Shown: piece after piece, positions 1 through 64,000 of the stretch
Position numbering within the stretch: the first letter of the stretch is position 1
Layout of the letters: each line of letters starts with the position of its first letter
Origin: Cyanobium sp. ATX 6F1
GTDB taxonomy: Bacteria > Cyanobacteriota > Cyanobacteriia > PCC-6307 > Cyanobiaceae
Length of the DNA: 64,000 nt
Direction: 5' to 3'
Assembly: GCF_024346315.1 (NCBI RefSeq)
Contig: NZ_JAGQCS010000004.1
Location: 248,001 to 312,000 of the forward strand
Notes under the pieces: model-generated
The model's database searches: none
What the model saw: the letters and a program-made list of their open reading frames with translations, nothing else
Told to the model about the DNA's origin: nothing
Program-made: the position numbers and the translations under genes

Positions 1-3000
1 CGCCTGGATAGGCAGCGGGCAGCAGGGTGGCAGTGGCAAGATCCAGCTTGTTGTTATCGGTTTTGCCGTAATCGCTGATGTGAATCTGATCACTGCCGGC
101 CTGGCCGTAGATCGTGACCGTGCTGCCCAAGCCAGTTCCGCGCACACCGATGACGTCGTCGCCGGCTTCGGCGTAGATCGTCAGTTGGCCATCGGCGTCG
201 TTGATCTGGATCTGATCCGCTCCTGCGGCGCTGAAGACGTTGGTGGTCGTGCCGTGGGTGGCATTGACGAGCAGGTGATCCCCAGCGGCACCCATCCAGA
301 GGTTGAACGTCTCGAGATTGAGGTAGTTGATGCCCTGCTCCAGCTCCATGCCCCTCAGGCTGAATCTGCTGGTGTCGATTTGATCCAGGATTGCTGACTT
401 GGCATTAGCGGCGGCGGAGTCGTCGACATTGAGTTGATCGCTGGAGGCATCGTCGTTGCCCCCATCAACGGTGAGCAAGCCATTGATGGCTGTGATGACG
501 CCCGTGGGCGCAGTGGCGCCATCGGCAGTTGGCCGCGCAGGGGCCAGGTTTCCCACATTGGTGGTATCGCTTCCGGTGCCTCCTTCCGCCAGCACCGTTC
601 CGTTCATGGCGCGGATGTTGAACGTGTCATTGCCGCCATCACCGCGCAAGGTGCTGTTGCTGCCGTTGTTGGTGCCGTTGACCGTGATCGTGTCGTTGTC
701 GGCCTGGCCTTCCACCACGAGGAGGTCGTCAGCGCTGTTGATCACCACCTGGTCGTCACCGCCGCCGCTGCGCAGGGTGGTGTCCTTCTGGAAGCCGATG
801 GCGAGCGCCGCAGGATCGCTGGTTTTGTGGGTGCTTTCAATGGTGAACGTGTCGCTGCCGCTGCCGAGGCTGATCAGCAGGTGCTCGATGGTTCCGTAGG
901 TGATCGTTCCCCCCATGTCGAGGCCTGAGAGCGTGGTGGAGGTGAGGGTGCCGCTGCGATCGGCGCTATCACCGGTGTTGTCCACGTTGAGATGGTCGCT
1001 GCCGCTGGTGGGCAGATCGCCGTTGATCGTGAGATTGGCCCGGATTCCCTGCACGTTGCCGCCTCCGTTCGCGCTGCGGCTGGCGAGGGTGCCTGCGGCC
1101 TGGTTGCCCACGTTGATGGTGTCCGAATCATTGCCCGCCTGCACGAGGGTGACGTCGTTGAGGGTCTGGATGTTGACCACATCGGCACCCTGATCGCCCC
1201 TGAGGGTGAGCTGGGTCGCTGTGCCGGTCCCGCCGGTGCCGGTGGCGAACACATTGATGATGTCGTCGTTGGCCCCGGCGTTCACCGTGGTGGTGCCACC
1301 GATGCCGCGGATGTTGGTGGTGTCTTCACCGTCGCCGGTGTTGACGGTGACCGTTCCAGCGGTGAGATCAAGGCTGGCCGCAAGGTTCACCGTGTCGTTG
1401 TCGGCGTCTCCGTTGACCACGACCGAACTGCCGCTGTCGGCACCCTGGAGGTTGATGGTGTCGGCACCCTGCTGGCCGAAGACGGTGAGATCGTCAGCAG
1501 CGTCAACGATGGTGACCTGATCGCCAGTGCTGCCGCTGGAGAGAGAGGTGGTTTTGCGCGGAGTGCCGGAGTGGGTGCTCTGAACCGTGAAGGTGTTGCC
1601 GCCGCTGCCCAGAGAGAGGGTGAGATCTTCGAGGGTCAGGTAGGTGATCGAGCCACCCATGCCTAGTCCAGTGATGCTGTCGCGGCTGAGCGCACCGCTG
1701 TTAGCGGTGGCATCTCCGGTTTCATCCACCAGCAGTGAGTCGCGCTCGCCTGTGCCGCCGCCCCCCTGGAGGGTGAGCAGGGCGGCGATGGCATTCAAAG
1801 TGCCTCCGCTGTTCGTGCTTGTGGTGGCGTTGCTGCCTACGTTGAAGCGATCGACGCCCTCTCCGCCCTGGATCGTGACGGCGGCGGCGATGGCCCGGAC
1901 GTTGAACTGATCGGCGCCCGCACGGCCATCGATGCTGATCTGCTGCACCGAGGCATGGCTGCCTTGGATCGTGAGGTCGTCAGCGCCGCTGCCCAGGTTG
2001 AGGTTCACCTGGCCAAGGGCGGCGAAGCTGATCTGCCTGCCGCCGGCGATGCCGAAGCCGCTGAGACCTGCGGCAGAACCCGTGCTGGCGATCGTGCCGA
2101 GGTTGTTGGTGCTGTCACCGCTCTTGTCAATCGTGAGGAGGTCGACTGGCTGACTGCCACCATCAACGGCCAGGTTGGCCTTGATGCCTGTCAGCGCCCC
2201 ATTGCTGTTGGTCGTCGATGCATTGCTGCCCACTGTGAAGGTGTCCGCATCGGCTTGGCCCTCGATACGGGTATTGATGTTGATGGCGTTGATGTTGAAG
2301 ACATCATTGCCATCCCCACCTCTGACCACGAATTCGTCGTTGCTTCCTTGCCCGGAGATCGAGAGGCTGGTTGTGGGTCCGTTCGCCAGCCCCCAGGTTG
2401 CCGAGGTGGTGTCCACAAAGTTGGTGCTGGCTAGAGCAGGGAAATCCGTCAGGCGCCGGACAGTGGAGGGCTCCAGAGAAACGCTGGCATTGACATCAAC
2501 GCGATCGGCGAAGGCTGACTGGATCAGGTTTACGGTGTCAGCGAGCTGTTTGTTACTGTCTTCGCGCAGATTGACCTCGAATCTGCCGACGGCACTTCGT
2601 ACGCTGTCTTCGAGAAGGACCGTGTCGGCACCGTCGGCGGGAACGATGAGCAGGGATTCCAGGCCCGATGCCGTTGCCATGTTGCTTTGCGGCCCGGTTG
2701 GGATGTTGTAGATCTCCAATGTGGTGCCATTTCCGGCAAAGCGCAGAAGATCGGATCGCGATGTTCCCTTGACTTCGAGCTTGTCAGTTCCCGCCCCAGC
2801 ATCGATCGAATCGCCGAGAAGATCGTTGATGACGCCGAAGATAGCGTCATTGTCTGCGCCGGCTTCGATCCGATCGGCACCGGCGCCACCTTCGAGGTAA
2901 TCATTGCCGGATCCGCCACGCAGGGTGTCATTTCCCGAGCCCCCGAAGAGGATGTCATTGTCTCCCTCACCATCGAAGTCGACACGAGCGCTGCCGGCGG

Positions 3001-6000
3001 AGGCCAGCACATCGTTGCCGGCACCCCCTCTTGCGTTGACCGCCAATCCAAATCCCTGGGTCAGGATCAGGCTGTCATTTCCGGATCCAAAGTCAGCAGC
3101 AACACTGGAAACTCCGTTGTAGTACTCCGTGTAGCCGAAGGCCTGAACGAGTACTCGGCCACCCCCCAGGTCAGTGAGTTGGTAGCCCTCGTTGATCTCG
3201 CTTTTAACAACCGTACGTTGGGTGCTGCGCGCGCCAGCGTTGAGATTGAGGACGCCACCTTCCACCTTGGCCAACCTGGGCGGCGGGGTGGGGAAGATGC
3301 TTCCAGGAATGCTGATGCTGGCAATGGTGCCGCCCCCGCAGACTTCATCAAAGAACAGATCAACACAACCCCGCGCGTAGAGGCTCAGCGTTGTCGAGGA
3401 CGGGCCAAAGACTGCAGTGCCGCCGAGGGTGACGGAGGCGCCGATGCCGATGCCGACGATCTCCAGCCTGACCCGTCCTCCAACCTGGACGGAGAGCGTG
3501 TAGGTATCGTCTTCAGAATAGAGATAGTTGGTGCCACTCTTGATCAGGGAGACGGAGCCGAACACCTGGCCTGAAATCGAGAAGCCCGGGATGCCGAAGT
3601 ACAGCCCTCCACTCACGGAAATGCTGAACTGACCATCGGATTGAATCCAGCCACCGGCCGTGATGTTGATCGGACCGAGGTTGCCGTAGAGATTGGCCCC
3701 GATCCGCCAGGTGCCTTCCCCGCCTGCGCCGATTTCAATGTTGAAGTCACCACCAATGGAGACCACCTTGGCAATGGTGAGATCTCCTTTCATGCTGAGC
3801 TTGAAGATATCAACAGGGCCTTTCGTATTGATCAGTAAGGAGCCTGCTGCCTCAAGACTGAGCATTGATGTGACGTCAGCTTTGAGCGTCACGGCTGCGG
3901 TCAGGGCAATGCCGGAGCGATCGATGGAGATGGCACCCTTGGCTTCGAAATCAAGCGAGATACCTTGCGTGCCGATAGAGAAGCTCAGATCGGCAAATAG
4001 CTCAACGCTGTTGGCATCAATCCCAATCCCTCCCGTGATCTGCGCCTCGGCAAAGCCGGCAAAGGTCACGCTACCGGAAAGTACGGCAGTGATATAGGGA
4101 GAGGGCGTCCGGGCATATTCCGATGCGCTGAGAACACCACCGTTGAGCAGCTTGCTGATGGTGCTGGTTTTCGGTATGCCGTCACTACCCACGATGATGG
4201 GCTTGCGTCCATCGATACTGTATTGATTGTTGTTGCTTCCACCCAGGCGATCGAGCAGGTTGCCCGCAAGGATGTTGCCGGCATCCTCATTGGCCTCAAG
4301 CCTGCTGATGATGGTGTCAGGCAGTGTAATTGTCTGGGTTACGCCTGTTGTGTTGATCAGCAGTCTGGCGGAAACATCCAGATCGATCACCGATAGATTC
4401 AGACCGATATCGATATCGAGGTCTGCCGCAAAGCCCTGGTTGTTGATCACAACAGCGCCCAGGGCGCTGATGGCTACAAGGGGGCTGCTGCTCTTGCCGA
4501 TGTCTGGGCCTACGCGCACATCCACGCTGGCGAAAAGGGCAAAGCCTTCGTTATCAACTTCCAGGAAGAAGACCCCCTGCATTTCGGCCAGCTTGGTGGA
4601 ACCGGCCTTGACGGTGAGCGAACCCACCATCTCCACATCGATCTGGAACTCCTCGAAGCCAAGAACGATGGGCGAATCGGGGTTGCCTGTGTTGACCAGG
4701 AATCCTTGCTCAGACCAGTAGTCGCCGTAGGTGTCGTTGTTGTTTTCGTAGTAATTACGCGCGCTCTCTTTGAAATCAATCGCGCCGACGCTGGCACCAC
4801 TCCCGTTGACGCCCACGCCTAGATTGATCTTGGCGGAGAGATAGACATCCAAATCAATGATCGGCTTGAGCGCGCCGACGGTCTGCAGTGAATCAAGCGA
4901 GAAGTCAAGCGCTGCATAGGCCGCTGGATTGCTCAGATCCGTGGACACTCCAACGAAGAGGCCCACATTGAGGTTGTTCAGCGCCAGGCCACTGGCATTG
5001 GGATTGATGGAACCGTCGTCATTGAAGTAGGGCCCATCCCAACCGATGAAGCCGAACACATCGGAGGCGCCCACCGTCATGGTGGTGACATTGACGGGGT
5101 CTGGAGCCAGATTGCCGTTCACATCCCGGATGGTCACATCCTGGGTGGGACCGAGTTCGAAGGCGAAGTTGCCCCTGAGGGTGACAATCCCCAGCACATC
5201 CAGGTTCAGCATGCCCTGGGCTCGCACCAGGGCGGAATCCATGCTCAGGTAGACCGGTGCCGTACCCGTGCCTGTCTTCACTTCATAGCCCAGTGGATCA
5301 ATCTTGCCGTCTTCATCGAGATCGATTGCCGTGGCAAGATCAAGGCCATTGTCGCCGCCACCCAGCAGCTGGGCTGCTTCAGCCAGACTGATCATGCCGT
5401 CGAGATCGCCATCCAGGTAGGTGAGGAGGTCTTCATGATTGACGACAGTGTTGCCTGCGCGTGAATCACTGCTGAGCGAGGCAATCGATGCAGAGCCGAC
5501 GAATGCTTTGAGTTCCCCGAGGGTGATCACCCGGTCGGCGCCGCCAAACAAGGCATCTTCTTCGCTGGCGAACTGGTCGGTGCCGGCAAAGTCAACGACG
5601 GGGAAGATCGGAACACCATAAATGCTTGGCGTTGATTGGTTGACCTCAATCAGGAGGTTGTCGGCATCAACCGTGACACCCTCAATTCCTTCAAGGCTGA
5701 TTCCTGAAGCACTGCCCTTGAGGGCGAAATACTTCGAGGGATCCAGCTTCAATTCAGGCCTCATGAAGGCCATGCCAACATCGAGATTGTTGATCAGCAG
5801 ACCGACGGATCCTTCGCCGAGACTCTCTCTGGTGCCATCGAAGTTATCGATAAAATCATCGGGATCACCAACAATGCCCACGAAGGCATTCAAAGAACCT
5901 CCGATCGTCATGAACGACAGGGTCTTGGGCCCTGTCACGTTGGCGGCCAGTGTGGTCAGCAGATCACCGCCAAAGCCCAGTTCTTCTGCCGCATCAATCG

Positions 6001-9000
6001 CGGCGTCGATCGCACCTGACGCGAGGCCGCCGGTGAGTTCGACGGTCTGGGTGCGCCCCATTTCAAAGGCGAGACTGCCTTTGAGGTAGACGAAGTTGGC
6101 GATCTGGGCTCTGGCTTCACCCACACTGGCGCTGATCAGTTCGCTTTCGAAGCCGAGCGTGGTACTGGTTTCAACTGTGTCGTCCCCGGTATCCACCGCA
6201 GTTTCGATGGTATAGCCATCTGCTGTCCAGCCATCCGCATAGGTTCCATCGTCCCGCAGATTGGCTTCCGCGCTCGCGACGAAGTTGATCGTGGAGTTAT
6301 TGAGCAGAGCGCTCGCCCCAGGAACCAGAGCGCCTCCGAGGTTCAGGTTGACCACAATGTCTTGGACATCCAAGTCGAGGATGCCTGCGCCACCATCAGT
6401 GAAGCCGGCTTCATCGATCTGTAGGCTCATCGCCGTGAAGGTGGGCAGCTGCTCGCTGACCAGGGGCTTGAAGATGCCGAGGGCGAGATTGACATTGGAG
6501 CCGTAGAGGCCGATGGCACCGAGATCGCGTAGGCGTTCTCCCAGGTTGTCTCCCGCAAAGAGATCCCCGATCTCATCGCTATCCACGCCCGGCAGGCCAA
6601 CAAACAGATCGGCGCCGCCGATCCCCAGTTTGGTGACTTCCACGTCCATCCCCGACACCGTGCGGAAGTCGTCGGAGAATTGAAGGCCAGCGAAGCTTTC
6701 CAGACCATCCAGGACAGGAGCCAGCTGGGCATCAAAGCGGTTGTAGAGACCATCCAGCTTCAGCTGGATGCGGTTGAGAACAGGGATGAGTGCAGCATCA
6801 ATCTTGGCGCTGATGGTTGCGGCGAGCCGATCGGTTGTGGAGGTGATTGTTGTTGACAGCGTGCCGGCCACCTGCTGGATGGCATCATCGATGGCTCCAC
6901 CGAGGTAGGAATTGATGGCTTTGGTGAGCGTGGCTTTGAGCGGCTCAATCACTTTGCCAAGAAGGCTGGCCATCGCAGGAGGTAGTCCGCTTGAGATCTC
7001 GTCGAGCAAAGGTTGAAACAGATCGTCAATAATGGTTTCAGAGATCCCTGTGGATACAGCGCCGACGTTGCTCTTCAGTCTTTGCGCCAATGCATCCTGC
7101 GCATAGCTGATCGCGCTGGTGATCTGCTCATTCAGTTCATCCTTGATTGTCTCGACAAGCTCATCAATTTTTTCTTCCAGGGTGGTCCGTGCAAGCTCAA
7201 CGGCGTCCACGAATTTCGTTCTCAGCAATGTGCGCGGATCGGTTTCCTCCAGTTCTTGAAGGAAGCCGTTGATTGTTGCTGCAACCTCACTCAATGTGAG
7301 GCCGGAGCTTTCGATAGCGGACAACACGCTGCTGGGGATTCCGGAATTAACGATGACCGAGGTTCGCGAGCCAAGATCAAAGCTGAGGTTGCCATTGAGA
7401 TAGGCAAAGCCACCCAGGTTCACCAGGACATCATTGGCACCGACATGGATCCGGCGTTCCTCGAAATCAAGGACCTGCTCCGTGCTTGTGCTCGTTTTGA
7501 CGACCAACCCATCCCCATCGCCAAGGGATGCGAAGTTCACCACCTCGGAGGCGGCTGTGGCCCCACCGCCACTGGCGATGTTCAGTTCAATGGTGATGGC
7601 ACCGGTGCCGAAATCGACACCGAAATCCGATGTACCCACCAAGCCGGCCTGGGCGCCGCTGGCCCGCAGGCCGATGTACTTGGTGGTGGGAGTGCCAGGC
7701 GTCGCGTCCGCATCCTGAAGGATGGCAAGGGCAAGATCGACATCCGTGATTGCAAAACCAACGGCATTGGCATTGGTTTCGGTTGCCAGATCGATCGAAC
7801 CATCAGCGTTGCTGTCGCTGGCATAGGGACCACCCGTACCGATAAACAGGCTGACATCGCTGGCTCCGATCTTCAGGACCGATGCCGTGGCGATGCTGCC
7901 ACCTCTGGAGAGCTCCACATCCTCCAATACCTCGCCCTTCTCGAAGGCGAAGCCTCCCGTGAGCGAGACATAGGAGCCGATCTGCAGAGTGGCATTGTCG
8001 ACGGATGCACGAAGGACCCGCGTTGCCACGTCAAAGATGACACTTTCGTCTCCGAAGACATCCAGCGGATCGTCGGCGTAGTTGATCGCTGAACTGGTTC
8101 CTCCAACATCAACGCCAGGTCCGGAGACGGAGTTGTAGTCAATGCTGACTCCTGAGGCGGACAGCTGGAAATCGTCGATGCCCACGAAGCCGACGAAGTC
8201 GGCGGAGGCCTTCAGTGCTGTGTATTTCGTTTGCGAGGCACCGGTGTTCGCAACTTCTCGGCTGACGACGAGGGCAAACATCCCATTCTCGATGGCCAGG
8301 CCGACGGCCTCAGGGCGTCCGTCCAAACCATCGTTGACATTTTCGTAGACCCCATCGTTGTCGGCGTCGACAAAGTAAGGACCGTCACCCACGAACAGGT
8401 CGACATCCTTGGCTCCGATCACCAGGGTGTTCACGTTGTTCAGCTGAACGTCATTCTGCAGACCCGCGCCGAGTGTCACCGAGCCACCGATGCGTCGCTC
8501 CAAGGCAAAGCTCCCGGAGACATAGACGAAGTCTCCAATGGTCAATCTGGCATGGTCAATTGCCACCCGTTCGGTGGGGGAGGAGAAGCTGAACTCCACC
8601 TCCTCACCACCGGTCTGCACGGTGAAGGGATCCTCGAAGGCGGTGAAGTCGATCCCCACCTTGCTGGCTGCCCCAAGCTTGGTGACACCACTGTTGATCT
8701 GTACCTGATACCCCGAGGCACTCAGCGGTGATGCGTCGGTTGAACCCACATCAATGCCTACCAGCTCGGCCGTTCCCAGGGAGGCACTGATGGCGTAATA
8801 GCCTTCTGCGGCTGGAGCCAGCGGATTGAACAGGGCAACGGCCAGCTGGCCGCCGCTGATCAGCAGGCCCGATGGCTCGTCGGTCTGCTCCTCCACAGGC
8901 TTGCTGAAGTCGTAGCGGCCCTCACCGGCGAACACGTTGAGGTTGTCGAAGCCAAAGGTGACGAGATTCACCACCTCTCGGGTCTGGGAGATGTCCGAGA

Positions 9001-12000
9001 GGGTGACGGTTCGTCCGTCCTGCTTCGACATGGCAAAGGAGCCGTTGATCTGCAGGAAGCCACCCACCGAGAGCGTCAGTTCTTCGGCCGATACGCTGAT
9101 CAGCTTGGTGTCAAAGTCGTAGGCGAAATCGTCTGCGGGATCTCCTGTGAGCGCGTTGGTGGCCTGGAAGTCGATGACCCGACCCCGAATGTCGTTGCCG
9201 CTGTTGACTTCAATCTTGAGATTTTCGACATCAAACTTAAAGATCGCTGGGTCTACTCCCACCACTTTGATATCACTTGCTGAGGCATCGAGCGCGAAGA
9301 AGCTGGATCGGTCATTGGCAACCTCTGACTTGAACAAATTCAGTTCGAGATCCAGATTTTCTATGACAATGCCTGCTGCGCCTGCTTCCTCTTTGGATCC
9401 ATCCGGTTGGAAGTACGGTCCACCCGTGCCGATGAAGATGTTGGCGTCTGTGGCGGTCACCGTCGTGACGGCCATGGTCTTCCGCAGGGCCATGGTGTCT
9501 TCAGCACCTGAGCTCGGCTGGGTGAGGACCACATCCACGCCGCTCTCAGTTTTGAAGGTGAGAACGGATTCGATGTAGACGTATTCATCGATGGCCAGCA
9601 CCGCATGGGTGCTGACTTCCTTCAGGACGCTGACGTAACTGATGATGGTTTCACTCGTGCCATCGCCATCGAAATCGATATCTTCGTTGAACCGAACGAA
9701 GCTCCCATCGAGTGCCGCAGTGTTGACCTTGATGCGGATCAGATCGCTGCGGAGGGTGAGGCCATCGATGCCCACAAGTGCCGCCGTTGAGGCTTCGGCG
9801 TAGACCACGTCCCAGCTGCGTGTGCTGCCGCCGACTTCCGTGTAGCGATAGAGGACGAAGTTGACATCCTCCAGGGCAAGGCCAGCGGCCTCGTAGTTGA
9901 TGCTGCCATCGCCTTGGCGGTAAGGGCCGCCAGTGCCGGCAAAGGCCTGGGCCCCGGTGACCTGCACACTGCGGATACTGACAGCGACTTCTTGAACAAC
10001 GCCAGTCTTGGAGATGTCAATTGTGCCGGTGCTGCTTTCCAGGCCAAAGGTTCCACTGACGTAGAAATATTCGTCAATCGTGAGGGCGGCATCCGCCTGT
10101 AGGTTGATGCCCCCTGACCCCATGGCCAGGGCAATGGTGGTGGGATTACCCTCTGCATCCAGCCCACCGGTTTCAACGAGCAGGGCTCCGTCGAAGCTCG
10201 TCCTGAAGTTGACGGCCTCCGTCGGATCTGGGGTGGTTTGGCCAAAGACTGCGTTGTAGCTGGCCGAGATGTTCGAAATTTCGCCAGATACGCCTCCGCT
10301 GCCGCCGGATAGTTCACCGCCAGCCACCTTGAAGCCGAGCCAGCTTCGGGCATCGGTTGGATCTGTGCTGGTGTAGTAGGCAAGACCGATGTTGACATTG
10401 GCAGCGCTGCCATAGCTGATCAGTTCGTTGGCAGCGTCGGTTGTATCTGTGTCGATCTCAATGGCCGCATTGCTGATGCCCACCTCGATCGCGTTGGCAT
10501 CGTTGACTGCGCTGCCATCGGCCAGGATGAGATCGGCCGATCCAATGCGGACGGCCACACTGCCGCTCAGTTCCACGCTGAGCGTATCCACAGTCACGCC
10601 CAGCGTGACCGTGCCTCTGGCCTTGATCTCGGCCTCACTGCCGCTGAGTACTACGGAATCTGGGGTCGTTCCGGTGCTGATGGCAAAGTCCTGCGCAGCT
10701 CCGGAACCCTGTGTGTAACCCTGGCTGAAATCAACAACACGCCGGGGATTGAGCACATCGCTGCCTCCGTTGCCGGAGATGGCCACGTCGGTAATCGAGA
10801 GGTTGAAGGGATCGAAGCCGGTGAGGACCACGGCATCGATACTGGCCTCGAAGGCGTAGTAGCGGCTGGCATCGGCGACATCGTCCGGCGTCAACAGAGC
10901 CAGGCCGAAGCTGGCACCGTCGACGACCAGCCCCTTGTCGTCGGTTGCGTCACCATCGACACCTGGATCGCCGATGAAGGCGTCCAGACCCGAGCCACCG
11001 AAGCTCAGCATCGACAGGGTCTTTGTGGAGCCATCGCTGAGGGTGGCTGTGATTCCGCCCTTGCGCTCCAGCGCCACACTGCCGCTGATCTCCACAAACC
11101 CGCCGATGGAGATCTCCACGTCGCCACTGGCCCGCAGACTTTCGCCGTTGAAGCTGGGGTTAGCGCCAAGGATCATCGAGGCACCGATCCCGGTCGGGAT
11201 CTCGATGCCGCCGCCTGCGCCCGCGCCAAAATCTGTCTCACTGAAGTCAACCGCCGCGGTCGTGGCGGGTCCTCCGCCAGCCGGAATGAGTGAACCTCCG
11301 TTCACGGCCACGCTCATGTCCGTGACGGCCATCGTGAGGATGTCTTCCAGGCCCACGAGTGCCCCGCCGCCAGTTCCCGTGAGGGCGTAGAAGCTTCCGC
11401 TGGGTCCCGTTGCACCCGACTCGGTGCGCATCAGGGCGAGGCCGAACGCATCGATCGTGAGGGCAACACCGGTTGCCGAATCTGAGGTCGCATCGTTGGC
11501 CAGGAAGTAGGGGCCACCGGTTCCGACGAACACCTTCACGTCGCTGGCGCCGATCTTGAGTACGGAGACATCCAGCGTTGTGCTGCTGGCATCAGCCAGC
11601 ACGACCTCCTGGAGAGCGTCCGATTGTTCAAAGGCAAAGTTGCCCTGAACCTGGATGAACTCAGAGATGACGATGTCCACCGAACCCGCCACTGATAGAA
11701 CCTGGGCGGTGCTGTCAAAACCCAGCACCACGCGATCCGTGCTCAGCGGGCCTGTCGTCACCACCAGACCTTCAAGGTCCTCGTCTAGACCCTCGGAGAG
11801 GGCATCGGCGGACAGCTCCTTGAAATTCAGGGCATCGATGGTGGTTGCACCATCGCGGCCGCGGTTGACCTCCACGGCCACGGAACCCGAGAGGGTGATG
11901 CCTTCGACGCCGATCAGTGCTGCATTGCCGCTGGCCTTGAGCGAGAAATAGCTCCTGGTGCTTGGTACTCCTGCCGTGGGCACCGGAGCAATCAAGGCCA

Positions 12001-15000
12001 GTGCCAACTCGTCGACGCGAATGGCAACTCCGAGGGCGCCGTTGGCTTCCAGCTCGGTGTTGCTGTCCACCTGCTGATCGTCATCGCTGTCGGCTGGCCC
12101 CGTGCCGACGAACGCTTGCAGGTTCTTGGCGCCCAGGGTGAGGGCGGAATAGCTCTCTGCCTGGAAGTCACCATCCAGATCCAGGGCGAGTTCACGCTGC
12201 TCGAGTGCGACCGAGCCGCTGATGGTGATGGCGTTGTCGACAGAAACCAGCAGGTCACCAGCGATACTCAGCGAGGTGCCGCTGCTGAGCTCCGCGAGCC
12301 CGGTGTCATCGATACCGAAGAGATCATCGTCCTGCTCGGCCAGGGCCTGCCAATCGATCCGCTCTGGGGCTGTCGAACTGTCGGGACCGTTGAACAGCAC
12401 CTTGAGGTTGTTCACCTCAATGGTGATGCCATCGGGCAGGCCCACGGGCGCCATCGATTCCAGGCTTCCGGCCAGACCCAGCCAGCTTCGGGCCGTGCCA
12501 CCGCCAGTGGTAGGCGGCACTTCCTGCAGCACGGCCAGATCGAGATTGGCGCCGCTGACTGAGAAGCCAACGGCCTCATCCGTATGGATGCCGGTGACGG
12601 CTGAATCGGGATCGCTGGCGTCTTCGCGGGTGAAGGCGCCACCGCTGCCGACGAACACATCCAGATCGGACAGTTCCACCAGCAGCAGGCTGGCGTTGTC
12701 CACGTTGACGTTGCAGTCGTCGATGCTGAGGCCGGACTTCAGGCTGACGCCGATCGTGCCCGTGGCCAGCACCGCGCCCTCGAGATTGAGCGCCACATCA
12801 CCGCTGACACTGAGGTCTGTGGTGCTGGTGAGGGACTGGATCTCCTCCGCCAACCCGTTCAGATGCCCATCGGTGTTGTCGGCCTCGGTGGTGCTCACCA
12901 GGTTGGACCAGTCCAACCGGCTGCCGCTGGCGGGATCGGTTTTGTTGTAGAGCACATTGAGGGAGCGCAACTCCAGCAGATCGCTGGGCAGGCCCACCAG
13001 ATCGAGCTGGCTTACGCTCGCGGCGAGCCCCATCCAACGGCGTCGCTGGCCAGCCGTTTCGCTGACGGTGGCGATCTCCAGGTTGGCGTTCTCGATGCTG
13101 AAGCCCGTGGCGTTGCTCAGATCGAGGGCCTGAATGACTCCGTCGCTGTCCTTGTTCCAGGCGCCGCCGGTGCCCACGAACAGATCCACCTCGCTCAGGG
13201 AGATCGTCTGCAGGGTTACGTCACTGAGCGCCGTGCTGGTGAGGGCTGTGCTGTCCGTGAGCTCCAGCCCGGTCTGTTCCACGAACGAGAAACCGCCCCT
13301 GGCCAGCACGAAGCCATCGAGGTTGATGGCCAGTTCACCGCCGATCGATAGGCCAGCGGTTGTGGCCCCGCTGATCGCCGTGGCTGTGAAGGTGTCATCC
13401 GCTGGCGAGAGGTCCACCATGCTGGTCCAATCCAAGGCATCCGGCGCGCCCGAAGGTGCCACCCCGCTGAGGCCATTGCTGAGAACATTCAGGCTGGTGG
13501 CGGTGATGTCGATCCCTTCGCCCAGTCCATTGAGTTCTGCGCCGTTGACTTCAGCTTGAATCGAATAGTATTTGGCTGGGAAGGTTGAGCGATCGGCTGG
13601 ATTAGCCTGCAGGCTTGTGTAGATGAAGCGGCCTTCATCGATCGAGAAATTCACCCCATCGGCAGCGCCGACGCGCAAGCCCTTGCCAGGGCCACCATCG
13701 CCATCGGGATCGTTGATGCTGATGCTGAGTTGCAGCAATTCAGCGTTATCCAGATCGATCACTGGTGTTGAGGCCGAGGGATCAAAGCTGACATCCGCCT
13801 CTTGAATGGTGAGTTCGAAGCCGCCATTGACCTCAACAACATCGAAGGCTTTCAGATTCAATTCACCGGCGATGCGCGTGAAGGCACCGGCGTAGGTGAG
13901 CTGCCTGGGGTCGCTCGACTCGGCAAAGAAGGTGGGGTTGTTGGCACCGAGAGCCGTGGACCAATCCAGGGCCGTGGCTTGTGTGCTGCCGTCGGCGGCT
14001 ACTCCTGAGGCACGGTTGAGTTCAACGGCGATGTTGAAGGCCTGGACCTCGAACTCCGATGGCAACCCGAGCAGTTGAGCGCTGCCCAGCTCGGAGGTGA
14101 TGGCCATGTAGCTGCGTGAATCTCTCGGTTCGCTCGCAGCTTCTGCACCCTGCAGCATCGCCAGGCCCAGACGACCATCGGCCACGGCGAATCCGGTGCC
14201 GTCGTAGAGGCTGGGATCCTCATCGATGGCGTCGAGATCGTCCTGGCTGAAGCGGCCATCTGCCCCTAATCCTTCGCTACCGGCGACATCGATCACGCCG
14301 GTTCCTGCGTAGGCGAAGACGTTCTCCAGCTCAAAGGTGACCAGGTCGAACTCACCTTCCGGCGCTGAGCCACCGCTGAGGGTCAGGCTGCGTCGCTTGA
14401 GTGTGAAGGTGGCTTCGGCCATCAGATAGGCGAGGATCTGTAGCGTCAGGGTGCCGGAAGCGCCGAACAGTTTTCCTTGATCGCCATCGAAGTCGATGCT
14501 GATGGTTTCGGTGGAACTGGGAGTTGCGTCATCGACGAGCGAGAACACTTCGCTGCCGCTCTGGCTGCCTCCTGGATTGAAGTCGAGCACCAGCGATCCA
14601 GCCGCCGTTGATGTGTTGACCTCCAGGCTGAAATCTGTCAGCGCGACCTGCACACCCTCGACGCCCACCAGTTCCGCACTGCCGCCGGTGGATTTGAGGG
14701 CACGGAAGTCGGCGTTGGTGGCATCAGCTCCTATCCCGTCTTTGTAGGTAACCAGTGTGAAGGCAATGTCTTCGATCCTGATTCCTTGGCTATCACCATC
14801 GTTGCCATCTGCCGTTGGGTCCAGGTAGCCGGCAAAGACATCAATGTTGTTGCCGCTGAGAACGCTGTAGATGGCATCATCCACCACCCTGCCATCACTG
14901 AAGGTGAGCGGACCTTGCTGTTGGGCAAAGTTCAGCTCTCCAGAGATGCGGAAGTAGTTGTCCATGGTCAGCACGCCCTCAAAGCTGATGGCATACAGCA

Positions 15001-18000
15001 GCGGGGCGGACAGATTGAAGATGTCTATATTGCTGGCCGCAACATCAAAGCTGCCGGAGAAGTTGAGGAAGTTGTCGCTGGTGCTGATGCTGCCGGTGCC
15101 AGTGATGGCCAGATCCAGATCGGACTCAGCCGCGACGTCGATGCGCAGCGCTCCGAGATCGGCGTAGTTGATACGTCGTGGAACGGCCGTGTTGTCAAGG
15201 GTCAGAGCAGGAGCCTGTGCGAACCGGATGTCGTAGCTGTCCGGGATGAAGTTGCCGATGAAGGTGATGCGGAAGACAGCTGGTTGCACCGTTGCGGAGA
15301 TCAGCTCGACTTCATAGGTGCCGTTGGTGGCAAGCGCATTAAGGGCCGTCGTGAGGGCCGCGTCGGTCGCGTCGTAGGCCAGGCTTACATTTGTTGTGCC
15401 TACGGTGAGTGTGTAGGTGCCTGCGCTGACCAGGACACTGAGCTTGTCACCATTGAGGGTGGCCTGTTCAGCATTGCCGCTGGTCAGCGATGGTGCGGCA
15501 TCGAGGGCATCCAGCACCACCGCTCCGCCCCAGTTCTCAACGGTTGGATCGGCGTTGAGGATGGTGGCGATCTGTTCGGCACTGGGCGGGGAGCCGTTGG
15601 TTCCCAGCAGGGCAATGGTCGTTCCATCGAGGGAGATGGACCAGGCGCCCGCTGCCGGATTCAGCGTGAGCAGGGTTCCGCTGACCGTGGTGCCGGAGGC
15701 AGCAACGAAGGCCGGTGGCGAGCTGAAGCTGATCGTGAACGTGTTGGCGCCGCTCGCCTCCACCACGAAGCTGCGGGCGCCAAGGTCGAGCCCCGCATTG
15801 AGAGCCGCTTCCAGTGATTCGGCAGCGGCAGCTGTATCGGGATCATCGGTGAGCGAGCTATCCAGCACCAGAGAGATCTGGCCCACGGCGATCTCGTACT
15901 GTCCGGCAACACCTGTGAGGGTGAGTGTGTAGGTGTCGGCTGTCCCCGCGGCAGCGCTGAGCACGGCAACGTTGTCGTTGTTGGTGATCACCACAGCGAC
16001 ATCCACCACCAGGCTGGCATCCACCGTTGCCGCCAGGGTTCCCGTCGCCCCGGCCAGATCCGCTGCTAGATCCGCAGTTCCCAGGACATCAATGGCGGCG
16101 TGGGCATTGATCTGGTCAAACTGAATGAAGAAATCAGAAGCGCTGGGGGTTTGCGGCGCGATCTGCAGACCGCCCGGGATTGTGGCGCCTGGCTTGATCA
16201 GAATCTCGAAATCTTCTCCAACCGCAGTGACTACAATGTTGTCACCGCCAATCGAACTCCAGGCCGCTAGGGCTTCTTCAATCTGGCTGGCGCTGAGCTG
16301 GGTTGACAACTCGGTCAACTCGTTGCCATCAGTGATGACGTAAGTGCCTGTTGGGTTCTGAATCGACAGGGTGTAGGTGGTTCCATCGAATGTTGGGGAA
16401 CCTGAGCTGATCGTGGCAACATCAATCGCCAAGCGCGATAGATCCAGGCCAAAGGTGAGACCGATGTCAAGCCAGGCTTCCACGTCGGCTTCCACGTCGG
16501 CTTGCAGACTGGTGTCGAGGGTGATGCCCGCAGCTGCGAGATCGGCACCCAGATCAAAGGAGAGCTGATCCTCCACACCGAATCGTGTGGGGGCCAACGT
16601 GAACGTGAGCCCATCCTGATCAAGACCCACATCAACGCTGACTCCCAATGTTCCAGAGAGGAAATCAGCGAGGCTGGTCTCGATGCGCTCGGCCAGAACG
16701 GAGCTGAGGGCATCGAACGACGGCAGGGAGTCTTCGATCTCGCTGAAGCTCAGACCGGTCAGTTCGCTGTAACTGGCTCCAGCGATGGAGGCTGTGGTCA
16801 AGGGCTGAGCGACCACGGCCAGACCGGACAGTTGAGTGGTGGCCGTACCGGAGAGCGTGATCGTGAAGCTTCTTGCGCCGGTGGTGGTGGTCTCGACGAC
16901 TGCCACATTGCCGGCGCCGATGGAGCTGAGTTCGGCGATCGCCGCGGCGAAGGCTTCCGCCGTGGCCGTTGCGTCCACAACGGCGTATTCGGCTTCGGCT
17001 CCGCTCCCCAATCGGAGGGCCACCACATCGCCCGTGGCCGCGAGGGTCAGCGTTTTCGAGTTCGATGGCTCGCCGTCAACGAGGGTGGCGGCCTGGATCG
17101 AGGCGATGCTGAGGGTGGGCAGGCTGCTGAGGGTGCCCTGGGCTCCGATGCGGAATTCCCTGGTTGTCGCGTCGGCGCCACTGACTTCAACCACCCGCGC
17201 TTTGCCCTGGCCAATGCTGTTGAAGAAGCCAAGGATGCGCTCGATGTCCTCGGCGCTGGCCGTGTCTTCAATCAGATGGACTTCCTTCCCATCCGTGAGG
17301 ACCAGAACATCGCCAATGCTGGTGTCGAAGCTGAGCGTGGTGGTGGTGAGATCGCGGACGGCCAGGTAGTCGACCACGGCAGAACCCGCGCCGATCACCC
17401 CATCGATGATCGAGCGCAGATCGAGCAGGTCCTTGAGGGTGCCACCCACCAACGGCAGCGGAGTGTCGTCCGAGAAGATGTCATTGCCGAGGACGGAATC
17501 CGCGAGCTCCTGGGCCTTGGTACCCAGCTCGTTCAGCCCGTCCTGCAGCGAACCCGCCAGGTCATGAATCAGATCGAGGGCGGTGGTGACGGCGCTGCCG
17601 GAGACCTGGATCGAGTCGGTGCTCTCGATGTCCTGCCAGGCCAGGGTCAGGCTCTGGGTGGGGAACTCTCCCAGGGCCGAGGCGATCTGGATCGAGGCAC
17701 TGAAGGTCAGGTCGTCAACATCAGGGCCTGGATCCAACGGATCGTTCACATCGCTGAAGTCGACCGTGATCGGGCCGGAGGCCTGCGATGAGCCTGTGGT
17801 GAGGCTGAGGGTCAGCCCAGGGTCGATCGCGAGGCTGATGGCGCTGGCCTCGAAGCTGGCCAGGCCCAGATCCCCCGCCAGGGTGAGGGAGCTGACGTCG
17901 ACATCGATGTCGGACAGCGACAGGTTCAGGCTCCAGGACTGGAGCGCTGTGCCGCCAGCATTGAGGGTGAAGGTTGCGCTCGCCCCCAGGGCGATCGAGG

Positions 18001-19180
18001 CATCGAGAGAGCCCGCCACCGTGATCGGGCTGCCCTCTCCGAGGGTGAGATCGAGAGAATCGGTGACCGTTTGATCCAGATTCAGGCTCAGGGTGTTGGC
18101 TGCCCAGGTCACATAGGTGACGTCGCTGGTGCCGATCAGGCCATTGAGCTCCATGTTCAGGCTGGAGGCGACAACAGCGCCATCGCCGGTTGCGCTGGCC
18201 AGGGCATCCCGCAGCGCCGTGAGAATGCCCAGGGGGCCATCACCTGCCAGCGCGGAAGAGGCATCGACCGGCAGTCCGATGCCGATGCCATCGAGCCTGT
18301 TCACCACAGAAGCGAGCGCGTTGCTGATGCCGAGCCACGGTTCAACCGCCAGCAGGTCCTGATAATCGGGAGAGAGGGCCGTGGTTTCGATGGTGCCCAC
18401 CTGGCTTTCCAGAAACCAGTTGCCGCCCAGGGCTGCTGATCCCGTGGCATCCACAGAGGCCGCCACATCCGCTCCGGTGAGCCGCGCCAGGGTTGAGGCG
18501 AACGCGAAGCCAGCCGTGCCGTAGCCGGCATCACAGCCATAGAGCAGGATGTCGCCTGTTTCCTGCAGAGCTGAACCCCAGCCGCTGAGGAGTTCTGCCT
18601 GGGCTTCCAGGTCGCTTTGACTGAGGAGCTTGCTGCCGAGTTGCAGCACTCCACTGCTGCCGTGGCCGAGGATGTGAATCGCGGCCAGATTGCTCTGACC
18701 CGCGAGCGCGGCGGAGATTTGAGCCAGGCCATTTTGCTGGGGATCCAGCAGGGTGACGACCGTGGTTGATGGATCGGCTGTTTGCTGGATCTGCCCAACC
18801 AGGTCATGGGCATCGCTCAGCCCACCATCCACGAAGATCAGTTGCCGTCCAGGCAGGGCTGGGCTGCTCTGCGGCGCGGAAGAATCCGTCAGCCAGTCTC
18901 CGCTGGCCGCTGGGGCGACGCTCAGGCTGTAGGAGCCTTGCTCCAAGCCACTGATCAAGATGGGATGGTCGACCAGGGCCGGCCAGCTCTGATCAGGGTT
19001 GGGTGGTGGCGCCTCCTGCAGCAGGAACACTGGATCGTTGAGTTGCCCCTGCGTGCTGGCCTCCAGCAAGGGCAGCAGCAAGCCTGTTTCGCTGCCCGTG
19101 CTCCACGGTTCGAGTGGAACGATGTCTCCCGGGTTCAGGCGATCGGACTGAAGATTCAGGGCCTGATCGGCGAATTCCAT
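1..19180 (-). CDS. Giant modular surface/secreted protein (DUF4347, tandem beta repeats, RTX-like block), C-terminus outside window
   Basis: One frame stays open from an ATG at 19180 to the left edge (at least 6,393 codons); I checked the frame at about ten places along it. The ATG is the first one after an in-frame stop near 19224 and has no Shine-Dalgarno. No Sec signal peptide is visible, so export by a type I system with a C-terminal signal beyond the window is inferred. Domain order: DUF4347 (residues 112-275), mixed beta region, beta modules (residues about 610-1310), long repeat region (about 1440-4730) interrupted by a helical block (about 3960-4170), RTX-like repeats (about 5400-5450), then four more Gly/Asp-rich beta modules. 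Acidic, Thr/Ser/Gly-rich composition and size resemble giant cyanobacterial adhesins such as SwmB, but I see no direct match to SwmB. Role in adhesion, motility or grazer defence is conjecture. GC is lower than in neighbouring genes. Confidence 0.9.
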   Translation of the reverse strand, partial: MEFADQALNLQSDRLNPGDIVPLEPWSTGSETGLLLPLLEASTQGQLNDPVFLLQEAPPPNPDQSWPALVDHPILISGLEQGSYSLSVAPAASGDWLTDSSAPQSSPALPGRQLIFVDGGLSDAHDLVGQIQQTADPSTTVVTLLDPQQNGLAQISAALAGQSNLAAIHILGHGSSGVLQLGSKLLSQSDLEAQAELLSGWGSALQETGDILLYGCDAGYGTAGFAFASTLARLTGADVAASVDATGSAALGGNWFLESQVGTIETTALSPDYQDLLAVEPWLGISNALASVVNRLDGIGIGLPVDASSALAGDGPLGILTALRDALASATGDGAVVASSLNMELNGLIGTSDVTYVTWAANTLSLNLDQTVTDSLDLTLGEGSPITVAGSLDASIALGASATFTLNAGGTALQSWSLNLSLSDIDVDVSSLTLAGDLGLASFEASAISLAIDPGLTLSLTTGSSQASGPITVDFSDVNDPLDPGPDVDDLTFSASIQIASALGEFPTQSLTLAWQDIESTDSIQVSGSAVTTALDLIHDLAGSLQDGLNELGTKAQELADSVLGNDIFSDDTPLPLVGGTLKDLLDLRSIIDGVIGAGSAVVDYLAVRDLTTTTLSFDTSIGDVLVLTDGKEVHLIEDTASAEDIERILGFFNSIGQGKARVVEVSGADATTREFRIGAQGTLSSLPTLSIASIQAATLVDGEPSNSKTLTLAATGDVVALRLGSGAEAEYAVVDATATAEAFAAAIAELSSIGAGNVAVVETTTTGARSFTITLSGTATTQLSGLAVVAQPLTTASIAGASYSELTGLSFSEIEDSLPSFDALSSVLAERIETSLADFLSGTLGVSVDVGLDQDGLTFTLAPTRFGVEDQLSFDLGADLAAAGITLDTSLQADVEADVEAWLDIGLTFGLDLSRLAIDVATISSGSPTFDGTTYTLSIQNPTGTYVITDGNELTELSTQLSASQIEEALAAWSSIGGDNIVVTAVGEDFEILIKPGATIPGGLQIAPQTPSASDFFIQFDQINAHAAIDVLGTADLAADLAGATGTLAATVDASLVVDVAVVITNNDNVAVLSAAAGTADTYTLTLTGVAGQYEIAVGQISLVLDSSLTDDPDTAAAAESLEAALNAGLDLGARSFVVEASGANTFTISFSSPPAFVAASGTTVSGTLLTLNPAAGAWSISLDGTTIALLGTNGSPPSAEQIATILNADPTVENWGGAVVLDALDAAPSLTSGNAEQATLNGDKLSVLVSAGTYTLTVGTTNVSLAYDATDAALTTALNALATNGTYEVELISATVQPAVFRITFIGNFIPDSYDIRFAQAPALTLDNTAVPRRINYADLGALRIDVAAESDLDLAITGTGSISTSDNFLNFSGSFDVAASNIDIFNLSAPLLYAISFEGVLTMDNYFRISGELNFAQQQGPLTFSDGRVVDDAIYSVLSGNNIDVFAGYLDPTADGNDGDSQGIRIEDIAFTLVTYKDGIGADATNADFRALKSTGGSAELVGVEGVQVALTDFSLEVNTSTAAGSLVLDFNPGGSQSGSEVFSLVDDATPSSTETISIDFDGDQGKLFGASGTLTLQILAYLMAEATFTLKRRSLTLSGGSAPEGEFDLVTFELENVFAYAGTGVIDVAGSEGLGADGRFSQDDLDAIDEDPSLYDGTGFAVADGRLGLAMLQGAEAASEPRDSRSYMAITSELGSAQLLGLPSEFEVQAFNIAVELNRASGVAADGSTQATALDWSTALGANNPTFFAESSDPRQLTYAGAFTRIAGELNLKAFDVVEVNGGFELTIQEADVSFDPSASTPVIDLDNAELLQLSISINDPDGDGGPGKGLRVGAADGVNFSIDEGRFIYTSLQANPADRSTFPAKYYSIQAEVNGAELNGLGEGIDITATSLNVLSNGLSGVAPSGAPDALDWTSMVDLSPADDTFTATAISGATTAGLSIGGELAINLDGFVLARGGFSFVEQTGLELTDSTALTSTALSDVTLQTISLSEVDLFVGTGGAWNKDSDGVIQALDLSNATGFSIENANLEIATVSETAGQRRRWMGLAASVSQLDLVGLPSDLLELRSLNVLYNKTDPASGSRLDWSNLVSTTEADNTDGHLNGLAEEIQSLTSTTDLSVSGDVALNLEGAVLATGTIGVSLKSGLSIDDCNVNVDNASLLLVELSDLDVFVGSGGAFTREDASDPDSAVTGIHTDEAVGFSVSGANLDLAVLQEVPPTTGGGTARSWLGLAGSLESMAPVGLPDGITIEVNNLKVLFNGPDSSTAPERIDWQALAEQDDDLFGIDDTGLAELSSGTSLSIAGDLLVSVDNAITISGSVALEQRELALDLDGDFQAESYSALTLGAKNLQAFVGTGPADSDDDQQVDSNTELEANGALGVAIRVDELALALIAPVPTAGVPSTRSYFSLKASGNAALIGVEGITLSGSVAVEVNRGRDGATTIDALNFKELSADALSEGLDEDLEGLVVTTGPLSTDRVVLGFDSTAQVLSVAGSVDIVISEFIQVQGNFAFEQSDALQEVVLADASSTTLDVSVLKIGASDVKVFVGTGGPYFLANDATSDSATGVALTIDAFGLALMRTESGATGPSGSFYALTGTGGGALVGLEDILTMAVTDMSVAVNGGSLIPAGGGPATTAAVDFSETDFGAGAGGGIEIPTGIGASMILGANPSFNGESLRASGDVEISIGGFVEISGSVALERKGGITATLSDGSTKTLSMLSFGGSGLDAFIGDPGVDGDATDDKGLVVDGASFGLALLTPDDVADASRYYAFEASIDAVVLTGFDPFNLSITDVAISGNGGSDVLNPRRVVDFSQGYTQGSGAAQDFAISTGTTPDSVVLSGSEAEIKARGTVTLGVTVDTLSVELSGSVAVRIGSADLILADGSAVNDANAIEVGISNAAIEIDTDTTDAANELISYGSAANVNIGLAYYTSTDPTDARSWLGFKVAGGELSGGSGGVSGEISNISASYNAVFGQTTPDPTEAVNFRTSFDGALLVETGGLDAEGNPTTIALAMGSGGINLQADAALTIDEYFYVSGTFGLESSTGTIDISKTGVVQEVAVSIRSVQVTGAQAFAGTGGPYRQGDGSINYEAAGLALEDVNFVLYRYTEVGGSTRSWDVVYAEASTAALVGIDGLTLRSDLIRIKVNTAALDGSFVRFNEDIDFDGDGTSETIISYVSVLKEVSTHAVLAIDEYVYIESVLTFKTESGVDVVLTQPSSGAEDTMALRKTMAVTTVTATDANIFIGTGGPYFQPDGSKEEAGAAGIVIENLDLELNLFKSEVANDRSSFFALDASASDIKVVGVDPAIFKFDVENLKIEVNSGNDIRGRVIDFQATNALTGDPADDFAYDFDTKLISVSAEELTLSVGGFLQINGSFAMSKQDGRTVTLSDISQTREVVNLVTFGFDNLNVFAGEGRYDFSKPVEEQTDEPSGLLISGGQLAVALFNPLAPAAEGYYAISASLGTAELVGIDVGSTDASPLSASGYQVQINSGVTKLGAASKVGIDFTAFEDPFTVQTGGEEVEFSFSSPTERVAIDHARLTIGDFVYVSGSFALERRIGGSVTLGAGLQNDVQLNNVNTLVIGAKDVDLFVGDGPYFVDADNDGVYENVNDGLDGRPEAVGLAIENGMFALVVSREVANTGASQTKYTALKASADFVGFVGIDDFQLSASGVSIDYNSVSGPGVDVGGTSSAINYADDPLDVFGDESVIFDVATRVLRASVDNATLQIGSYVSLTGGFAFEKGEVLEDVELSRGGSIATASVLKIGASDVSLFIGTGGPYASDSNADGSIDLATETNANAVGFAITDVDLALAILQDADATPGTPTTKYIGLRASGAQAGLVGTSDFGVDFGTGAITIELNIASGGGATAASEVVNFASLGDGDGLVVKTSTSTEQVLDFEERRIHVGANDVLVNLGGFAYLNGNLSFDLGSRTSVIVNSGIPSSVLSAIESSGLTLSEVAATINGFLQELEETDPRTLLRTKFVDAVELARTTLEEKIDELVETIKDELNEQITSAISYAQDALAQRLKSNVGAVSTGISETIIDDLFQPLLDEISSGLPPAMASLLGKVIEPLKATLTKAINSYLGGAIDDAIQQVAGTLSTTITSTTDRLAATISAKIDAALIPVLNRIQLKLDGLYNRFDAQLAPVLDGLESFAGLQFSDDFRTVSGMDVEVTKLGIGGADLFVGLPGVDSDEIGDLFAGDNLGERLRDLGAIGLYGSNVNLALGIFKPLVSEQLPTFTAMSLQIDEAGFTDGGAGILDLDVQDIVVNLNLGGALVPGASALLNNSTINFVASAEANLRDDGTYADGWTADGYTIETAVDTGDDTVETSTTLGFESELISASVGEARAQIANFVYLKGSLAFEMGRTQTVELTGGLASGAIDAAIDAAEELGFGGDLLTTLAANVTGPKTLSFMTIGGSLNAFVGIVGDPDDFIDNFDGTRESLGEGSVGLLINNLDVGMAFMRPELKLDPSKYFALKGSASGISLEGIEGVTVDADNLLIEVNQSTPSIYGVPIFPVVDFAGTDQFASEEDALFGGADRVITLGELKAFVGSASIASLSSDSRAGNTVVNHEDLLTYLDGDLDGMISLAEAAQLLGGGDNGLDLATAIDLDEDGKIDPLGYEVKTGTGTAPVYLSMDSALVRAQGMLNLDVLGIVTLRGNFAFELGPTQDVTIRDVNGNLAPDPVNVTTMTVGASDVFGFIGWDGPYFNDDGSINPNASGLALNNLNVGLFVGVSTDLSNPAAYAALDFSLDSLQTVGALKPIIDLDVYLSAKINLGVGVNGSGASVGAIDFKESARNYYENNNDTYGDYWSEQGFLVNTGNPDSPIVLGFEEFQIDVEMVGSLTVKAGSTKLAEMQGVFFLEVDNEGFALFASVDVRVGPDIGKSSSPLVAISALGAVVINNQGFAADLDIDIGLNLSVIDLDVSARLLINTTGVTQTITLPDTIISRLEANEDAGNILAGNLLDRLGGSNNNQYSIDGRKPIIVGSDGIPKTSTISKLLNGGVLSASEYARTPSPYITAVLSGSVTFAGFAEAQITGGIGIDANSVELFADLSFSIGTQGISLDFEAKGAISIDRSGIALTAAVTLKADVTSMLSLEAAGSLLINTKGPVDIFKLSMKGDLTIAKVVSIGGDFNIEIGAGGEGTWRIGANLYGNLGPINITAGGWIQSDGQFSISVSGGLYFGIPGFSISGQVFGSVSLIKSGTNYLYSEDDTYTLSVQVGGRVRLEIVGIGIGASVTLGGTAVFGPSSTTLSLYARGCVDLFFDEVCGGGTIASISIPGSIFPTPPPRLAKVEGGVLNLNAGARSTQRTVVKSEINEGYQLTDLGGGRVLVQAFGYTEYYNGVSSVAADFGSGNDSLILTQGFGLAVNARGGAGNDVLASAGSARVDFDGEGDNDILFGGSGNDTLRGGSGNDYLEGGAGADRIEAGADNDAIFGVINDLLGDSIDAGAGTDKLEVKGTSRSDLLRFAGNGTTLEIYNIPTGPQSNMATASGLESLLIVPADGADTVLLEDSVRSAVGRFEVNLREDSNKQLADTVNLIQSAFADRVDVNASVSLEPSTVRRLTDFPALASTNFVDTTSATWGLANGPTTSLSISGQGSNDEFVVRGGDGNDVFNINAININTRIEGQADADTFTVGSNASTTNSNGALTGIKANLAVDGGSQPVDLLTIDKSGDSTNNLGTIASTGSAAGLSGFGIAGGRQISFAALGQVNLNLGSGADDLTIQGSHASVQQISIDGRAGADQFNVRAIAAAVTIQGGEGVDRFNVGSNATTSTNSGGTLNAIAALLTLQGGGGTGERDSLLVDETGDATANSGALSRDSITGLGMGGSITYLTLEDLTLSLGSGGNTFTVQSTHSGTPRKTTSLSSGSTGDQVTIVDAADDLTVFGQQGADTINLQGADSGSSVVVNGDADNDTVNLAASLDLTAGTVTVNTGDGEDTTNIRGIGGTTTVNAGANDDIINVFATGTGGTGTATQLTLRGDQGADVVNIQTLNDVTLVQAGNDSDTINVGNQAAGTLASRSANGGGNVQGIRANLTINGDLPTSGSDHLNVDNTGDSADRSGTLTSTTLSGLDMGGTITYGTIEHLLISLGSGSDTFTIESTHKTSDPAALAIGFQKDTTLRSGGGDDQVVINSADDLLVVEGQADNDTITVNGTNNGSNSTLRGDGGNDTFNIRAMNGTVLAEGGTGSDTTNVGNLAPARPTADGATAPTGVITAINGLLTVDGGNDDASSDQLNVDDSAAANAKSAILDQIDTSRFSLRGMELEQGINYLNLETFNLWMGAAGDHLLVNATHGTTTNVFSAAGADQIQINDADGQLTIYAEAGDDVIGVRGTGLGSTVTIYGQAGSDQIHISDYGKTDNNKLDLATATLLPAAYPG
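300..2070 (-). repeat. Four C-proximal Gly/Asp-rich beta modules of the giant protein
   Basis: Four modules share an anchor of the form L-x-G-[LMF]-x-[ML]-x-x-x-I-x-Y-x-x-[LI]-E-x-L followed by LGSGSDTFT-like strands. Anchors lie at about 302-358, 844-930, 1588-1675 and 1967-2065. Between anchors are turns such as GQADNDTITV and GGEGVDRFNV, giving a likely parallel beta-helix. The module series probably continues left of the window. Confidence 0.65.
2830..3110 (-). repeat. RTX-like calcium-binding repeat block in the giant protein
   Basis: The frame reads GGSGNDTLRGGSGNDYLEGG and related G-G-x-G-x-D units, preceded by DFGSGNDSLIL and ARGGAGNDVL. This is the haemolysin-type nonapeptide repeat, which folds into a parallel beta-roll on binding Ca2+ outside the cell. 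It supports secretion of the giant protein through a type I pathway. The block is short (about seven units) compared with true RTX toxins. Confidence 0.8.
4990..14850 (-). repeat. Protein-level repeat: about 13 copies of a 170-260 residue module anchored by FVGTGGPY
   Basis: Each unit has a strand ending in GxFAFExxG, then [IL]-[GS]-x-x-[DN]-[VL]-x-[VL]-F-[VIA]-G-x-G-G-P-Y, an acidic loop resembling a calcium site (for example VDADNDG), a G-[LV]-x-L-A-L strand, a YxAL or SYFSL strand, and a valine/aspartate tail such as VEVN. Anchor motifs lie near 14820, 14300, 13170, 12640, 12100, 11525, 10990, 9940, 9435, 8935, 8400, 7845, 5885 and 5050; some (14820, 5885) are degenerate. Spacing of about 500-580 nt is commonest. 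Not assigned to a named family. Confidence 0.7.
6670..7310 (-). other. Predicted helical / coiled-coil block inside the giant protein
   Basis: About 210 residues are rich in Ala, Leu, Ile, Glu and Lys with almost no Gly-Asp turns, for example EEKIDELVETIKDELNEQI and ISAKIDAALIPVLNRIQLKL. Heptad-like spacing of Leu/Ile suggests amphipathic helices. The flanking repeats are beta-rich, so the block may be a stalk, hinge or dimerisation segment. Two EF-hand-like Asp loops (DGDLDGMISLAEA near 5400 and DLDEDGKID near 5320) lie about 1.3 kb further toward the C-terminus. Confidence 0.5.
15260..17350 (-). repeat. Protein-level repeat: about six 70-110 residue beta modules in the giant protein
   Basis: Modules begin with a T-L-x-L or Y-T-L strand, then G-x-Y-x-[LI]-x-x-G, an acidic helix such as TAAAAESLEAALNAG, and end with a strand like FTISFSS or FRITFIG. 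Copies start near nt 17345, 17060, 16385, 15930, 15660 and 15420, reading leftwards. Copies are divergent in DNA sequence, so this is an old duplication. I do not recognise the family. Confidence 0.6.
18356..18847 (-). other. DUF4347 domain of the giant protein
   Basis: Residues 112-275 of the giant protein begin with RQLIFVDGGLSD and contain HILGHGSSG and LLYGCDAG, followed by TLARLTGADVAAS and GGNWFLE, the recognisable DUF4347 pattern. This domain is typical of the N-terminus of very large repeat proteins in cyanobacteria and other aquatic bacteria. His173 (codon 18662-18664) and Cys216 (codon 18533-18535) are 43 residues apart, each at the end of a predicted beta strand. Confidence 0.85.
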
Positions 19181-19444
19181 GGGGCCTGCGTCTCTGTTTT
19201 GTGGCGTAACAAGGCCTGAGATGTGGCCCTAGGGATCGTCAGTAGCGCTCAATGGACACTTGTCCACCGGGTGAACTGCTGAATCGCTGAACAATCGCCT
19301 CTCACCCTACGGCTTTCTTCGGGGCCTCATCCTCGAAAACGCCGGTCCTCCTTTAGATCTCACTCTCTTCTAAGCCTTCAGTTGCCCTGGGTTTCGGCGT
19401 TCGATCCCCGGGTCGGGCGTGCCGAAGCGATGCCCCGGTTGGGT
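19181..19444 (-). promoter_or_regulatory. Upstream region of the giant gene, with mini-ORF and inverted repeat
   Basis: This 264-base gap separates trpG/pabA from the giant gene. On the minus strand it contains a strong Shine-Dalgarno-like AAGGAGG (19347-19353), a seven-codon reading frame (MRPRRKP) from an ATG at 19330 to a TAG at 19307-19309, and a perfect inverted repeat TGGACA-CT-TGTCCA at 19253-19266. The spacing from AAGGAGG to the ATG is 16 bases, longer than ideal. No clear -10/-35 pair was recognised. A long regulated 5' leader is inferred, not shown. Confidence 0.35.
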
Positions 19445-20080
19445 TCAGGCCGGCGATCCGGTCGCGGCTGTGGTTGGAGGGTTGATGGAGGCTGCTTGGC
19501 GCAGGAAGTTGCCCAGCAGCCGATGGCCGCCTTCGGTGAGCACGCTTTCAGGGTGGAACTGCACGCCCTGCAGGTGGAGGTGCTGCCGGTGCCGCAGGCC
19601 CATGATCGTGCCGTCCTCCAGCCAGCCGGTCACCTCCAGGCAGTCGGGGAGGCTGGCGCGTTCGGCAATCAGGCTGTGGTAGCGGGTGGCGGTGAGCGGA
19701 TCGGGCAGTCCCTCGAACACTCCCTCGCCCCCATGGCGCACGGGCGAGGTCTTGCCGTGCATCAACTCGCTGGCCCTCACCACCTTGCCGCCGAAAACCT
19801 GGGCGAGGCACTGGTGGCCCAGGCACACCCCCAGGATCGGCACGGTCGGCCCCAATTGCCGCAGCACCTCCAGGCAGACCCCCGCCTGGTCTGGATCGCC
19901 GGGACCCGGTGAAATCAGGATCGCCTCGGGCTGCAGCTCCCGGATCGCCTCGACGTTGAGGGCGTCATTGCGCTCCACCCGCAGCTCGGCCGCGATCGGA
20001 TGCTCCGCCGCCAGCTCGCCGAGGTACTGCACCAGGTTGAAGGTGAAGCTGTCGTAGTTGTCGAGCACCAGCAGCATCAA
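19445..20080 (-). CDS. trpG: Anthranilate / aminodeoxychorismate synthase glutamine amidotransferase subunit
   Basis: This class I glutamine amidotransferase (211 aa) releases ammonia from glutamine for anthranilate synthase (tryptophan) or aminodeoxychorismate synthase (folate). The N-terminus [13 protein letters not shown], the nucleophile Cys86 in GVCLGHQ, and His176/Glu178 in FHPES form the complete triad. The oxyanion segment [12 protein letters not shown] is intact. Length is normal for TrpG/PabA. The first two codons are both Met; either can be the start. No synthase component I gene is adjacent, so TrpG versus PabA, or a shared role, cannot be decided here. It is the gene immediately upstream of the giant gene on the same strand. 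Confidence 0.9.
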
Positions 20081-20115
20081 ACCTCGTGGGCCGAGCGGCC
20101 CTCAACTGGATCCAT

Positions 20116-20619
20116 TCAAAGGCCGAGCCGGACCCAGAGCGGCGGAATCAGCAGCAGCAGGGCGATCAGCATCGAGGCGAGCGACGCCACCAGCACGGCG
20201 GCAGCGGCGCAATCCTTGGCGATGCGGGCCAGGGGATGGAACTGGCGGCCGATGGCCAGATCCACCACCGCTTCGGTGGCGGTGTTGAGCAGCTCCAGCA
20301 CCAGCACCGCCGCCACGGTGAGCACCAGCACCGCCAGCCGTTCCGTGCTCAGGCCCAGCCAGAGGCCCAGCAGAAAAACCAGCAATCCGGTGATCACATG
20401 GATGCGGAAGTTGCGCTGGCTGGCGAAGCCGTAGGCCAGGCCCTGGGCGGCGTAGCGGAAGCTGGCGGGCAGATCGCCGGCCACCCGCCAGGCCCCGACC
20501 CTCAGGCTGCGTCCGCGGCGGTGGACGTCGGGGCGTTGAGCGGGGAGTGTCGTGACGGGTTCGGGTGGCATCAGGGTGGTCATTCGGCGCAGGGCCTCAA
20601 GCCTCCTGGCACGAACCAT
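20116..20619 (-). CDS. dgkA: Diacylglycerol kinase (prokaryotic DgkA family)
   Basis: A small integral membrane kinase of 167 aa that phosphorylates diacylglycerol, or undecaprenol in some bacteria. After a 45-residue polar N-terminus there are three membrane segments, and the family signature ELLNTATEAVVDL followed by ARIAKDCAAAAVL, which carries the catalytic Glu and metal/ATP-binding residues. The ATG at 20619 gives an 11-residue extension; an internal ATG at 20583 is an alternative start. It follows ybeY by 16 bases on the same strand, so the two are probably co-transcribed with the prfB genes upstream. Substrate preference cannot be read from sequence. Confidence 0.85.
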   Translation of the reverse strand: MVRARRLEALRRMTTLMPPEPVTTLPAQRPDVHRRGRSLRVGAWRVAGDLPASFRYAAQGLAYGFASQRNFRIHVITGLLVFLLGLWLGLSTERLAVLVLTVAAVLVLELLNTATEAVVDLAIGRQFHPLARIAKDCAAAAVLVASLASMLIALLLLIPPLWVRLGL

Positions 20620-20635
20620 ACCGCCGATAACCAGC

Positions 20636-21184
20636 TCAGTCTGTGAGCAGTTGCTGACGCTCCAGCATCGCCGCCAGGCTGGGCTCGTCCGGGTGGTCCC
20701 AGCCCAGCAGGTGCAGAAGCCCGTGGCTGGCGAGGAAGCGCAGTTCCTGATCCAGTGAGTGACCGTGTTCGAGGGCCTGGCGTTCGGCGGTTTCCAGGGA
20801 AATCACGATGTCCCCCAGTTCCAGCGCTTCGCGCCCCGGCTCGTCGTCGTCCATCCCCAGGGGCAGGGGCATCGGCGGAGCGTCTTCGAGCGCCTCGTCC
20901 AAGGCGGCGAAGGCCAGCACGTCGGTGGGGCCGCTGTGCTGGCGCCAATCGGCATTGAGCTCGGCGATGGCGGCATCGTCCACCAGTTGCAACCCCAGGC
21001 TGTAGGCGGGGGCTTGCACGTGTTCGGCCAATTCAGCGCCCAACTGGGCCAGCCAGTCGCCGATCAGGGCATGCCAGCGCTCGGCCCCCTCCAGCGGGTC
21101 GGCCAGGGAACCGGCGGCGCTCAGCAGCTCCGGCGCCAGCACGCCCTCGACGGAGAAAGCGAGATCGAGATCGGGCAGGGTCAT
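20636..21184 (-). CDS. ybeY: Endoribonuclease YbeY, rRNA maturation factor
   Basis: A 182 aa metallo-RNase acting in 16S rRNA 3' end maturation and ribosome quality control. The zinc site is visible as HGLLHLLGWDH (H-x3-H-x5-H) near residue 160, preceded by LGDIVIS and the family element SGPTDVLAF. The N-terminus is longer than in E. coli, as usual in picocyanobacteria. Its ATG overlaps the stop codon of the upstream DUF3285 gene (21181-21184), implying translational coupling. Confidence 0.93.
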   Translation of the reverse strand: MTLPDLDLAFSVEGVLAPELLSAAGSLADPLEGAERWHALIGDWLAQLGAELAEHVQAPAYSLGLQLVDDAAIAELNADWRQHSGPTDVLAFAALDEALEDAPPMPLPLGMDDDEPGREALELGDIVISLETAERQALEHGHSLDQELRFLASHGLLHLLGWDHPDEPSLAAMLERQQLLTD

Positions 21185-21360
21185 TGGGGCACAATCGGGC
21201 GCCCCAGCCAGGCCAACAGCAGCAGGAAGCCCACCAGCCCCACTGCGGTGAGGCCGAAGTGCAGCAGGCTCTGGCGCCCCTTGCGCACCATGTTGCGCAT
21301 GGCCAGCTTCACGAAGCTGGGGGGTGGTGTCGCCGGGGTAGGGCTGGTGGGATCAGGCAT
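21181..21360 (-). CDS. DUF3285-type small membrane protein
   Basis: A 59 aa protein between prfB and ybeY. After a Pro/Thr-rich start it reads PPSFVKLAMRNMVRKGRQSL, then one hydrophobic segment of about 20 residues (HFGLTAVGLVGFLLLLAWLG). The motif and position match the cyanobacterial DUF3285 family as I know it. It starts at an ATG 7 bases after the prfB stop codon and overlaps ybeY by four bases (ATGA). Function is unknown; a basic cytoplasmic stretch plus a single membrane anchor is all that can be said. Confidence 0.8.
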   Translation of the reverse strand: MPDPTSPTPATPPPSFVKLAMRNMVRKGRQSLLHFGLTAVGLVGFLLLLAWLGRPIVPQ

Positions 21361-21367
21361 GGGTCAT

Positions 21368-22493
21368 TCAGGCAGCCACATCCGCCGCAACCTCCACACC
21401 CTGGCGCAGCAGGGCCTGGATGAACGGATCGAGATCGCCGTCCATCACCCCTTGCACATCGGTGGTCTCCTGAGCCGTGCGCAGATCCTTGACCATCTGA
21501 TACGGGTGGAACACGTAGTTGCGGATCTGATTGCCCCAGGCCGCCTCGACGATGTCGCCGCGGATGTCGGCGATCTCTCCGGCGCGCTGCTCCTGGGCGA
21601 TCACCAGCAGCTTGGCCATCAACAGCGCCATCGCCTTCTCCTTGTTCTGCAGCTGGGAGCGCTCCTGGGTGCAGCGCACCGCCAGCCCGGTGGGGATGTG
21701 CAGGATGCGCACGGCTGTTTCCACCTTGTTGACGTTCTGGCCGCCGGCGCCGCCGGAGCGGGAGGTGGTGACCTCCAGGTCCTTGTCGGGGATGTTGAGC
21801 TTGACCTCCTGCTCCAGCTTGGGCATCACCTCCACACCGGCGAAGCTGGTCTGACGCTTGTCGTTGGCGTTGAACGGCGAGATCCGCACCAGCCGGTGGG
21901 TGCCCTTCTCGTTGCGCAGGTAGCCGTAGGCGTAGCGGCCATCGATCTCGATCGTGCAGCTCTTGATCCCCGCCTCCTCCCCCTCGGAGAGTTCATCCAC
22001 GCTCACCGTCATGCCGTGGTCCTCGGCCCAGCGGGTGTACATCCGCATCAGCATCAGCGCCCAGTCCTGGGCGTCGGTGCCGCCGGCGCCGGCGTTGATC
22101 GAGATCACGGCGCCCTCCTTGTCATAGGGGCCGCTCAGGAGCCGCTCCAGTTCCCAGCGATCCAAGGCCGCCTTAAGGCTCAAGAGGCCGCCATGGGCCT
22201 CGGCGAGCAGGTCGTCGTCGGCTTCGAGCGCGTAGAGCTCAAGGGTGGCCTGGCCGTCATCGATCAGGGTCTGCCACTGGTGCAGCTGCTCCAGCTGGGC
22301 CTTGACTTCATCCAGCAGACGCATCTGTTTCTGCGCCTGCTGCTGGTCGTCCCAGAAACCGGGTTGCGAGGCCAGCTGCTCGAGGTCGCGCTGGCGAGCG
22401 TTCAGGGCCGGTACGTCAAAGACAGTCCTGGGCATGGCCCAGGCGGTCAGTGAGCTCGGAGAGATCGCGTTTGAAGTCGGTGAGATCCAGCAC
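21368..22493 (-). CDS. prfB: Peptide chain release factor 2, made by programmed +1 frameshift at 22415-22421
   Basis: RF2 terminates translation at UGA and UAA. The first 25 codons run from a GTG at 22493 ([11 protein letters not shown]) to CTT at 22419-22421, then an in-frame TGA at 22416-22418. Skipping one T gives CTT-GAC and continues [15 protein letters not shown] to the stop at 21368, about 374 aa in total, normal for RF2. The slip site CTTTGAC is identical to that of E. coli prfB, and CAGGAC sits where E. coli has its stimulatory Shine-Dalgarno. The SPF codon-recognition motif (RISPFNAND) and GGQ peptidyl hydrolysis motif ([12 protein letters not shown]) are intact. The frameshift makes synthesis autoregulated by RF2 level. 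The GTG start lacks a clear ribosome site and is my best choice. Confidence 0.93.
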
Positions 22494-22580
22494 CGGCGTT
22501 CGGGGGTTCGGTGTGGTCGACCGTACCAGTGCGGCGCAGGGGTGGTTCTTAGGATCCATACCAATCGGCACGGCAACGCA

Positions 22581-22850
22581 ATGGCGGTGGGCACGGCGAA
22601 CAAGGTTGAGATCTACACCTGGCGGGCCTGCCCGTTCTGCGTCCGCGCCAAGGCGCTGCTGGATCGCAAGGGGGTGGCCTACACCGAGTTCGCGATCGAT
22701 GGCGATCACGCCGCCCGCGAGGCCATGGCCCAGCGCGCCGGCGGCCGTCGCAGCGTGCCCCAGACCTTCATCGACGGCACCCACGTGGGCGGCTGCGACG
22801 ACCTGTTCGCCCTCGAGCGCTCCGGCCAGCTCGACGCCCTGCTCGCCTGA
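22581..22850 (+). CDS. grxC: Glutaredoxin 3
   Basis: An 89 aa dithiol glutaredoxin using glutathione to reduce protein disulfides in the cytoplasm. The active site CPFC follows the strand KVEIYTW; the cis-proline region SVPQTF and GGCDD (glutathione binding) are present. ATG at 22581 is preferred because it places the first beta strand at the usual position. Only two bases separate its stop from the GTG of gshB, so the glutaredoxin and the enzyme that makes its cofactor form an operon. It is divergent from prfB, with about 87 bases between starts. Confidence 0.93.
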
Positions 22851-22852
22851 CC

Positions 22853-23830
22853 GTGGCGGAGCCCCAACTGTTCGTACTGGATCCGATCCAGCGTCTGCGC
22901 CCCACCAAAGACTCCAGCGTCGCCCTGATGCAGGCGGCCCAGCGGGCCGCTCAGCAGGTCTGGGTGGCCACCCCGGCGGAACTTTCCGTCAAGGGGCTGG
23001 AGCCGGGGCATGAACCCCTGGTGCGCGCCCAGCTGATCACCCTGGCGGACATCCGGCCCACCAGCGGCGGCTGGGAGCTGCCCGAACCCTGGTACAGCCT
23101 CGGGGAGCCCGTCTGGTTGCCGCTCACCCACTTCCCCAGGGTGTGGATGCGCAAGGATCCGCCCGTGGATGAGGCCTACCTCTATGCCACCCACCTGCTG
23201 GAGCTGGCGGCGTTCAAGGGGGTCCGTGTGCTCAACCATCCCGCGGCTCTGCGCAGCTGGAACGAGAAACTTGGTGCCTTGCGCTACAGCCATTTGATGG
23301 CGCCCACCCTGGTGAGCGCCCAGGTGGAGCAGCTGGCGGCCTTCGCCGCCGAGCAGGGGGAGGTGGTGCTCAAGCCCCTCGGGGGCCGCGCCGGCCAGGG
23401 GGTGGTGCGCACGGCGGCGGACGCCCCCGGGCTGCGGGCGCTGCTGGAGCTGGTGACCCAGCAACAGGCGATGCCCGTGATGGCCCAGGCCTTTCTGGCC
23501 GCCGTCACCGCGGGCGACAAGCGCATCCTGCTGGTGGACGGCGAACCCCTCGGCGCGATCAACCGCCGGCCCGCTGACGGGGAGTTCCGCAGCAACCTGG
23601 CGGTGGGGGGCGCCGCCGAGGCCACGGAACTGAGCGAGCGGGAACGTCAGATCTGCGCCGAGCTGGCGCCGGCCCTGCGCAGCGAGGGCCTTTTCTTCGT
23701 GGGCATCGACGTGATCGGCGATCGCCTCAGTGAGATCAACGTCACCAGCCCCACGGGGGTGCGGGAGGTGGAGCGGCTCGGGGGTGTGCCCCTGGCCGAT
23801 CTCACCATGGAGCGGCTGCTGGCGGGCTGA
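22853..23830 (+). CDS. gshB: Glutathione synthetase
   Basis: A 325 aa ATP-grasp ligase joining gamma-glutamylcysteine and glycine. The N-terminal domain has [16 protein letters not shown], and the ATP-grasp part contains [31 protein letters not shown], and the metal/ATP residues in [14 protein letters not shown]. Length agrees with bacterial GshB. The start is the GTG at 22853, two bases after grxC. Its 3' end overlaps the convergent menF gene by 29 bases. Confidence 0.93.
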
Positions 23831-25244
23831 GGGGCAAGGTCTTGGGCAGATGGCTGTCAGGCAGGCAGAGCTGCTGCTGCAGCACTCCCAGCTTCAGGGC
23901 CACCTCCTGCAGTTCCCGTTCCGTCTCCGAGCCCCGCACCAGGCCGGCGCCGGCGGTGAGTTCCAGGCGCCGGCCCCGCAGGGTGCCGCTCCGGATCGCC
24001 ACCCGCAGTTCGGCGTCCCCTTCGCTGTCAATCCAGCCGATCGGGGCGGCGTAGTGCCCGCGCTCGAACGGTTCCAGGCTGCGCAGCCAGGCCATGGCCT
24101 CCCGCCGGGGCAGGCCCGCCACCGCCGGGGTGGGGTGCAGGGCGGCGGCGAGGGCCAGGGGCTGCTGGCCGTCGAGATCGGCGGTGATCGGGGTGTGCAG
24201 ATGCAGCAGCTGGCCGTGGCGGGCCAGGCGTGGGTGGCGGGGCCGCCGGGGCCGCAAGCCGTTCTCCGTCAGCACCTGGGTGATCGCCTCCACCACCAGC
24301 TCGTGCTCATGGAGGTCCTTGATCGAGCCGATGAGCTGACCTGAGGGGGCTCCGATCGGTGCCGTGCCCGCCAACGCATCGCTGCGCAGCTGGCCCTGGC
24401 GCACCGCCAGCAGCCGCTCGGGGGAGGCGCCGATCAGGGCCTCGCCAGGCCGCAGCTGCCACAGGAAGCGGCAACTGCCGGGCTGACGCCGGCGCAGGTG
24501 AGACAGCAGCCGCAGGGGATCGAGGGGTTGGTCCAGCTCCAGGTCCTGGCGCACCGCCAGCACCAGCTTGCGCAGCTCACCGTCCTCCACGAGCCCGAGG
24601 GCCTGTTTCACGGCGCCCCGGTAGCCCGCTTGCCAGCTGGAGCGGTGGATCACACCGGGGCCGAGGGCCGCTTCGCCGTGGGCCTCGGGATCGCTCGGCA
24701 GGGTGGAGAGCCGCTGGGCCTCCTCCCAGAGCTCCTCGGCCACGGAGCGGGCGGTGACCTCGCCGCCGAGGCTGCGCTGGAGCCGCAGCCAGCAGTGCCG
24801 CCCCTGGCGGCTCAGTTGCCAGCGGGGCAGCACCGCCTGCACCCCCGGCACGCCCGTTCCCTCCTGCAGGGGGCTGTCAAAGAAGGAGAAGGCCAGCAGC
24901 ACCCGCGGCCTGGCCAGGGGAGGGCAGCCCTGGGGCAGGGCCGCCAGGCGGCTGAGGCTGAGGGCGCTGAAACGCTGGGCGAGCTCGAAGCGCCGGGGCC
25001 CACTCAGTTCCAGGTGGTTGGTTTTACCGCTGGCGGCCAGGCACAGCCCCGGGGCCCCATCCCAGAGGAAGCGGAACCCCTGCCCGTCGCCCAGGTGGGG
25101 CAGCAGGGCCAGCGGATCGTGACGGTGGTTGTCCCTGGGCTCGGCCAGGGGCAGCGCCAGGCTGAGAACGCCCTCGTCTTCCAGCTGCCGCGCCCCGTGG
25201 GCCGCCGCCGCCAGCAGTTCAAGGAAGGAGGGGCTGGCCTGCAC
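23802..25244 (-). CDS. menF: Isochorismate synthase
   Basis: A 480 aa chorismate-binding enzyme converting chorismate to isochorismate, the first step toward phylloquinone. The C-terminal half holds the family core: [43 protein letters not shown], and [16 protein letters not shown]. It starts with GTG at 25244. It is divergent from menA with 78 bases between starts. Confusion with anthranilate synthase component I is unlikely given HPTPAV and the men neighbours. Confidence 0.9.
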
Positions 25245-25322
25245 CGGTTACGGGATGGGGGGAAGGGCCGTGGAAGCTGCTCAAATGTATGGGCCTTCCC
25301 GCGCCGTCCGCCGCCGGCCGCC

Positions 25323-26306
25323 ATGTCCGAGCCCCAGGTCGTCGCAAGCCGTTACGCCTCCGGGGAGCCGGCTGGGGGCTCGCCGGCGCCCGATCGCCGG
25401 CGCCTCTGGAAGGCGGCGATCAAGTGGCCGATGTACTCGGTGGCGGTGATGCCGGTGCTGCTGGCGGCCGGTTGGTGGCTCGGTCAGGGTCAGGCGTTGC
25501 GGCTGGATCAACTGCTGGGATTCCTGCTGGGGGCGGTGCTGCTGCTGGCCTGGGAAAACCTGGCCAACGATGTGTTCGATGCCGACACCGGCGTGGACCG
25601 CCACGGCAAACCGCATTCGGTGGTGAACCTCACCGGCCGCCGCGACCGGGTGGCCTGGATCGCCAACGGCGCCCTGGTGGCGGGCCTGGCCTTGATCGCC
25701 CTGGTGGCCCTGCGCAGCAACCCCGCCGTGCTGGTGCTGGTGCTGGCCTGCTGCGGCATCGGCTACGCCTACCAGGGGCCACCCCTGCGCCTGGGCTACC
25801 GGGGGCTGGGGGAGCCCCTCTGCTGGCTCGCCTTCGGGCCCCTGGCCACGGCTGCCGCCCTGCTGGCCCTGGCGCCGGCAGGGGCCCTGGTGGGGGTGCC
25901 CTGGGGGGCGGCAATCGAGCTCGGCAGCGGCCCGGCCCTGGCCACCACCCTGGTGTTGTTCTGCTCCCATTTCCACCAGGTGCAGGAGGACGCGGCCCAC
26001 GGCAAGCGCTCGCCGGTGGTGCGTCTGGGCACCGGCCGCGCCGCGGCGCTGGTGCCCTGGTTCGTGGCCGGCACCCTGGCCTTTCAGTGGGCGCCGGTGC
26101 TGGTGGGCCAGTGGCCGCTCACGGCCCTGCTGGGGGGCGCGGGTCTGCCGGCGGGCACGGCCTTGATCGGCCTGCTGCGGGAGCACCACCGGGTGCCGGA
26201 GAAGATCCATGCCAGCAAGTTCCTGGCCCTGCGCTTCCAGGCCCTCAACGGCCTGGGGCTGGCCCTGGGCCTGGCGATCGGGCCCGCCCTGGCCGCCCTG
26301 CGGTGA
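25323..26306 (+). CDS. menA: 1,4-dihydroxy-2-naphthoate polyprenyl/phytyltransferase
   Basis: A 327 aa UbiA-family membrane prenyltransferase attaching the phytyl (or prenyl) tail to dihydroxynaphthoate in phylloquinone synthesis for photosystem I. The first Asp-rich motif NDVFDADTGVD binds the diphosphate through Mg2+; a second region reads SHFHQVQEDAAHGKRSP. Eight to nine hydrophobic helices are visible. The ATG at 25323 is chosen over upstream codons because the family conserved region begins about 30 residues later. Its stop overlaps the menC GTG by four bases. Confidence 0.92.
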   Translation: MSEPQVVASRYASGEPAGGSPAPDRRRLWKAAIKWPMYSVAVMPVLLAAGWWLGQGQALRLDQLLGFLLGAVLLLAWENLANDVFDADTGVDRHGKPHSVVNLTGRRDRVAWIANGALVAGLALIALVALRSNPAVLVLVLACCGIGYAYQGPPLRLGYRGLGEPLCWLAFGPLATAAALLALAPAGALVGVPWGAAIELGSGPALATTLVLFCSHFHQVQEDAAHGKRSPVVRLGTGRAAALVPWFVAGTLAFQWAPVLVGQWPLTALLGGAGLPAGTALIGLLREHHRVPEKIHASKFLALRFQALNGLGLALGLAIGPALAALR

Positions 26307-27301
26307 GCCGCCTGGTCCTGGCCTGGCGCCCGTTCGTCTTCGAGCTGCCCCGGGCGATGGTTACGGCCCATGGGGCGCTGGAGCGCAAGCGGGGCTGGCT
26401 GCTGCGGATGGAGGGCGCCGGTGTCGCATTGGGTTGGGGGGAGGCGGCGCCGCTGAACGCCGAGGGGGCGGTGCCTGCTGGGGGGAGCCCGGCTGGACCC
26501 GACCTGGCGGCGGCGATCCGGGGGCTGGGGGAGACGATCGAGCGCTCCGACCTGGAGCTCGCCCTGCCAGGACTGCCGTTGGCCCTGGCCTTCGCCTTGG
26601 GCTCAGCCCTGGCGGAACTCGATGGCTGGCCCGCCGTTGATGGCGGCGCAGGCGGCTGGCTGGCCGCGCCCGCCTCGGCCGTGCTGCTGCCGGCCGGTGC
26701 GGCGATGCTGGACTCACTGGAGCAGGTCCTTGCGCTGAAATCGCCTTCGCCCCTCACCGTCAAATGGAAGGTGGCCGCAGGGGCCGACGGCCGGGAGCGG
26801 CAGTGGCTGGAGCGTCTGCTGCAGCGCCTGCCCGCCACGGCCCGGCTGCGGCTTGATGCCAACGGCGGTTGGGACCGCCCGACGGCCTTCGCCTGGGCCC
26901 AGCGGCTGGCGGGGGAAGCGCGGCTGGAATGGCTGGAGCAGCCCCTGGCCCCCAGCGACCAGGACGGCCTGCTGGAACTGGCGGCCGCGGTGCCGGTGGC
27001 CCTTGATGAATCCCTGCGGACTTTCCCCGAGCTCCGCACGACCTGGAACGGTTGGCAGGTGCGCCGCCCCGCTTTTGAAGGCGATCCGCGCCCCCTCTGG
27101 CTGGAGCTGCGCCAGGGGGCATCCCGTCGGATGATCAGCACGGCCTTGGAAACCGGCCTCGGCCAGCGCTTGGTGGCCCACCTGGCGGCCCTGCAGGCCC
27201 TGGGCCCCACGCCCACGGCCCCTGGGCTGGCTCCAGGCTGGTGCCCAGGCGGGCCGTTGTTCGAGAGCGATCCGGAGCGGGTGTGGGAGGCGGCGATGTG
27301 A
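26303..27301 (+). CDS. menC: o-Succinylbenzoate synthase
   Basis: A 332 aa enolase-superfamily dehydratase forming o-succinylbenzoate. Visible active-site elements are the KxK motif in TVKWKVA, and metal ligands Asp in RLDANGGW, Glu in WLEQPL and Asp in ALDESL. The second catalytic lysine region reads WQVRRPAFEGD, with Arg where enterobacterial enzymes have Lys (VLKP). The GTG start overlaps menA and the stop overlaps the menE GTG, so the three genes are translationally coupled. Confidence 0.9.
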   Translation: MSRLVLAWRPFVFELPRAMVTAHGALERKRGWLLRMEGAGVALGWGEAAPLNAEGAVPAGGSPAGPDLAAAIRGLGETIERSDLELALPGLPLALAFALGSALAELDGWPAVDGGAGGWLAAPASAVLLPAGAAMLDSLEQVLALKSPSPLTVKWKVAAGADGRERQWLERLLQRLPATARLRLDANGGWDRPTAFAWAQRLAGEARLEWLEQPLAPSDQDGLLELAAAVPVALDESLRTFPELRTTWNGWQVRRPAFEGDPRPLWLELRQGASRRMISTALETGLGQRLVAHLAALQALGPTPTAPGLAPGWCPGGPLFESDPERVWEAAM

Positions 27302-28521
27302 TCAGCCGCCTGGGCACCGGCGCCGATGCAGCGGCCACGGCCGCAGCACTGGAATCGCTCTGGGCCGAAGGGGCCCTGGTGGGTCTGGCCTCGCCGCAGG
27401 ACCAGGGCGAGCTGGCGGCGGCCCTGCCCGAGCGCCTGGAGACCCCCTCCCCCTGGGGGCCGGGCGTGGTGATCGCCAGCGGCGGCAGCAGCGGCCGAAG
27501 GCGCTGGTGTGTGCAGCCCCTGGCTGGGCTGGAGCGGGCGGCGGTGGCGTCGGGCCTGTGGCTGCAGCTCCAGGGGATCGATCCGGCAGCGACCACCCTG
27601 TTCAACCCCCTGCCCCTGCACCACATCAGCGGCCTGATGCCCCTGGTGCGCGCCCGCCGCTGGGGAGCGACGTTGCGCTGGCTGGAGCCCGCCTGGATGC
27701 GCGAGCCAGCAGCGCTCGTTGAATGGGCACCTTCCTCCGACGCTGGGCCAGCGCTGCTGTCGCTGGTGCCCACCCAGCTGCAGCGGCTGCTGGCCGATCC
27801 CGCCGGGATCAACTGGCTGCAGGGGTTCGCTCTGATCTGGATCGGCGGGGCGGCCCTGGCGCCGGAACTGGCGGCCGCGGCGCGGCGGGCAGGGGTGCGC
27901 CTGGCCCCTTGCTACGGCAGCACGGAGACCGGGGCGATGGTCACCGCCCTTTCGCCCGAGCGTTTCCTGGCAGGCGAATGGGGCTGCGGTCATCCCCTGG
28001 CCCATGCCCAGCTGCGCCTCGAGCCGGCGAGCGGTGCCCTGCAGGTGAAGGCCACCAGCCTCAGCCCCGGGGCCTTTGAGGCCGGGAGCTTTCAGCCCTT
28101 GGAGGCGCCGGGGGGCTGGTGGAGCAGCGGCGACGGGGCCCGACTGAGCGCAGCGGGGCTGGAGCTGCTGGGCCGGTTGGATGGGGCGCTCAGCAGTGGC
28201 GGTGAGACGGTGTTCCCCGAGGAGGTGGAGCGGCGGCTGCGGGACCTGGCCGCCGAGGCGGGCCTTCCTCTGCAGGCGGTCCTGGTGCTGGGGCAGCGCG
28301 ACCCGCTCTGGGGTCAGCGGCTGGTGGCGTTGGTGCGGGCCCAGGGCGGCGCCGATGGATCCGCGCTGGTGGCGGCGTTGGAGACGGCCGCGGCGGCCCT
28401 GTCCCCCGCCCAGCGGCCCCGCCAGTGGTTCCCCTGCCCGCAGCTGGCCCCGAATGCCATCGGGAAATGGGAGCGGGGGCGCTGGCTGCGGTGGCTCCAG
28501 GAGGCCACGCCGACGTCCTGA
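27298..28521 (+). CDS. menE: o-Succinylbenzoate-CoA ligase
   Basis: A 407 aa AMP-forming acyl-CoA synthetase activating o-succinylbenzoate. It has a degenerate P-loop, ASGGSSGRRRW, in place of the usual TSGTTGxPK, then NPLPLHHISGL, the adenine motif CYGSTETGAMVT, SGGETVFPEEVE, and the terminal lysine region NAIGKWERG. It is short for the family, as many MenE proteins are. The start is the GTG at 27298, overlapping menC. It ends the men operon; menB, menD and menH are not in the window. Confidence 0.88.
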   Translation: MISRLGTGADAAATAAALESLWAEGALVGLASPQDQGELAAALPERLETPSPWGPGVVIASGGSSGRRRWCVQPLAGLERAAVASGLWLQLQGIDPAATTLFNPLPLHHISGLMPLVRARRWGATLRWLEPAWMREPAALVEWAPSSDAGPALLSLVPTQLQRLLADPAGINWLQGFALIWIGGAALAPELAAAARRAGVRLAPCYGSTETGAMVTALSPERFLAGEWGCGHPLAHAQLRLEPASGALQVKATSLSPGAFEAGSFQPLEAPGGWWSSGDGARLSAAGLELLGRLDGALSSGGETVFPEEVERRLRDLAAEAGLPLQAVLVLGQRDPLWGQRLVALVRAQGGADGSALVAALETAAAALSPAQRPRQWFPCPQLAPNAIGKWERGRWLRWLQEATPTS

Positions 28522-28529
28522 TCCGCCGA

Positions 28530-28572
28530 CGTCACTCAGTGACGGCCGCATGACAGGGCCGAATGGTTCGGC
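28530..28572. promoter_or_regulatory. Palindrome and small hairpin between menE and the TM2 gene
   Basis: CGTCACT-C-AGTGACG at 28530-28544 is a perfect 7-base inverted repeat with one central base. GCCGAA-TGG-TTCGGC at 28558-28572 is a 6-base hairpin. There is no following T-run, so a classic terminator is not clear. The tight palindrome could be an operator for the TM2 gene that starts at 28600. Confidence 0.3.
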
Positions 28573-28599
28573 TAGAAGCGGGGGGTCTGCCGTACCCCG

Positions 28600-28878
28600 A
28601 TGACCGATAGCGATCTCACCGAGGTCAGCAACAAGAAGCTCGCCGCCGGACTGCTGGGCATCTTTCTGGGGGCCTTCGGCGTTCACAAATTCGTGCTGGG
28701 TTACACCACCCCCGGCGTGATCATGGCGGTGGGTTCGGTGGTCGGAGGTGTGGTCACCTGCGGTTTCGCCAGCTTTGTCTTCGGTGTCATCGGCCTGATC
28801 GAGGGGATCATCTACCTCACCAAAACACCCGAGGAGTTCAAGGCCCTCTACATCGACGGCAAGAAAGAGTGGTTCTGA
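28600..28878 (+). CDS. TM2 domain membrane protein
   Basis: A 92 aa protein with the TM2 signature: NKKLAAGLLGIFLGAFGVHKF-type first helix, then LGYTTPGVIMAVGSVVGG and a final helix GVIGLIEGIIYLTKTPEEF. TM2 proteins have two membrane segments joined by a short turn; their function in bacteria is not established. It ends 10 bases inside the next small gene. Confidence 0.88.
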   Translation: MTDSDLTEVSNKKLAAGLLGIFLGAFGVHKFVLGYTTPGVIMAVGSVVGGVVTCGFASFVFGVIGLIEGIIYLTKTPEEFKALYIDGKKEWF

Positions 28879-29090
28879 GCCGCGCCACCACCAGCGTGGC
28901 GGGCCCGTCGGCCCGTCCCTCCGATCGCCGGGCCGAGCGCCCTGCCTTGCGGCTGATCCTGGCTGTGGCGGCCCTGGTGAGCTTCAGCCTGGCCGGGGTC
29001 ACGATCTCCGATGGCCTTCATCCCCTGGCCCTGCTGGCCAGCCTGCTACCCCTGCAGCTGGCGACGCTGCTCTGGGTGCTGCGCCGCTGA
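28869..29090 (+). CDS. Small hydrophobic protein, unknown
   Basis: A 73 aa reading frame beginning with a GTG that overlaps the end of the TM2 gene by 10 bases. A basic, Ser/Pro-rich 28-residue N-terminus is followed by two hydrophobic stretches (LILAVAALVSFSLAGV and LALLASLLPLQLATLLWVL). The overlap suggests coupling with the TM2 gene. I do not recognise a family; it could be spurious but the membrane pattern and in-frame position favour a real gene. Confidence 0.5.
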   Translation: MVLSRATTSVAGPSARPSDRRAERPALRLILAVAALVSFSLAGVTISDGLHPLALLASLLPLQLATLLWVLRR

Positions 29091-29115
29091 GCGAGCGCCC
29101 CTGGGGGGCTGAGCT

Positions 29116-29691
29116 TCAGGGCTTGGGGCTGGAGGAATCGTTGCCCAGATTGCTGCCCAGGTCGCTCTCGAGGAACACGCGTACCACATCGCTGAGGGCG
29201 CTGACGCGGCTGATGGCCGCCTTCAGGGCGGGCAGGTTAACGGCCAGATCGGTGGTGGGGTAGGCCTGCAGGAAGCCGATCGGGGAGAGTTTCCCGTCAC
29301 CGGCGTTGATCCCCAGCACCGTCGCGGCCCGCAGGGCCGGCACCCCGGACTTGGGGGCCTGCAGGGGATAGAGGATGCGGGCCACCCGGGCCAGGGCCAC
29401 ACCACCGATGCGTGTGCCCAGCAGCCGGCTCGTGGTCACCAGAGGCAGGCTCACACTGCGGTTGAGCAGATCGGCCACGGTCTGGGGTTTCTGCCGGCCC
29501 AGCCGGATCATGTCCGCGAGCAGGCCCCGGGCCTCGCCTGTTTGGGCCAGGTGCTCCAGATCGGCCACGGGGATTGAGCGCCGGAAGGCGCCGCTCACGA
29601 ACACCACCTGCTCGGCAGCGGGGGCGGGCAGGGGCAACAGGCTCAGGGAGGCGCCCAGCAGGGCGAGGCTGAGCGCGGCGGTGCGGCGCAT
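29116..29691 (-). CDS. DUF1400-type exported protein
   Basis: A 191 aa protein with a clear signal peptide (RRTAALSLALLGASLSLL then PAPAAEQ). The mature part starts with VVFVSGAFRRSIPVADLEHL and contains RGLLADMIRLGRQKPQ, LLNRSVSLPLV and ILYPLQAP. This pattern matches the DUF1400 domain often found at the N-terminus of cyanobacterial alpha/beta hydrolases; here the hydrolase part is absent and the protein is all domain. Periplasmic or lumen location is inferred. Function unknown. Confidence 0.75.
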   Translation of the reverse strand: MRRTAALSLALLGASLSLLPLPAPAAEQVVFVSGAFRRSIPVADLEHLAQTGEARGLLADMIRLGRQKPQTVADLLNRSVSLPLVTTSRLLGTRIGGVALARVARILYPLQAPKSGVPALRAATVLGINAGDGKLSPIGFLQAYPTTDLAVNLPALKAAISRVSALSDVVRVFLESDLGSNLGNDSSSPKP

Positions 29692-29855
29692 GGACGATGG
29701 AACCTGGGGGCATCCATGCCTAGCGCTGTTTCGTCCCTAACGGACCATTTCCGCTCAATCCAGTCAAACTCCGCCCATGGGCGATCCTGCGGCCGCCCCC
29801 CTGAGCCTGCGCATCCGCCCCGGAGGGTGGGGGGTCTCGAGCGGGCTGTGGGGCC

Positions 29856-30386
29856 CTAGGAATCGGCCGGCCGAGGCGCCTCAGCGCCCTCAGCAGCAGG
29901 TTGTGCGGCGCTCGACTCCTTCAGCCAGCGGGCGATCGGCTCCGGAAACGCGCAGCGTTGACGGGTCGCCGCCTCGATCGCCCGGTGGCGGGTGAGGGCG
30001 CTGGCCGCCTCGAAACCGCCGGCCTCGAAGCGATAGCGCACCTCGAAGAGGCCTCCCTCCAGGACCACCGGGGCCAGGGTGATCGTCAGGGCATCGCCGG
30101 CGAGCAGGGGCCTGTGGAAATCGGCACGGGCGTGCACGATCGGCAGCACCACGGCCGGGTTGGCCCGCCCGCCAGGCAACTCCTTGCGCCAGGTCGGCCC
30201 CGGGAAGATTTCGGCGGAGCTCAGTCCGAAGGCCTCCAGGCTCTGCTCATAGGCCTCGTGGCACCAGCGCAGCAGCTGGTGAAAGTGCATCACCCCGGCG
30301 GCATCGGTGTCACCGAAACGAACCGTGCGGCTCTGGTGCAGCCAGTGGCCGGGGATGGGGGGATCCTTGAAAAAGTTGTCGAACAA
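29856..30386 (-). CDS. menI: Acyl-CoA thioesterase, probable DHNA-CoA hydrolase
   Basis: A 176 aa hot-dog thioesterase of the 4-hydroxybenzoyl-CoA type. The catalytic Asp lies in VRFGDTDAAGVMHFHQLLRW, close to the sequence of the cyanobacterial DHNA-CoA thioesterases that release dihydroxynaphthoate for MenA. It starts with TTG at 30386, three bases after the ndhH stop; there is no better start before the conserved part. The position next to ndhH and near menF-A-C-E fits a quinone role. The C-terminal 18 residues are Ala/Glu/Pro-rich and probably disordered. Substrate is inferred from family and context. Confidence 0.78.
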   Translation of the reverse strand: MFDNFFKDPPIPGHWLHQSRTVRFGDTDAAGVMHFHQLLRWCHEAYEQSLEAFGLSSAEIFPGPTWRKELPGGRANPAVVLPIVHARADFHRPLLAGDALTITLAPVVLEGGLFEVRYRFEAGGFEAASALTRHRAIEAATRQRCAFPEPIARWLKESSAAQPAAEGAEAPRPADS

Positions 30387-30389
30387 CCT

Positions 30390-31574
30390 TTAGCGATCCA
30401 CCGAGCCCATGATCACGTCGATCGAACCGAGGATCGCCATGATGTCCGCCACCTTGGCCCCGGTGAGGATGTGGGGCAGGATCTGGAGATTGTTGAAATC
30501 AGCGGCGCGGATCTTCCAGCGCCACGGAGTCACATCATCGTTGCCCATGATGAACACGCCCAGTTCGCCCTTGCCTGACTCGAGCCGGGCGTAGAGCTCA
30601 CCGCCGGGGATCTTGAAGGTGGGGGCCACTTTCTTGGCGATGTACTGCATATCGAAGCTGAAGGCTTCGCCCCCCTTGCCTTCGGTGATTCGCCGCGCCT
30701 CCAGGCTCTCGGTGGGGCCGCCGGGAATGGCTGCGGCGGCCTGGCGCAGGATCTTGAGCGATTCGCGCATCTCCTGGATCCGCACCCGGTAGCGGGCGTA
30801 GCAGTCGCCCTCGGGGGCAGTGGCCACGTCCCAGTCGAAGTCGTCGTAGCACTCGTAGTGATCCACCTTGCGCAGGTCCCAGGGCACGCCTGAGGCGCGC
30901 AGCATCGGCCCCGAGAGGCTCCAGTTGATCGCCATCTCGCGGCTGATGACCCCGAGGCCCTCGATGCGGCGCTTGAAGATCGGATTGTTGGTGATCAGCT
31001 TTTCGTATTCGTCGATCTTGGGGCCGAACCAGTCGCAGAAATCGAGCAGCTTGTCGAGCCAGCCGTAGGGCAGATCCACCGCCACCCCGCCGATGCGGAA
31101 GTAGTTGTTGTTGATCAGCCGCTGGCCCGTGGCCGCCTCCCAGAGGTCGTAGATCATCTCCCGCTCGCGGAAGATGTAGAAGAACGGCGTCTGGGCGCCC
31201 ACGTCCGCCAGGAAGGGGCCGAGCCAGAGCAGGTGGTTGGCGATGCGGTTGAGCTCCAGCATCAGCACCCGAATGTGGCTGGCCCGTTTGGGCACCGGGA
31301 TGTCGGCCAGCTTTTCGGGCGCGTTGACGGTGATCGCCTCGTTGAACATCCCCGCCGCGTAGTCCCAGCGGCTCACATAGGGCACGAACATCACGTTCGT
31401 GCGGTTCTCGGCGATCTTCTCCATGCCGCGGTGCAGGTAACCGATCACCGGCTCGCAGTCCACCACGTCTTCGCCATCGAGGGTCACCACCAGCCGCAGC
31501 ACCCCGTGCATGGAGGGGTGATGGGGGCCGAAGTTGATCACCATCGGCTCCGTGCGCGTTTCGAGCTGCGTCAT
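30390..31574 (-). CDS. ndhH: NAD(P)H-quinone oxidoreductase subunit H
   Basis: A 394 aa core subunit of the NDH-1 peripheral arm, related to the 49-kDa subunit of complex I, at the plastoquinone site. Conserved stretches: [55 protein letters not shown], and [12 protein letters not shown] at the C-terminus. Length is exactly typical. It starts with ATG at 31574 and is followed after three bases by the thioesterase gene. It is divergent from rsmH. Confidence 0.97.
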
Positions 31575-31647
31575 GGCGCCTTAGGCGGAATCGAGTGGTC
31601 GGATCTTAGGAAGGGACCAGCGCTCCTTAGGTCCATTTCGTTGTCGT

Positions 31648-32601
31648 TTGGCTGAACGTCCCCCCACGGCTGCCGCTCCTGCTGCTTCTGAGCCCCCCGG
31701 CGCCGCGGCCTTCGAGCACATCCCCGTGCTGGCGGAGCCGCTGCTGGCGGCCTTCGCCGGCCTGGGCGCCGGCGGCCTGCTGCTCGACTGCACCGTGGGC
31801 GGCGGCGGCCACAGCGCCCTGCTGCTGGAGGCCCATCCGGGCCTGCGGCTGATCGGCCTCGACCAGGATCCCGCCGCCCTGGCGGCCGCCGCCGAACGCC
31901 TGGCCCCGTTCGGGAATCGCGTGAACCTGGTGGCCGGCAACTTCGCCGCCTTCACACCGCCGGCGCCGCTGCTGGGGGTGGTGGCGGACCTGGGAGTCAG
32001 CAGCCCCCAGCTGGATGGGGGGGCGCGGGGCTTCAGCTTTCGCGTCGATGGTCCCCTGGACATGCGCATGAATCCGGGGGCCGGCGAGACCGCCGCCGCG
32101 CTGATCGATCGCCTCTCGGAAGGCGAGCTGGCTGACCTGATCTACGCCTACGGGGAGGAGCGGCTCTCACGGCGCATCGCCCGCCGGATCGTGGAGCAGG
32201 GGCCCTGGGGCGGCACGGCTGCCACTGAGGCCGATCGGGGCACGGCGGCGCTGGCCTACCTGGTGGCGGGTTGCTATCCCCCCAAGGCCCGCCGCGGCCG
32301 GATCCACCCCGCCACGCGCACCTTCCAGGCCCTGCGCATCGCCGTCAACGACGAGCTGGGGGCCCTCGACACCCTGCTGAGGCGCGCCCCCGACTGGTTG
32401 GTGCCCGGCGGCCTGCTGGCGGTGATCAGCTTCCATTCGCTGGAAGATCGCCGCGTCAAGACCGCCTTTCTCAGTGATGAACGCTTGGAGCGGATCACGC
32501 GCAAGCCCCTGGTGGCGAGTGAGGCGGAGCAGGAGCTCAACCCCCGCAGCCGCTCCGCCAAGCTGCGGGTGGCCCGGCGCCCCCTCGAGGCGAGCCCATG
32601 A
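31648..32601 (+). CDS. rsmH: 16S rRNA (cytosine1402-N4)-methyltransferase
   Basis: A 317 aa SAM-dependent methyltransferase for C1402 of 16S rRNA. SAM-binding motif [16 protein letters not shown], then [46 protein letters not shown], and [13 protein letters not shown]. The start is TTG at 31648; no ATG or GTG is available between the divergent ndhH gene and the conserved region. It overlaps the DUF456 gene by four bases. Confidence 0.93.
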
Positions 32602-33140
32602 ACCAGCAGGACGTGATCTGGTGGCTGGCGCTGTTGATCCAGCTGGTGGCGATCCCGGGCACCCTCTTTCCGGTGCTGCCGGGCCTGGCCCTGCTGCCCC
32701 TGGGGGCGGGCCTGTGGACCTGGTCGGTGGGCTGGGCCGTGGGTTGGCCGGCCCTGGCGCTGGCCAGCTTGATCCTGCTATTGGGTTGGGGCGCTGACGC
32801 CCTGGGGATGCTGCTGGGGGCGGCGCGGCTGCAGGCCACCCGCTGGGCTTACATCGGCGCCGGCCTGGGGCTGGTGGTGGGGCTGCTGGGGCTGCTGCCG
32901 GCCATGCCCATCGGAGGCCCGTTGGTGGGGGCCCTGGTGGGGCCGCTGCTGGGGGCCGCCCTGGGGGAACTGCTCAGTGCCTCGGGCGAGCTGGGGCCCT
33001 TCGGCCTGGAGCGTTTGAAGCGCTCGCTGCTGGTGGGCCTGGCGGTGGTGGCGGGGATGCTGGTGAGCCGCCTCGCCCAGGTGATCCTGGCGGTGCTGGG
33101 GGTGGTGGGTTTCGTGCTGATCAGCCGGATCATGGTCTGA
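32598..33140 (+). CDS. DUF456 membrane protein
   Basis: A 180 aa hydrophobic protein with about five membrane helices and many Gly/Leu runs. The pattern [37 protein letters not shown] and [18 protein letters not shown] matches DUF456. Function unknown. The ATG overlaps the rsmH stop. Its 3' end overlaps the convergent cysteine desulfurase by 11 bases. Confidence 0.82.
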
Positions 33141-34281
33141 TCAGCTCGCCCCGCAGCTCCCGCACCGTGGCGGCCACCGCCTCGATGGCCTGATCGATCT
33201 CGGCGTCGGTGGTGCCACGCCCCAGCCCGAAGCGGATCGAGGCGGCCGCCTCGGCACGGCTGCGCCCCAGGGCGGCCAGCACGTGGGAGGGGCTGCCGGT
33301 GCTGCAGGCCGAACCGCCGCTCACCGCCAGCTGCCGCCGCAGGGCACCGTGCAGCTGGCTCCCCTCCACCCCGCCGATGGTCACGTTGAGGTTGTGGGCC
33401 AGACGCTGGCTCGGGTGGCCGTTGAGGCGCACGTCGCCGAGGGCTTCCAGGGCGCCCCAGAGCTGATCTCGCAGGGCCCCCAGGCGCTCGCTGCGCGCCT
33501 CCCGGTCGCTCTCTGCTAACTCCGCCGCTTTGGCCAGCCCCACGATCAAGGGCACTGCCAGGGTGCCGGCCCGCAGGCCCCGCTCCTGGCCGCCGCCGTG
33601 CTGCTGGGGCGCCGGCCGCACCCCGCCGACCAGCACCAGGGCGCCGATGCCCTTGGGGCCGTAGAGCTTGTGGCCGCTGAGGCTCAAAAGGTCGATGCCC
33701 AGCTCCCTGGGCTTGAGGCTCAGGTGGCCGATGGCCTGGGCCGCGTCGCAGTGGAAGCTGATGCCCCTGGACTGGCAGAGGGCCCCGATCGCCGCCAGGG
33801 GCTGGAGCACGCCGATCTCGTTGTTGGCGGCCATCACGCTCACCAGCACGGTGTCGGGGCGCAGGGCCGCCCCCAGCTGGTTCAGGTCCAGCAGGCCGTC
33901 GGGGTTCACCGGCAGCACCGTGAGCTCGAAGCCCTGGGATTCCAGATGCCGCAGCGTGTCGAGCACGGCCCGGTGCTCCGTGGCCACGGTCACCAGGTGG
34001 CGGCCCTGCCTCGATCGGGCTTCGGCGATCCCTTTGAGGGCCAGGTTGTTGGCCTCGGTGGCGCCACTGGTGAACACCAGCTCTTCAGGCTCCACGCCCA
34101 GGCCAGCGGCCAGCGAGCGGCGCGCCTGCTCCACGGCGGCGCTGGCCGTCAGCCCCGGGCGGTGCAGGCGGCTGGCGGGGTTGGCGAACTGCTCGCTCCA
34201 GTAGGGCGCCATCGCGGCCACCACCTCGGGATCGCAGGGCGTGGTGGCCTGGTGGTCGAGGTAAGGGATGGGGGCGGCCAG
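33130..34281 (-). CDS. Cysteine desulfurase (NifS/IscS type), start codon unclear
   Basis: A class V aminotransferase that takes sulfur from cysteine for Fe-S clusters. Conserved: TSGATEANNLALKG, TEHRAVLDT, the His/Asp PLP region FHCDAAQAIG, the PLP lysine in SLSGHKLYGPKG, and the sulfur-accepting Cys in SGGSACSTGSP. The conserved N-terminus PYLDHQATTPCDPEV is encoded up to about 34266, but no ATG, GTG or TTG lies between it and more than 50 bases upstream in frame. CTG at 34281 is the nearest near-cognate codon; a GTG at 34224 would delete the conserved N-terminus. A strong GGAGGGG lies near 34303-34309. A sequencing error or a non-standard start is possible. Confidence 0.85.
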   Translation of the reverse strand: MAAPIPYLDHQATTPCDPEVVAAMAPYWSEQFANPASRLHRPGLTASAAVEQARRSLAAGLGVEPEELVFTSGATEANNLALKGIAEARSRQGRHLVTVATEHRAVLDTLRHLESQGFELTVLPVNPDGLLDLNQLGAALRPDTVLVSVMAANNEIGVLQPLAAIGALCQSRGISFHCDAAQAIGHLSLKPRELGIDLLSLSGHKLYGPKGIGALVLVGGVRPAPQQHGGGQERGLRAGTLAVPLIVGLAKAAELAESDREARSERLGALRDQLWGALEALGDVRLNGHPSQRLAHNLNVTIGGVEGSQLHGALRRQLAVSGGSACSTGSPSHVLAALGRSRAEAAASIRFGLGRGTTDAEIDQAIEAVAATVRELRGELIRP

Positions 34282-34344
34282 GGGAGCCTTGCGGCGAACG
34301 ACCCCTCCATGCTGACAAGATCGAAGTGATGGTTGGTGGGAGCG

Positions 34345-34926
34345 ATGGGCACGAGCAGCCAGGCCAAGCAGCCTTCGTTCTCCAGGAGGACGCTCGCCCT
34401 GCGGCTTGCCCGGCGGCTGGGCCAGCGGCCACTGGCGCTGCTGGCCCTCGCGCTGATCCCGCTCGGAGGCCTGGTGCCGGCCGGCGCTCAGAACGTGATT
34501 GGCAGCCCTGAGGAATCACGGCCCAAGGGGATGGTGATCATCCAGGACAAGCCCACCCTCGAGGGGCGCCGGGTGGTGGGGGTCTACGGCGTCACCGTCG
34601 ATGAGAAAGACCCCAGCCTGCGGCGCATCAAGGTCTGGTACGAGCTGCCCAACAGAGTCAGCGTCCGCAGCGAGACGATCCGCTGCGCCCCCTCGGGCCC
34701 GATGCGGATCAGCCACGACGGCAACAATCTGGTGATGCGGGAGCTCAATCCCGGCGGGCTGATCACCCCTTTCAACCTCCAGGACCACCGCATCTGGTGG
34801 ATCTCCTGCTTCCCGGAGCAGGCGGGCGCTGACCCCGCCACCCTGCGGCCCCTGGCCCTCAGGCTCGGCTACAACGGCAACCTCCAGGAGAAGGAGACCC
34901 TGTTGCCCAGTCCATCCGCTCGATAG
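34345..34926 (+). CDS. Exported protein of unknown function
   Basis: A 193 aa protein with a basic N-terminus and a hydrophobic signal segment (LALLALALIPLGGLVPAGAQ) ending near residue 50. The mature part contains KGMVIIQDKPTLEGRRVVGV and two cysteines (IRCAPSG, ISCFPEQ) that could form a disulfide. ATG at 34345 is preferred, with GGTGGGAG upstream; an in-frame TTG at 34333 is possible. It is divergent from the cysteine desulfurase. I do not recognise the family. Confidence 0.7.
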   Translation: MGTSSQAKQPSFSRRTLALRLARRLGQRPLALLALALIPLGGLVPAGAQNVIGSPEESRPKGMVIIQDKPTLEGRRVVGVYGVTVDEKDPSLRRIKVWYELPNRVSVRSETIRCAPSGPMRISHDGNNLVMRELNPGGLITPFNLQDHRIWWISCFPEQAGADPATLRPLALRLGYNGNLQEKETLLPSPSAR

Positions 34927-34950
34927 ATTTCAATCTCCCATCCCCCGGGC

Positions 34951-35709
34951 ATGCAGCACCCCCAACCCCCGCTCGAGCCTGAGCAGGAGCCCGCTCAGGT
35001 GCCCGTGGCGGCCCCCGCCCCCGCCCGATTGCTGCTGGTGGACGACGAACCCGGCCTGCGCACGGCGGTGCAGGCCTACCTGCAGGACGAGGGCTTCGAG
35101 GTCACCACCGCGGTCGACGGCGAGGAAGGCTGGGCACTGGCCCAGGAGCAGCTGCCGGATCTGGTGCTCAGCGACGTGATGATGCCGCGCCTCGATGGCT
35201 ACGGGCTGCTCAAGAAGCTGCGCGCCGATGAGCGCCTCGGGGGCACACCGGTGATCTTCCTCACCGCCAAGGGCATGACCGCCGATCGCATCGAGGGCTT
35301 TCAGGCGGGCGTCGACGACTACATCCCCAAGCCCTTCGATCCCGATGAGCTGGTGGCGCGGGTGCGCAATGTGGTGCGCCGCCAGGAGCGGCTGCTGGCG
35401 GAGGCCGCCCGCTACGCCGACGCCGACATCGGCCAGATGGCCAAGCAGATCACCGAGATCCGCTCCCTGCTGCAGATGGGCGGCAGCAAGAAGGCCGCCG
35501 GCGCCCCGGTGCACCACGAGTTCACGCCCCGGGAGGCCAGCGTGCTGCAGCTGGTGGCCGAGGGGATGATGAACAAGGAGATCGCCCGCCGGCTCGAAAC
35601 CTCGATCCGCAACGTCGAGAAGTACGTCAGCCGCCTGTTCATCAAGACCGGCACCGCCAGCCGCACCGAGCTGGTGCGCTACGCCCTCGAAAACGGCCTG
35701 GTGGATTAG
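34951..35709 (+). CDS. NarL/LuxR-family response regulator
   Basis: A 252 aa two-component regulator. After a 25-residue Pro/Ala-rich tail, the receiver domain shows LLLVDDEPGLR, the phosphoacceptor Asp75 in LVLSDVMMPRLDGYG, LTAKG and YIPKPFDPDEL. A linker of about 50 residues leads to a LuxR-type helix-turn-helix: FTPREASVLQLVAEGMMNKE, IARRLETSIRNVEKYVSRLF, KTGTASRTELVRYA. It resembles the Ycf29-type regulators of cyanobacteria and red-algal plastids, but the assignment is not certain. No histidine kinase is adjacent. The next gene starts seven bases after its stop. Confidence 0.88.
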   Translation: MQHPQPPLEPEQEPAQVPVAAPAPARLLLVDDEPGLRTAVQAYLQDEGFEVTTAVDGEEGWALAQEQLPDLVLSDVMMPRLDGYGLLKKLRADERLGGTPVIFLTAKGMTADRIEGFQAGVDDYIPKPFDPDELVARVRNVVRRQERLLAEAARYADADIGQMAKQITEIRSLLQMGGSKKAAGAPVHHEFTPREASVLQLVAEGMMNKEIARRLETSIRNVEKYVSRLFIKTGTASRTELVRYALENGLVD

Positions 35710-35716
35710 GAGGCCC

Positions 35717-36724
35717 GTGGCCGAGGGCTGGCTGCCGGCGGCGTTCAATCGCGGCTGGACCTACCGCGATCGCATCGGGGCGGAGCCGGCGGGAGCGACG
35801 GTGCTGAGCTTCTATGCGGCCCGTTACCGCCATTCCGATCGGGCGGTGTGGACGCAGCGCCTGGCGGCCGGGGAGCTCCACAGGAACGGCAGCAGGCTCC
35901 GGGCCGATGCTGCCCTCTTGGCCGGAGACCAGTTGCAATGGCATCGGCCCCCCTGGGAGGAGGCCGCCGTGCCGGGGTCGTGGCAGCTCCTGTTTGATGA
36001 CGGCGATCTGCTGGTGATCGACAAGCCCAGCGGCCTGCCGGTGCTGCCCGCCGGGGGCTTCCTGGAGCACACCCTGCTGCGGCTGCTGGAGCGCCGCCAC
36101 TCCGAAGAGGCTGGCGGTGACGCCGCCGATATGCCCCGGCCCGTGCACCGGCTGGGGCGCTTCACCTCGGGGCTGCTGGTCTGCGCCCGCCGCCCGACCA
36201 CCCGGGCCTGGTTGAGCGACCAGCTGCGGGAGAGCACGGCGGGCGCAGCGCGGCAGGTTGGCGAAGCGCCCTGCTGCCGCAAGCTCTACCGGGCGTTGAC
36301 CGAGCCCCTTCCCCTGCCCTTGAAGCTGGGTGAATCGATCACGCTCTCCACCCCCATCGGCCGCCGGCCCCATCCACTGCTGAATCAGGTGTGGTGTGCC
36401 GCAGCCGACGGGGAACCCGGCGCCCTGGCGGCCCGCAGCACGCTGAAGTTGCTGGAGCGCCGCCCGGGTGCCGACCTGGTGGAGGTGGCGATCGCCAGCG
36501 GCAGGCCTCACCAGATCCGCATCCATGCCGCCGCCCTCGGCGCGCCCCTGCTGGGGGATCCGCTGTATCTGCCGGGCGGCCTGGCCCGCGCCGAGGTGCT
36601 TCCGGGGGAAGGGGGCTACCGGCTCCATGCCCATCGGCTGGTGCTGCTGCGCCCGGACGGGGAGCTGCTGGAGCTGGAGGCACCGCTGCCGGAGGGGCTT
36701 GGGCTCTTGGGTTCGGGCGCTTGA
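35717..36724 (+). CDS. RluA-family pseudouridine synthase homologue lacking the usual catalytic Asp
   Basis: 335 aa. An S4-like RNA-binding segment (residues 22-78) precedes an RluA-type catalytic fold: LLVIDKPSGLPVLP, PVHRLGRFTSGLLVCAR, CRKLYRAL, LLERRPGADLVEVAI, and GRPHQIRIHAAALGAPLLGD. In active RluA enzymes the third motif reads HRLDxxTSG, where Asp is the nucleophile; here it is Gly (CTG GGG at about 36157). It begins with GTG at 35717, seven bases after the response regulator. Pseudouridylation activity is therefore uncertain. Confidence 0.82.
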   Translation: MAEGWLPAAFNRGWTYRDRIGAEPAGATVLSFYAARYRHSDRAVWTQRLAAGELHRNGSRLRADAALLAGDQLQWHRPPWEEAAVPGSWQLLFDDGDLLVIDKPSGLPVLPAGGFLEHTLLRLLERRHSEEAGGDAADMPRPVHRLGRFTSGLLVCARRPTTRAWLSDQLRESTAGAARQVGEAPCCRKLYRALTEPLPLPLKLGESITLSTPIGRRPHPLLNQVWCAAADGEPGALAARSTLKLLERRPGADLVEVAIASGRPHQIRIHAAALGAPLLGDPLYLPGGLARAEVLPGEGGYRLHAHRLVLLRPDGELLELEAPLPEGLGLLGSGA

Positions 36725-36737
36725 TCGGAGCCACGCG

Positions 36738-36761
36738 GTCGACAAGGTCCCTTCCGTCGAC
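36738..36761 (+). terminator. Hairpin after the RluA-like gene
   Basis: GTCGACAAGG at 36738-36747 pairs with CCTT-CC-GTCGAC at 36750-36761, with a two-base bulge, 14 bases after the stop. No T-run follows, so function as a terminator is inferred from position. Confidence 0.35.
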
Positions 36762-36802
36762 AGGTCTTGGCCACTTGAGGATGAATCGCTGTTGAGGCCC
36801 GC

Positions 36803-36824
36803 GCTGATCGAACTCCTGATCAGC
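36803..36824 (-). terminator. Hairpin directly after vapC
   Basis: GCTGATC (36803-36809) and GATCAGC (36818-36824) form a perfect 7-base stem with an 8-base loop, adjacent to the vapC stop codon at 36825. It lacks a T-run. Confidence 0.35.
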
Positions 36825-37253
36825 TCAGCGCAGCGGAGCCTCCGCCCGCAGCCCTGAAAAGCGCTGAAAATCCCGGTCGCAGCTCGCCAGCCGGGCCCCC
36901 TGCTCCAGGGCGATGGCGGCCAGATGGGCATCGGAGCTGAGGTTGGCGGCGGTGCCGCTGGCGCTCAGAAGCTGGCGCAGCAAGGGCCAGTGGTGCGGGC
37001 CCGGTTGCACCAGGCGGCTCACCGGCCGCTCCAGCCAGCCGTCGATCAGCGCCAGGGCTTCGTCCACCTCCAGCGGCCGATCGAACACCCGCTGGCTGGT
37101 GCTGATGCGCAGGAAGGCGAGCAGCACCAGCCAGGTCCAGCCCACCGCTTCGTCTCCGGAGAGGGTCGCTTCCAACCAGTGCCGCGCCGGTCCATGTTGG
37201 GGCGCGTCCTGGTTCACGGCGTAGAGCAGCACGTTGGCGTCGGGGATGATCAC
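36825..37253 (-). CDS. vapC: VapC-like PIN-domain ribonuclease toxin
   Basis: A 142 aa PIN nuclease, the toxin of a type II pair with the antitoxin just upstream. The first catalytic Asp is in IIPDANVLLYAVN; the second acidic cluster is NLSSDAHLAAIALEQGARL followed by SCDRDFQRFSGLR. The element WLVLLAFLRIST is typical of this VapC subfamily. Start: GTG at 37253, matching the family N-terminus; longer versions running into the antitoxin gene are unlikely. It lies 43 bases after the antitoxin stop. Confidence 0.85.
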   Translation of the reverse strand: MIIPDANVLLYAVNQDAPQHGPARHWLEATLSGDEAVGWTWLVLLAFLRISTSQRVFDRPLEVDEALALIDGWLERPVSRLVQPGPHHWPLLRQLLSASGTAANLSSDAHLAAIALEQGARLASCDRDFQRFSGLRAEAPLR

Positions 37254-37296
37254 GGCGCAGCGCTGGCCCGGTCCATGGCTTTGGGCTGAGCCGCCT

Positions 37297-37566
37297 TCAA
37301 CGCCGTTGGGCCAGCTTGGCGGCGATGGCGTCCTCCTCCAGTCGATCAGCCAGGGCCAGGGCCCGCTCCAGCGGCTGGCGGGGTGCACCCATGGCCACGG
37401 GGGTCAGTTGGTAGGGGCCGCCCGAAGGGCCGGCCGGGGTGGCCGGAGCGCTCAGCCCCGCCCGCAGGGTTGCTTCCACCACGGTCCGAAACGGCTTCCC
37501 CTGCTCCAGGGCCCGTTGCTTGAGCGCCGTGAGCAACTGGTCGTCAACGGTGAGGGTGGTGCGCAT
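37297..37566 (-). CDS. vapB: VapB-like antitoxin
   Basis: An 89 aa protein with a ribbon-helix-helix start, MRTTLTVDDQLLTALKQRA, then EQGKPFRTVVEATLRAGL, which should dimerise and bind its own promoter. The Pro/Gly-rich middle and charged C-terminus (ALADRLEEDAIAAKLAQRR) would wrap the toxin. It starts at an ATG at 37566. Order antitoxin-toxin on one strand is the standard layout. Autoregulation is expected from the family. Confidence 0.82.
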   Translation of the reverse strand: MRTTLTVDDQLLTALKQRALEQGKPFRTVVEATLRAGLSAPATPAGPSGGPYQLTPVAMGAPRQPLERALALADRLEEDAIAAKLAQRR

Positions 37567-37622
37567 CTTGATGCCTCCTGCAACATCATCATGGCATCAA
37601 CAGGGGACGATTCCGGTTGTCG

Positions 37623-38342
37623 CTAGCCCCGCTGGAACTCCACCAGCCGCGAGAAGTAAAACGGCGCCTGATTGAGGCTGCGGCGCATGGGCACAAAGCC
37701 GCTGCGTTCGGCCGCCGCCACGATGCCCGTTTCCTTGAGGGTGTAGGCGCGGGTGGTCTTGCTGGGGCCGGGGAACAGCTCGCCGATGCGCTTGAGCGCA
37801 GCCAGCAGCGGTGTGTAGGGGGCGAAGCTCACGATCAGCCGCCGCTCCGCCAGCCCCGCCAGGTGCTCCACCATCTGCTCGGCGGCTTCCTGGGGGTAGT
37901 GGATGAACACATCGAGGCAGATCACCGTGTCGTAGAGGCCGCTCAGGCTCTCGAGATCGGAGCTGCTGAAGCTCAGCCGCTGGGGATCGAGGCCCAGCCC
38001 ATCGGCCCGGCGTTGGGCCTCGGCCACCATCGCCTCCGACAGATCACTGGCGGCGATGCGGCCGGCCCCGAGCGCCGCCAGGGGCAGGCTGAGGCTGCCC
38101 ACCCCGCAGCCGGCGTCGCAGAAGCTGCGCTGAGCCAGATCCCCTTCCTCCTGCAGCCACCCCAGCACCTGATCCACCGTCTTCTGGTGGCCGAGGCGGA
38201 TGTTGCGCTGCACCTTGTTGACCTCGCTCGAATCGCTGTAGATGCGGTTCCAGCGCTCGAAGCCGGTGCTGTTGAAGTAGGCATGCACCTCCGCTTTTTC
38301 GGCCGCCTTCGGGCAGGGATCCAGCAGCTGATCGGCGGGCAT
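37623..38342 (-). CDS. chlM: Mg-protoporphyrin IX methyltransferase
   Basis: A 239 aa SAM-dependent methyltransferase that methylates the propionate of Mg-protoporphyrin IX in chlorophyll synthesis. Conserved: YFNSTGFERWNRIYSD, the SAM loop CDAGCGVGSLSLPLA, ASDLSEAMVAEAQ, CLDVFIHYP and SFAPYTPLL. Length matches cyanobacterial ChlM. It starts with ATG at 38342 and lies 42 bases after nagA on the same strand. Confidence 0.95.
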   Translation of the reverse strand: MPADQLLDPCPKAAEKAEVHAYFNSTGFERWNRIYSDSSEVNKVQRNIRLGHQKTVDQVLGWLQEEGDLAQRSFCDAGCGVGSLSLPLAALGAGRIAASDLSEAMVAEAQRRADGLGLDPQRLSFSSSDLESLSGLYDTVICLDVFIHYPQEAAEQMVEHLAGLAERRLIVSFAPYTPLLAALKRIGELFPGPSKTTRAYTLKETGIVAAAERSGFVPMRRSLNQAPFYFSRLVEFQRG

Positions 38343-38384
38343 GGGGACGGGGCCGTGGGCGGCCTGGGGGAATGGGCGCGGATC

Positions 38385-39521
38385 CTAGGCAGCGCGCCGC
38401 CAGCTCAAGGTGCCTGCAGCGCCCGTGTGCCAGCGCAGGCACTCCTCGATCGGCATCCCCAGCAGCAGTTCCTCCAGCGGCCGTTCGTCCCCCAGCACTC
38501 GCCTTGGGGTCACGGTGGCCGCCCGGATCGCCCCGGCGGCGTCCCCGCCCCAGCCCGCCAGGCGCTTCACCCCCTCCAGAAGCGGCAGGGTCACCCCCGC
38601 CAGGGTGCCGTCCTCCAGCCGGCAGCTGCCGTCTTCCACCAGCAGCACGCGTTCATCCCAGCGGTGGCGGCCCTCCTCCAGTCCGTAGGGGCCCAGGGCA
38701 TCGCTGACGATCACCAGCTGCTCGGGCGCCAGACGCTGCAGCAGCAGGGCCATCGAGGGGGCCACGTGCACCCCGTCGGCGATCAGCCCCAGGGCCACAT
38801 CGCCCCGCAGCACCGCCGCCGCCAGGGGCCCCGGGGCGCGGTGGCCCAGGCCGGCCATGGCATTGAAGCTGTGGGTCACCATCGCCACCCCCGCCGCGAA
38901 GGCGTCACCCGCCTGGGTTTCATCCGCTTCGCTGTGCCCCAGGCTGACCACGATCCCGTCGGCGCGCAGGGCCTCGATCAGCTCAGCGGCTCCCGCCAGC
39001 TCTGGCGCCAGGGTGACCAGGTCGATCGTGGCTTCAAAACCGCCGATGCGCTCCCGCAGGGCCGCCAGGCTGGGCGCCACCAGGTGCTGGCTGGGGTGGG
39101 CGCCCCGGCGCCCGGGGGCCAGAAACGGGCCCTCCAGGTGGCCCCCCAGCAGCTGGCAGCGCCCGCGGCCGTGCAGGGAGCGGGCCTGCTCCAGCACCGC
39201 CAGGGCCTGGCGCAGGGGGCCCACGTCGCAGGTCACCAGGGTGGGGCAGATCGCCTCCACGCCGTCGCTCCAGAGCCGCTCCAGCAGCTCCAGCAGCCGG
39301 GGCAGGTCGCTCTCCTGAAGTTCCGGGAAGGCCAGCCCCAGCCCGCCGTTGATCTGCAGGTCCACCCCGCCCGGGCTGAGCCAGTCGCCCCGCCAGTCGT
39401 CGCCGGCGGCGCGGCTGCCCGGGGCCAGGGGCCGCAGGGCAGTGATCTGGCCCTCCTCACCCAGGCCCACACGCCAGAGGCGCTCATCGCCGGGGAGACG
39501 GACGTTGCTGAGCCAGCGCAT
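38385..39521 (-). CDS. nagA: N-acetylglucosamine-6-phosphate deacetylase
   Basis: A 378 aa amidohydrolase making glucosamine-6-phosphate and acetate. The metal site is of the E. coli type: VDLQINGG in place of HxH, the ligand Glu in [17 protein letters not shown], His in SLGHSEAD, His in VTHSFNAM, and the catalytic Asp in IVSDALGP. The ATG at 39521 puts the protein start (MRWLSNVRL) at the normal position; a longer upstream reading frame overlaps purE and is rejected. It is divergent from purE with 74 bases between starts. Confidence 0.92.
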
Positions 39522-39595
39522 GGGGAGATGGGAGATGGGCAGGTGGCGGTGGGCCGCGCCGGAGCGGAGAATGCCATTCTCCGTTCCTCGCCCCC

Positions 39596-40141
39596 GTGGT
39601 CGCCGCCCCCACCCCATTCCCCACCCCGTTGGTGGCCGTCGTGATGGGCAGCGATTCCGATCTGCCCACCCTGGAGCCGGCGGTGCGGATCCTGGAGCGT
39701 TTCGGCATCGCCCATGAGCTACGCGTGCTCTCGGCCCACCGCACCCCCGAGGAAATGGTCGCGTTTGCCCGCGCCGCCGCCGGCCGGGGCCTCAAGGTGG
39801 TGATCGCCGGCGCCGGGGGCGCCGCCCACCTGCCGGGGATGGTGGCCGCCCTCACCCCCTTGCCGGTGATCGGGGTGCCCGTGCAGAGCAAAGCTCTGTC
39901 CGGGGTGGATTCACTGCATTCGATCGTGCAGATGCCCGCAGGCATCCCGGTGGCCACCGTGGCCATCGGCAATGGCACCAACGCCGGCCTGCTGGCCGTC
40001 CAGATCCTGGCCACGGCCGATCCCGCGTTGCTGGCGGCCGTCGAGGCCTACCGGCAGGAGTTGCATGACCAGGTGGTTGCGAAGGATGGGCGGCTCCAGG
40101 CCCTCGGCAGCGCCGAGTACCTGCGCCAGATGGCCCCCTGA
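39596..40141 (+). CDS. purE: N5-carboxyaminoimidazole ribonucleotide mutase
   Basis: 181 aa; rearranges N5-CAIR to CAIR in purine synthesis. [43 protein letters not shown] and [14 protein letters not shown] are the family signature. The start is a GTG at 39596; the conserved part begins at residue 12. The neighbour transporter gene follows after three bases. Confidence 0.95.
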
Positions 40142-40144
40142 GCC

Positions 40145-41239
40145 ATGGGCCCCATTGTTTCTCTGGTGGTGCCCCGTTGGCTGCGGCTGGCCCTGGCCCT
40201 GCCCCTGCTGGTGCTCAACCTCTTCGTGCTGCGCCAGCTGCTGGTGCCCCTGGCTCCCTTCCCCGCCCTGTTCCTGGGGGCGGCGTTGATCGCCTTTTTG
40301 CTCGATCTGCCCAGCCGCTGGCTCACGGGCCGCGGCCTGCCCCGGCCCCTGGCCCTGCTGTTGGTGGTGGGCCTAACCTTTGGCTTGGGGGTGCTGGCGG
40401 CCCTCTGGCTGGTGCCGCGGCTGGTGCAGCAGCTGGGGGATCTGGTCACGGCCCTGCCCGGTTGGCTGGCCCAGACGGAAAATCTGCTCAATGAGCTGCA
40501 GGCGAGCTTGACGGCCCGGGGCTTGCCGGCGGATTTCGGTGATCTCAGCAGCGAGCTTCTGACCCGCTCCACCCAGCTGGCCAGCCGATTCAGCCAGCAG
40601 TTGCTGGCCCTGCTTGGGGCCACCCTCAATCTCACGATCAACACCTTGATCGTCTTGGTGCTGGCGGTGTTCCTGCTGGTGGGGGCGGATTCCATCAGTC
40701 GCGGCCTGGCCCGCTGGCTGCCGGACAGCTGGCGGGAGCTGGTGCTCGGCACCGTGATGCGCACGTTCCGTGGCTACTTCGCCGGCCAGGTGGTGCTCGC
40801 CCTGATCCTCAGCGGCGCCCAGATCATCGTCTTCACCCTGCTGGGGATCCCCTACGGGGTGCTGTTCGCCGTGGCGATCGGCTTCACCACCCTGGTGCCT
40901 TACGCCAGCGCGCTCACAATCACCTTGGTCAGTCTCCTGCTGGCCCTTGAAGATCCCCGCACGGGCCTGGAGGTGCTGGCCGCCGCCATTTCCGTGGGCC
41001 AGGTGGTGGACCAGGTGATCCAGCCCCGCCTGATGGGCCAGATCGTGGGGCTTCAACCCGCCTGGCTGTTGGTCAGCCTGCCGATCGGCGCCCGGGTGGG
41101 CAGCCTGCTGGGGCTTGGGGAGTTGCTGGGGCTGCTGCTGGCGGTGCCCGTGGCCAGTTGCCTGAAGACCTTCCTCGACGCCTGGGCCCAGGGCCTGGGG
41201 CTGCCGGAGCCCGATTCGATCAAGGTGCCGCTGGAATGA
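40145..41239 (+). CDS. AI-2E family (PerM-like) membrane transporter
   Basis: 364 aa with about eight membrane segments in the AI-2E/UPF0118 pattern: a cluster of two or three helices, a soluble loop (QQLGDLVTALPGWLAQTE), then further helices with GIPYGVLFAVAIGFTTLVPY and VVDQVIQPRLMG. Substrates of this family differ; some export quorum signals, others act as Na+/H+ antiporters, so none is assigned. ATG at 40145. Its end overlaps the convergent cysC by 20 bases. Confidence 0.88.
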   Translation: MGPIVSLVVPRWLRLALALPLLVLNLFVLRQLLVPLAPFPALFLGAALIAFLLDLPSRWLTGRGLPRPLALLLVVGLTFGLGVLAALWLVPRLVQQLGDLVTALPGWLAQTENLLNELQASLTARGLPADFGDLSSELLTRSTQLASRFSQQLLALLGATLNLTINTLIVLVLAVFLLVGADSISRGLARWLPDSWRELVLGTVMRTFRGYFAGQVVLALILSGAQIIVFTLLGIPYGVLFAVAIGFTTLVPYASALTITLVSLLLALEDPRTGLEVLAAAISVGQVVDQVIQPRLMGQIVGLQPAWLLVSLPIGARVGSLLGLGELLGLLLAVPVASCLKTFLDAWAQGLGLPEPDSIKVPLE

Positions 41240-41837
41240 TCCCAGCGGCCGCCAGGTAATTCACCACCTCCTGCACGCAGGCCTCCAGGCTCTGGCCGCC
41301 GGTGTCGATGCGCAGCTCGGGGGCCTCCGGCAGCTCGTAGGGGCTGGAGATCCCGGTGAACTCCTTGATCGCTCCGGCGCGGGCCTTGGCGTAGAGCCCC
41401 TTGGTGTCGCGGCCTTCGCAGACCTCAAGATCGGCGGCGCAGTGGATCTCGATGAAGTCGCCGGCATCCACCAGGGCACGGGCCCGCTCGCGGTCGGCCC
41501 GGAACGGCGAGACGAAGGCGGTGAGCACCACCACGCCGGCGTCGAGAAACAGCTTGGCGACCTCGCCGATGCGGCGGATGTTTTCCTCGCGGGCGGCGTC
41601 GGAGAAGCCCAGGTCGCTGCAGAGCCCGTGGCGCACGTTGTCGCCATCGAGCACGTAGCAGCTCAGCCCCTGCTCGAACAGGGCCGAATTCACCGCATTC
41701 GCCAGGGTGCTCTTGCCCGCGCCCGAAAGCCCGGTGAACCAGAGGATGGCGCTGCGGTGCCCGCGTTGGTGGGCCCGGGCGGCGCGGTCCACCGAGGAGT
41801 GGTGCCAGACGATGTTGGTGGCTTTGGTGCTCGTCAT
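41220..41837 (-). CDS. cysC: Adenylylsulfate kinase
   Basis: 205 aa; phosphorylates APS to PAPS in sulfate assimilation. The P-loop GLSGAGKSTLANAV, DGDNVRHGLCSDLGFS, and FVSPFRADRERAR with IEIHCAADLEVCEGRD are intact. ATG at 41837. No sulfurylase or reductase gene lies next to it. Confidence 0.95.
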   Translation of the reverse strand: MTSTKATNIVWHHSSVDRAARAHQRGHRSAILWFTGLSGAGKSTLANAVNSALFEQGLSCYVLDGDNVRHGLCSDLGFSDAAREENIRRIGEVAKLFLDAGVVVLTAFVSPFRADRERARALVDAGDFIEIHCAADLEVCEGRDTKGLYAKARAGAIKEFTGISSPYELPEAPELRIDTGGQSLEACVQEVVNYLAAAGIIPAAP

Positions 41838-41903
41838 GGCGCAGCCGGGGGCAGAAGCGATCGAGCCATTGTCCCTGGCGTTGGGCCCAGTGGTGGGCCA
41901 GGA

Positions 41904-42257
41904 CTACCCCCCCGCCTGCTTGGGCCGGAAGCCCTCCTGCTCCAGCAGTGCCAAGGCCGCGGCCAGCTGGTCGCCCTGGAGTTCAATTACCCCGTCTTTG
42001 AGCGTGCCGCCGCTGCCGGCGCGCGCCTTGAGGGCCTTGAGCAGGGCTTTGGCCTCCCCGTCGCCCAGGTCGAGGCCGGTGATCACGGTCACGGTCTTGC
42101 CCCCCTTGCCCGCCTTGGTGCGCTGCACGCGCACCCGTTGCTGGGCCCGGGGCAGGGGGTCCGTTCCCCCCTGCCCCGGCCGCTGCAGGCTCTCGGCCCG
42201 GCTGAATTCCTGCCAGCCTCCCTTGCCCATGGCGAACGTCCCCGTTAGTTGAGCCAT
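41904..42257 (-). CDS. SUI1/eIF1-type translation factor
   Basis: 117 aa. After MAQLTGTFAMGKGGWQEF and a Pro/Gln-rich spacer, the SUI1 domain reads RVRVQRTKAGKGGKTVTVI, then LDLGDGEAKALLKALKARAG and GGTLKDGVIELQGDQ. Bacterial SUI1 proteins (E. coli YciH) bind the small ribosomal subunit; their physiological role is less defined than for eIF1. ATG at 42257 (a GTG sits just before it). A relic of its first codons lies at 43610-43657, beyond the mannosyltransferase gene. Confidence 0.88.
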   Translation of the reverse strand: MAQLTGTFAMGKGGWQEFSRAESLQRPGQGGTDPLPRAQQRVRVQRTKAGKGGKTVTVITGLDLGDGEAKALLKALKARAGSGGTLKDGVIELQGDQLAAALALLEQEGFRPKQAGG

Positions 42258-42271
42258 CACAGCGCAGCAGG

Positions 42272-43525
42272 TCAGCCGATCCAGAGGCCATGGGCCAGCC
42301 GCAGGGCATAGAGCACCAGCTGCAGCGTTCCGAAGCCGAGCAGGAATCCCAGCCAGCGGGGATGCCGCTGGAGTTGGGCGCCGTAGAGCATCAGCAGGGG
42401 CGCCGTGGCGAAGACATGCCGCTCCAGGCTCATCGTGTTCTGTTTCATCAGGTAGAGGAGCAGGCTGGCGGCCGCGAAGCCCCAGAGCTCCAGAGGAAGC
42501 TCTCGGCGGCCCCGCAGAAGCAGCAGAACCGCACCCACCACCACCATCAGGTTGAGGGCGGACATGCCACCCACCAGCCAGGCCCCCACAAACGCCACCA
42601 GGGAGAGCGCGAAGCCGGTCTTGGGGCGCCCATGGCGCAGCAGGAAGGCGATCCCCCCCAGTAGCACCGTGATCGTCATCAGGACCGGATGGAGGAGTTT
42701 CAGCGGGGCGGAGGGCCCTCCCTTCGTGGTTCCAAAGAACACCTTCGTCAGATCTTTTGCCCAGTAGGAGAGGCCGGAAATGTTGAGCCCCGGCTGGTTA
42801 CCCCAGGCCTTCTGGGCATGGAGGAAGGCCAGGGGGTCACCGCGCAGGTGCAGGCCGATCCAGGCCACCGCCGCCAACCCCCCCAGGCCCGCCAGGGCCA
42901 CCGCCAGGCCGGCGCCCAGGCGGCGCTGGCGGGCATAGGCGAGCAGGATCGGTACCACGATGGCCACGCCGTTCGGACGCGAGGCCGCGCAGAGTGCGGC
43001 GATCGGCGCCAACCGCACCGAAGGGATCGGATCCCTTCCCAGCCAGGTGAGCGAGAGGGTACTGAAGAGCAGGAAGAACGATTCCGTGTAGGGCAGGGAG
43101 AAGAAGATGCTGAGCGGATTCAGGCAGGTGAGCAGCACCGTGGCGCGGGCGGCCTCGGCTCCCAGCCAGCGTTCACTGAGACGGTGCAGCAGTGCCAGGG
43201 CTACCAGGAAGGCCCCGTTCGACAGCAGCAGAGCCACCACCAGCGGCGGCAGCGGCAGCAGATCGCTCACCAGCCGGACCGCGGCCGGAAACGCTGGGAA
43301 AAAAGCCAGGTTGTTGTCTGCGTAACCCTCAAGGGCGATCCGCAGATAGTGGGCTCCGTCCCATGACGAGAGTCGTTCGGCGAGCTGGCCCGGTGCCGTG
43401 ACCGTCACCGCGAGGGCGAGGGATCCGAAGAACAGCAGCCGGCTTCCCAGCCAACTGAACACCACCAGGGGCAAAAAGAAGGGTCTGGCGCCTGGATGTC
43501 CGGGACCGGGGGGATCAGGCGACAC
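42272..43525 (-). CDS. PIG-V-like membrane mannosyltransferase / glycosyltransferase
   Basis: 417 aa, about eleven hydrophobic helices. The first loop has LSSWDGAHYLRIALEGY, with the catalytic acidic residue (WDGxHY) of the GPI mannosyltransferase II / PIG-V family, followed by FFPAFPAAVRL, LNPLSIFFSLPYTESFFLL and ASRPNGVAIV. It likely transfers a sugar from a polyprenyl-phosphate donor at the outer face of the plasma membrane. The GTG start at 43525 lies within a perfect 14-base hairpin stem. The gene sits between SUI1 and a relic of SUI1, which suggests insertion. It runs into SUI1 with 11 bases between. Confidence 0.82.
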   Translation of the reverse strand: MSPDPPGPGHPGARPFFLPLVVFSWLGSRLLFFGSLALAVTVTAPGQLAERLSSWDGAHYLRIALEGYADNNLAFFPAFPAAVRLVSDLLPLPPLVVALLLSNGAFLVALALLHRLSERWLGAEAARATVLLTCLNPLSIFFSLPYTESFFLLFSTLSLTWLGRDPIPSVRLAPIAALCAASRPNGVAIVVPILLAYARQRRLGAGLAVALAGLGGLAAVAWIGLHLRGDPLAFLHAQKAWGNQPGLNISGLSYWAKDLTKVFFGTTKGGPSAPLKLLHPVLMTITVLLGGIAFLLRHGRPKTGFALSLVAFVGAWLVGGMSALNLMVVVGAVLLLLRGRRELPLELWGFAAASLLLYLMKQNTMSLERHVFATAPLLMLYGAQLQRHPRWLGFLLGFGTLQLVLYALRLAHGLWIG

Positions 43526-43551
43526 GGGCTCAAGAGCGTGTCGCCTGATCC
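43512..43551 (-). promoter_or_regulatory. Perfect 14-base inverted repeat over the mannosyltransferase start codon
   Basis: GGATCAGGCGACAC at 43512-43525 and GTGTCGCCTGATCC at 43538-43551 are exact reverse complements with a 12-base loop. In the mRNA the second arm contains the GTG start and the next three codons. A stem of this strength would hide the start from ribosomes. Confidence 0.7.
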
Positions 43552-43609
43552 TGGCAGTGCCGGCAGGAGTTCCGGTTCAACGTCGCAGCAGTTGGCCGGT
43601 GCTGTCCTC

Positions 43610-43657
43610 TCAGCCGCCCTTGCCCATGGCGAAGGTCCCCGCTACTTCTGCAATCAC
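43610..43657 (-). pseudogene. Relic of the 5' end of the SUI1 gene
   Basis: On the minus strand this reads VIAEVAGTFAMGKGG then TGA, against (V)MAQLTGTFAMGKGGW in the intact gene at 42257. The start ATG is changed to ATT and TGG to TGA. DNA identity over about 57 bases (42214-42270 versus 43611-43667) is roughly 80-85 percent by eye. Confidence 0.7.
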
Positions 43658-43931
43658 TGCGCAGCAACAGTCTGTGGATCTCCCACCCGTGCAAGTCGAG
43701 ATGGTGCGGGTGGCGCTGCCGGGCCGCCAGGAGCCACCCGCCTGCCGTCAGCCACCCTCCCCCGACCAGGAGGTGCTGATCGGCTCGCTGGCCGGGGTGC
43801 CGCTCTGCCAGGCCAAGCGCATCAAGGTGCCGATGCCGGCGGGTTGGCCCGTGACCCCACCGCCGCCGCTGCCGTCAGCGAAATCCGCCGCCAACAAGCG
43901 CCCAGCCAAGGCCCCCGCAAGCAGCCATTGA
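43626..43931 (+). CDS. Doubtful hypothetical reading frame
   Basis: 101 codons from an ATG at 43626, Pro/Ala-rich, ending in a basic tail (SAKSAANKRPAKAPASSH). It contains the phrase QVEMVRVALPGRQEPPA and two cysteines. Its first 11 codons lie antisense to the SUI1 relic, so at least its start is fortuitous. The remaining 43658-44008 stretch holds nothing else I recognise. Confidence 0.25.
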   Translation: MAKVPATSAITAQQQSVDLPPVQVEMVRVALPGRQEPPACRQPPSPDQEVLIGSLAGVPLCQAKRIKVPMPAGWPVTPPPPLPSAKSAANKRPAKAPASSH

Positions 43932-44008
43932 ACTTGGCGGCTCCTGTTGCCGAGCGTCAGCTGAACTCCTCACCCTGGCTGATGCGCCCTGCTGCGGCCG
44001 TCATCGGC

Positions 44009-44779
44009 TCAGGTCCGGGCTGCCGGGGCCAGGCTTTCCCAGGGAAAACGTGGGAGGTGGTACAGAGCCTCCCGCTGGGCCTTGCTCCAGGTCTCGATCA
44101 TCTCGGAGAGTTCAGGTGCATCGGCCTCGAACCTGAGTTGGTGCGAAATCGCCCGACTTCCCGCTGGAATGACCACCAGCTCGAACGGTGGCCCCACGCT
44201 GAGATTGGAGCGCTGGGTGAGCACTTCTGAGATCAGGCAGAGCCGGGCGGCATCTTCGAGCGAAAGGTTGGTGTGGCCCACATTGTCGAGCGGGGGTTTG
44301 CCATATTTACTCTCTCCAATCTGAAGATAAGGCGTTTCGCGCGTCGCCATGATGGCGTTGCCCTCGGAGTAGATGAGAAACAGCCCATGGGACTCGCTGC
44401 CGATCTGCCCACCGAGGATAAAAGAAGCTCCGCCACTGGCTCCAGACCCGCGCAGGGCGGCTTCGTTCTCTTTCTGAACGGCCACATTCACGCGGCCGAT
44501 ATAGGCCGCCGCTTCGAAGAGATGGTCGCAATGACGCAAATCCTTGCCTGACCCTGCCTCCAGATCCGCGTCACGGTCCAGATCCCGGCGGATCCAGTTG
44601 ATCACCGCCTGGGTGGTGGCCAGGCTTCCCGCCGCCAGCAGCACGAACAGCCGATCAGGACCTGGCTGGAACACATGCATCTTGCTGTAGCTGGAGATGT
44701 AGTCCACCCCCGCATTGGTGCGGGAATCGGAGACCAACACCAGCCCCTGCTCCAGCCAATAACCGATGCAATAGGTCAT
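44009..44779 (-). CDS. Anbu (proteasome-like) peptidase
   Basis: 256 aa Ntn-hydrolase related to HslV and proteasome beta subunits. MTYCIGYWLEQGLVLVSDSR followed by TNAGVDYISSYSKM is the Anbu signature; Thr2 after Met removal is the nucleophile, with Asp18 and a Lys in SKMHVF completing the site. SGGASFILGGQIG matches the C-terminal part of the fold. Anbu genes usually sit with an alpha-E protein, a circularly permuted ATP-grasp and a transglutaminase; none is next to this copy. It is divergent from trpB with 81 bases between starts. Confidence 0.88.
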   Translation of the reverse strand: MTYCIGYWLEQGLVLVSDSRTNAGVDYISSYSKMHVFQPGPDRLFVLLAAGSLATTQAVINWIRRDLDRDADLEAGSGKDLRHCDHLFEAAAYIGRVNVAVQKENEAALRGSGASGGASFILGGQIGSESHGLFLIYSEGNAIMATRETPYLQIGESKYGKPPLDNVGHTNLSLEDAARLCLISEVLTQRSNLSVGPPFELVVIPAGSRAISHQLRFEADAPELSEMIETWSKAQREALYHLPRFPWESLAPAART

Positions 44780-44785
44780 TGAGGC

Positions 44786-44828
44786 AAGTGAGCCTTGAAC
44801 GATCGAGCGTAGTCAGGGAGCCTCACTT
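44786..44828. promoter_or_regulatory. Shared upstream region of Anbu and trpB, with inverted repeat
   Basis: AAGTGAG (44786-44792) and CTCACTT (44822-44828) are a 7-base inverted repeat with a 29-base spacer between divergent starts. TAGTGT at 44831-44836 is a possible -10 for trpB. Weak evidence only. Confidence 0.25.
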
Positions 44829-44860
44829 CCTAGTGTGATGGCCGCTGCTTCGACCTGCCC

Positions 44861-46114
<1,254 letters not shown>

Positions 46115-46123
46115 GGGATCGCT

Positions 46124-47164
46124 CTAGTTCAGCAATCGGCTGAGGCTGGTGGCCACCGTGCGTACGGCGGCCCGGGCGGTGGCATAGGCCATGCGCATCG
46201 GTCCGACGACGGCCACGTGGCCCCCGATCCCTTCGCCGGTGGCGTAGCTGGCCTGCACCACCGCGCAATGCTCCAGCGCCTTGTGGGGGTGCTCCGCCCC
46301 GATCCAGATGCCCCCCAGGGCGCTGATGCCTTCAGGTTGAAGCAGCTGCTGGGGCTGCTCCTCCACCAGTTGCAGCAGAGGCCGGAGGCTGGCCGTGCGG
46401 CTGAATTCCGGTTGGCCCATCAACCCCCCCAACCCCAGGGCCAGGGCACCCTCGCTCTCGCTGCCACGGGCCCGCCGGTGGCGCTCCAGGGCCTGACGAA
46501 GCAGCGTGCCGCTGCGCTCCAGCTGCGGGGGCAGGTTGTCCCAGTCGAGGCCGTCGCCCTGATGGTCCTGGCGGGCCTGGAGCTGGGTGGCGGCCCAGCG
46601 CTCCAGGGCCGGCACCTCGCTGGCGGTGCCCCCTGGCAGGCGCAGGTTGAGGCTGGTGGCAGTGGTGGACCCTTCCACCAGCAGCACCAGCAGCCGCTCG
46701 CCGCTGGGCACAAGCCGCAGGGCCTGGAGGCTGGGCTGGCTCCGTTGGGGCCGGGTGATCAGGCTGAGCAGCCCGGTCATGTCCGCCAGCCGCCGGGCCA
46801 GGTGGAGCAGCAGGTCATCGAGCGCTGTCCACTGCAGGCTGAGGCTGGCCATCTCCCGCTCCAGCTGCAGGGCCGCGGCCCCTGGGGCGGGCAGCAGGCA
46901 GTCCACGTAGAGGCGGTAGCCCTGTTGGCTGGGCACCCGCCCCGCGGAGGTGTGGGGCTGGGTGAGCAGACCCTTCTGCTCGAGCGCCCCCATGGCCGAG
47001 CGCACCGTGGCCGCGCTGGCGGTCAGGCCGAAACGCCGCACCAGGGTGTGGCTGCCCACCGGTTCCATGGTGTCCACGTAATGGCGCACGGTGGCCTGCA
47101 GCACCTCCTGTTGGCGGCGGGGTAGAGGAGGCAGGCCGGAGCTCAGCAGGGGGTCATGGTGCAC
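46124..47164 (-). CDS. hrcA: Heat-inducible transcription repressor HrcA
   Basis: 346 aa repressor that binds CIRCE operators of groESL and related genes and needs GroEL for activity. The N-terminal winged helix has RRQQEVLQATVRHYVDTMEP, SAATVRSAMGALEQKGLL and HTSAGRVPSQQGYRLYVD; the C-terminal domain ends with GPMRMAYATARAAVRTVA. GTG start at 47164. I saw no CIRCE (TTAGCACTC-N9-GAGTGCTAA) near it, so its targets are elsewhere. It follows the rhodanese gene by 79 bases. Confidence 0.92.
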   Translation of the reverse strand: MHHDPLLSSGLPPLPRRQQEVLQATVRHYVDTMEPVGSHTLVRRFGLTASAATVRSAMGALEQKGLLTQPHTSAGRVPSQQGYRLYVDCLLPAPGAAALQLEREMASLSLQWTALDDLLLHLARRLADMTGLLSLITRPQRSQPSLQALRLVPSGERLLVLLVEGSTTATSLNLRLPGGTASEVPALERWAATQLQARQDHQGDGLDWDNLPPQLERSGTLLRQALERHRRARGSESEGALALGLGGLMGQPEFSRTASLRPLLQLVEEQPQQLLQPEGISALGGIWIGAEHPHKALEHCAVVQASYATGEGIGGHVAVVGPMRMAYATARAAVRTVATSLSRLLN

Positions 47165-47243
47165 CGGCCTGGATCGTAGGGGGAACTGACCAGGCAGGCG
47201 CTGCCTAATGACTGGCTGCTGGATGCTGGGGAGCCCTGGGCGC

Positions 47244-47588
47244 TCAGTAACGGGGAACCGTTGGATCCACCTCCACGCTCCAGGCCTCGATGCCGCCCTG
47301 GAGGTTCCACACGTCGCTGAAGCCCTGGGTCTCGATCAGCCAGGAGGCGAACTGCCAGCTGCGCATGCCCGCATGGCAGAGCACCACCACGGGGCGGCTG
47401 CGATCCAGCAGGCTGTCGATCCGCTCCGTCCATTCCCTTGATGCGCTCAGGGCCAGGTGGATCACGGGATGGCCCAGGGCGGCCAGCTCCAGTTCGGAGG
47501 CTTCGCGCACATCCACCAGTTGCAGGTCCTCCCCGCCGTTCAGGCGGTTGTTGAGATCGCTGGCGGAGAGGCTGAAGGGTTGGGGCAT
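47244..47588 (-). CDS. Rhodanese-domain protein
   Basis: 114 aa single-domain rhodanese. LQLVDVREASELELA opens the fold and VVVLCHAGMRSWQFA holds the catalytic Cys loop; NLQGGIEAW is the C-terminal signature. ATG at 47588 begins the usual N-terminus (MPQPFSLSASDL). Likely a sulfurtransferase or sulfur carrier in the cytoplasm; partner unknown. Confidence 0.9.
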   Translation of the reverse strand: MPQPFSLSASDLNNRLNGGEDLQLVDVREASELELAALGHPVIHLALSASREWTERIDSLLDRSRPVVVLCHAGMRSWQFASWLIETQGFSDVWNLQGGIEAWSVEVDPTVPRY

Positions 47589-47809
47589 GGGGTGGGTTGT
47601 TCCGTGGCGGGGTGAAGGAAGGGCCGTTCGCCGGATGGGTGAGCTGTTCAAACGATCGCTCCTCAACAGCTGGGCCTGCCGAGCTGGGGAGCTGTCGAAC
47701 CGATGGCGCTGAAACTTACCGAGTTCAAACGGAAGGGTGCGCGCTCAGAGGGAAGAGTGTCAAACAGAACCTCGATGCACAAAGATGAGGCCACTGCTGT
47801 GGTCGCCGC
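47589..47809. other. 221-base gap between the rhodanese and DUF3352 genes
   Basis: It serves two divergent genes. On the plus strand it contains a 36-codon reading frame (ATG 47703, stop 47811-47813), MALKLTEFKRKGARSEGRVS at its start, overlapping the DUF3352 GTG by four bases (GTGA). Nothing else was recognised. Confidence 0.3.
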
Positions 47810-49465
47810 GTGAAGCTCCGCCCCTTCCTTGCGGTTGTGCTGGCGGTGGCCTTGCTCCTGCTTTCGCTGGCGGCCGGGGGTTGGTGGTTGCTGTTGCGCC
47901 AGAGCCCCCTGGCGCTCCAGAACCACAGCCTGCGGGTGCCCCTGGCCTCCCGCTTCATTGCGCGCAACGCTCCGCTCAGCGTTCATCTCCAGATCAGCCC
48001 CGACCAGGCGGTGGCCTATGCCAGGGCGGTCGCTTCCCCCCGCCAGCGGCGCCAGGCCGCTGCCGCTGTGGAACGGCTGAGGGATGGGGCCTTCGCCGCC
48101 GCCGGCCTCGATTACCCCGGTGAGCTGGCCGGCTGGCTGGGCGGCGATCTCAGCCTCGCCCTGCTCGATGCCCCCACGGAGGGGGCTGCGCCCGGCTGGG
48201 TGCTGGCCTTGTCCAGCCGCGATCCCCAGGGGGCCCGCCGCTTTCTGCAGCGCTTCTGGCAGACCCGCAGCCTGGCCGGCACCGACCTGCAGATCAGCCG
48301 TTACCGCGGCATGGGTCTGATCAGCGGCCGCGGAGCCCTGTTGGGCCAGCGCCCCCAGCCCCTGGCCACTGCTCTGATCGACGACCAACTGGTGCTGATC
48401 GCCTCTGGGCGGATGGTGCTGGAGCAGGCCCTGGACGTTTCCCAGATCGACGCACTCAACCAGGCGGGCAGTTCGTCCTGGCGCGAGGCGATCGAGCGCC
48501 TGGGTCCCGGCATCGTTCTGGTGACGGCCCGTCCAGGAGCGCTGCCCCCCTGGCTGGGTCTGCCGGCCCCCCTGGCCTCCGTCTCCCCCCTGCAATCCCT
48601 GGTCGCCTCCCTGGCGCCCTCCGGCGCCGGACTGGTGCTGGAGGCGCGCCTGGAGGGTGCGGGCACCCTCGGAGTGGCCGCCAATGCCGCCGCCAATGCC
48701 GTCGCCGATGCCGCTGGCAGGCCGCTGCTGGCGGCCCTGCGGGGCAACCCCACCAGCCTGCTGCTTCTGGCTGATTCCGCTGCTCTGCTCAAGGGCGGCG
48801 AGGGCGAGCCCCCCAGCGGCGATGCCTTGCTGGGCACGGTGTTGGCGGAAGCGCTCGCCAACCTGGGGGGGCCCCTGCCGTCCCTGGTGGCCCAGCGCAC
48901 CCCGGGGCCGCTGCTGGTGGCGGCCCAGCCGGGGGGCTGGTTGATCGGCACCGCCACGGAGCAGCCCCGGCCCGCCGATCTGCAGCCCGCCCTGGCCGCC
49001 GCCGGCTACCAGGAGGCCCCCCTGAGTGCCGACGGCCACGAGCTCACGGCCTGGACCCAGCTTCAGGCCCGGCCGATCAAGGGCGACCCCGACCAACTGC
49101 GCGCCAGCCTGGCCGGCGCCCGCAGCGTCGAGGCGGGGGTGGCCTGGTGGGGCGAGGGCCTGGCGGTGCTCCAGGACCAGTGGCAAGGCCATTCCCCCGC
49201 CCGCCAGCGCCTGGATCAGCTGGAGGCCCTGGCCAGTTCGGGTGCCCCGATCCAGTGGGCCCTCTCGCCGGTGCCGGCCCGGGCCCTGCTGGGCCGTTGG
49301 CAGCCCTGGCAGCTGCTGGGCGGTCTGGCTGGCGCCCCCCTGACCGATCGGGTCCAAGGGCTGGCCCTGAGCCTCCGGGGGAGCCCCGGCGCCGAGGCCC
49401 CAGGGGCCGCCAGCGATTCCAGCCCCGGCGCTCTGCTGCTGAGGGCCCGCTTGGAGCTGGGTTGA
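47810..49465 (+). CDS. DUF3352-type membrane-anchored protein
   Basis: 551 aa. An N-terminal membrane anchor or signal (LRPFLAVVLAVALLLLSLAA) precedes a large extracytoplasmic part with QISPDQAVAYARAV, LGGDLSLALLDAP and SRDPQGARRFLQRFW, which match the cyanobacterial DUF3352 family. Function unknown. The GTG start has no Shine-Dalgarno. sixA follows after three bases. Confidence 0.78.
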   Translation: MKLRPFLAVVLAVALLLLSLAAGGWWLLLRQSPLALQNHSLRVPLASRFIARNAPLSVHLQISPDQAVAYARAVASPRQRRQAAAAVERLRDGAFAAAGLDYPGELAGWLGGDLSLALLDAPTEGAAPGWVLALSSRDPQGARRFLQRFWQTRSLAGTDLQISRYRGMGLISGRGALLGQRPQPLATALIDDQLVLIASGRMVLEQALDVSQIDALNQAGSSSWREAIERLGPGIVLVTARPGALPPWLGLPAPLASVSPLQSLVASLAPSGAGLVLEARLEGAGTLGVAANAAANAVADAAGRPLLAALRGNPTSLLLLADSAALLKGGEGEPPSGDALLGTVLAEALANLGGPLPSLVAQRTPGPLLVAAQPGGWLIGTATEQPRPADLQPALAAAGYQEAPLSADGHELTAWTQLQARPIKGDPDQLRASLAGARSVEAGVAWWGEGLAVLQDQWQGHSPARQRLDQLEALASSGAPIQWALSPVPARALLGRWQPWQLLGGLAGAPLTDRVQGLALSLRGSPGAEAPGAASDSSPGALLLRARLELG

Positions 49466-49468
49466 ACC

Positions 49469-49975
49469 ATGGGCGTCCGCCGCGAACTGCTGCTGTTGCG
49501 CCACGGCATCGCCCAGGAGCGGTCCCCGGCGCTGGAGGACGCCGCCCGTGCCCTCACCCCCCAGGGCCGCCGCCGCAGCGAACAGGTGCTGGAGCGGCTG
49601 GTGGCAATCGGCCTGCGCTGCGATCACCTGATCAGCAGCCCCCTGGTGCGGGCCCGTCAGACCGCCGAACTGGCGCTGGCGGCGGGCCTGGCGGAGCGTC
49701 TGGAGATCAGCGCCGCCCTTGCCCCGGGGGGGCGCCCTGAACCGCTGCTGCGGGGCGGCTGGAGCCGCCTGGGGCTGGTGGGCCATGAACCCGACCTCAG
49801 CGCGTTGGCGACGGCGCTTTGCGGGGCGCCCGCCGGCAGCCTGCGGCTGCGCAAGGCGGGGGTGGTGCTGCTGGAGCTGGCGGATGCTGGTGACGCTGCT
49901 TCCAGCGAGGGTCCCTGGCCCCTTTCGGGGGCCACGCTCCAGTTGCTGCTCAGCCCCCGCAGCCTGGGGCTCTGA
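49469..49975 (+). CDS. sixA: Phosphohistidine phosphatase SixA
   Basis: 168 aa histidine phosphatase superfamily. LLLLRHGIAQERSP contains the RHG nucleophile; SSPLVRARQTAEL and LVGHEPDLSALAT hold the other active-site residues. Family members remove phosphate from phosphohistidine proteins. ATG at 49469, immediately after the DUF3352 stop. Confidence 0.9.
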   Translation: MGVRRELLLLRHGIAQERSPALEDAARALTPQGRRRSEQVLERLVAIGLRCDHLISSPLVRARQTAELALAAGLAERLEISAALAPGGRPEPLLRGGWSRLGLVGHEPDLSALATALCGAPAGSLRLRKAGVVLLELADAGDAASSEGPWPLSGATLQLLLSPRSLGL

Positions 49976-50078
49976 GGGCGCTGGAGGCTTCCGCCTGAGC
50001 CACCGCCGGTCGGTAGCGCTACTGCGGGCTTTGGGCGAGCGGTCCTAGGTTGCCGGCCTTCCCGTACCCCGCGCCGCG

Positions 50079-51266
50079 ATGGTGGTCGACGCTTCCCCTC
50101 AGCCCGCCATGGGCAACGGAGTGGTTTTCCGCCCCGGGCTCGAGGGTGTGCCCGCCACCCAATCGGCCATCTGTGACATCGACGGCACCCAGGGCCTGCT
50201 CACCTACCGGGGCTACCCGCTTGAGGAGCTGGCGGCCCACAGCAGCTTCCTGGAAACCACCCACCTGCTGATCTGGGGTGAGTTGCCCAACGCCGAGGAA
50301 CTGCGGGCCTTCGAGCGGGAGGTTCAGATGCACCGCCGGGTGAGCTTCCGCATCCGGGACATGATGAAGAGCTTCCCCTCGGCGGGCCATCCAATGGATG
50401 CGCTCCAGGCCAGTGCCGCCTCCCTTGGGCTGTTCTATTCCCGCCGCGCCCTCGACAACCCCGAATACATCTACGGGGCCGTGGTGCGGCTGATCGCCAA
50501 GATCCCAACGATGGTGGCGGCGTTCCAGCTGATCCGTAAGGGCCAGGATCCGATCCAGCCCCGAGACGACCTGGCCTATGCCTCCAACTTCCTCTACATG
50601 CTCACCGAGCAGGAGCCCGATCCCCTGGCGGCTCGGATTTTCGATGCCTGTCTGATTCTCCACGCCGAGCACAGCCTCAACGCCAGCACCTTCAGCGCCC
50701 GCGTCACCGCCAGCACCCTCACCGACCCCTACGCGGTGGTGGCTTCAGCCGTGGGCACCCTTGCCGGACCCCTGCACGGCGGCGCCAACGAAGACGTGCT
50801 GACGATGCTCGAGGAGATCGGCAGCGAAGACCAGGTGGAACCCTGGCTGGATCGGGCGATTGCCGGCAAGCAGAAGATCATGGGTTTCGGCCACCGCGAG
50901 TACAAGGTCAAGGACCCCCGCGCCGTGATCCTCCAGAAGCTGGCGGAGCAACTCTTCGACCAGTTCGGCCACGACCCGCTCTACGACCTGGCCCGCAAGT
51001 TGGAGGAGGTGGCCGCCGAGCGGCTGGGCCCGAAGGGCATCTACCCCAACGTGGATTTTTATTCCGGCCTCGTCTACCGCAAGCTCGGCATCCCCGAAGA
51101 CCTGTTCACCCCGATTTTTGCCATCGCCCGGGTGGCCGGTTGGCTCGCCCATTGGAAGGAGCAGCTGGGGGCCAACCGCATCTACCGGCCCACGCAGATC
51201 TACACCGGTTCCAGCCGCCGGGCCTGGGCACCCATCAATGCCCGCCCGGCAATCGCCCGCTCCTGA
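50079..51266 (+). CDS. gltA: Citrate synthase
   Basis: 395 aa, first step of the TCA cycle. The catalytic His in HAEHSLNASTFSARV, GPLHGGANEDVL, and FGHREYKVKDPRA are conserved; the catalytic Asp lies in YPNVDFYSG. Length corresponds to the type II-like bacterial enzymes of about 390 aa. ATG at 50079. The upstream 103 bases hold only weak promoter candidates. It is followed by ndhA after 38 bases. Confidence 0.96.
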   Translation: MVVDASPQPAMGNGVVFRPGLEGVPATQSAICDIDGTQGLLTYRGYPLEELAAHSSFLETTHLLIWGELPNAEELRAFEREVQMHRRVSFRIRDMMKSFPSAGHPMDALQASAASLGLFYSRRALDNPEYIYGAVVRLIAKIPTMVAAFQLIRKGQDPIQPRDDLAYASNFLYMLTEQEPDPLAARIFDACLILHAEHSLNASTFSARVTASTLTDPYAVVASAVGTLAGPLHGGANEDVLTMLEEIGSEDQVEPWLDRAIAGKQKIMGFGHREYKVKDPRAVILQKLAEQLFDQFGHDPLYDLARKLEEVAAERLGPKGIYPNVDFYSGLVYRKLGIPEDLFTPIFAIARVAGWLAHWKEQLGANRIYRPTQIYTGSSRRAWAPINARPAIARS

Positions 51267-51304
51267 CCGCCTGCGCCTAAGTTGCCCCTACCGCAGCTGC
51301 CCCC

Positions 51305-52480
51305 ATGGTCCCTGCACTTGCAGCCGTTGCCCCATCGGCCGTCGTCTCCGCCGTAGGCGTGGTCAGTCCAGGCCTTGATCTGGAATCGAGTTTCAGCGCC
51401 GCGCTGGAGGGCCTTGGCCTCACCCCGGCCGCCGCTCGCCTGCTCTGGCTGCCCCTGCCGATGCTGCTGGTGCTGGTGGCGGCCGTCGTCGGGGTGCTCG
51501 TGACCGTCTGGTTGGAGCGCAAGATTTCGGCGGCGGTTCAGCAACGGATCGGCCCCGAATACGCCGGGGCCCTCGGCGTGCTTCAGCCCATCGCCGACGG
51601 CCTCAAGCTCCTGGTCAAGGAAGATGTGATCCCGGCCAAGGCCGACGGGCTGCTGTTCACGCTCGGGCCGATCCTGGTGGTGGTGCCGGTGATCCTTTCC
51701 TGGCTGGTGGTGCCCTTCGGCCAGCACCTGCTGATCAGCAACGTGGGGGTGGGCATCTTCCTCTGGATTTCCCTAAGCAGCATCCAGCCCATTGGCCTGT
51801 TGATGAGCGGTTACTCCAGCAACAACAAATACGCGCTGCTCGGGGGCCTGCGGGCGGCGGCCCAGTCGATCAGCTACGAGATTCCCCTCGCCCTGGCGGT
51901 GCTGGCGGTGGTGATGATGAGCAATTCGCTCTCCACCGTCGACATCGTCGATCAGCAGAACGGTGCCGGCATCCTCAGCTGGAACATCTGGCGCCAGCCG
52001 GTGGGTTTCCTGATCTTCTGGATCTGTGCCCTGGCCGAATGCGAGCGCCTGCCCTTTGACCTCCCTGAAGCGGAGGAGGAACTGGTGGCTGGCTATCAGA
52101 CGGAATACGCGGGCATGAAGTTCGCCCTCTTCTACCTGGGCAGCTACATCAACCTCGTGCTCTCGGCCCTGTTGGTGTCCGTGCTCTACCTCGGCGGCTG
52201 GGGCTTCCCGGTGCCGGTGGAGTGGCTGGCCTCGGCCCTGGGTCAGTCCCCCGATGCCCCCTTGGTGCAGGTGATCACCGGCTCGGTCGGCATTGTGATG
52301 ACCGTGCTCAAGGCCTACGCGCTGGTGTTCATCGCCATCCTGCTGCGCTGGACCACACCCCGGGTGCGCATCGACCAGCTGCTGGATCTGGGCTGGAAGT
52401 TCCTGCTTCCGATTGCCCTGGTCAACCTGCTGGTCACCGCCGGTCTCAAGTTGGCGTTCCCCGCCTTTTTCGGCGGCTGA
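51305..52480 (+). CDS. ndhA: NAD(P)H-quinone oxidoreductase subunit 1
   Basis: 391 aa, eight membrane helices, at the junction of the NDH-1 membrane and peripheral arms (ND1 homologue). [52 protein letters not shown] and [13 protein letters not shown] are the diagnostic loops. First gene of ndhA-I-G-E. Confidence 0.97.
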
Positions 52481-52541
52481 GTCCCTCTGACGTCATCATG
52501 GGCCCCAGGCCTCCAGCGTTCTTCCCTTCCCTCCCAGGCTC

Positions 52542-53159
52542 ATGTTCGGTTTCCTGAAACAGGTCGGTGACTACACCAAGGACGCGGTCAGCGCTGCCAG
52601 GTACATCACCGATGGCCTGTCGGTCACCTTCGATCACCTCAAGCGCCGCCCGATCACGGTTCAGTACCCCTACGAAAAGCTGATTCCCTCGGAGCGTTAC
52701 CGGGGCCGCATCCACTTCGAGTTTGACAAGTGCATCGCCTGTGAGGTCTGTGTGCGGGTCTGCCCGATCAACCTGCCGGTGGTGGATTGGGTCGCGAATA
52801 AAGAGACCAAGAAAAAGGAACTCCGAAATTACTCGATTGATTTCGGGGTCTGCATCTTCTGCGGCAACTGCGTCGAGTACTGCCCCACCAACTGCCTCTC
52901 GATGACCGAGGAGTATGAGCTGGCGGCCTTCGATCGCCACAGCCTCAACTACGACAACGTCGCCCTCGGTCGACTGCCCACCAGCGTCACCACTGATCCG
53001 GCGGTCACCCCCCTCAAGGAATTTGGCTACTTGCCCAAGGGGGTCATCGATCCCCACGGAGTCGATCCGTCCCGTCCCCGCGCCGGTGCCCGGCCCGATC
53101 AGATCCTGGCGGCCCAGGCCGCTGCCGCCCCTGCCCCCGACAGCGGAGCCCCGTCCTGA
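52542..53159 (+). CDS. ndhI: NAD(P)H-quinone oxidoreductase subunit I
   Basis: 205 aa ferredoxin-like subunit carrying two 4Fe-4S clusters: [12 protein letters not shown] and [16 protein letters not shown]. It passes electrons toward plastoquinone in NDH-1. The last 40 residues are an Ala/Pro-rich extension. Its stop overlaps the ndhG ATG (TGATG). Confidence 0.97.
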
Positions 53160-53788
53160 TGACCATCGCCTCCACCGCCCAGTACATCTCCTTCACTGCC
53201 CTCTCGATCACCCTTGTGCTGGGTGCCCTCGGGGTGGTGCTGCTGCCCAACATCGTCTATTCGGCCTTCCTGCTCGGGGGCGTGTTCCTTTCGGTGGCTG
53301 GTCTCTACCTGATGCTCAACGCCAGCTTCGTGGCTGCCGCCCAGGTGCTGGTCTATGTCGGCGCCGTGAACGTGCTGATCCTGTTCGCGATCATGCTCGT
53401 GAACAAGAAGGAAAACATGGCCGCCATCCCCGGGCTGGCCCTGCGCCGGGTGCTCTCCGGCGCGGTCTGCGCCGGCCTGTTCGCCTTGCTGTTGCGCGTC
53501 GATCTCACCACCTCCTGGGCCCTCCCCGGGCCGGTGCCCCTGGGGGATGAAGCCACCCTGCGCATCGGTGAACATCTGTTCAGCGACTACCTGCTGCCCT
53601 TCGAGCTGGCCTCGGTGCTGCTGTTGATGTCGATGATCGGCGCGATCGTGCTGGCCCGCCGCGACGTGCTTGTGAGCGATGTGATCACCGGTGAGCCGGT
53701 GGATCAAGGTCTGATCGAGAAGGAGCGCAGCCCCCTGCTGCTGGATCGCTCCGCCCTGGAATCGTCCCTGCTGGAGAATACCCCATGA
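53159..53788 (+). CDS. ndhG: NAD(P)H-quinone oxidoreductase subunit 6
   Basis: 209 aa, five membrane helices (ND6 homologue). [20 protein letters not shown] and [20 protein letters not shown] are diagnostic. Overlaps ndhI by one base and ndhE by four. Confidence 0.95.
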
Positions 53789-54114
53789 GCCTTGAACTCC
53801 CCACCACCATCCCCCTGCAGGCCTACCTGGTGCTGGCGGCGCTGCTGTTCTGCACGGGCGTCTGGGGGCTGATCAACAGCCGCAATGCCGTAAGGGTGCT
53901 GATGAGCATCGAGTTGATGCTCAACGGCGTCAACATCAACCTCATGGCCTTCTCCAGCTACGTCGACGGTCAGCTGATCCGCGGCCAGGTGTTCGCGATC
54001 TTCGTGATCTGCGTGGCGGCGGCCGAGGCGGCCGTTGGGCTGGCGATTTTGCTCTCCCTCTACCGCAACCGTGAAACCGTCGACATGGAACGCTTCAACC
54101 TGCTGCGCTGGTAG
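53785..54114 (+). CDS. ndhE: NAD(P)H-quinone oxidoreductase subunit 4L
   Basis: 109 aa, three membrane helices (ND4L homologue). [20 protein letters not shown] and [20 protein letters not shown] carry the conserved membrane glutamates. Last ndh gene in this operon; nadK starts 49 bases later. Confidence 0.96.
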
Positions 54115-54162
54115 GTCTGAGCGCTTGTTCATCGGTTCATTCCATGGTTCCAGGGGCTGAGC

Positions 54163-55164
54163 ATGCGCCTGGAGATGGTCTGGCTGATCCATCGGGCCGG
54201 CAGCGCTCTGGCCCAACGCCAGGCACGCCGCTGCGCCTCAGATCTGCGCAGCCAGGGCATCGCCGTGGCGATGGCCGCCAGCGGCCTGGACCTGGACCCC
54301 TACCCGTCCCTGATCGCGGCAGGCGCTGACCTGCCCGATCTGGCCCTGGTCTTGGGGGGCGATGGCACGGTGCTGGGGGCCTCCCGTCACCTGGGACCGC
54401 TGGGGGTGCCGATCCTCAGTTTCAATGTCGGCGGGCACCTGGGCTTCCTCACCCACGACCGCAAGCTGCTGCGCCTCAGGGACGGCGATGGCGCCGCCCG
54501 GGAGCCCAACCTCTGGCAACGCCTGCGCGAGGACCGCTTCGCCCTTGAGCGCCGCATGATGCTGGAGGCCTCCCTGGAAGGCGAAGCCCCGCTCAGCCCT
54601 GCGGCTGGGGCGGCAGGCACAGCACCGGCAGCAGACTCTGCCGACGACGCGGCGGCGGTTCACACCGCCCTGAACGATTTCTACGTGCGCCCCAGCCTGG
54701 AAACCCTTTCGCCCACCTGCGATCTGGAACTGGCCATCGATGGCGAGGTCATCGACCACTTCCGCGGCGACGGCCTGATCATCGCCACCCCCACCGGCTC
54801 CACCGGCTATGCCATGGCCGCCGGTGGTCCGATCCTGCATCCGGGACTGGACGCGATCGTGGTCACCCCGATCTGCCCGATGAGCCTCTCCAGCCGCACC
54901 GTGGTGGTGCCGCCCCGGGCCCAGCTGGTGATTCGCCCCCTCGGGGAGCCCGGCCGTCGGGTGCGCCTCTGGAAAGACGGCGCCCAGGCCGGGGAACTGG
55001 TGCCCGGCGAACGCTGTGTGGTGCGCCGTTCACGCCACCAGGCCCTGATGGTGGTGCTGGAGCAGAGCCCCTCCTACTACCGCACCCTCACCCACAAACT
55101 GCATTGGGCCGGCAGCCTTTCTGCGGCCGAATCAGCGCGGCCCGGCGGACCCCGGGGCGGCTGA
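54163..55164 (+). CDS. nadK: NAD kinase
   Basis: 333 aa; makes NADP from NAD. The catalytic GGDGT lies in [15 protein letters not shown], followed by [21 protein letters not shown], and the glycine-rich [18 protein letters not shown] low-complexity insert of about 25 Ala/Asp residues (nt 54595-54660) precedes the NAD-binding domain. It sits after the ndh operon and shares one base with the CYTH gene, whose ATG begins on its last base. Two NAD kinases are usual in cyanobacteria; this is one of them. Confidence 0.94.
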
Positions 55165-55730
55165 TGGCACTGGAGATCGAGCGGCGGTTTCTGGTCGCTC
55201 CGGGGGAGGCCTGGCGCCTCCATGTGACCAGCCAGCAGGCCCTGCGTCAGGGCTACCTGGCCGGGGATCGTGAGGGTTTCACCGTGCGGGTGCGCAGCAC
55301 GCTCCCTGAAGCGGGTCTGGTCAGCGAGCGAGCCCGGGGGGGGGCGGCCAGCGCCTGGCTGACCTTGAAGGCCCCCACGGGTGGCCTGGCCCGCCATGAG
55401 TTCGAGTACCCGATTCCCCCGGAGGATGCGGAGGCCTTGCTGGCGCTGGCGCCGGTGGGCTTGCGCAAGCTCCGCTACACGCTCGATCTGAGTGGCGGCG
55501 ATTGGGTGCTCGACGTGTTCGAAGGGGCCAATGCGCCCCTGGTGATCGCCGAAGTGGAGCTGGAGCGGGCCGACCAACCGGTGCCTGTCCCGCCTTGGTG
55601 CCGCTGGGAGATCACAGGCCTTGGGGAGCTCAGCAATGCGGCCCTGGCCCACCACCCGTTCGCCTGCTGGGGGGAGGAGCAACGCAGCCACATCCTGCAG
55701 CATCTGGGCGGCACCGATGCCGCTCCCTAG
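55164..55730 (+). CDS. CYTH-domain phosphatase-like protein
   Basis: 188 aa. It starts with the EIERRF variant of the ExExK motif, then TVRVRS, AWLTLKAPT, FEYPIP, KLRYTLDL, VLDVFEG and IAEVEL, the alternating charged strands that form the triphosphate tunnel. Family members hydrolyse tripolyphosphate or thiamine triphosphate; substrate cannot be told. Starts by overlap with nadK. Confidence 0.85.
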   Translation: MALEIERRFLVAPGEAWRLHVTSQQALRQGYLAGDREGFTVRVRSTLPEAGLVSERARGGAASAWLTLKAPTGGLARHEFEYPIPPEDAEALLALAPVGLRKLRYTLDLSGGDWVLDVFEGANAPLVIAEVELERADQPVPVPPWCRWEITGLGELSNAALAHHPFACWGEEQRSHILQHLGGTDAAP

Positions 55731-55801
55731 GCCATAGGCTTGGGCCCAACGGCACAGGCTCGGGTGTTTGACGCTCCCCAGCACCTCCGCCCACATCCCT
55801 G

Positions 55802-55975
55802 TTGAAGACCGTGATCGCCCTTTACGACCACCAAGGTTTGCTGCGCTTCGTGGGGAAAGATCGTGATGCCTGCCAGGCCTATGTGGAACTGTTCGAGCTC
55901 GAGGCCGTCACGTTCGAGCCTTTAGGTGACGACGGGGACGAAGTGGATCTGGGCCGCCTGAGCGCGTTGGCCTGA
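55802..55975 (+). CDS. Small acidic protein, unknown
   Basis: 57 codons from TTG at 55802 or 54 from an in-frame GTG at 55811. It reads VIALYDHQGLLRFVGKDRDA and AYVELFELEAVTFEPLGDD. The composition is protein-like with alternating strands and helix, and I have the impression that similar small proteins occur in marine Synechococcus. Function unknown. Confidence 0.55.
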   Translation: MKTVIALYDHQGLLRFVGKDRDACQAYVELFELEAVTFEPLGDDGDEVDLGRLSALA

Positions 55976-55992
55976 GTCTTTGCCGCGCCTGA

Positions 55993-56268
55993 TCAGGGCC
56001 GCTGGCCAGCCTCTGGGAGGGAGCAGCAGTTGAAGCCATCGCGGCAGATCTTGCCGTTGTCCATGGCCCAATTCAGCAGGGCCACCCGGTTCTTGGCACC
56101 GGTCTTGGTGAAGATGTTGCTGACGTGGTTGTCGACCGTGCGCTTACTGATCATCAGCTTTTTGGCCACTTCCTGATTGGTGAGCCCGGTGGCCACCAGT
56201 TCGATGATCTCAAGCTCCCGCTCCGAAAGGTTGGAGCGCACCGCTGCCAGGCCGCCGAGATCAGTCAT
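55993..56268 (-). CDS. pedR: PedR-like single-domain LuxR regulator
   Basis: 91 aa DNA-binding protein consisting of a LuxR/GerE helix-turn-helix alone: LSERELEIIELVATGLTNQE, VAKKLMISKRTVDNHVSNIF, KTGAKNRVALLNWAMDNGK. Three cysteines follow in ICRDGFNCC. Size and C-terminal cysteines match PedR, the thioredoxin-sensitive regulator that responds to photosynthetic electron transport in Synechocystis. Assignment is by family resemblance. Divergent from the metF-like gene. Confidence 0.75.
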   Translation of the reverse strand: MTDLGGLAAVRSNLSERELEIIELVATGLTNQEVAKKLMISKRTVDNHVSNIFTKTGAKNRVALLNWAMDNGKICRDGFNCCSLPEAGQRP

Positions 56269-56353
56269 CAGGGGTCAGTCGCCCTCGGACCCATCCACTG
56301 TACGCAGGGCGCGCAGTGGCGCTGGCTGCGCTGATCCATGATGGGCGCTTCGG

Positions 56354-57271
56354 TTGCGGAGTCGATTCGTGCTTCTGGAAGAGGCTCTCCGCTCCGGCCA
56401 GTTCGCGATCACGGCGGAGGTGACCCCACCGAGGGGTGCGGACCCGTCGCGCGCCCTGGCGGTGGCCCGGTCCCTCAAGAGCCTGGTGCATGCCATCAAC
56501 GTCACCGATGGCAGCCGGGCGGTGATGCGCATGAGCAGCCTGGCGGTCTGCCGATTGCTGCTGGAGGCGGGGATCGAGCCCGTCTGGCAGCTCACCTGCC
56601 GTGATCGCAACCGCATCGCCCTGCAGGCCGACCTGCTCGGTGCCCATGCCCTCGGCATCCGCAATCTGCTTTGCCTCACCGGTGATCCCGTGCAGGCGGG
56701 CGATCAGCCCAGCGCCCGGAAGGTGAACGAGTTGGAGGCCGTGCGGCTGCTCGAGCTGGTGCGGGCCTTCAACCAAGGCGAGGATCCTGTGCAGGGCGTG
56801 TTGCCCGATGGACCCACGGCGCTGTTCGCCGGTGCGGCCGCCGATCCCCAGTCGGGGAGCTGGAGTGGTCTCAAGCGCCGGCTGGAGCGCAAGCAGGCGG
56901 CCGGGGCTCGCTTCATCCAGACCCAGATGGTGATGGACACCAGGGCCCTTGAGCGCTTCTGCCAGGAGATCGCTGATCCCATGGGACTGCCGGTGCTGGC
57001 GGGGGTGTTTCTACTCAAATCGGCCCGCAATGCGGCCTTCATCAACCGGGTGGTGCCGGGCGCCTCGATTCCCCAGGTGCTGATCGACCGCCTCGCCGCC
57101 GCTTCCGACCCTGCCGCCGAGGGCATCGCCATTGCTGCCGAGCAGGTGCGCGACTACCGCTCGATCGCCCAGGGGGTGCATTTGATGGCGATCAAGGCCG
57201 AAGACCGGATTCCGGCGATTCTTGCGGCGGCCGGGGTCGCCCCACTCGCCCATCCCGCGAGCGTGCGCTGA
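56354..57271 (+). CDS. metF: Methylenetetrahydrofolate reductase
   Basis: 305 aa flavoprotein making methyl-tetrahydrofolate for methionine. ITAEVTPPRGADPSRAL has the conserved Glu; INVTDGSRAVMRMSSL, LTCRDRNRIALQADLLG, LCLTGDP and RFIQTQMVMD form the barrel. The start is TTG at 56354 or GTG at 56369; the second gives a start closer to the conserved region. Ends before a hairpin shared with the next, convergent gene. Confidence 0.88.
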   Translation: MRSRFVLLEEALRSGQFAITAEVTPPRGADPSRALAVARSLKSLVHAINVTDGSRAVMRMSSLAVCRLLLEAGIEPVWQLTCRDRNRIALQADLLGAHALGIRNLLCLTGDPVQAGDQPSARKVNELEAVRLLELVRAFNQGEDPVQGVLPDGPTALFAGAAADPQSGSWSGLKRRLERKQAAGARFIQTQMVMDTRALERFCQEIADPMGLPVLAGVFLLKSARNAAFINRVVPGASIPQVLIDRLAAASDPAAEGIAIAAEQVRDYRSIAQGVHLMAIKAEDRIPAILAAAGVAPLAHPASVR

Positions 57272-57275
57272 GTTG

Positions 57276-57296
57276 CCCAGGCCAGGAAGGCCTGGG
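57276..57296. terminator. Bidirectional hairpin between convergent genes
   Basis: CCCAGGCC (57276-57283) and GGCCTGGG (57289-57296) form a perfect 8-base stem with loop AGGAA, in the 30-base gap between metF and the nucleotidyltransferase. No T-run on either side. Confidence 0.55.
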
Positions 57297-57301
57297 GCCG
57301 T

Positions 57302-58483
57302 TCAACCGGCCTTGCCCACGGCTAAATCTGTGCCGAGCAGGTCGGCCATGGCCTTCTGCTGAGGAGAGGGGACGCTGTGGTCCTGGCGGCGGGAATCGGT
57401 GATCAGCCAATCCAGGGCGGCCTCCTGGAGATCGAAGTGATCGCCGTTGCGATCGACGCAGTAGCGGCCAAACACTAACTTCTCCACCAGCCGCACTCCG
57501 GCACCGATGCGGGAGTAATCGAAGATGATCGAATTATCGATCGTGGCACCAGCACAGATGTGGCAGCTGGGACCAATCATGGCGGGCCCGATGATCGTGG
57601 CGCCGTCCTCGATCTTGGTCATGCCCCCCACGTAGACGGGGCCTTCGACGGTGATGCGATCCCAGTTGGCGGCCACGTTGAGGCCCGTGAACACCCCCGG
57701 GCGCACTTCCTTGCCGGGGATCTGCACCTGGCGCACGTGCCCTTCGAGCACGCTGCGAATCGCCTGCCAGTAGTCGGGGACCTTGCCGATGTCCACCCAT
57801 TCAAATTCCATCGGCAGGGCGTAGAAGGGCGCGCCTGCTTCCACCAGCAGCGGGAAGAGATCGGCGCCGATGTCGAAGGGCACGCCCACCGGGATGTGAT
57901 CAAGCACCTCCGGTTCGAAGATGTAGATCCCCGTGTTGATCATGTCCCCCAGGGCCTCATCCACCGAGGGTTTTTCCTGGAAGGTGAGCACCCGGCCGTC
58001 ATCGCCGGTGACCACCACGCCATAGCTGCTGACCTGATCGCGCGGCACGCGCTTGGTCACCAGGCTGGCCATGGCACCTTTGGCCTTATGGCGCCGCACC
58101 GCCTCGGTGAGGTCGAGGTCGATCAGGGCGTCGCCGCAGAGCACCACGAAGGTGTCGTCGAAGAAGGGCTGGAAGGTCTGGATCTTTTTGATGCCGCCGG
58201 CTGAACCCATGGCCTCGCCGATCAACTCACCTTCTTCGATGCGGCCTTCGAAGCTGTAGGCGATCTCGACGCCGAAGCGCTGACCATCGCGGAAATAGTT
58301 CTCGATTTCCTCGGCCAGGTGGGAGACGTTCACCATGATTTCGGTGAACCCATGCTCCTTGAGCAACTCCAGCAGAAACTCCATCACGGGTTTCTGCAGG
58401 ATCGGGATCATCGGTTTGGGAATGGTGTGCGTGATGGGGCGCACCCGGGTTCCCTTGCCGGCGGCCAGGATCATCGCCTTCAT
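57302..58483 (-). CDS. Sugar-phosphate nucleotidyltransferase (mannose-1-P guanylyl- or glucose-1-P type)
   Basis: 393 aa. The N-terminal Rossmann domain has MILAAGKGTRVRPIT, KPMIPILQKPVMEFLLELL and LCGDALIDLDL; the C-terminal part contains left-handed beta-helix hexapeptides (VEGPVYVGGMTKIEDGATII). It should activate a sugar-1-phosphate for polysaccharide or glycan synthesis. GTP/mannose versus UTP/glucose cannot be decided. Confidence 0.88.
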   Translation of the reverse strand: MKAMILAAGKGTRVRPITHTIPKPMIPILQKPVMEFLLELLKEHGFTEIMVNVSHLAEEIENYFRDGQRFGVEIAYSFEGRIEEGELIGEAMGSAGGIKKIQTFQPFFDDTFVVLCGDALIDLDLTEAVRRHKAKGAMASLVTKRVPRDQVSSYGVVVTGDDGRVLTFQEKPSVDEALGDMINTGIYIFEPEVLDHIPVGVPFDIGADLFPLLVEAGAPFYALPMEFEWVDIGKVPDYWQAIRSVLEGHVRQVQIPGKEVRPGVFTGLNVAANWDRITVEGPVYVGGMTKIEDGATIIGPAMIGPSCHICAGATIDNSIIFDYSRIGAGVRLVEKLVFGRYCVDRNGDHFDLQEAALDWLITDSRRQDHSVPSPQQKAMADLLGTDLAVGKAG

Positions 58484-58530
58484 CGACGCCTGTCTGCCTT
58501 ACTCAAGTGACTCAAGCCTAAGGGCGGAAA

Positions 58531-59397
58531 TCAGGCTGCCAGGGCCTGCCGAGCCGGCAAAGGAGCTGGCACCAAGGGCAACTGGACGCTTTCGCTCTCC
58601 ACCAGGTTGCGTTTCAAGGTCAGCGGGGCGAACAGTCCCCCCTCCTGGGCCAGGTCCACCTTGCCCTGGGCGCAGAGGAACAACAGGGCCCAGAACACAC
58701 CCACCCGGTCGCTGTCCAGCTCCGCTGGTGCCTGGGCCGTCCAGATCGTGACCAGGTCGTCGAAGTCGACCCAATCGAGGGCCTGGGGCCAGCGCAGCAG
58801 GAACTGGCTCAGGGCGGCGGTGGTCTCCGGCAATTTTTCGCGGTGGGCCAGGGCCGCCACCTGCTCGATCGCAGCCCGATCACTGAGGCGCTTGCTGCGG
58901 TACTTGGGCCTGCTGCGGCCCTCCTCCTGCTCCAGGCGCTCGGCAATGTCCTCGAGCTGGCGAATCAGTTCCCCCAGGGTGACCGGTCGCTGCAAAGGCG
59001 GCGGGGCCACGGGCCTGCGCCAGAGGTGACGCTCGGGACGCCTGGGCAGCTCGATCACCACGTCGTAGGCCGGATCTCCCGAGGAGTCGAGATCGAAGGG
59101 ATCCTCCAGGGGGGCTTCGGGGGGGAAGGTCTGGGCCTCGAGCACCTCCGCCTTGAGGGAGACCAGCACAGAGGCGGCCAGGAAGGCCTCGCTGGTTTCA
59201 GCGAGGTCCTGCTCGTAGCTGCCCCCCCGTTGCCCGCGGTCCGCCCTGACCAGTCGGGGCACCACGATGCGCTGGCGCAGCTGGTCGAGGAAGCCATCGA
59301 CGACGGCAATCACATCCACGTCCCAGGGGTCCAGGTCGCCGCGTTCAGCGGCGTCCTGCAGCAGCCGGATGGCCAGCCTGGCGCCCCCTTCAGCCAA
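58531..59397 (-). CDS. scpA: Segregation and condensation protein A
   Basis: 288 aa kleisin that bridges SMC heads. LAIRLLQDAAERGDLDPWDV and VDVIAVVDGFLDQL at the N-terminus; FLAASVLVSLKAEVLE in the middle; the C-terminal winged helix ends with VGVFWALLFLCAQGKVDLAQ and EGGLFAPLTL. It probably starts with ATG at 59397. 27 bases after the LapA-like gene on the same strand. Confidence 0.88.
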   Translation of the reverse strand: MAEGGARLAIRLLQDAAERGDLDPWDVDVIAVVDGFLDQLRQRIVVPRLVRADRGQRGGSYEQDLAETSEAFLAASVLVSLKAEVLEAQTFPPEAPLEDPFDLDSSGDPAYDVVIELPRRPERHLWRRPVAPPPLQRPVTLGELIRQLEDIAERLEQEEGRSRPKYRSKRLSDRAAIEQVAALAHREKLPETTAALSQFLLRWPQALDWVDFDDLVTIWTAQAPAELDSDRVGVFWALLFLCAQGKVDLAQEGGLFAPLTLKRNLVESESVQLPLVPAPLPARQALAA

Positions 59398-59424
59398 CCG
59401 TCTCCCCCTTGCGCTGGGCGCAAC

Positions 59425-59793
59425 CTACCCGCTTTCACCCAGGCCAGCCACCGCTGAGGTTTCACCGGCCGCCGGCAGCAGTCCCAGCTGGGCGTCCACC
59501 GTGGCCCGGTAGCGCTGCACGTCTTCCTCGAGTTCGCGGATGCGCACCTGTTGGGCTTCCAGCTCACCGTTGTCGGCGAGGGTTTCCACCTTCTTGATCA
59601 CTCCGGTCCAGACGGCGAACACCCAGGCGGCGGTGGCCCCCACGCCCCCCACCACCAGCAGCAGCGCGGCCAGGGGCAGGGTGAGGTTGATCCCCGGCAG
59701 GAAGCGCACCGTGGTGGCCGCGGTGTTCTCGAGGGTGAACATCACCATCGCAAGGCCGAAGCTGAAGATCAGCAGAAAATTCAGCTGTCGCAT
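59425..59793 (-). CDS. LapA-domain (DUF1049) membrane protein
   Basis: 122 aa. Two membrane segments (FLLIFSFGLAMVMFTLENT and LPLAALLLVVGGVGATAAWV) are followed by a coiled coil (QQVRIRELEEDVQRYRATV). The pattern fits LapA-like lipopolysaccharide assembly proteins, which in E. coli control LpxC; a similar role here is unproven. Confidence 0.83.
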   Translation of the reverse strand: MRQLNFLLIFSFGLAMVMFTLENTAATTVRFLPGINLTLPLAALLLVVGGVGATAAWVFAVWTGVIKKVETLADNGELEAQQVRIRELEEDVQRYRATVDAQLGLLPAAGETSAVAGLGESG

Positions 59794-59908
59794 CGCTGGG
59801 TCCGCAGGCTCTGCCGCACATCTGGATTGGCGTCTGGGAGCGTAAGGAAGCCGCCCTGGATCTGGGCCGGGCGGAGGTCAACTGCAGAGTTTCGTTACCC
59901 CTGGATGC

Positions 59909-61552
59909 TCAGGCCAGGGCAGAGACCCGGACCAGCGCTGGAGGCAACAGGCTGGGAGCCACCAGGCTCTTGCGGATCAAGCCGGTGGGGATCGGTCCGA
60001 TCACCTTGTTGAAGGCCAGATTTTCGCGGGCCACCAGCGCCTCAATTGAGGCCCGGTAACTGTCGGTGACCAGGCGCGGATAGAGGCCGATGCCGATGAT
60101 CGGCACAAGCAGAGCGGAGATGATGTAGATCTCCCTGGGCTCGGCGTCCACCAGCTGGTTGTGGCTGGCCAGCTCGGGGTTCTCCTTGCCGAAGAAGATC
60201 TCCCGCAGCATCGAGAGCAGGTAGATCGGAGTGAGGATCACTCCCACCGCCGCCAGGGCCGCCATCACGATGCGGAAGCTGAGGGCGTAGGCCTCGCTGG
60301 TCACAAAGCCCACGAACACCATCAGCTCTGAGATGAAGCCGCTCATCCCCGGCAGGGCCAGCGAGGCCAGCGAGCAGATGGTCCAGAGGGCGAACATCTT
60401 GCGCATTTTCTGGCCCACGCCGCCCATCTCATCGAGCTGCAGGGTGTGGGTGCGGTCGTAGGTGGCCCCCACCAGGAAGAACAGACTGGCGCCGATCAGG
60501 CCATGGCTCACCATCTGCAGCATCGCGCCGCTGGTGCCCACGGCGCTGAAGCTGCCGATGCCGATCAGCACGAAGCCCATGTGGCTGATCGAGCTGTAGG
60601 CGATCTTGCGCTTGAGGTTGCGCTGGGCAAACGATGTGAGCGCCGCATAGATGATGTTCACGACCCCAAGCACCACCAGCAGCGGAGCGAACTGGGCGTG
60701 GGCGTCGGGTAGCAGCTGCACGTTGAAGCGCAGCAGCGCATAGCCGCCCATCTTCAGCAGGATGCCGGCGAGCAGCATGTGCACCGGTGCCGTGGCTTCG
60801 CCGTGGGCATCGGGGAGCCAGGTGTGCAGCGGCACGATAGGCAGCTTCACCCCGAAGGCGATCAGCAGGCCCGCATAGGCCAGCAGCTCGAAGCGTGTGC
60901 CGAACTCCTTGGCCGCCAGGGCCGAGTACTCGAAGCTGGGGGCGCCGCCGCCTTGGAAGCCCATCGCCAGGGCCGCCAGCAGGATGAACACCGAGCCGCC
61001 GGCGGTGTAGAGGATGAATTTGGTGGCGGCGTATTGGCGCTTCTTGGCCCCCCAGATCGCCAGCAGCAGGTACACCGGCAGCAGCTCCAGTTCCCAGGCC
61101 AGGAAGAACAGCAGCATGTCCTGAACGGCGAACACGGCGATCTGGCCGCCGTCCATGGCCAGGATCAGGAAGAAGAACAGCCGCGGTTTGAACGTGACCG
61201 GCCAGGCGGCCAGCACCGCCAGGGCGGTGATGAAGCTGGTGAGCAGGATCAGCGGCATTGAGAGGCCATCGGCCCCCACCGACCAGGCCAGGCCCAGATC
61301 AGGCAGCCACTCCACCCGCTCGATCAGCTGCAAGCCCTCCACCGACGGGTCGTAGCCATTGAGGTAGGCCGCTGCCGTGACCAGGAAGGTGATCAGGGAC
61401 ACCCCGAGGGCATACCAGCGCACGGTCTTGCCGTCGCCGGCATCGGGGATGAAGGGGATCGCCAGCGCGGCGGCGATCGGGAACAGGATCGAGATGCTCA
61501 GCCAGGGCACGGCTGCTACGGAGCCTGTCGTCACAGCGAAGTCCAGCAGCAC
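59909..61552 (-). CDS. ndhD: NAD(P)H-quinone oxidoreductase subunit 4
   Basis: 547 aa proton-pumping subunit with about 14 helices. [58 protein letters not shown], and [14 protein letters not shown] are diagnostic; sequence pattern is of the ndhD1 (respiratory/cyclic) type. GTG start at 61552. Confidence 0.96.
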
Positions 61553-61787
61553 AGGCGAGGCAGGGGAAGCTCGCCGGAGTGTAGAAATGCAGGTCCAGGG
61601 CGGTCCGTGCGGATACGGGATTAAACACAGAGTGTCCTGTGGCCCCGGGCGCTTGGATTCGGCCAGGGCCGGGGGCGCCCCGGGCCAGCACCCAGGCCGG
61701 CGGCTGGCTGGGCGGCGACCACCTGTGGCCCTGGATTCAGTGGATCCGATCCCAGGGGCGAAGGCTGCTGAAGCCCCTGGCCGGCCC
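61553..61787 (-). other. 235-base gap between ndhF and ndhD, with hairpin at 61752-61780
   Basis: CCAGGGGC (61752-61759) and GCCCCTGG (61773-61780) form a perfect 8-base stem with a 13-base loop, eight bases after the ndhF stop, a candidate terminator without T-run. The rest probably holds the ndhD promoter. No small gene seen. Confidence 0.4.
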
Positions 61788-63803
61788 TCAGCCGAAGGCG
61801 CTGAACAGCACCACCAGGGCGATCACCCCACCGAACACGATCAGGGCATAGAACTGGGCCCGGCCGGTTTCGAAGTACTTGAGACCCTCGCCGCTACCCA
61901 GGGTGAGCAGGCCGGTGAGGTTCACCACCCCATCGACCACCTTGGCGTCCACCTCGAGCACCTGGCGGGCCAGTTTGCGGCTGCCCTGCACGAACAGGCG
62001 ATCGTTGAGGTCATCGAGGTACCACTTGTTGGCCAGGAAGGCGTTGACGCTGGGGAAGCGGGCCGCCACCAGCCTGGCCAGATCAAGCTTGTGCAGGGAG
62101 TAGGCCAGCACCGCCACGGTGATGCCTGTGATGGAGATCGCCACCGACGCGCCGGCCAGGGGCAGGAACTCTCCCCAGCTGAAATGCTCGGCCGCCTCAG
62201 CGGCTTCCTGTGGATCGAGCAGGGCCCCGAAGCGGCTGTGCCAGGGGGTGCCCAGCAGACCGATCAGCACCGAGGGCACCGCCAGCACAGCCAGGGGGGC
62301 GGCCATCTGCCAGCCGGATTCGTGGGGGTGGCTGGCGTGGTGGCCGTGGCCCTCCCCCTGCTCCTCACTGCTGCTGCCTTTGCCGGCTGCCGCCAGCAGT
62401 TGTTGCTTCATGGCGGTGTCATGGCCACGGAAGGGGCCCTCGAAGGTGAGGAAGTAGAGCCGGAACATGTAGAAGGCGGTCATGCCGGCGGTCAGGAAAC
62501 CGACCACCCACAGCAGTGGGTAACTGGCGAAGGCCACCCCAAGGATCTCGTCCTTGCTCCAGAAACCCGCCAGGGGGGGGATGCCGCTGATCGCCACGCA
62601 GCCGATCAAAAAGGTGATCGCGGTGACCGGCATGTACTTGCGCAAACCGCCCATCAGGCGCATGTCCTGGGCGAGCACGGGCTCGTGGCCCACCACTTCT
62701 TCCATGGCGTGGATCACCGAGCCCGAGCCCAGGAACAGCATCGCCTTGAAGAAGGCATGGGTGACCAGGTGGAACATGCCGGCGATCGGGGCGCCGCAGC
62801 CCATCGCCAGGACCATGTAGCCCAGTTGGGAGACGGTGCTGTAGGCCAGGCCCTTTTTAAGGTCGTGCTGGGTGAGGGCGATCGAGGCCCCCAGGAAGCA
62901 GGTGATTGTGCCGACCACGGCAATCACCGTCTGCACATCTGGGAACTGGAGGTAGATGGGCTGGAGCCGAGCCACCAGGAACACCCCGGCGGCCACCATC
63001 GTGGCCGCGTGGATCAGGGCCGAGATCGGTGTCGGGCCCTCCATGGCATCGGGCAGCCAGACATGGAGCGGAAACTGAGCCGACTTCGCCATCGGTCCCA
63101 TGAACACCAGAAGGCAGAGGATCACGGCGGCCACGTGGGTGATGCTGCCGTTGGCGAGGCCCTCGGAGAGCCGCGCAGCGATCTCTTCGAAGCCGAAGCT
63201 GCCGGTGGCCCAGAACAGGCCGAGGATGCCCAGCAGCAGGCCGAAATCCCCCACCCGGTTGACGATGAAGGCTTTTTGGGCGGCGTTGGCGGCCCCTTCG
63301 CGGTCGTACCAGAAGCCCACCAGCAGGTAGGAGCACATGCCCACTAGCTCCCAGAAGACGTAGATCTCCAGCAGGTTGGGGCTGAGCACCAGCCCGAGCA
63401 TCGAGCTGCTGAACAGGGCCAGGTAGGTGAAGAAGCGCACGTAGCTCTTGTCGTGCGCCATGTAGCCATCGGAGTAGACCATCACCAGCAGGGCGATGGT
63501 GGTGACCAGGGCCAGCATCACGGCCCCCAGGGGATCCACCCGGTAGCCCATCTGCAGGTTGAAGTCGCCGGTGCTGGCCCAGTTGAACAGCACTTCGGTG
63601 GCGGGGGCACCGGCCAGTTGCTGGGCCAGGATCACGAAGCTGATCACAGCGGAAGCCCCCACCAGGCTGATCAGCAGCAGGGCGACGGGTTTGCGCAGTC
63701 GGTTGATGGTGCGGTTGAAGCTGATCAACCCCAGCCCCACCAGCGCGGCTCCCGCCAATGGCAGCACGGGAATCAACCAGGCAAGTTCAGCGGCCGAGCT
63801 CAT
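61788..63803 (-). CDS. ndhF: NAD(P)H-quinone oxidoreductase subunit 5
   Basis: 671 aa, about 16 helices with the long lateral helix at the C-terminus. [57 protein letters not shown] and LAFSTVSQLG-like [17 protein letters not shown] are diagnostic. NdhF1 type. ATG at 63803. A His/Glu-rich loop ([15 protein letters not shown]) lies near residue 465. Confidence 0.96.
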
Positions 63804-63876
63804 CCTGGAAGGGTTTGGGTGCAGGGAGTGTAGGCAGCCTGCCTGGGCGGCTCAGGCCTGATGTGTTGGAGTGCCA

Positions 63877-64000
63877 TCAGCCCAGTAGGGCCCCGAGAGG
63901 ACTGCGGTTGAAGGCCGTCGCGGCCACGCCGATCCAGCGGTGGCTCCACCACAGCACCCCGATCGCGATCGCGATCCCCAGCTGGGAGGGTCTGAGGAAT
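63877..64000 (-). CDS. C-terminal end of a membrane protein, truncated by the window edge
   Basis: The last 41 codons (40 residues visible) read LRPSQLGIAIAIGVLWWSH, RWIGVAATAFNRSPLGALLG, then TGA at 63877. One membrane helix is visible. A HIP1-type GCGATCGC lies inside at about 63966. It ends 73 bases before ndhF on the same strand. Family not recognised. Confidence 0.6.
   Translation of the reverse strand, partial: FLRPSQLGIAIAIGVLWWSHRWIGVAATAFNRSPLGALLG

Follow-up and report, generated by a model that had tools for sequence, protein, structure and literature searches.

In the stretch of Cyanobium sp. ATX 6F1 DNA analysed here (64 kb, referred to as the window), a gene on the minus strand encodes a PIG-V-like mannosyltransferase of 417 amino acids (42272-43525; Pfam PF04188, Mannosyl_trans2/PIG-V) with a predicted GTG start at 43525-43523, and a perfect inverted repeat covers this start. 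Upstream of it, on the plus strand, lies a small gene in divergent orientation that matches no Pfam family (43674-43931), which is partly kept in the sibling genome Cyanobium sp. Morenito 9A2 and whose start, read from the alignment, is an in-frame GTG at 43674 in ATX 6F1, TTG in the sibling and ATG (of the ATG-GAT type) in several relatives. A protein encoded at 44009-44779, between trpB and the mannosyltransferase, matches Proteasome (PF00227) weakly, with a score below the cutoff, and is 67% identical in the sibling. A 62-bp direct repeat flanks the mannosyltransferase on both sides (42208-42269 and 43605-43666, the copies 84% identical); no third match to it was found in the ATX 6F1 genome at E <= 0.1. 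In the first copy the repeat comprises the upstream region and start of an intact sui1 gene on the minus strand (Pfam SUI1). The second, on the same strand, is a relic of such a region and start: it has an ATG at 43627 and reads ATG GGC AAG GGC GGC TGA from there, with the stop at codon 6. In several genomes of the family in which a mannosyltransferase beside sui1 was not found, sui1 is preceded by the same words, TGCGCTGTGATGG followed by ATGGGCAAGGG, and is divergent to trpB. In the family members L042, L045, L046 and L048 the mannosyltransferase likewise lies between trpB and sui1. The sibling retains the relic (77% identity over a longer match) and has little of the repeat at its own sui1 start. 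On the simplest reading, the mannosyltransferase would have come to lie between sui1 and the old sui1 upstream region, with that stretch duplicated, and the relic region could supply the mannosyltransferase promoter.

Comparison of the two arms of the inverted repeat, GGATCAGGCGACACG (43551-43537, minus strand) and CGTGTCGCCTGATCC (43526-43512, minus strand), showed that they pair perfectly along 15 bp and enclose a 10-nt loop (43527-43536). The first-pass annotation had described a perfect stem of 14 bp with a 12-nt loop; the perfection of the pairing held, the dimensions did not. When the arms are taken as 27 nt, their complementarity is 81%, and in the fold predicted by RNAfold a CTC and a GAG inside the loop pair with each other as well. 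The 3' arm holds the predicted start GTG, the three following codons and two further bases, and the coordinates thus agree with the earlier placement of the start codon and its three neighbours in the 3' arm of the mRNA stem. The hairpin at the predicted mannosyltransferase start is real and unusually perfect.

As RNA, a 46-nt segment with the stem has a predicted energy of -29.7 kcal/mol (z -7.75), which was equalled by 0 of 200 shuffled sequences, and in a 101-nt context its z-score is -4.33. With an assumed transcript start at 43650, the bases of GTG 43525 were unpaired with a probability of 0.011 or less in the predicted fold, and with an assumed start inside the loop the same codon was largely open (unpaired 0.47-0.67). 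The GTG is therefore predicted to be closed if the stem is present in the mRNA. A scan of 43350-44100 for Sigma-70-like promoters found none and supported no start site. The in-frame GTG codons 21 and 22 (43460-43465, minus strand), both of which are also present in the sibling, are alternative starts, and initiation there would put the stem in the leader. Sequence comparison points in both directions: in most homologues an ATG stands some 24-36 residues ahead of a conserved Trp (nearer to it in L043 and L044), which would speak for the longer form beginning at GTG 43525, and the spacer-like evolution of codons 1-22 together with the retention of GTG 21/22 in the sibling would speak against this upstream GTG. 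Among the publications listed on cyanobacterial start-codon hairpins (10 of 33), which brought up the hsp17 thermometer, none treats this mannosyltransferase in its title or the opening of its abstract.

A second copy of the stem was not found in ATX 6F1 at E <= 0.001, the site itself being the sole match, and a dispersed palindromic repeat is ruled out by this single copy; across 60 genomes searched at E <= 1 the matches were short pieces, with the exception of the orthologous site in the sibling. The length and GC-richness of the stem would also suit a transcription terminator or pause hairpin. We regard this as scarcely credible: the stem sits at a gene start, a T-run is absent on both strands, and a terminator-like scan of 43350-44100, which allowed only loops of 3-8 nt, does not list it. 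An intrinsic terminator was rejected on the missing T-run and the scan list.

Comparison within the genus was made with the sibling as the sole other genome, one that matches Cyanobium sp. Morenito 9A2 identically over the locus compared. All 40 nt of arms and loop align to it with 0 gaps, so that no piece was inserted at this position, and this contradicts the proposal of a scar left by an inverted duplication during insertion. Only 10/15 pairs are kept in the sibling, with one compensatory pair (changed on both sides) against five broken ones, which is what the suggested search for compensatory changes in relatives yielded; with the longer 27-nt arms, 16/27 pairs are kept. The arms differ between the two genomes at 3/15 positions on one side and 4/15 on the other (7/30 in total), to be compared with 39/123 sites in the neighbouring spacer, 17/51 in codons 6-22 and 121/1185 in codons 23-417, and the arms diverge at nearly the rate of the spacer. 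Over codons 1-22 the mannosyltransferase differs from the sibling at 33% of sites, versus 10% over codons 23-417, and a double constraint on the codons within the stem, as put forward in the first-pass annotation, was not seen. The fold of the sibling sequence is not better than that of its shuffles (z +1.33 in 101 nt and +0.48 in 49 nt). When seven random changes were introduced into the perfect stem, at least 10 pairs remained in 28% of trials; the pairs remaining in the sibling therefore need no selection.

The same comparison bears on a DNA operator, i.e. a protein binding the palindrome between the small gene on the plus strand and the mannosyltransferase on the minus strand. The site does lie in a divergent region (gene starts at 43674 and 43525, respectively), yet an operator is very improbable: in the sibling the arms have diverged nearly like spacer with 10/15 pairs left, the palindrome occurs once in the genome, and it overlaps a coding start. 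Usual operators are, moreover, shorter than two 15-bp arms with a 10-bp gap, which we count against this reading. With the few pairs kept, the single compensatory pair and the shuffle-like fold of the sibling, the sequence comparison does not support a conserved RNA switch any more than a conserved operator.

Of 400 family genomes searched, 18 contain the gene at E <= 1e-20, counting ATX 6F1 and the sibling. Near the gene start of the 16 further homologues a perfect arm of at least 8 bp is absent except in L043, where a 9-bp perfect arm is located elsewhere upstream of the gene; the search is approximate where the tblastn match to a homologue started late (e.g. L050-L052), as gene-start anchors were extrapolated there. 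The stem is absent from the relatives compared, and the conservation of structure that would mark a start-codon riboregulator was not found.

We consider unlikely an RNA control element limited to this lineage, in which the stem would keep the GTG closed until released by temperature, a protein, a small RNA or unfolding by the ribosome. Its case is the very stable fold predicted over the start codon, with the GTG almost fully closed in a leader from 43650, and the precedent of the cyanobacterial hsp17 thermometer (PMC4477652), where a single hairpin at the gene's 5' end likewise holds the start codon in its stem. Against it stand the imperfect stem of the sibling, its absence from the 16 further homologues, and 0 Rfam matches at gathering score in the window. 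The likeness to hsp17 is also incomplete: the ATX 6F1 stem is perfect over 15 bp without an internal bulge, no ribosome binding site is seen in it, it is not conserved, and the mannosyltransferase is not a heat-shock gene; a thermometer like that of hsp17 is probably far less rigid than such a GC-rich stem. Another comparison is with static mRNA structures that reduce translation initiation, which the ATX 6F1 stem resembles in its predicted position over the start codon and from which it differs in that transcript and start codon are predictions from sequence.

To judge how surprising the stem is, we used an order-4 Markov null trained on the ATX 6F1 genome only (400 sequences, each of 64 kb, 25.6 Mb in all). 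Under this null, hairpins with perfectly paired arms of 15 bp or more and a loop of 3-30 nt number 0.015 in 64 kb and ~0.7 in a genome of 2.96 Mb, so that a 15-bp stem is surprising at one given gene and about one per genome is nevertheless expected by chance. Chance alone is thus almost sufficient. As a full account, however, pure chance without a special mutational mechanism is improbable: both genomes contain more long perfect hairpins than the null predicts, and the sibling carries an inverted repeat with imperfect arms at the corresponding site. For arms of at least 13 bp, ATX 6F1 has 6 in 555,370 nt versus ~1.4 expected and the sibling has 10 in 381,954 nt versus ~1.0 expected, both expectations being drawn from the null trained on ATX 6F1.

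Syntenic stretches of the two genomes yielded 17 perfect inverted repeats (arms of at least 10 bp) from ATX 6F1 and 32 from the sibling, from which 3/17 and 17/32, respectively, were left out for want of a usable match in the stretches compared. Among the 14 and 15 compared, 1/14 and 1/15 are perfect in the other genome, and these are the same single site viewed from each side; 27/29 comparable perfect hairpins are imperfect in the counterpart genome. Individual examples include a hairpin with a perfect 13-bp stem early in the sui1 coding region, next to the mannosyltransferase (42147-42179), which is imperfect and gapped in the sibling, and a perfect 16-bp hairpin of ATX 6F1 (L063:15277-15315) that is not kept in the sibling. 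An inverted repeat at 37092-37134, whose perfect 13-bp arms enclose a 17-nt loop, is unmatched in the sibling stretches compared, as is a perfect 16-bp hairpin of the sibling (L082:18136-18171) in ATX 6F1. One sibling hairpin with 14-bp arms (L086:2442-2477) has an unchanged arm, and every change falls in the other, the footprint expected from template switching between arms.

Template switching that perfects imperfect palindromes has been described in E. coli (PMC7202029) and proposed for RNA hairpins (PMC8794818). The mannosyltransferase stem resembles such quasipalindrome mutations (Ripley model) in that the inverted repeat is imperfect in the sibling and perfect in ATX 6F1, at the same place and without gaps. 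It differs from them in that ATX 6F1 and the sibling differ in both arms: the one-arm footprint was looked for at this stem and is absent (3 + 4 changes). Two genomes do not tell which way the change went, and a perfect stem may just as well have been lost in the sibling.

Taken together, we favour the reading, to which we give odds of about two in three, that an inherited imperfect palindrome became perfect in this lineage, possibly via replication template switching, and that it exerts at most a fixed damping of translation. The starting material would have been an inverted repeat, present in imperfect form in the genus, within a fast-changing stretch of leader and N-terminal codons. Ordinary mutation would then have perfected the stem, possibly helped by replication template switching between the arms (quasipalindrome correction), a route and direction that we infer. 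If transcription comes from upstream, for example from the relic at 43605-43666, the stem over the GTG may act as a fixed brake on translation; alternatively, translation would begin at the conserved GTG codons 21/22. With a perfected palindrome, the exact position of the stem over the start codon is a coincidence. A bolder variant would make the locus a young, species-specific riboregulator, in which the gene, having landed behind a copied sui1 upstream region, acquired a perfect start-codon hairpin, mutated from the palindrome, that throttles or gates it; we hold this to be improbable.

For the reading of such loci, the perfected palindrome implies that even a very striking stem over a start codon can be confined to one genome and transient, and that an RNA switch is poorly supported by a perfect and stable stem with nothing else in its favour. 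That two sister genomes each have more long perfect hairpins than expected, and do not share them, suggests a fast turnover of such stems in these cyanobacteria.
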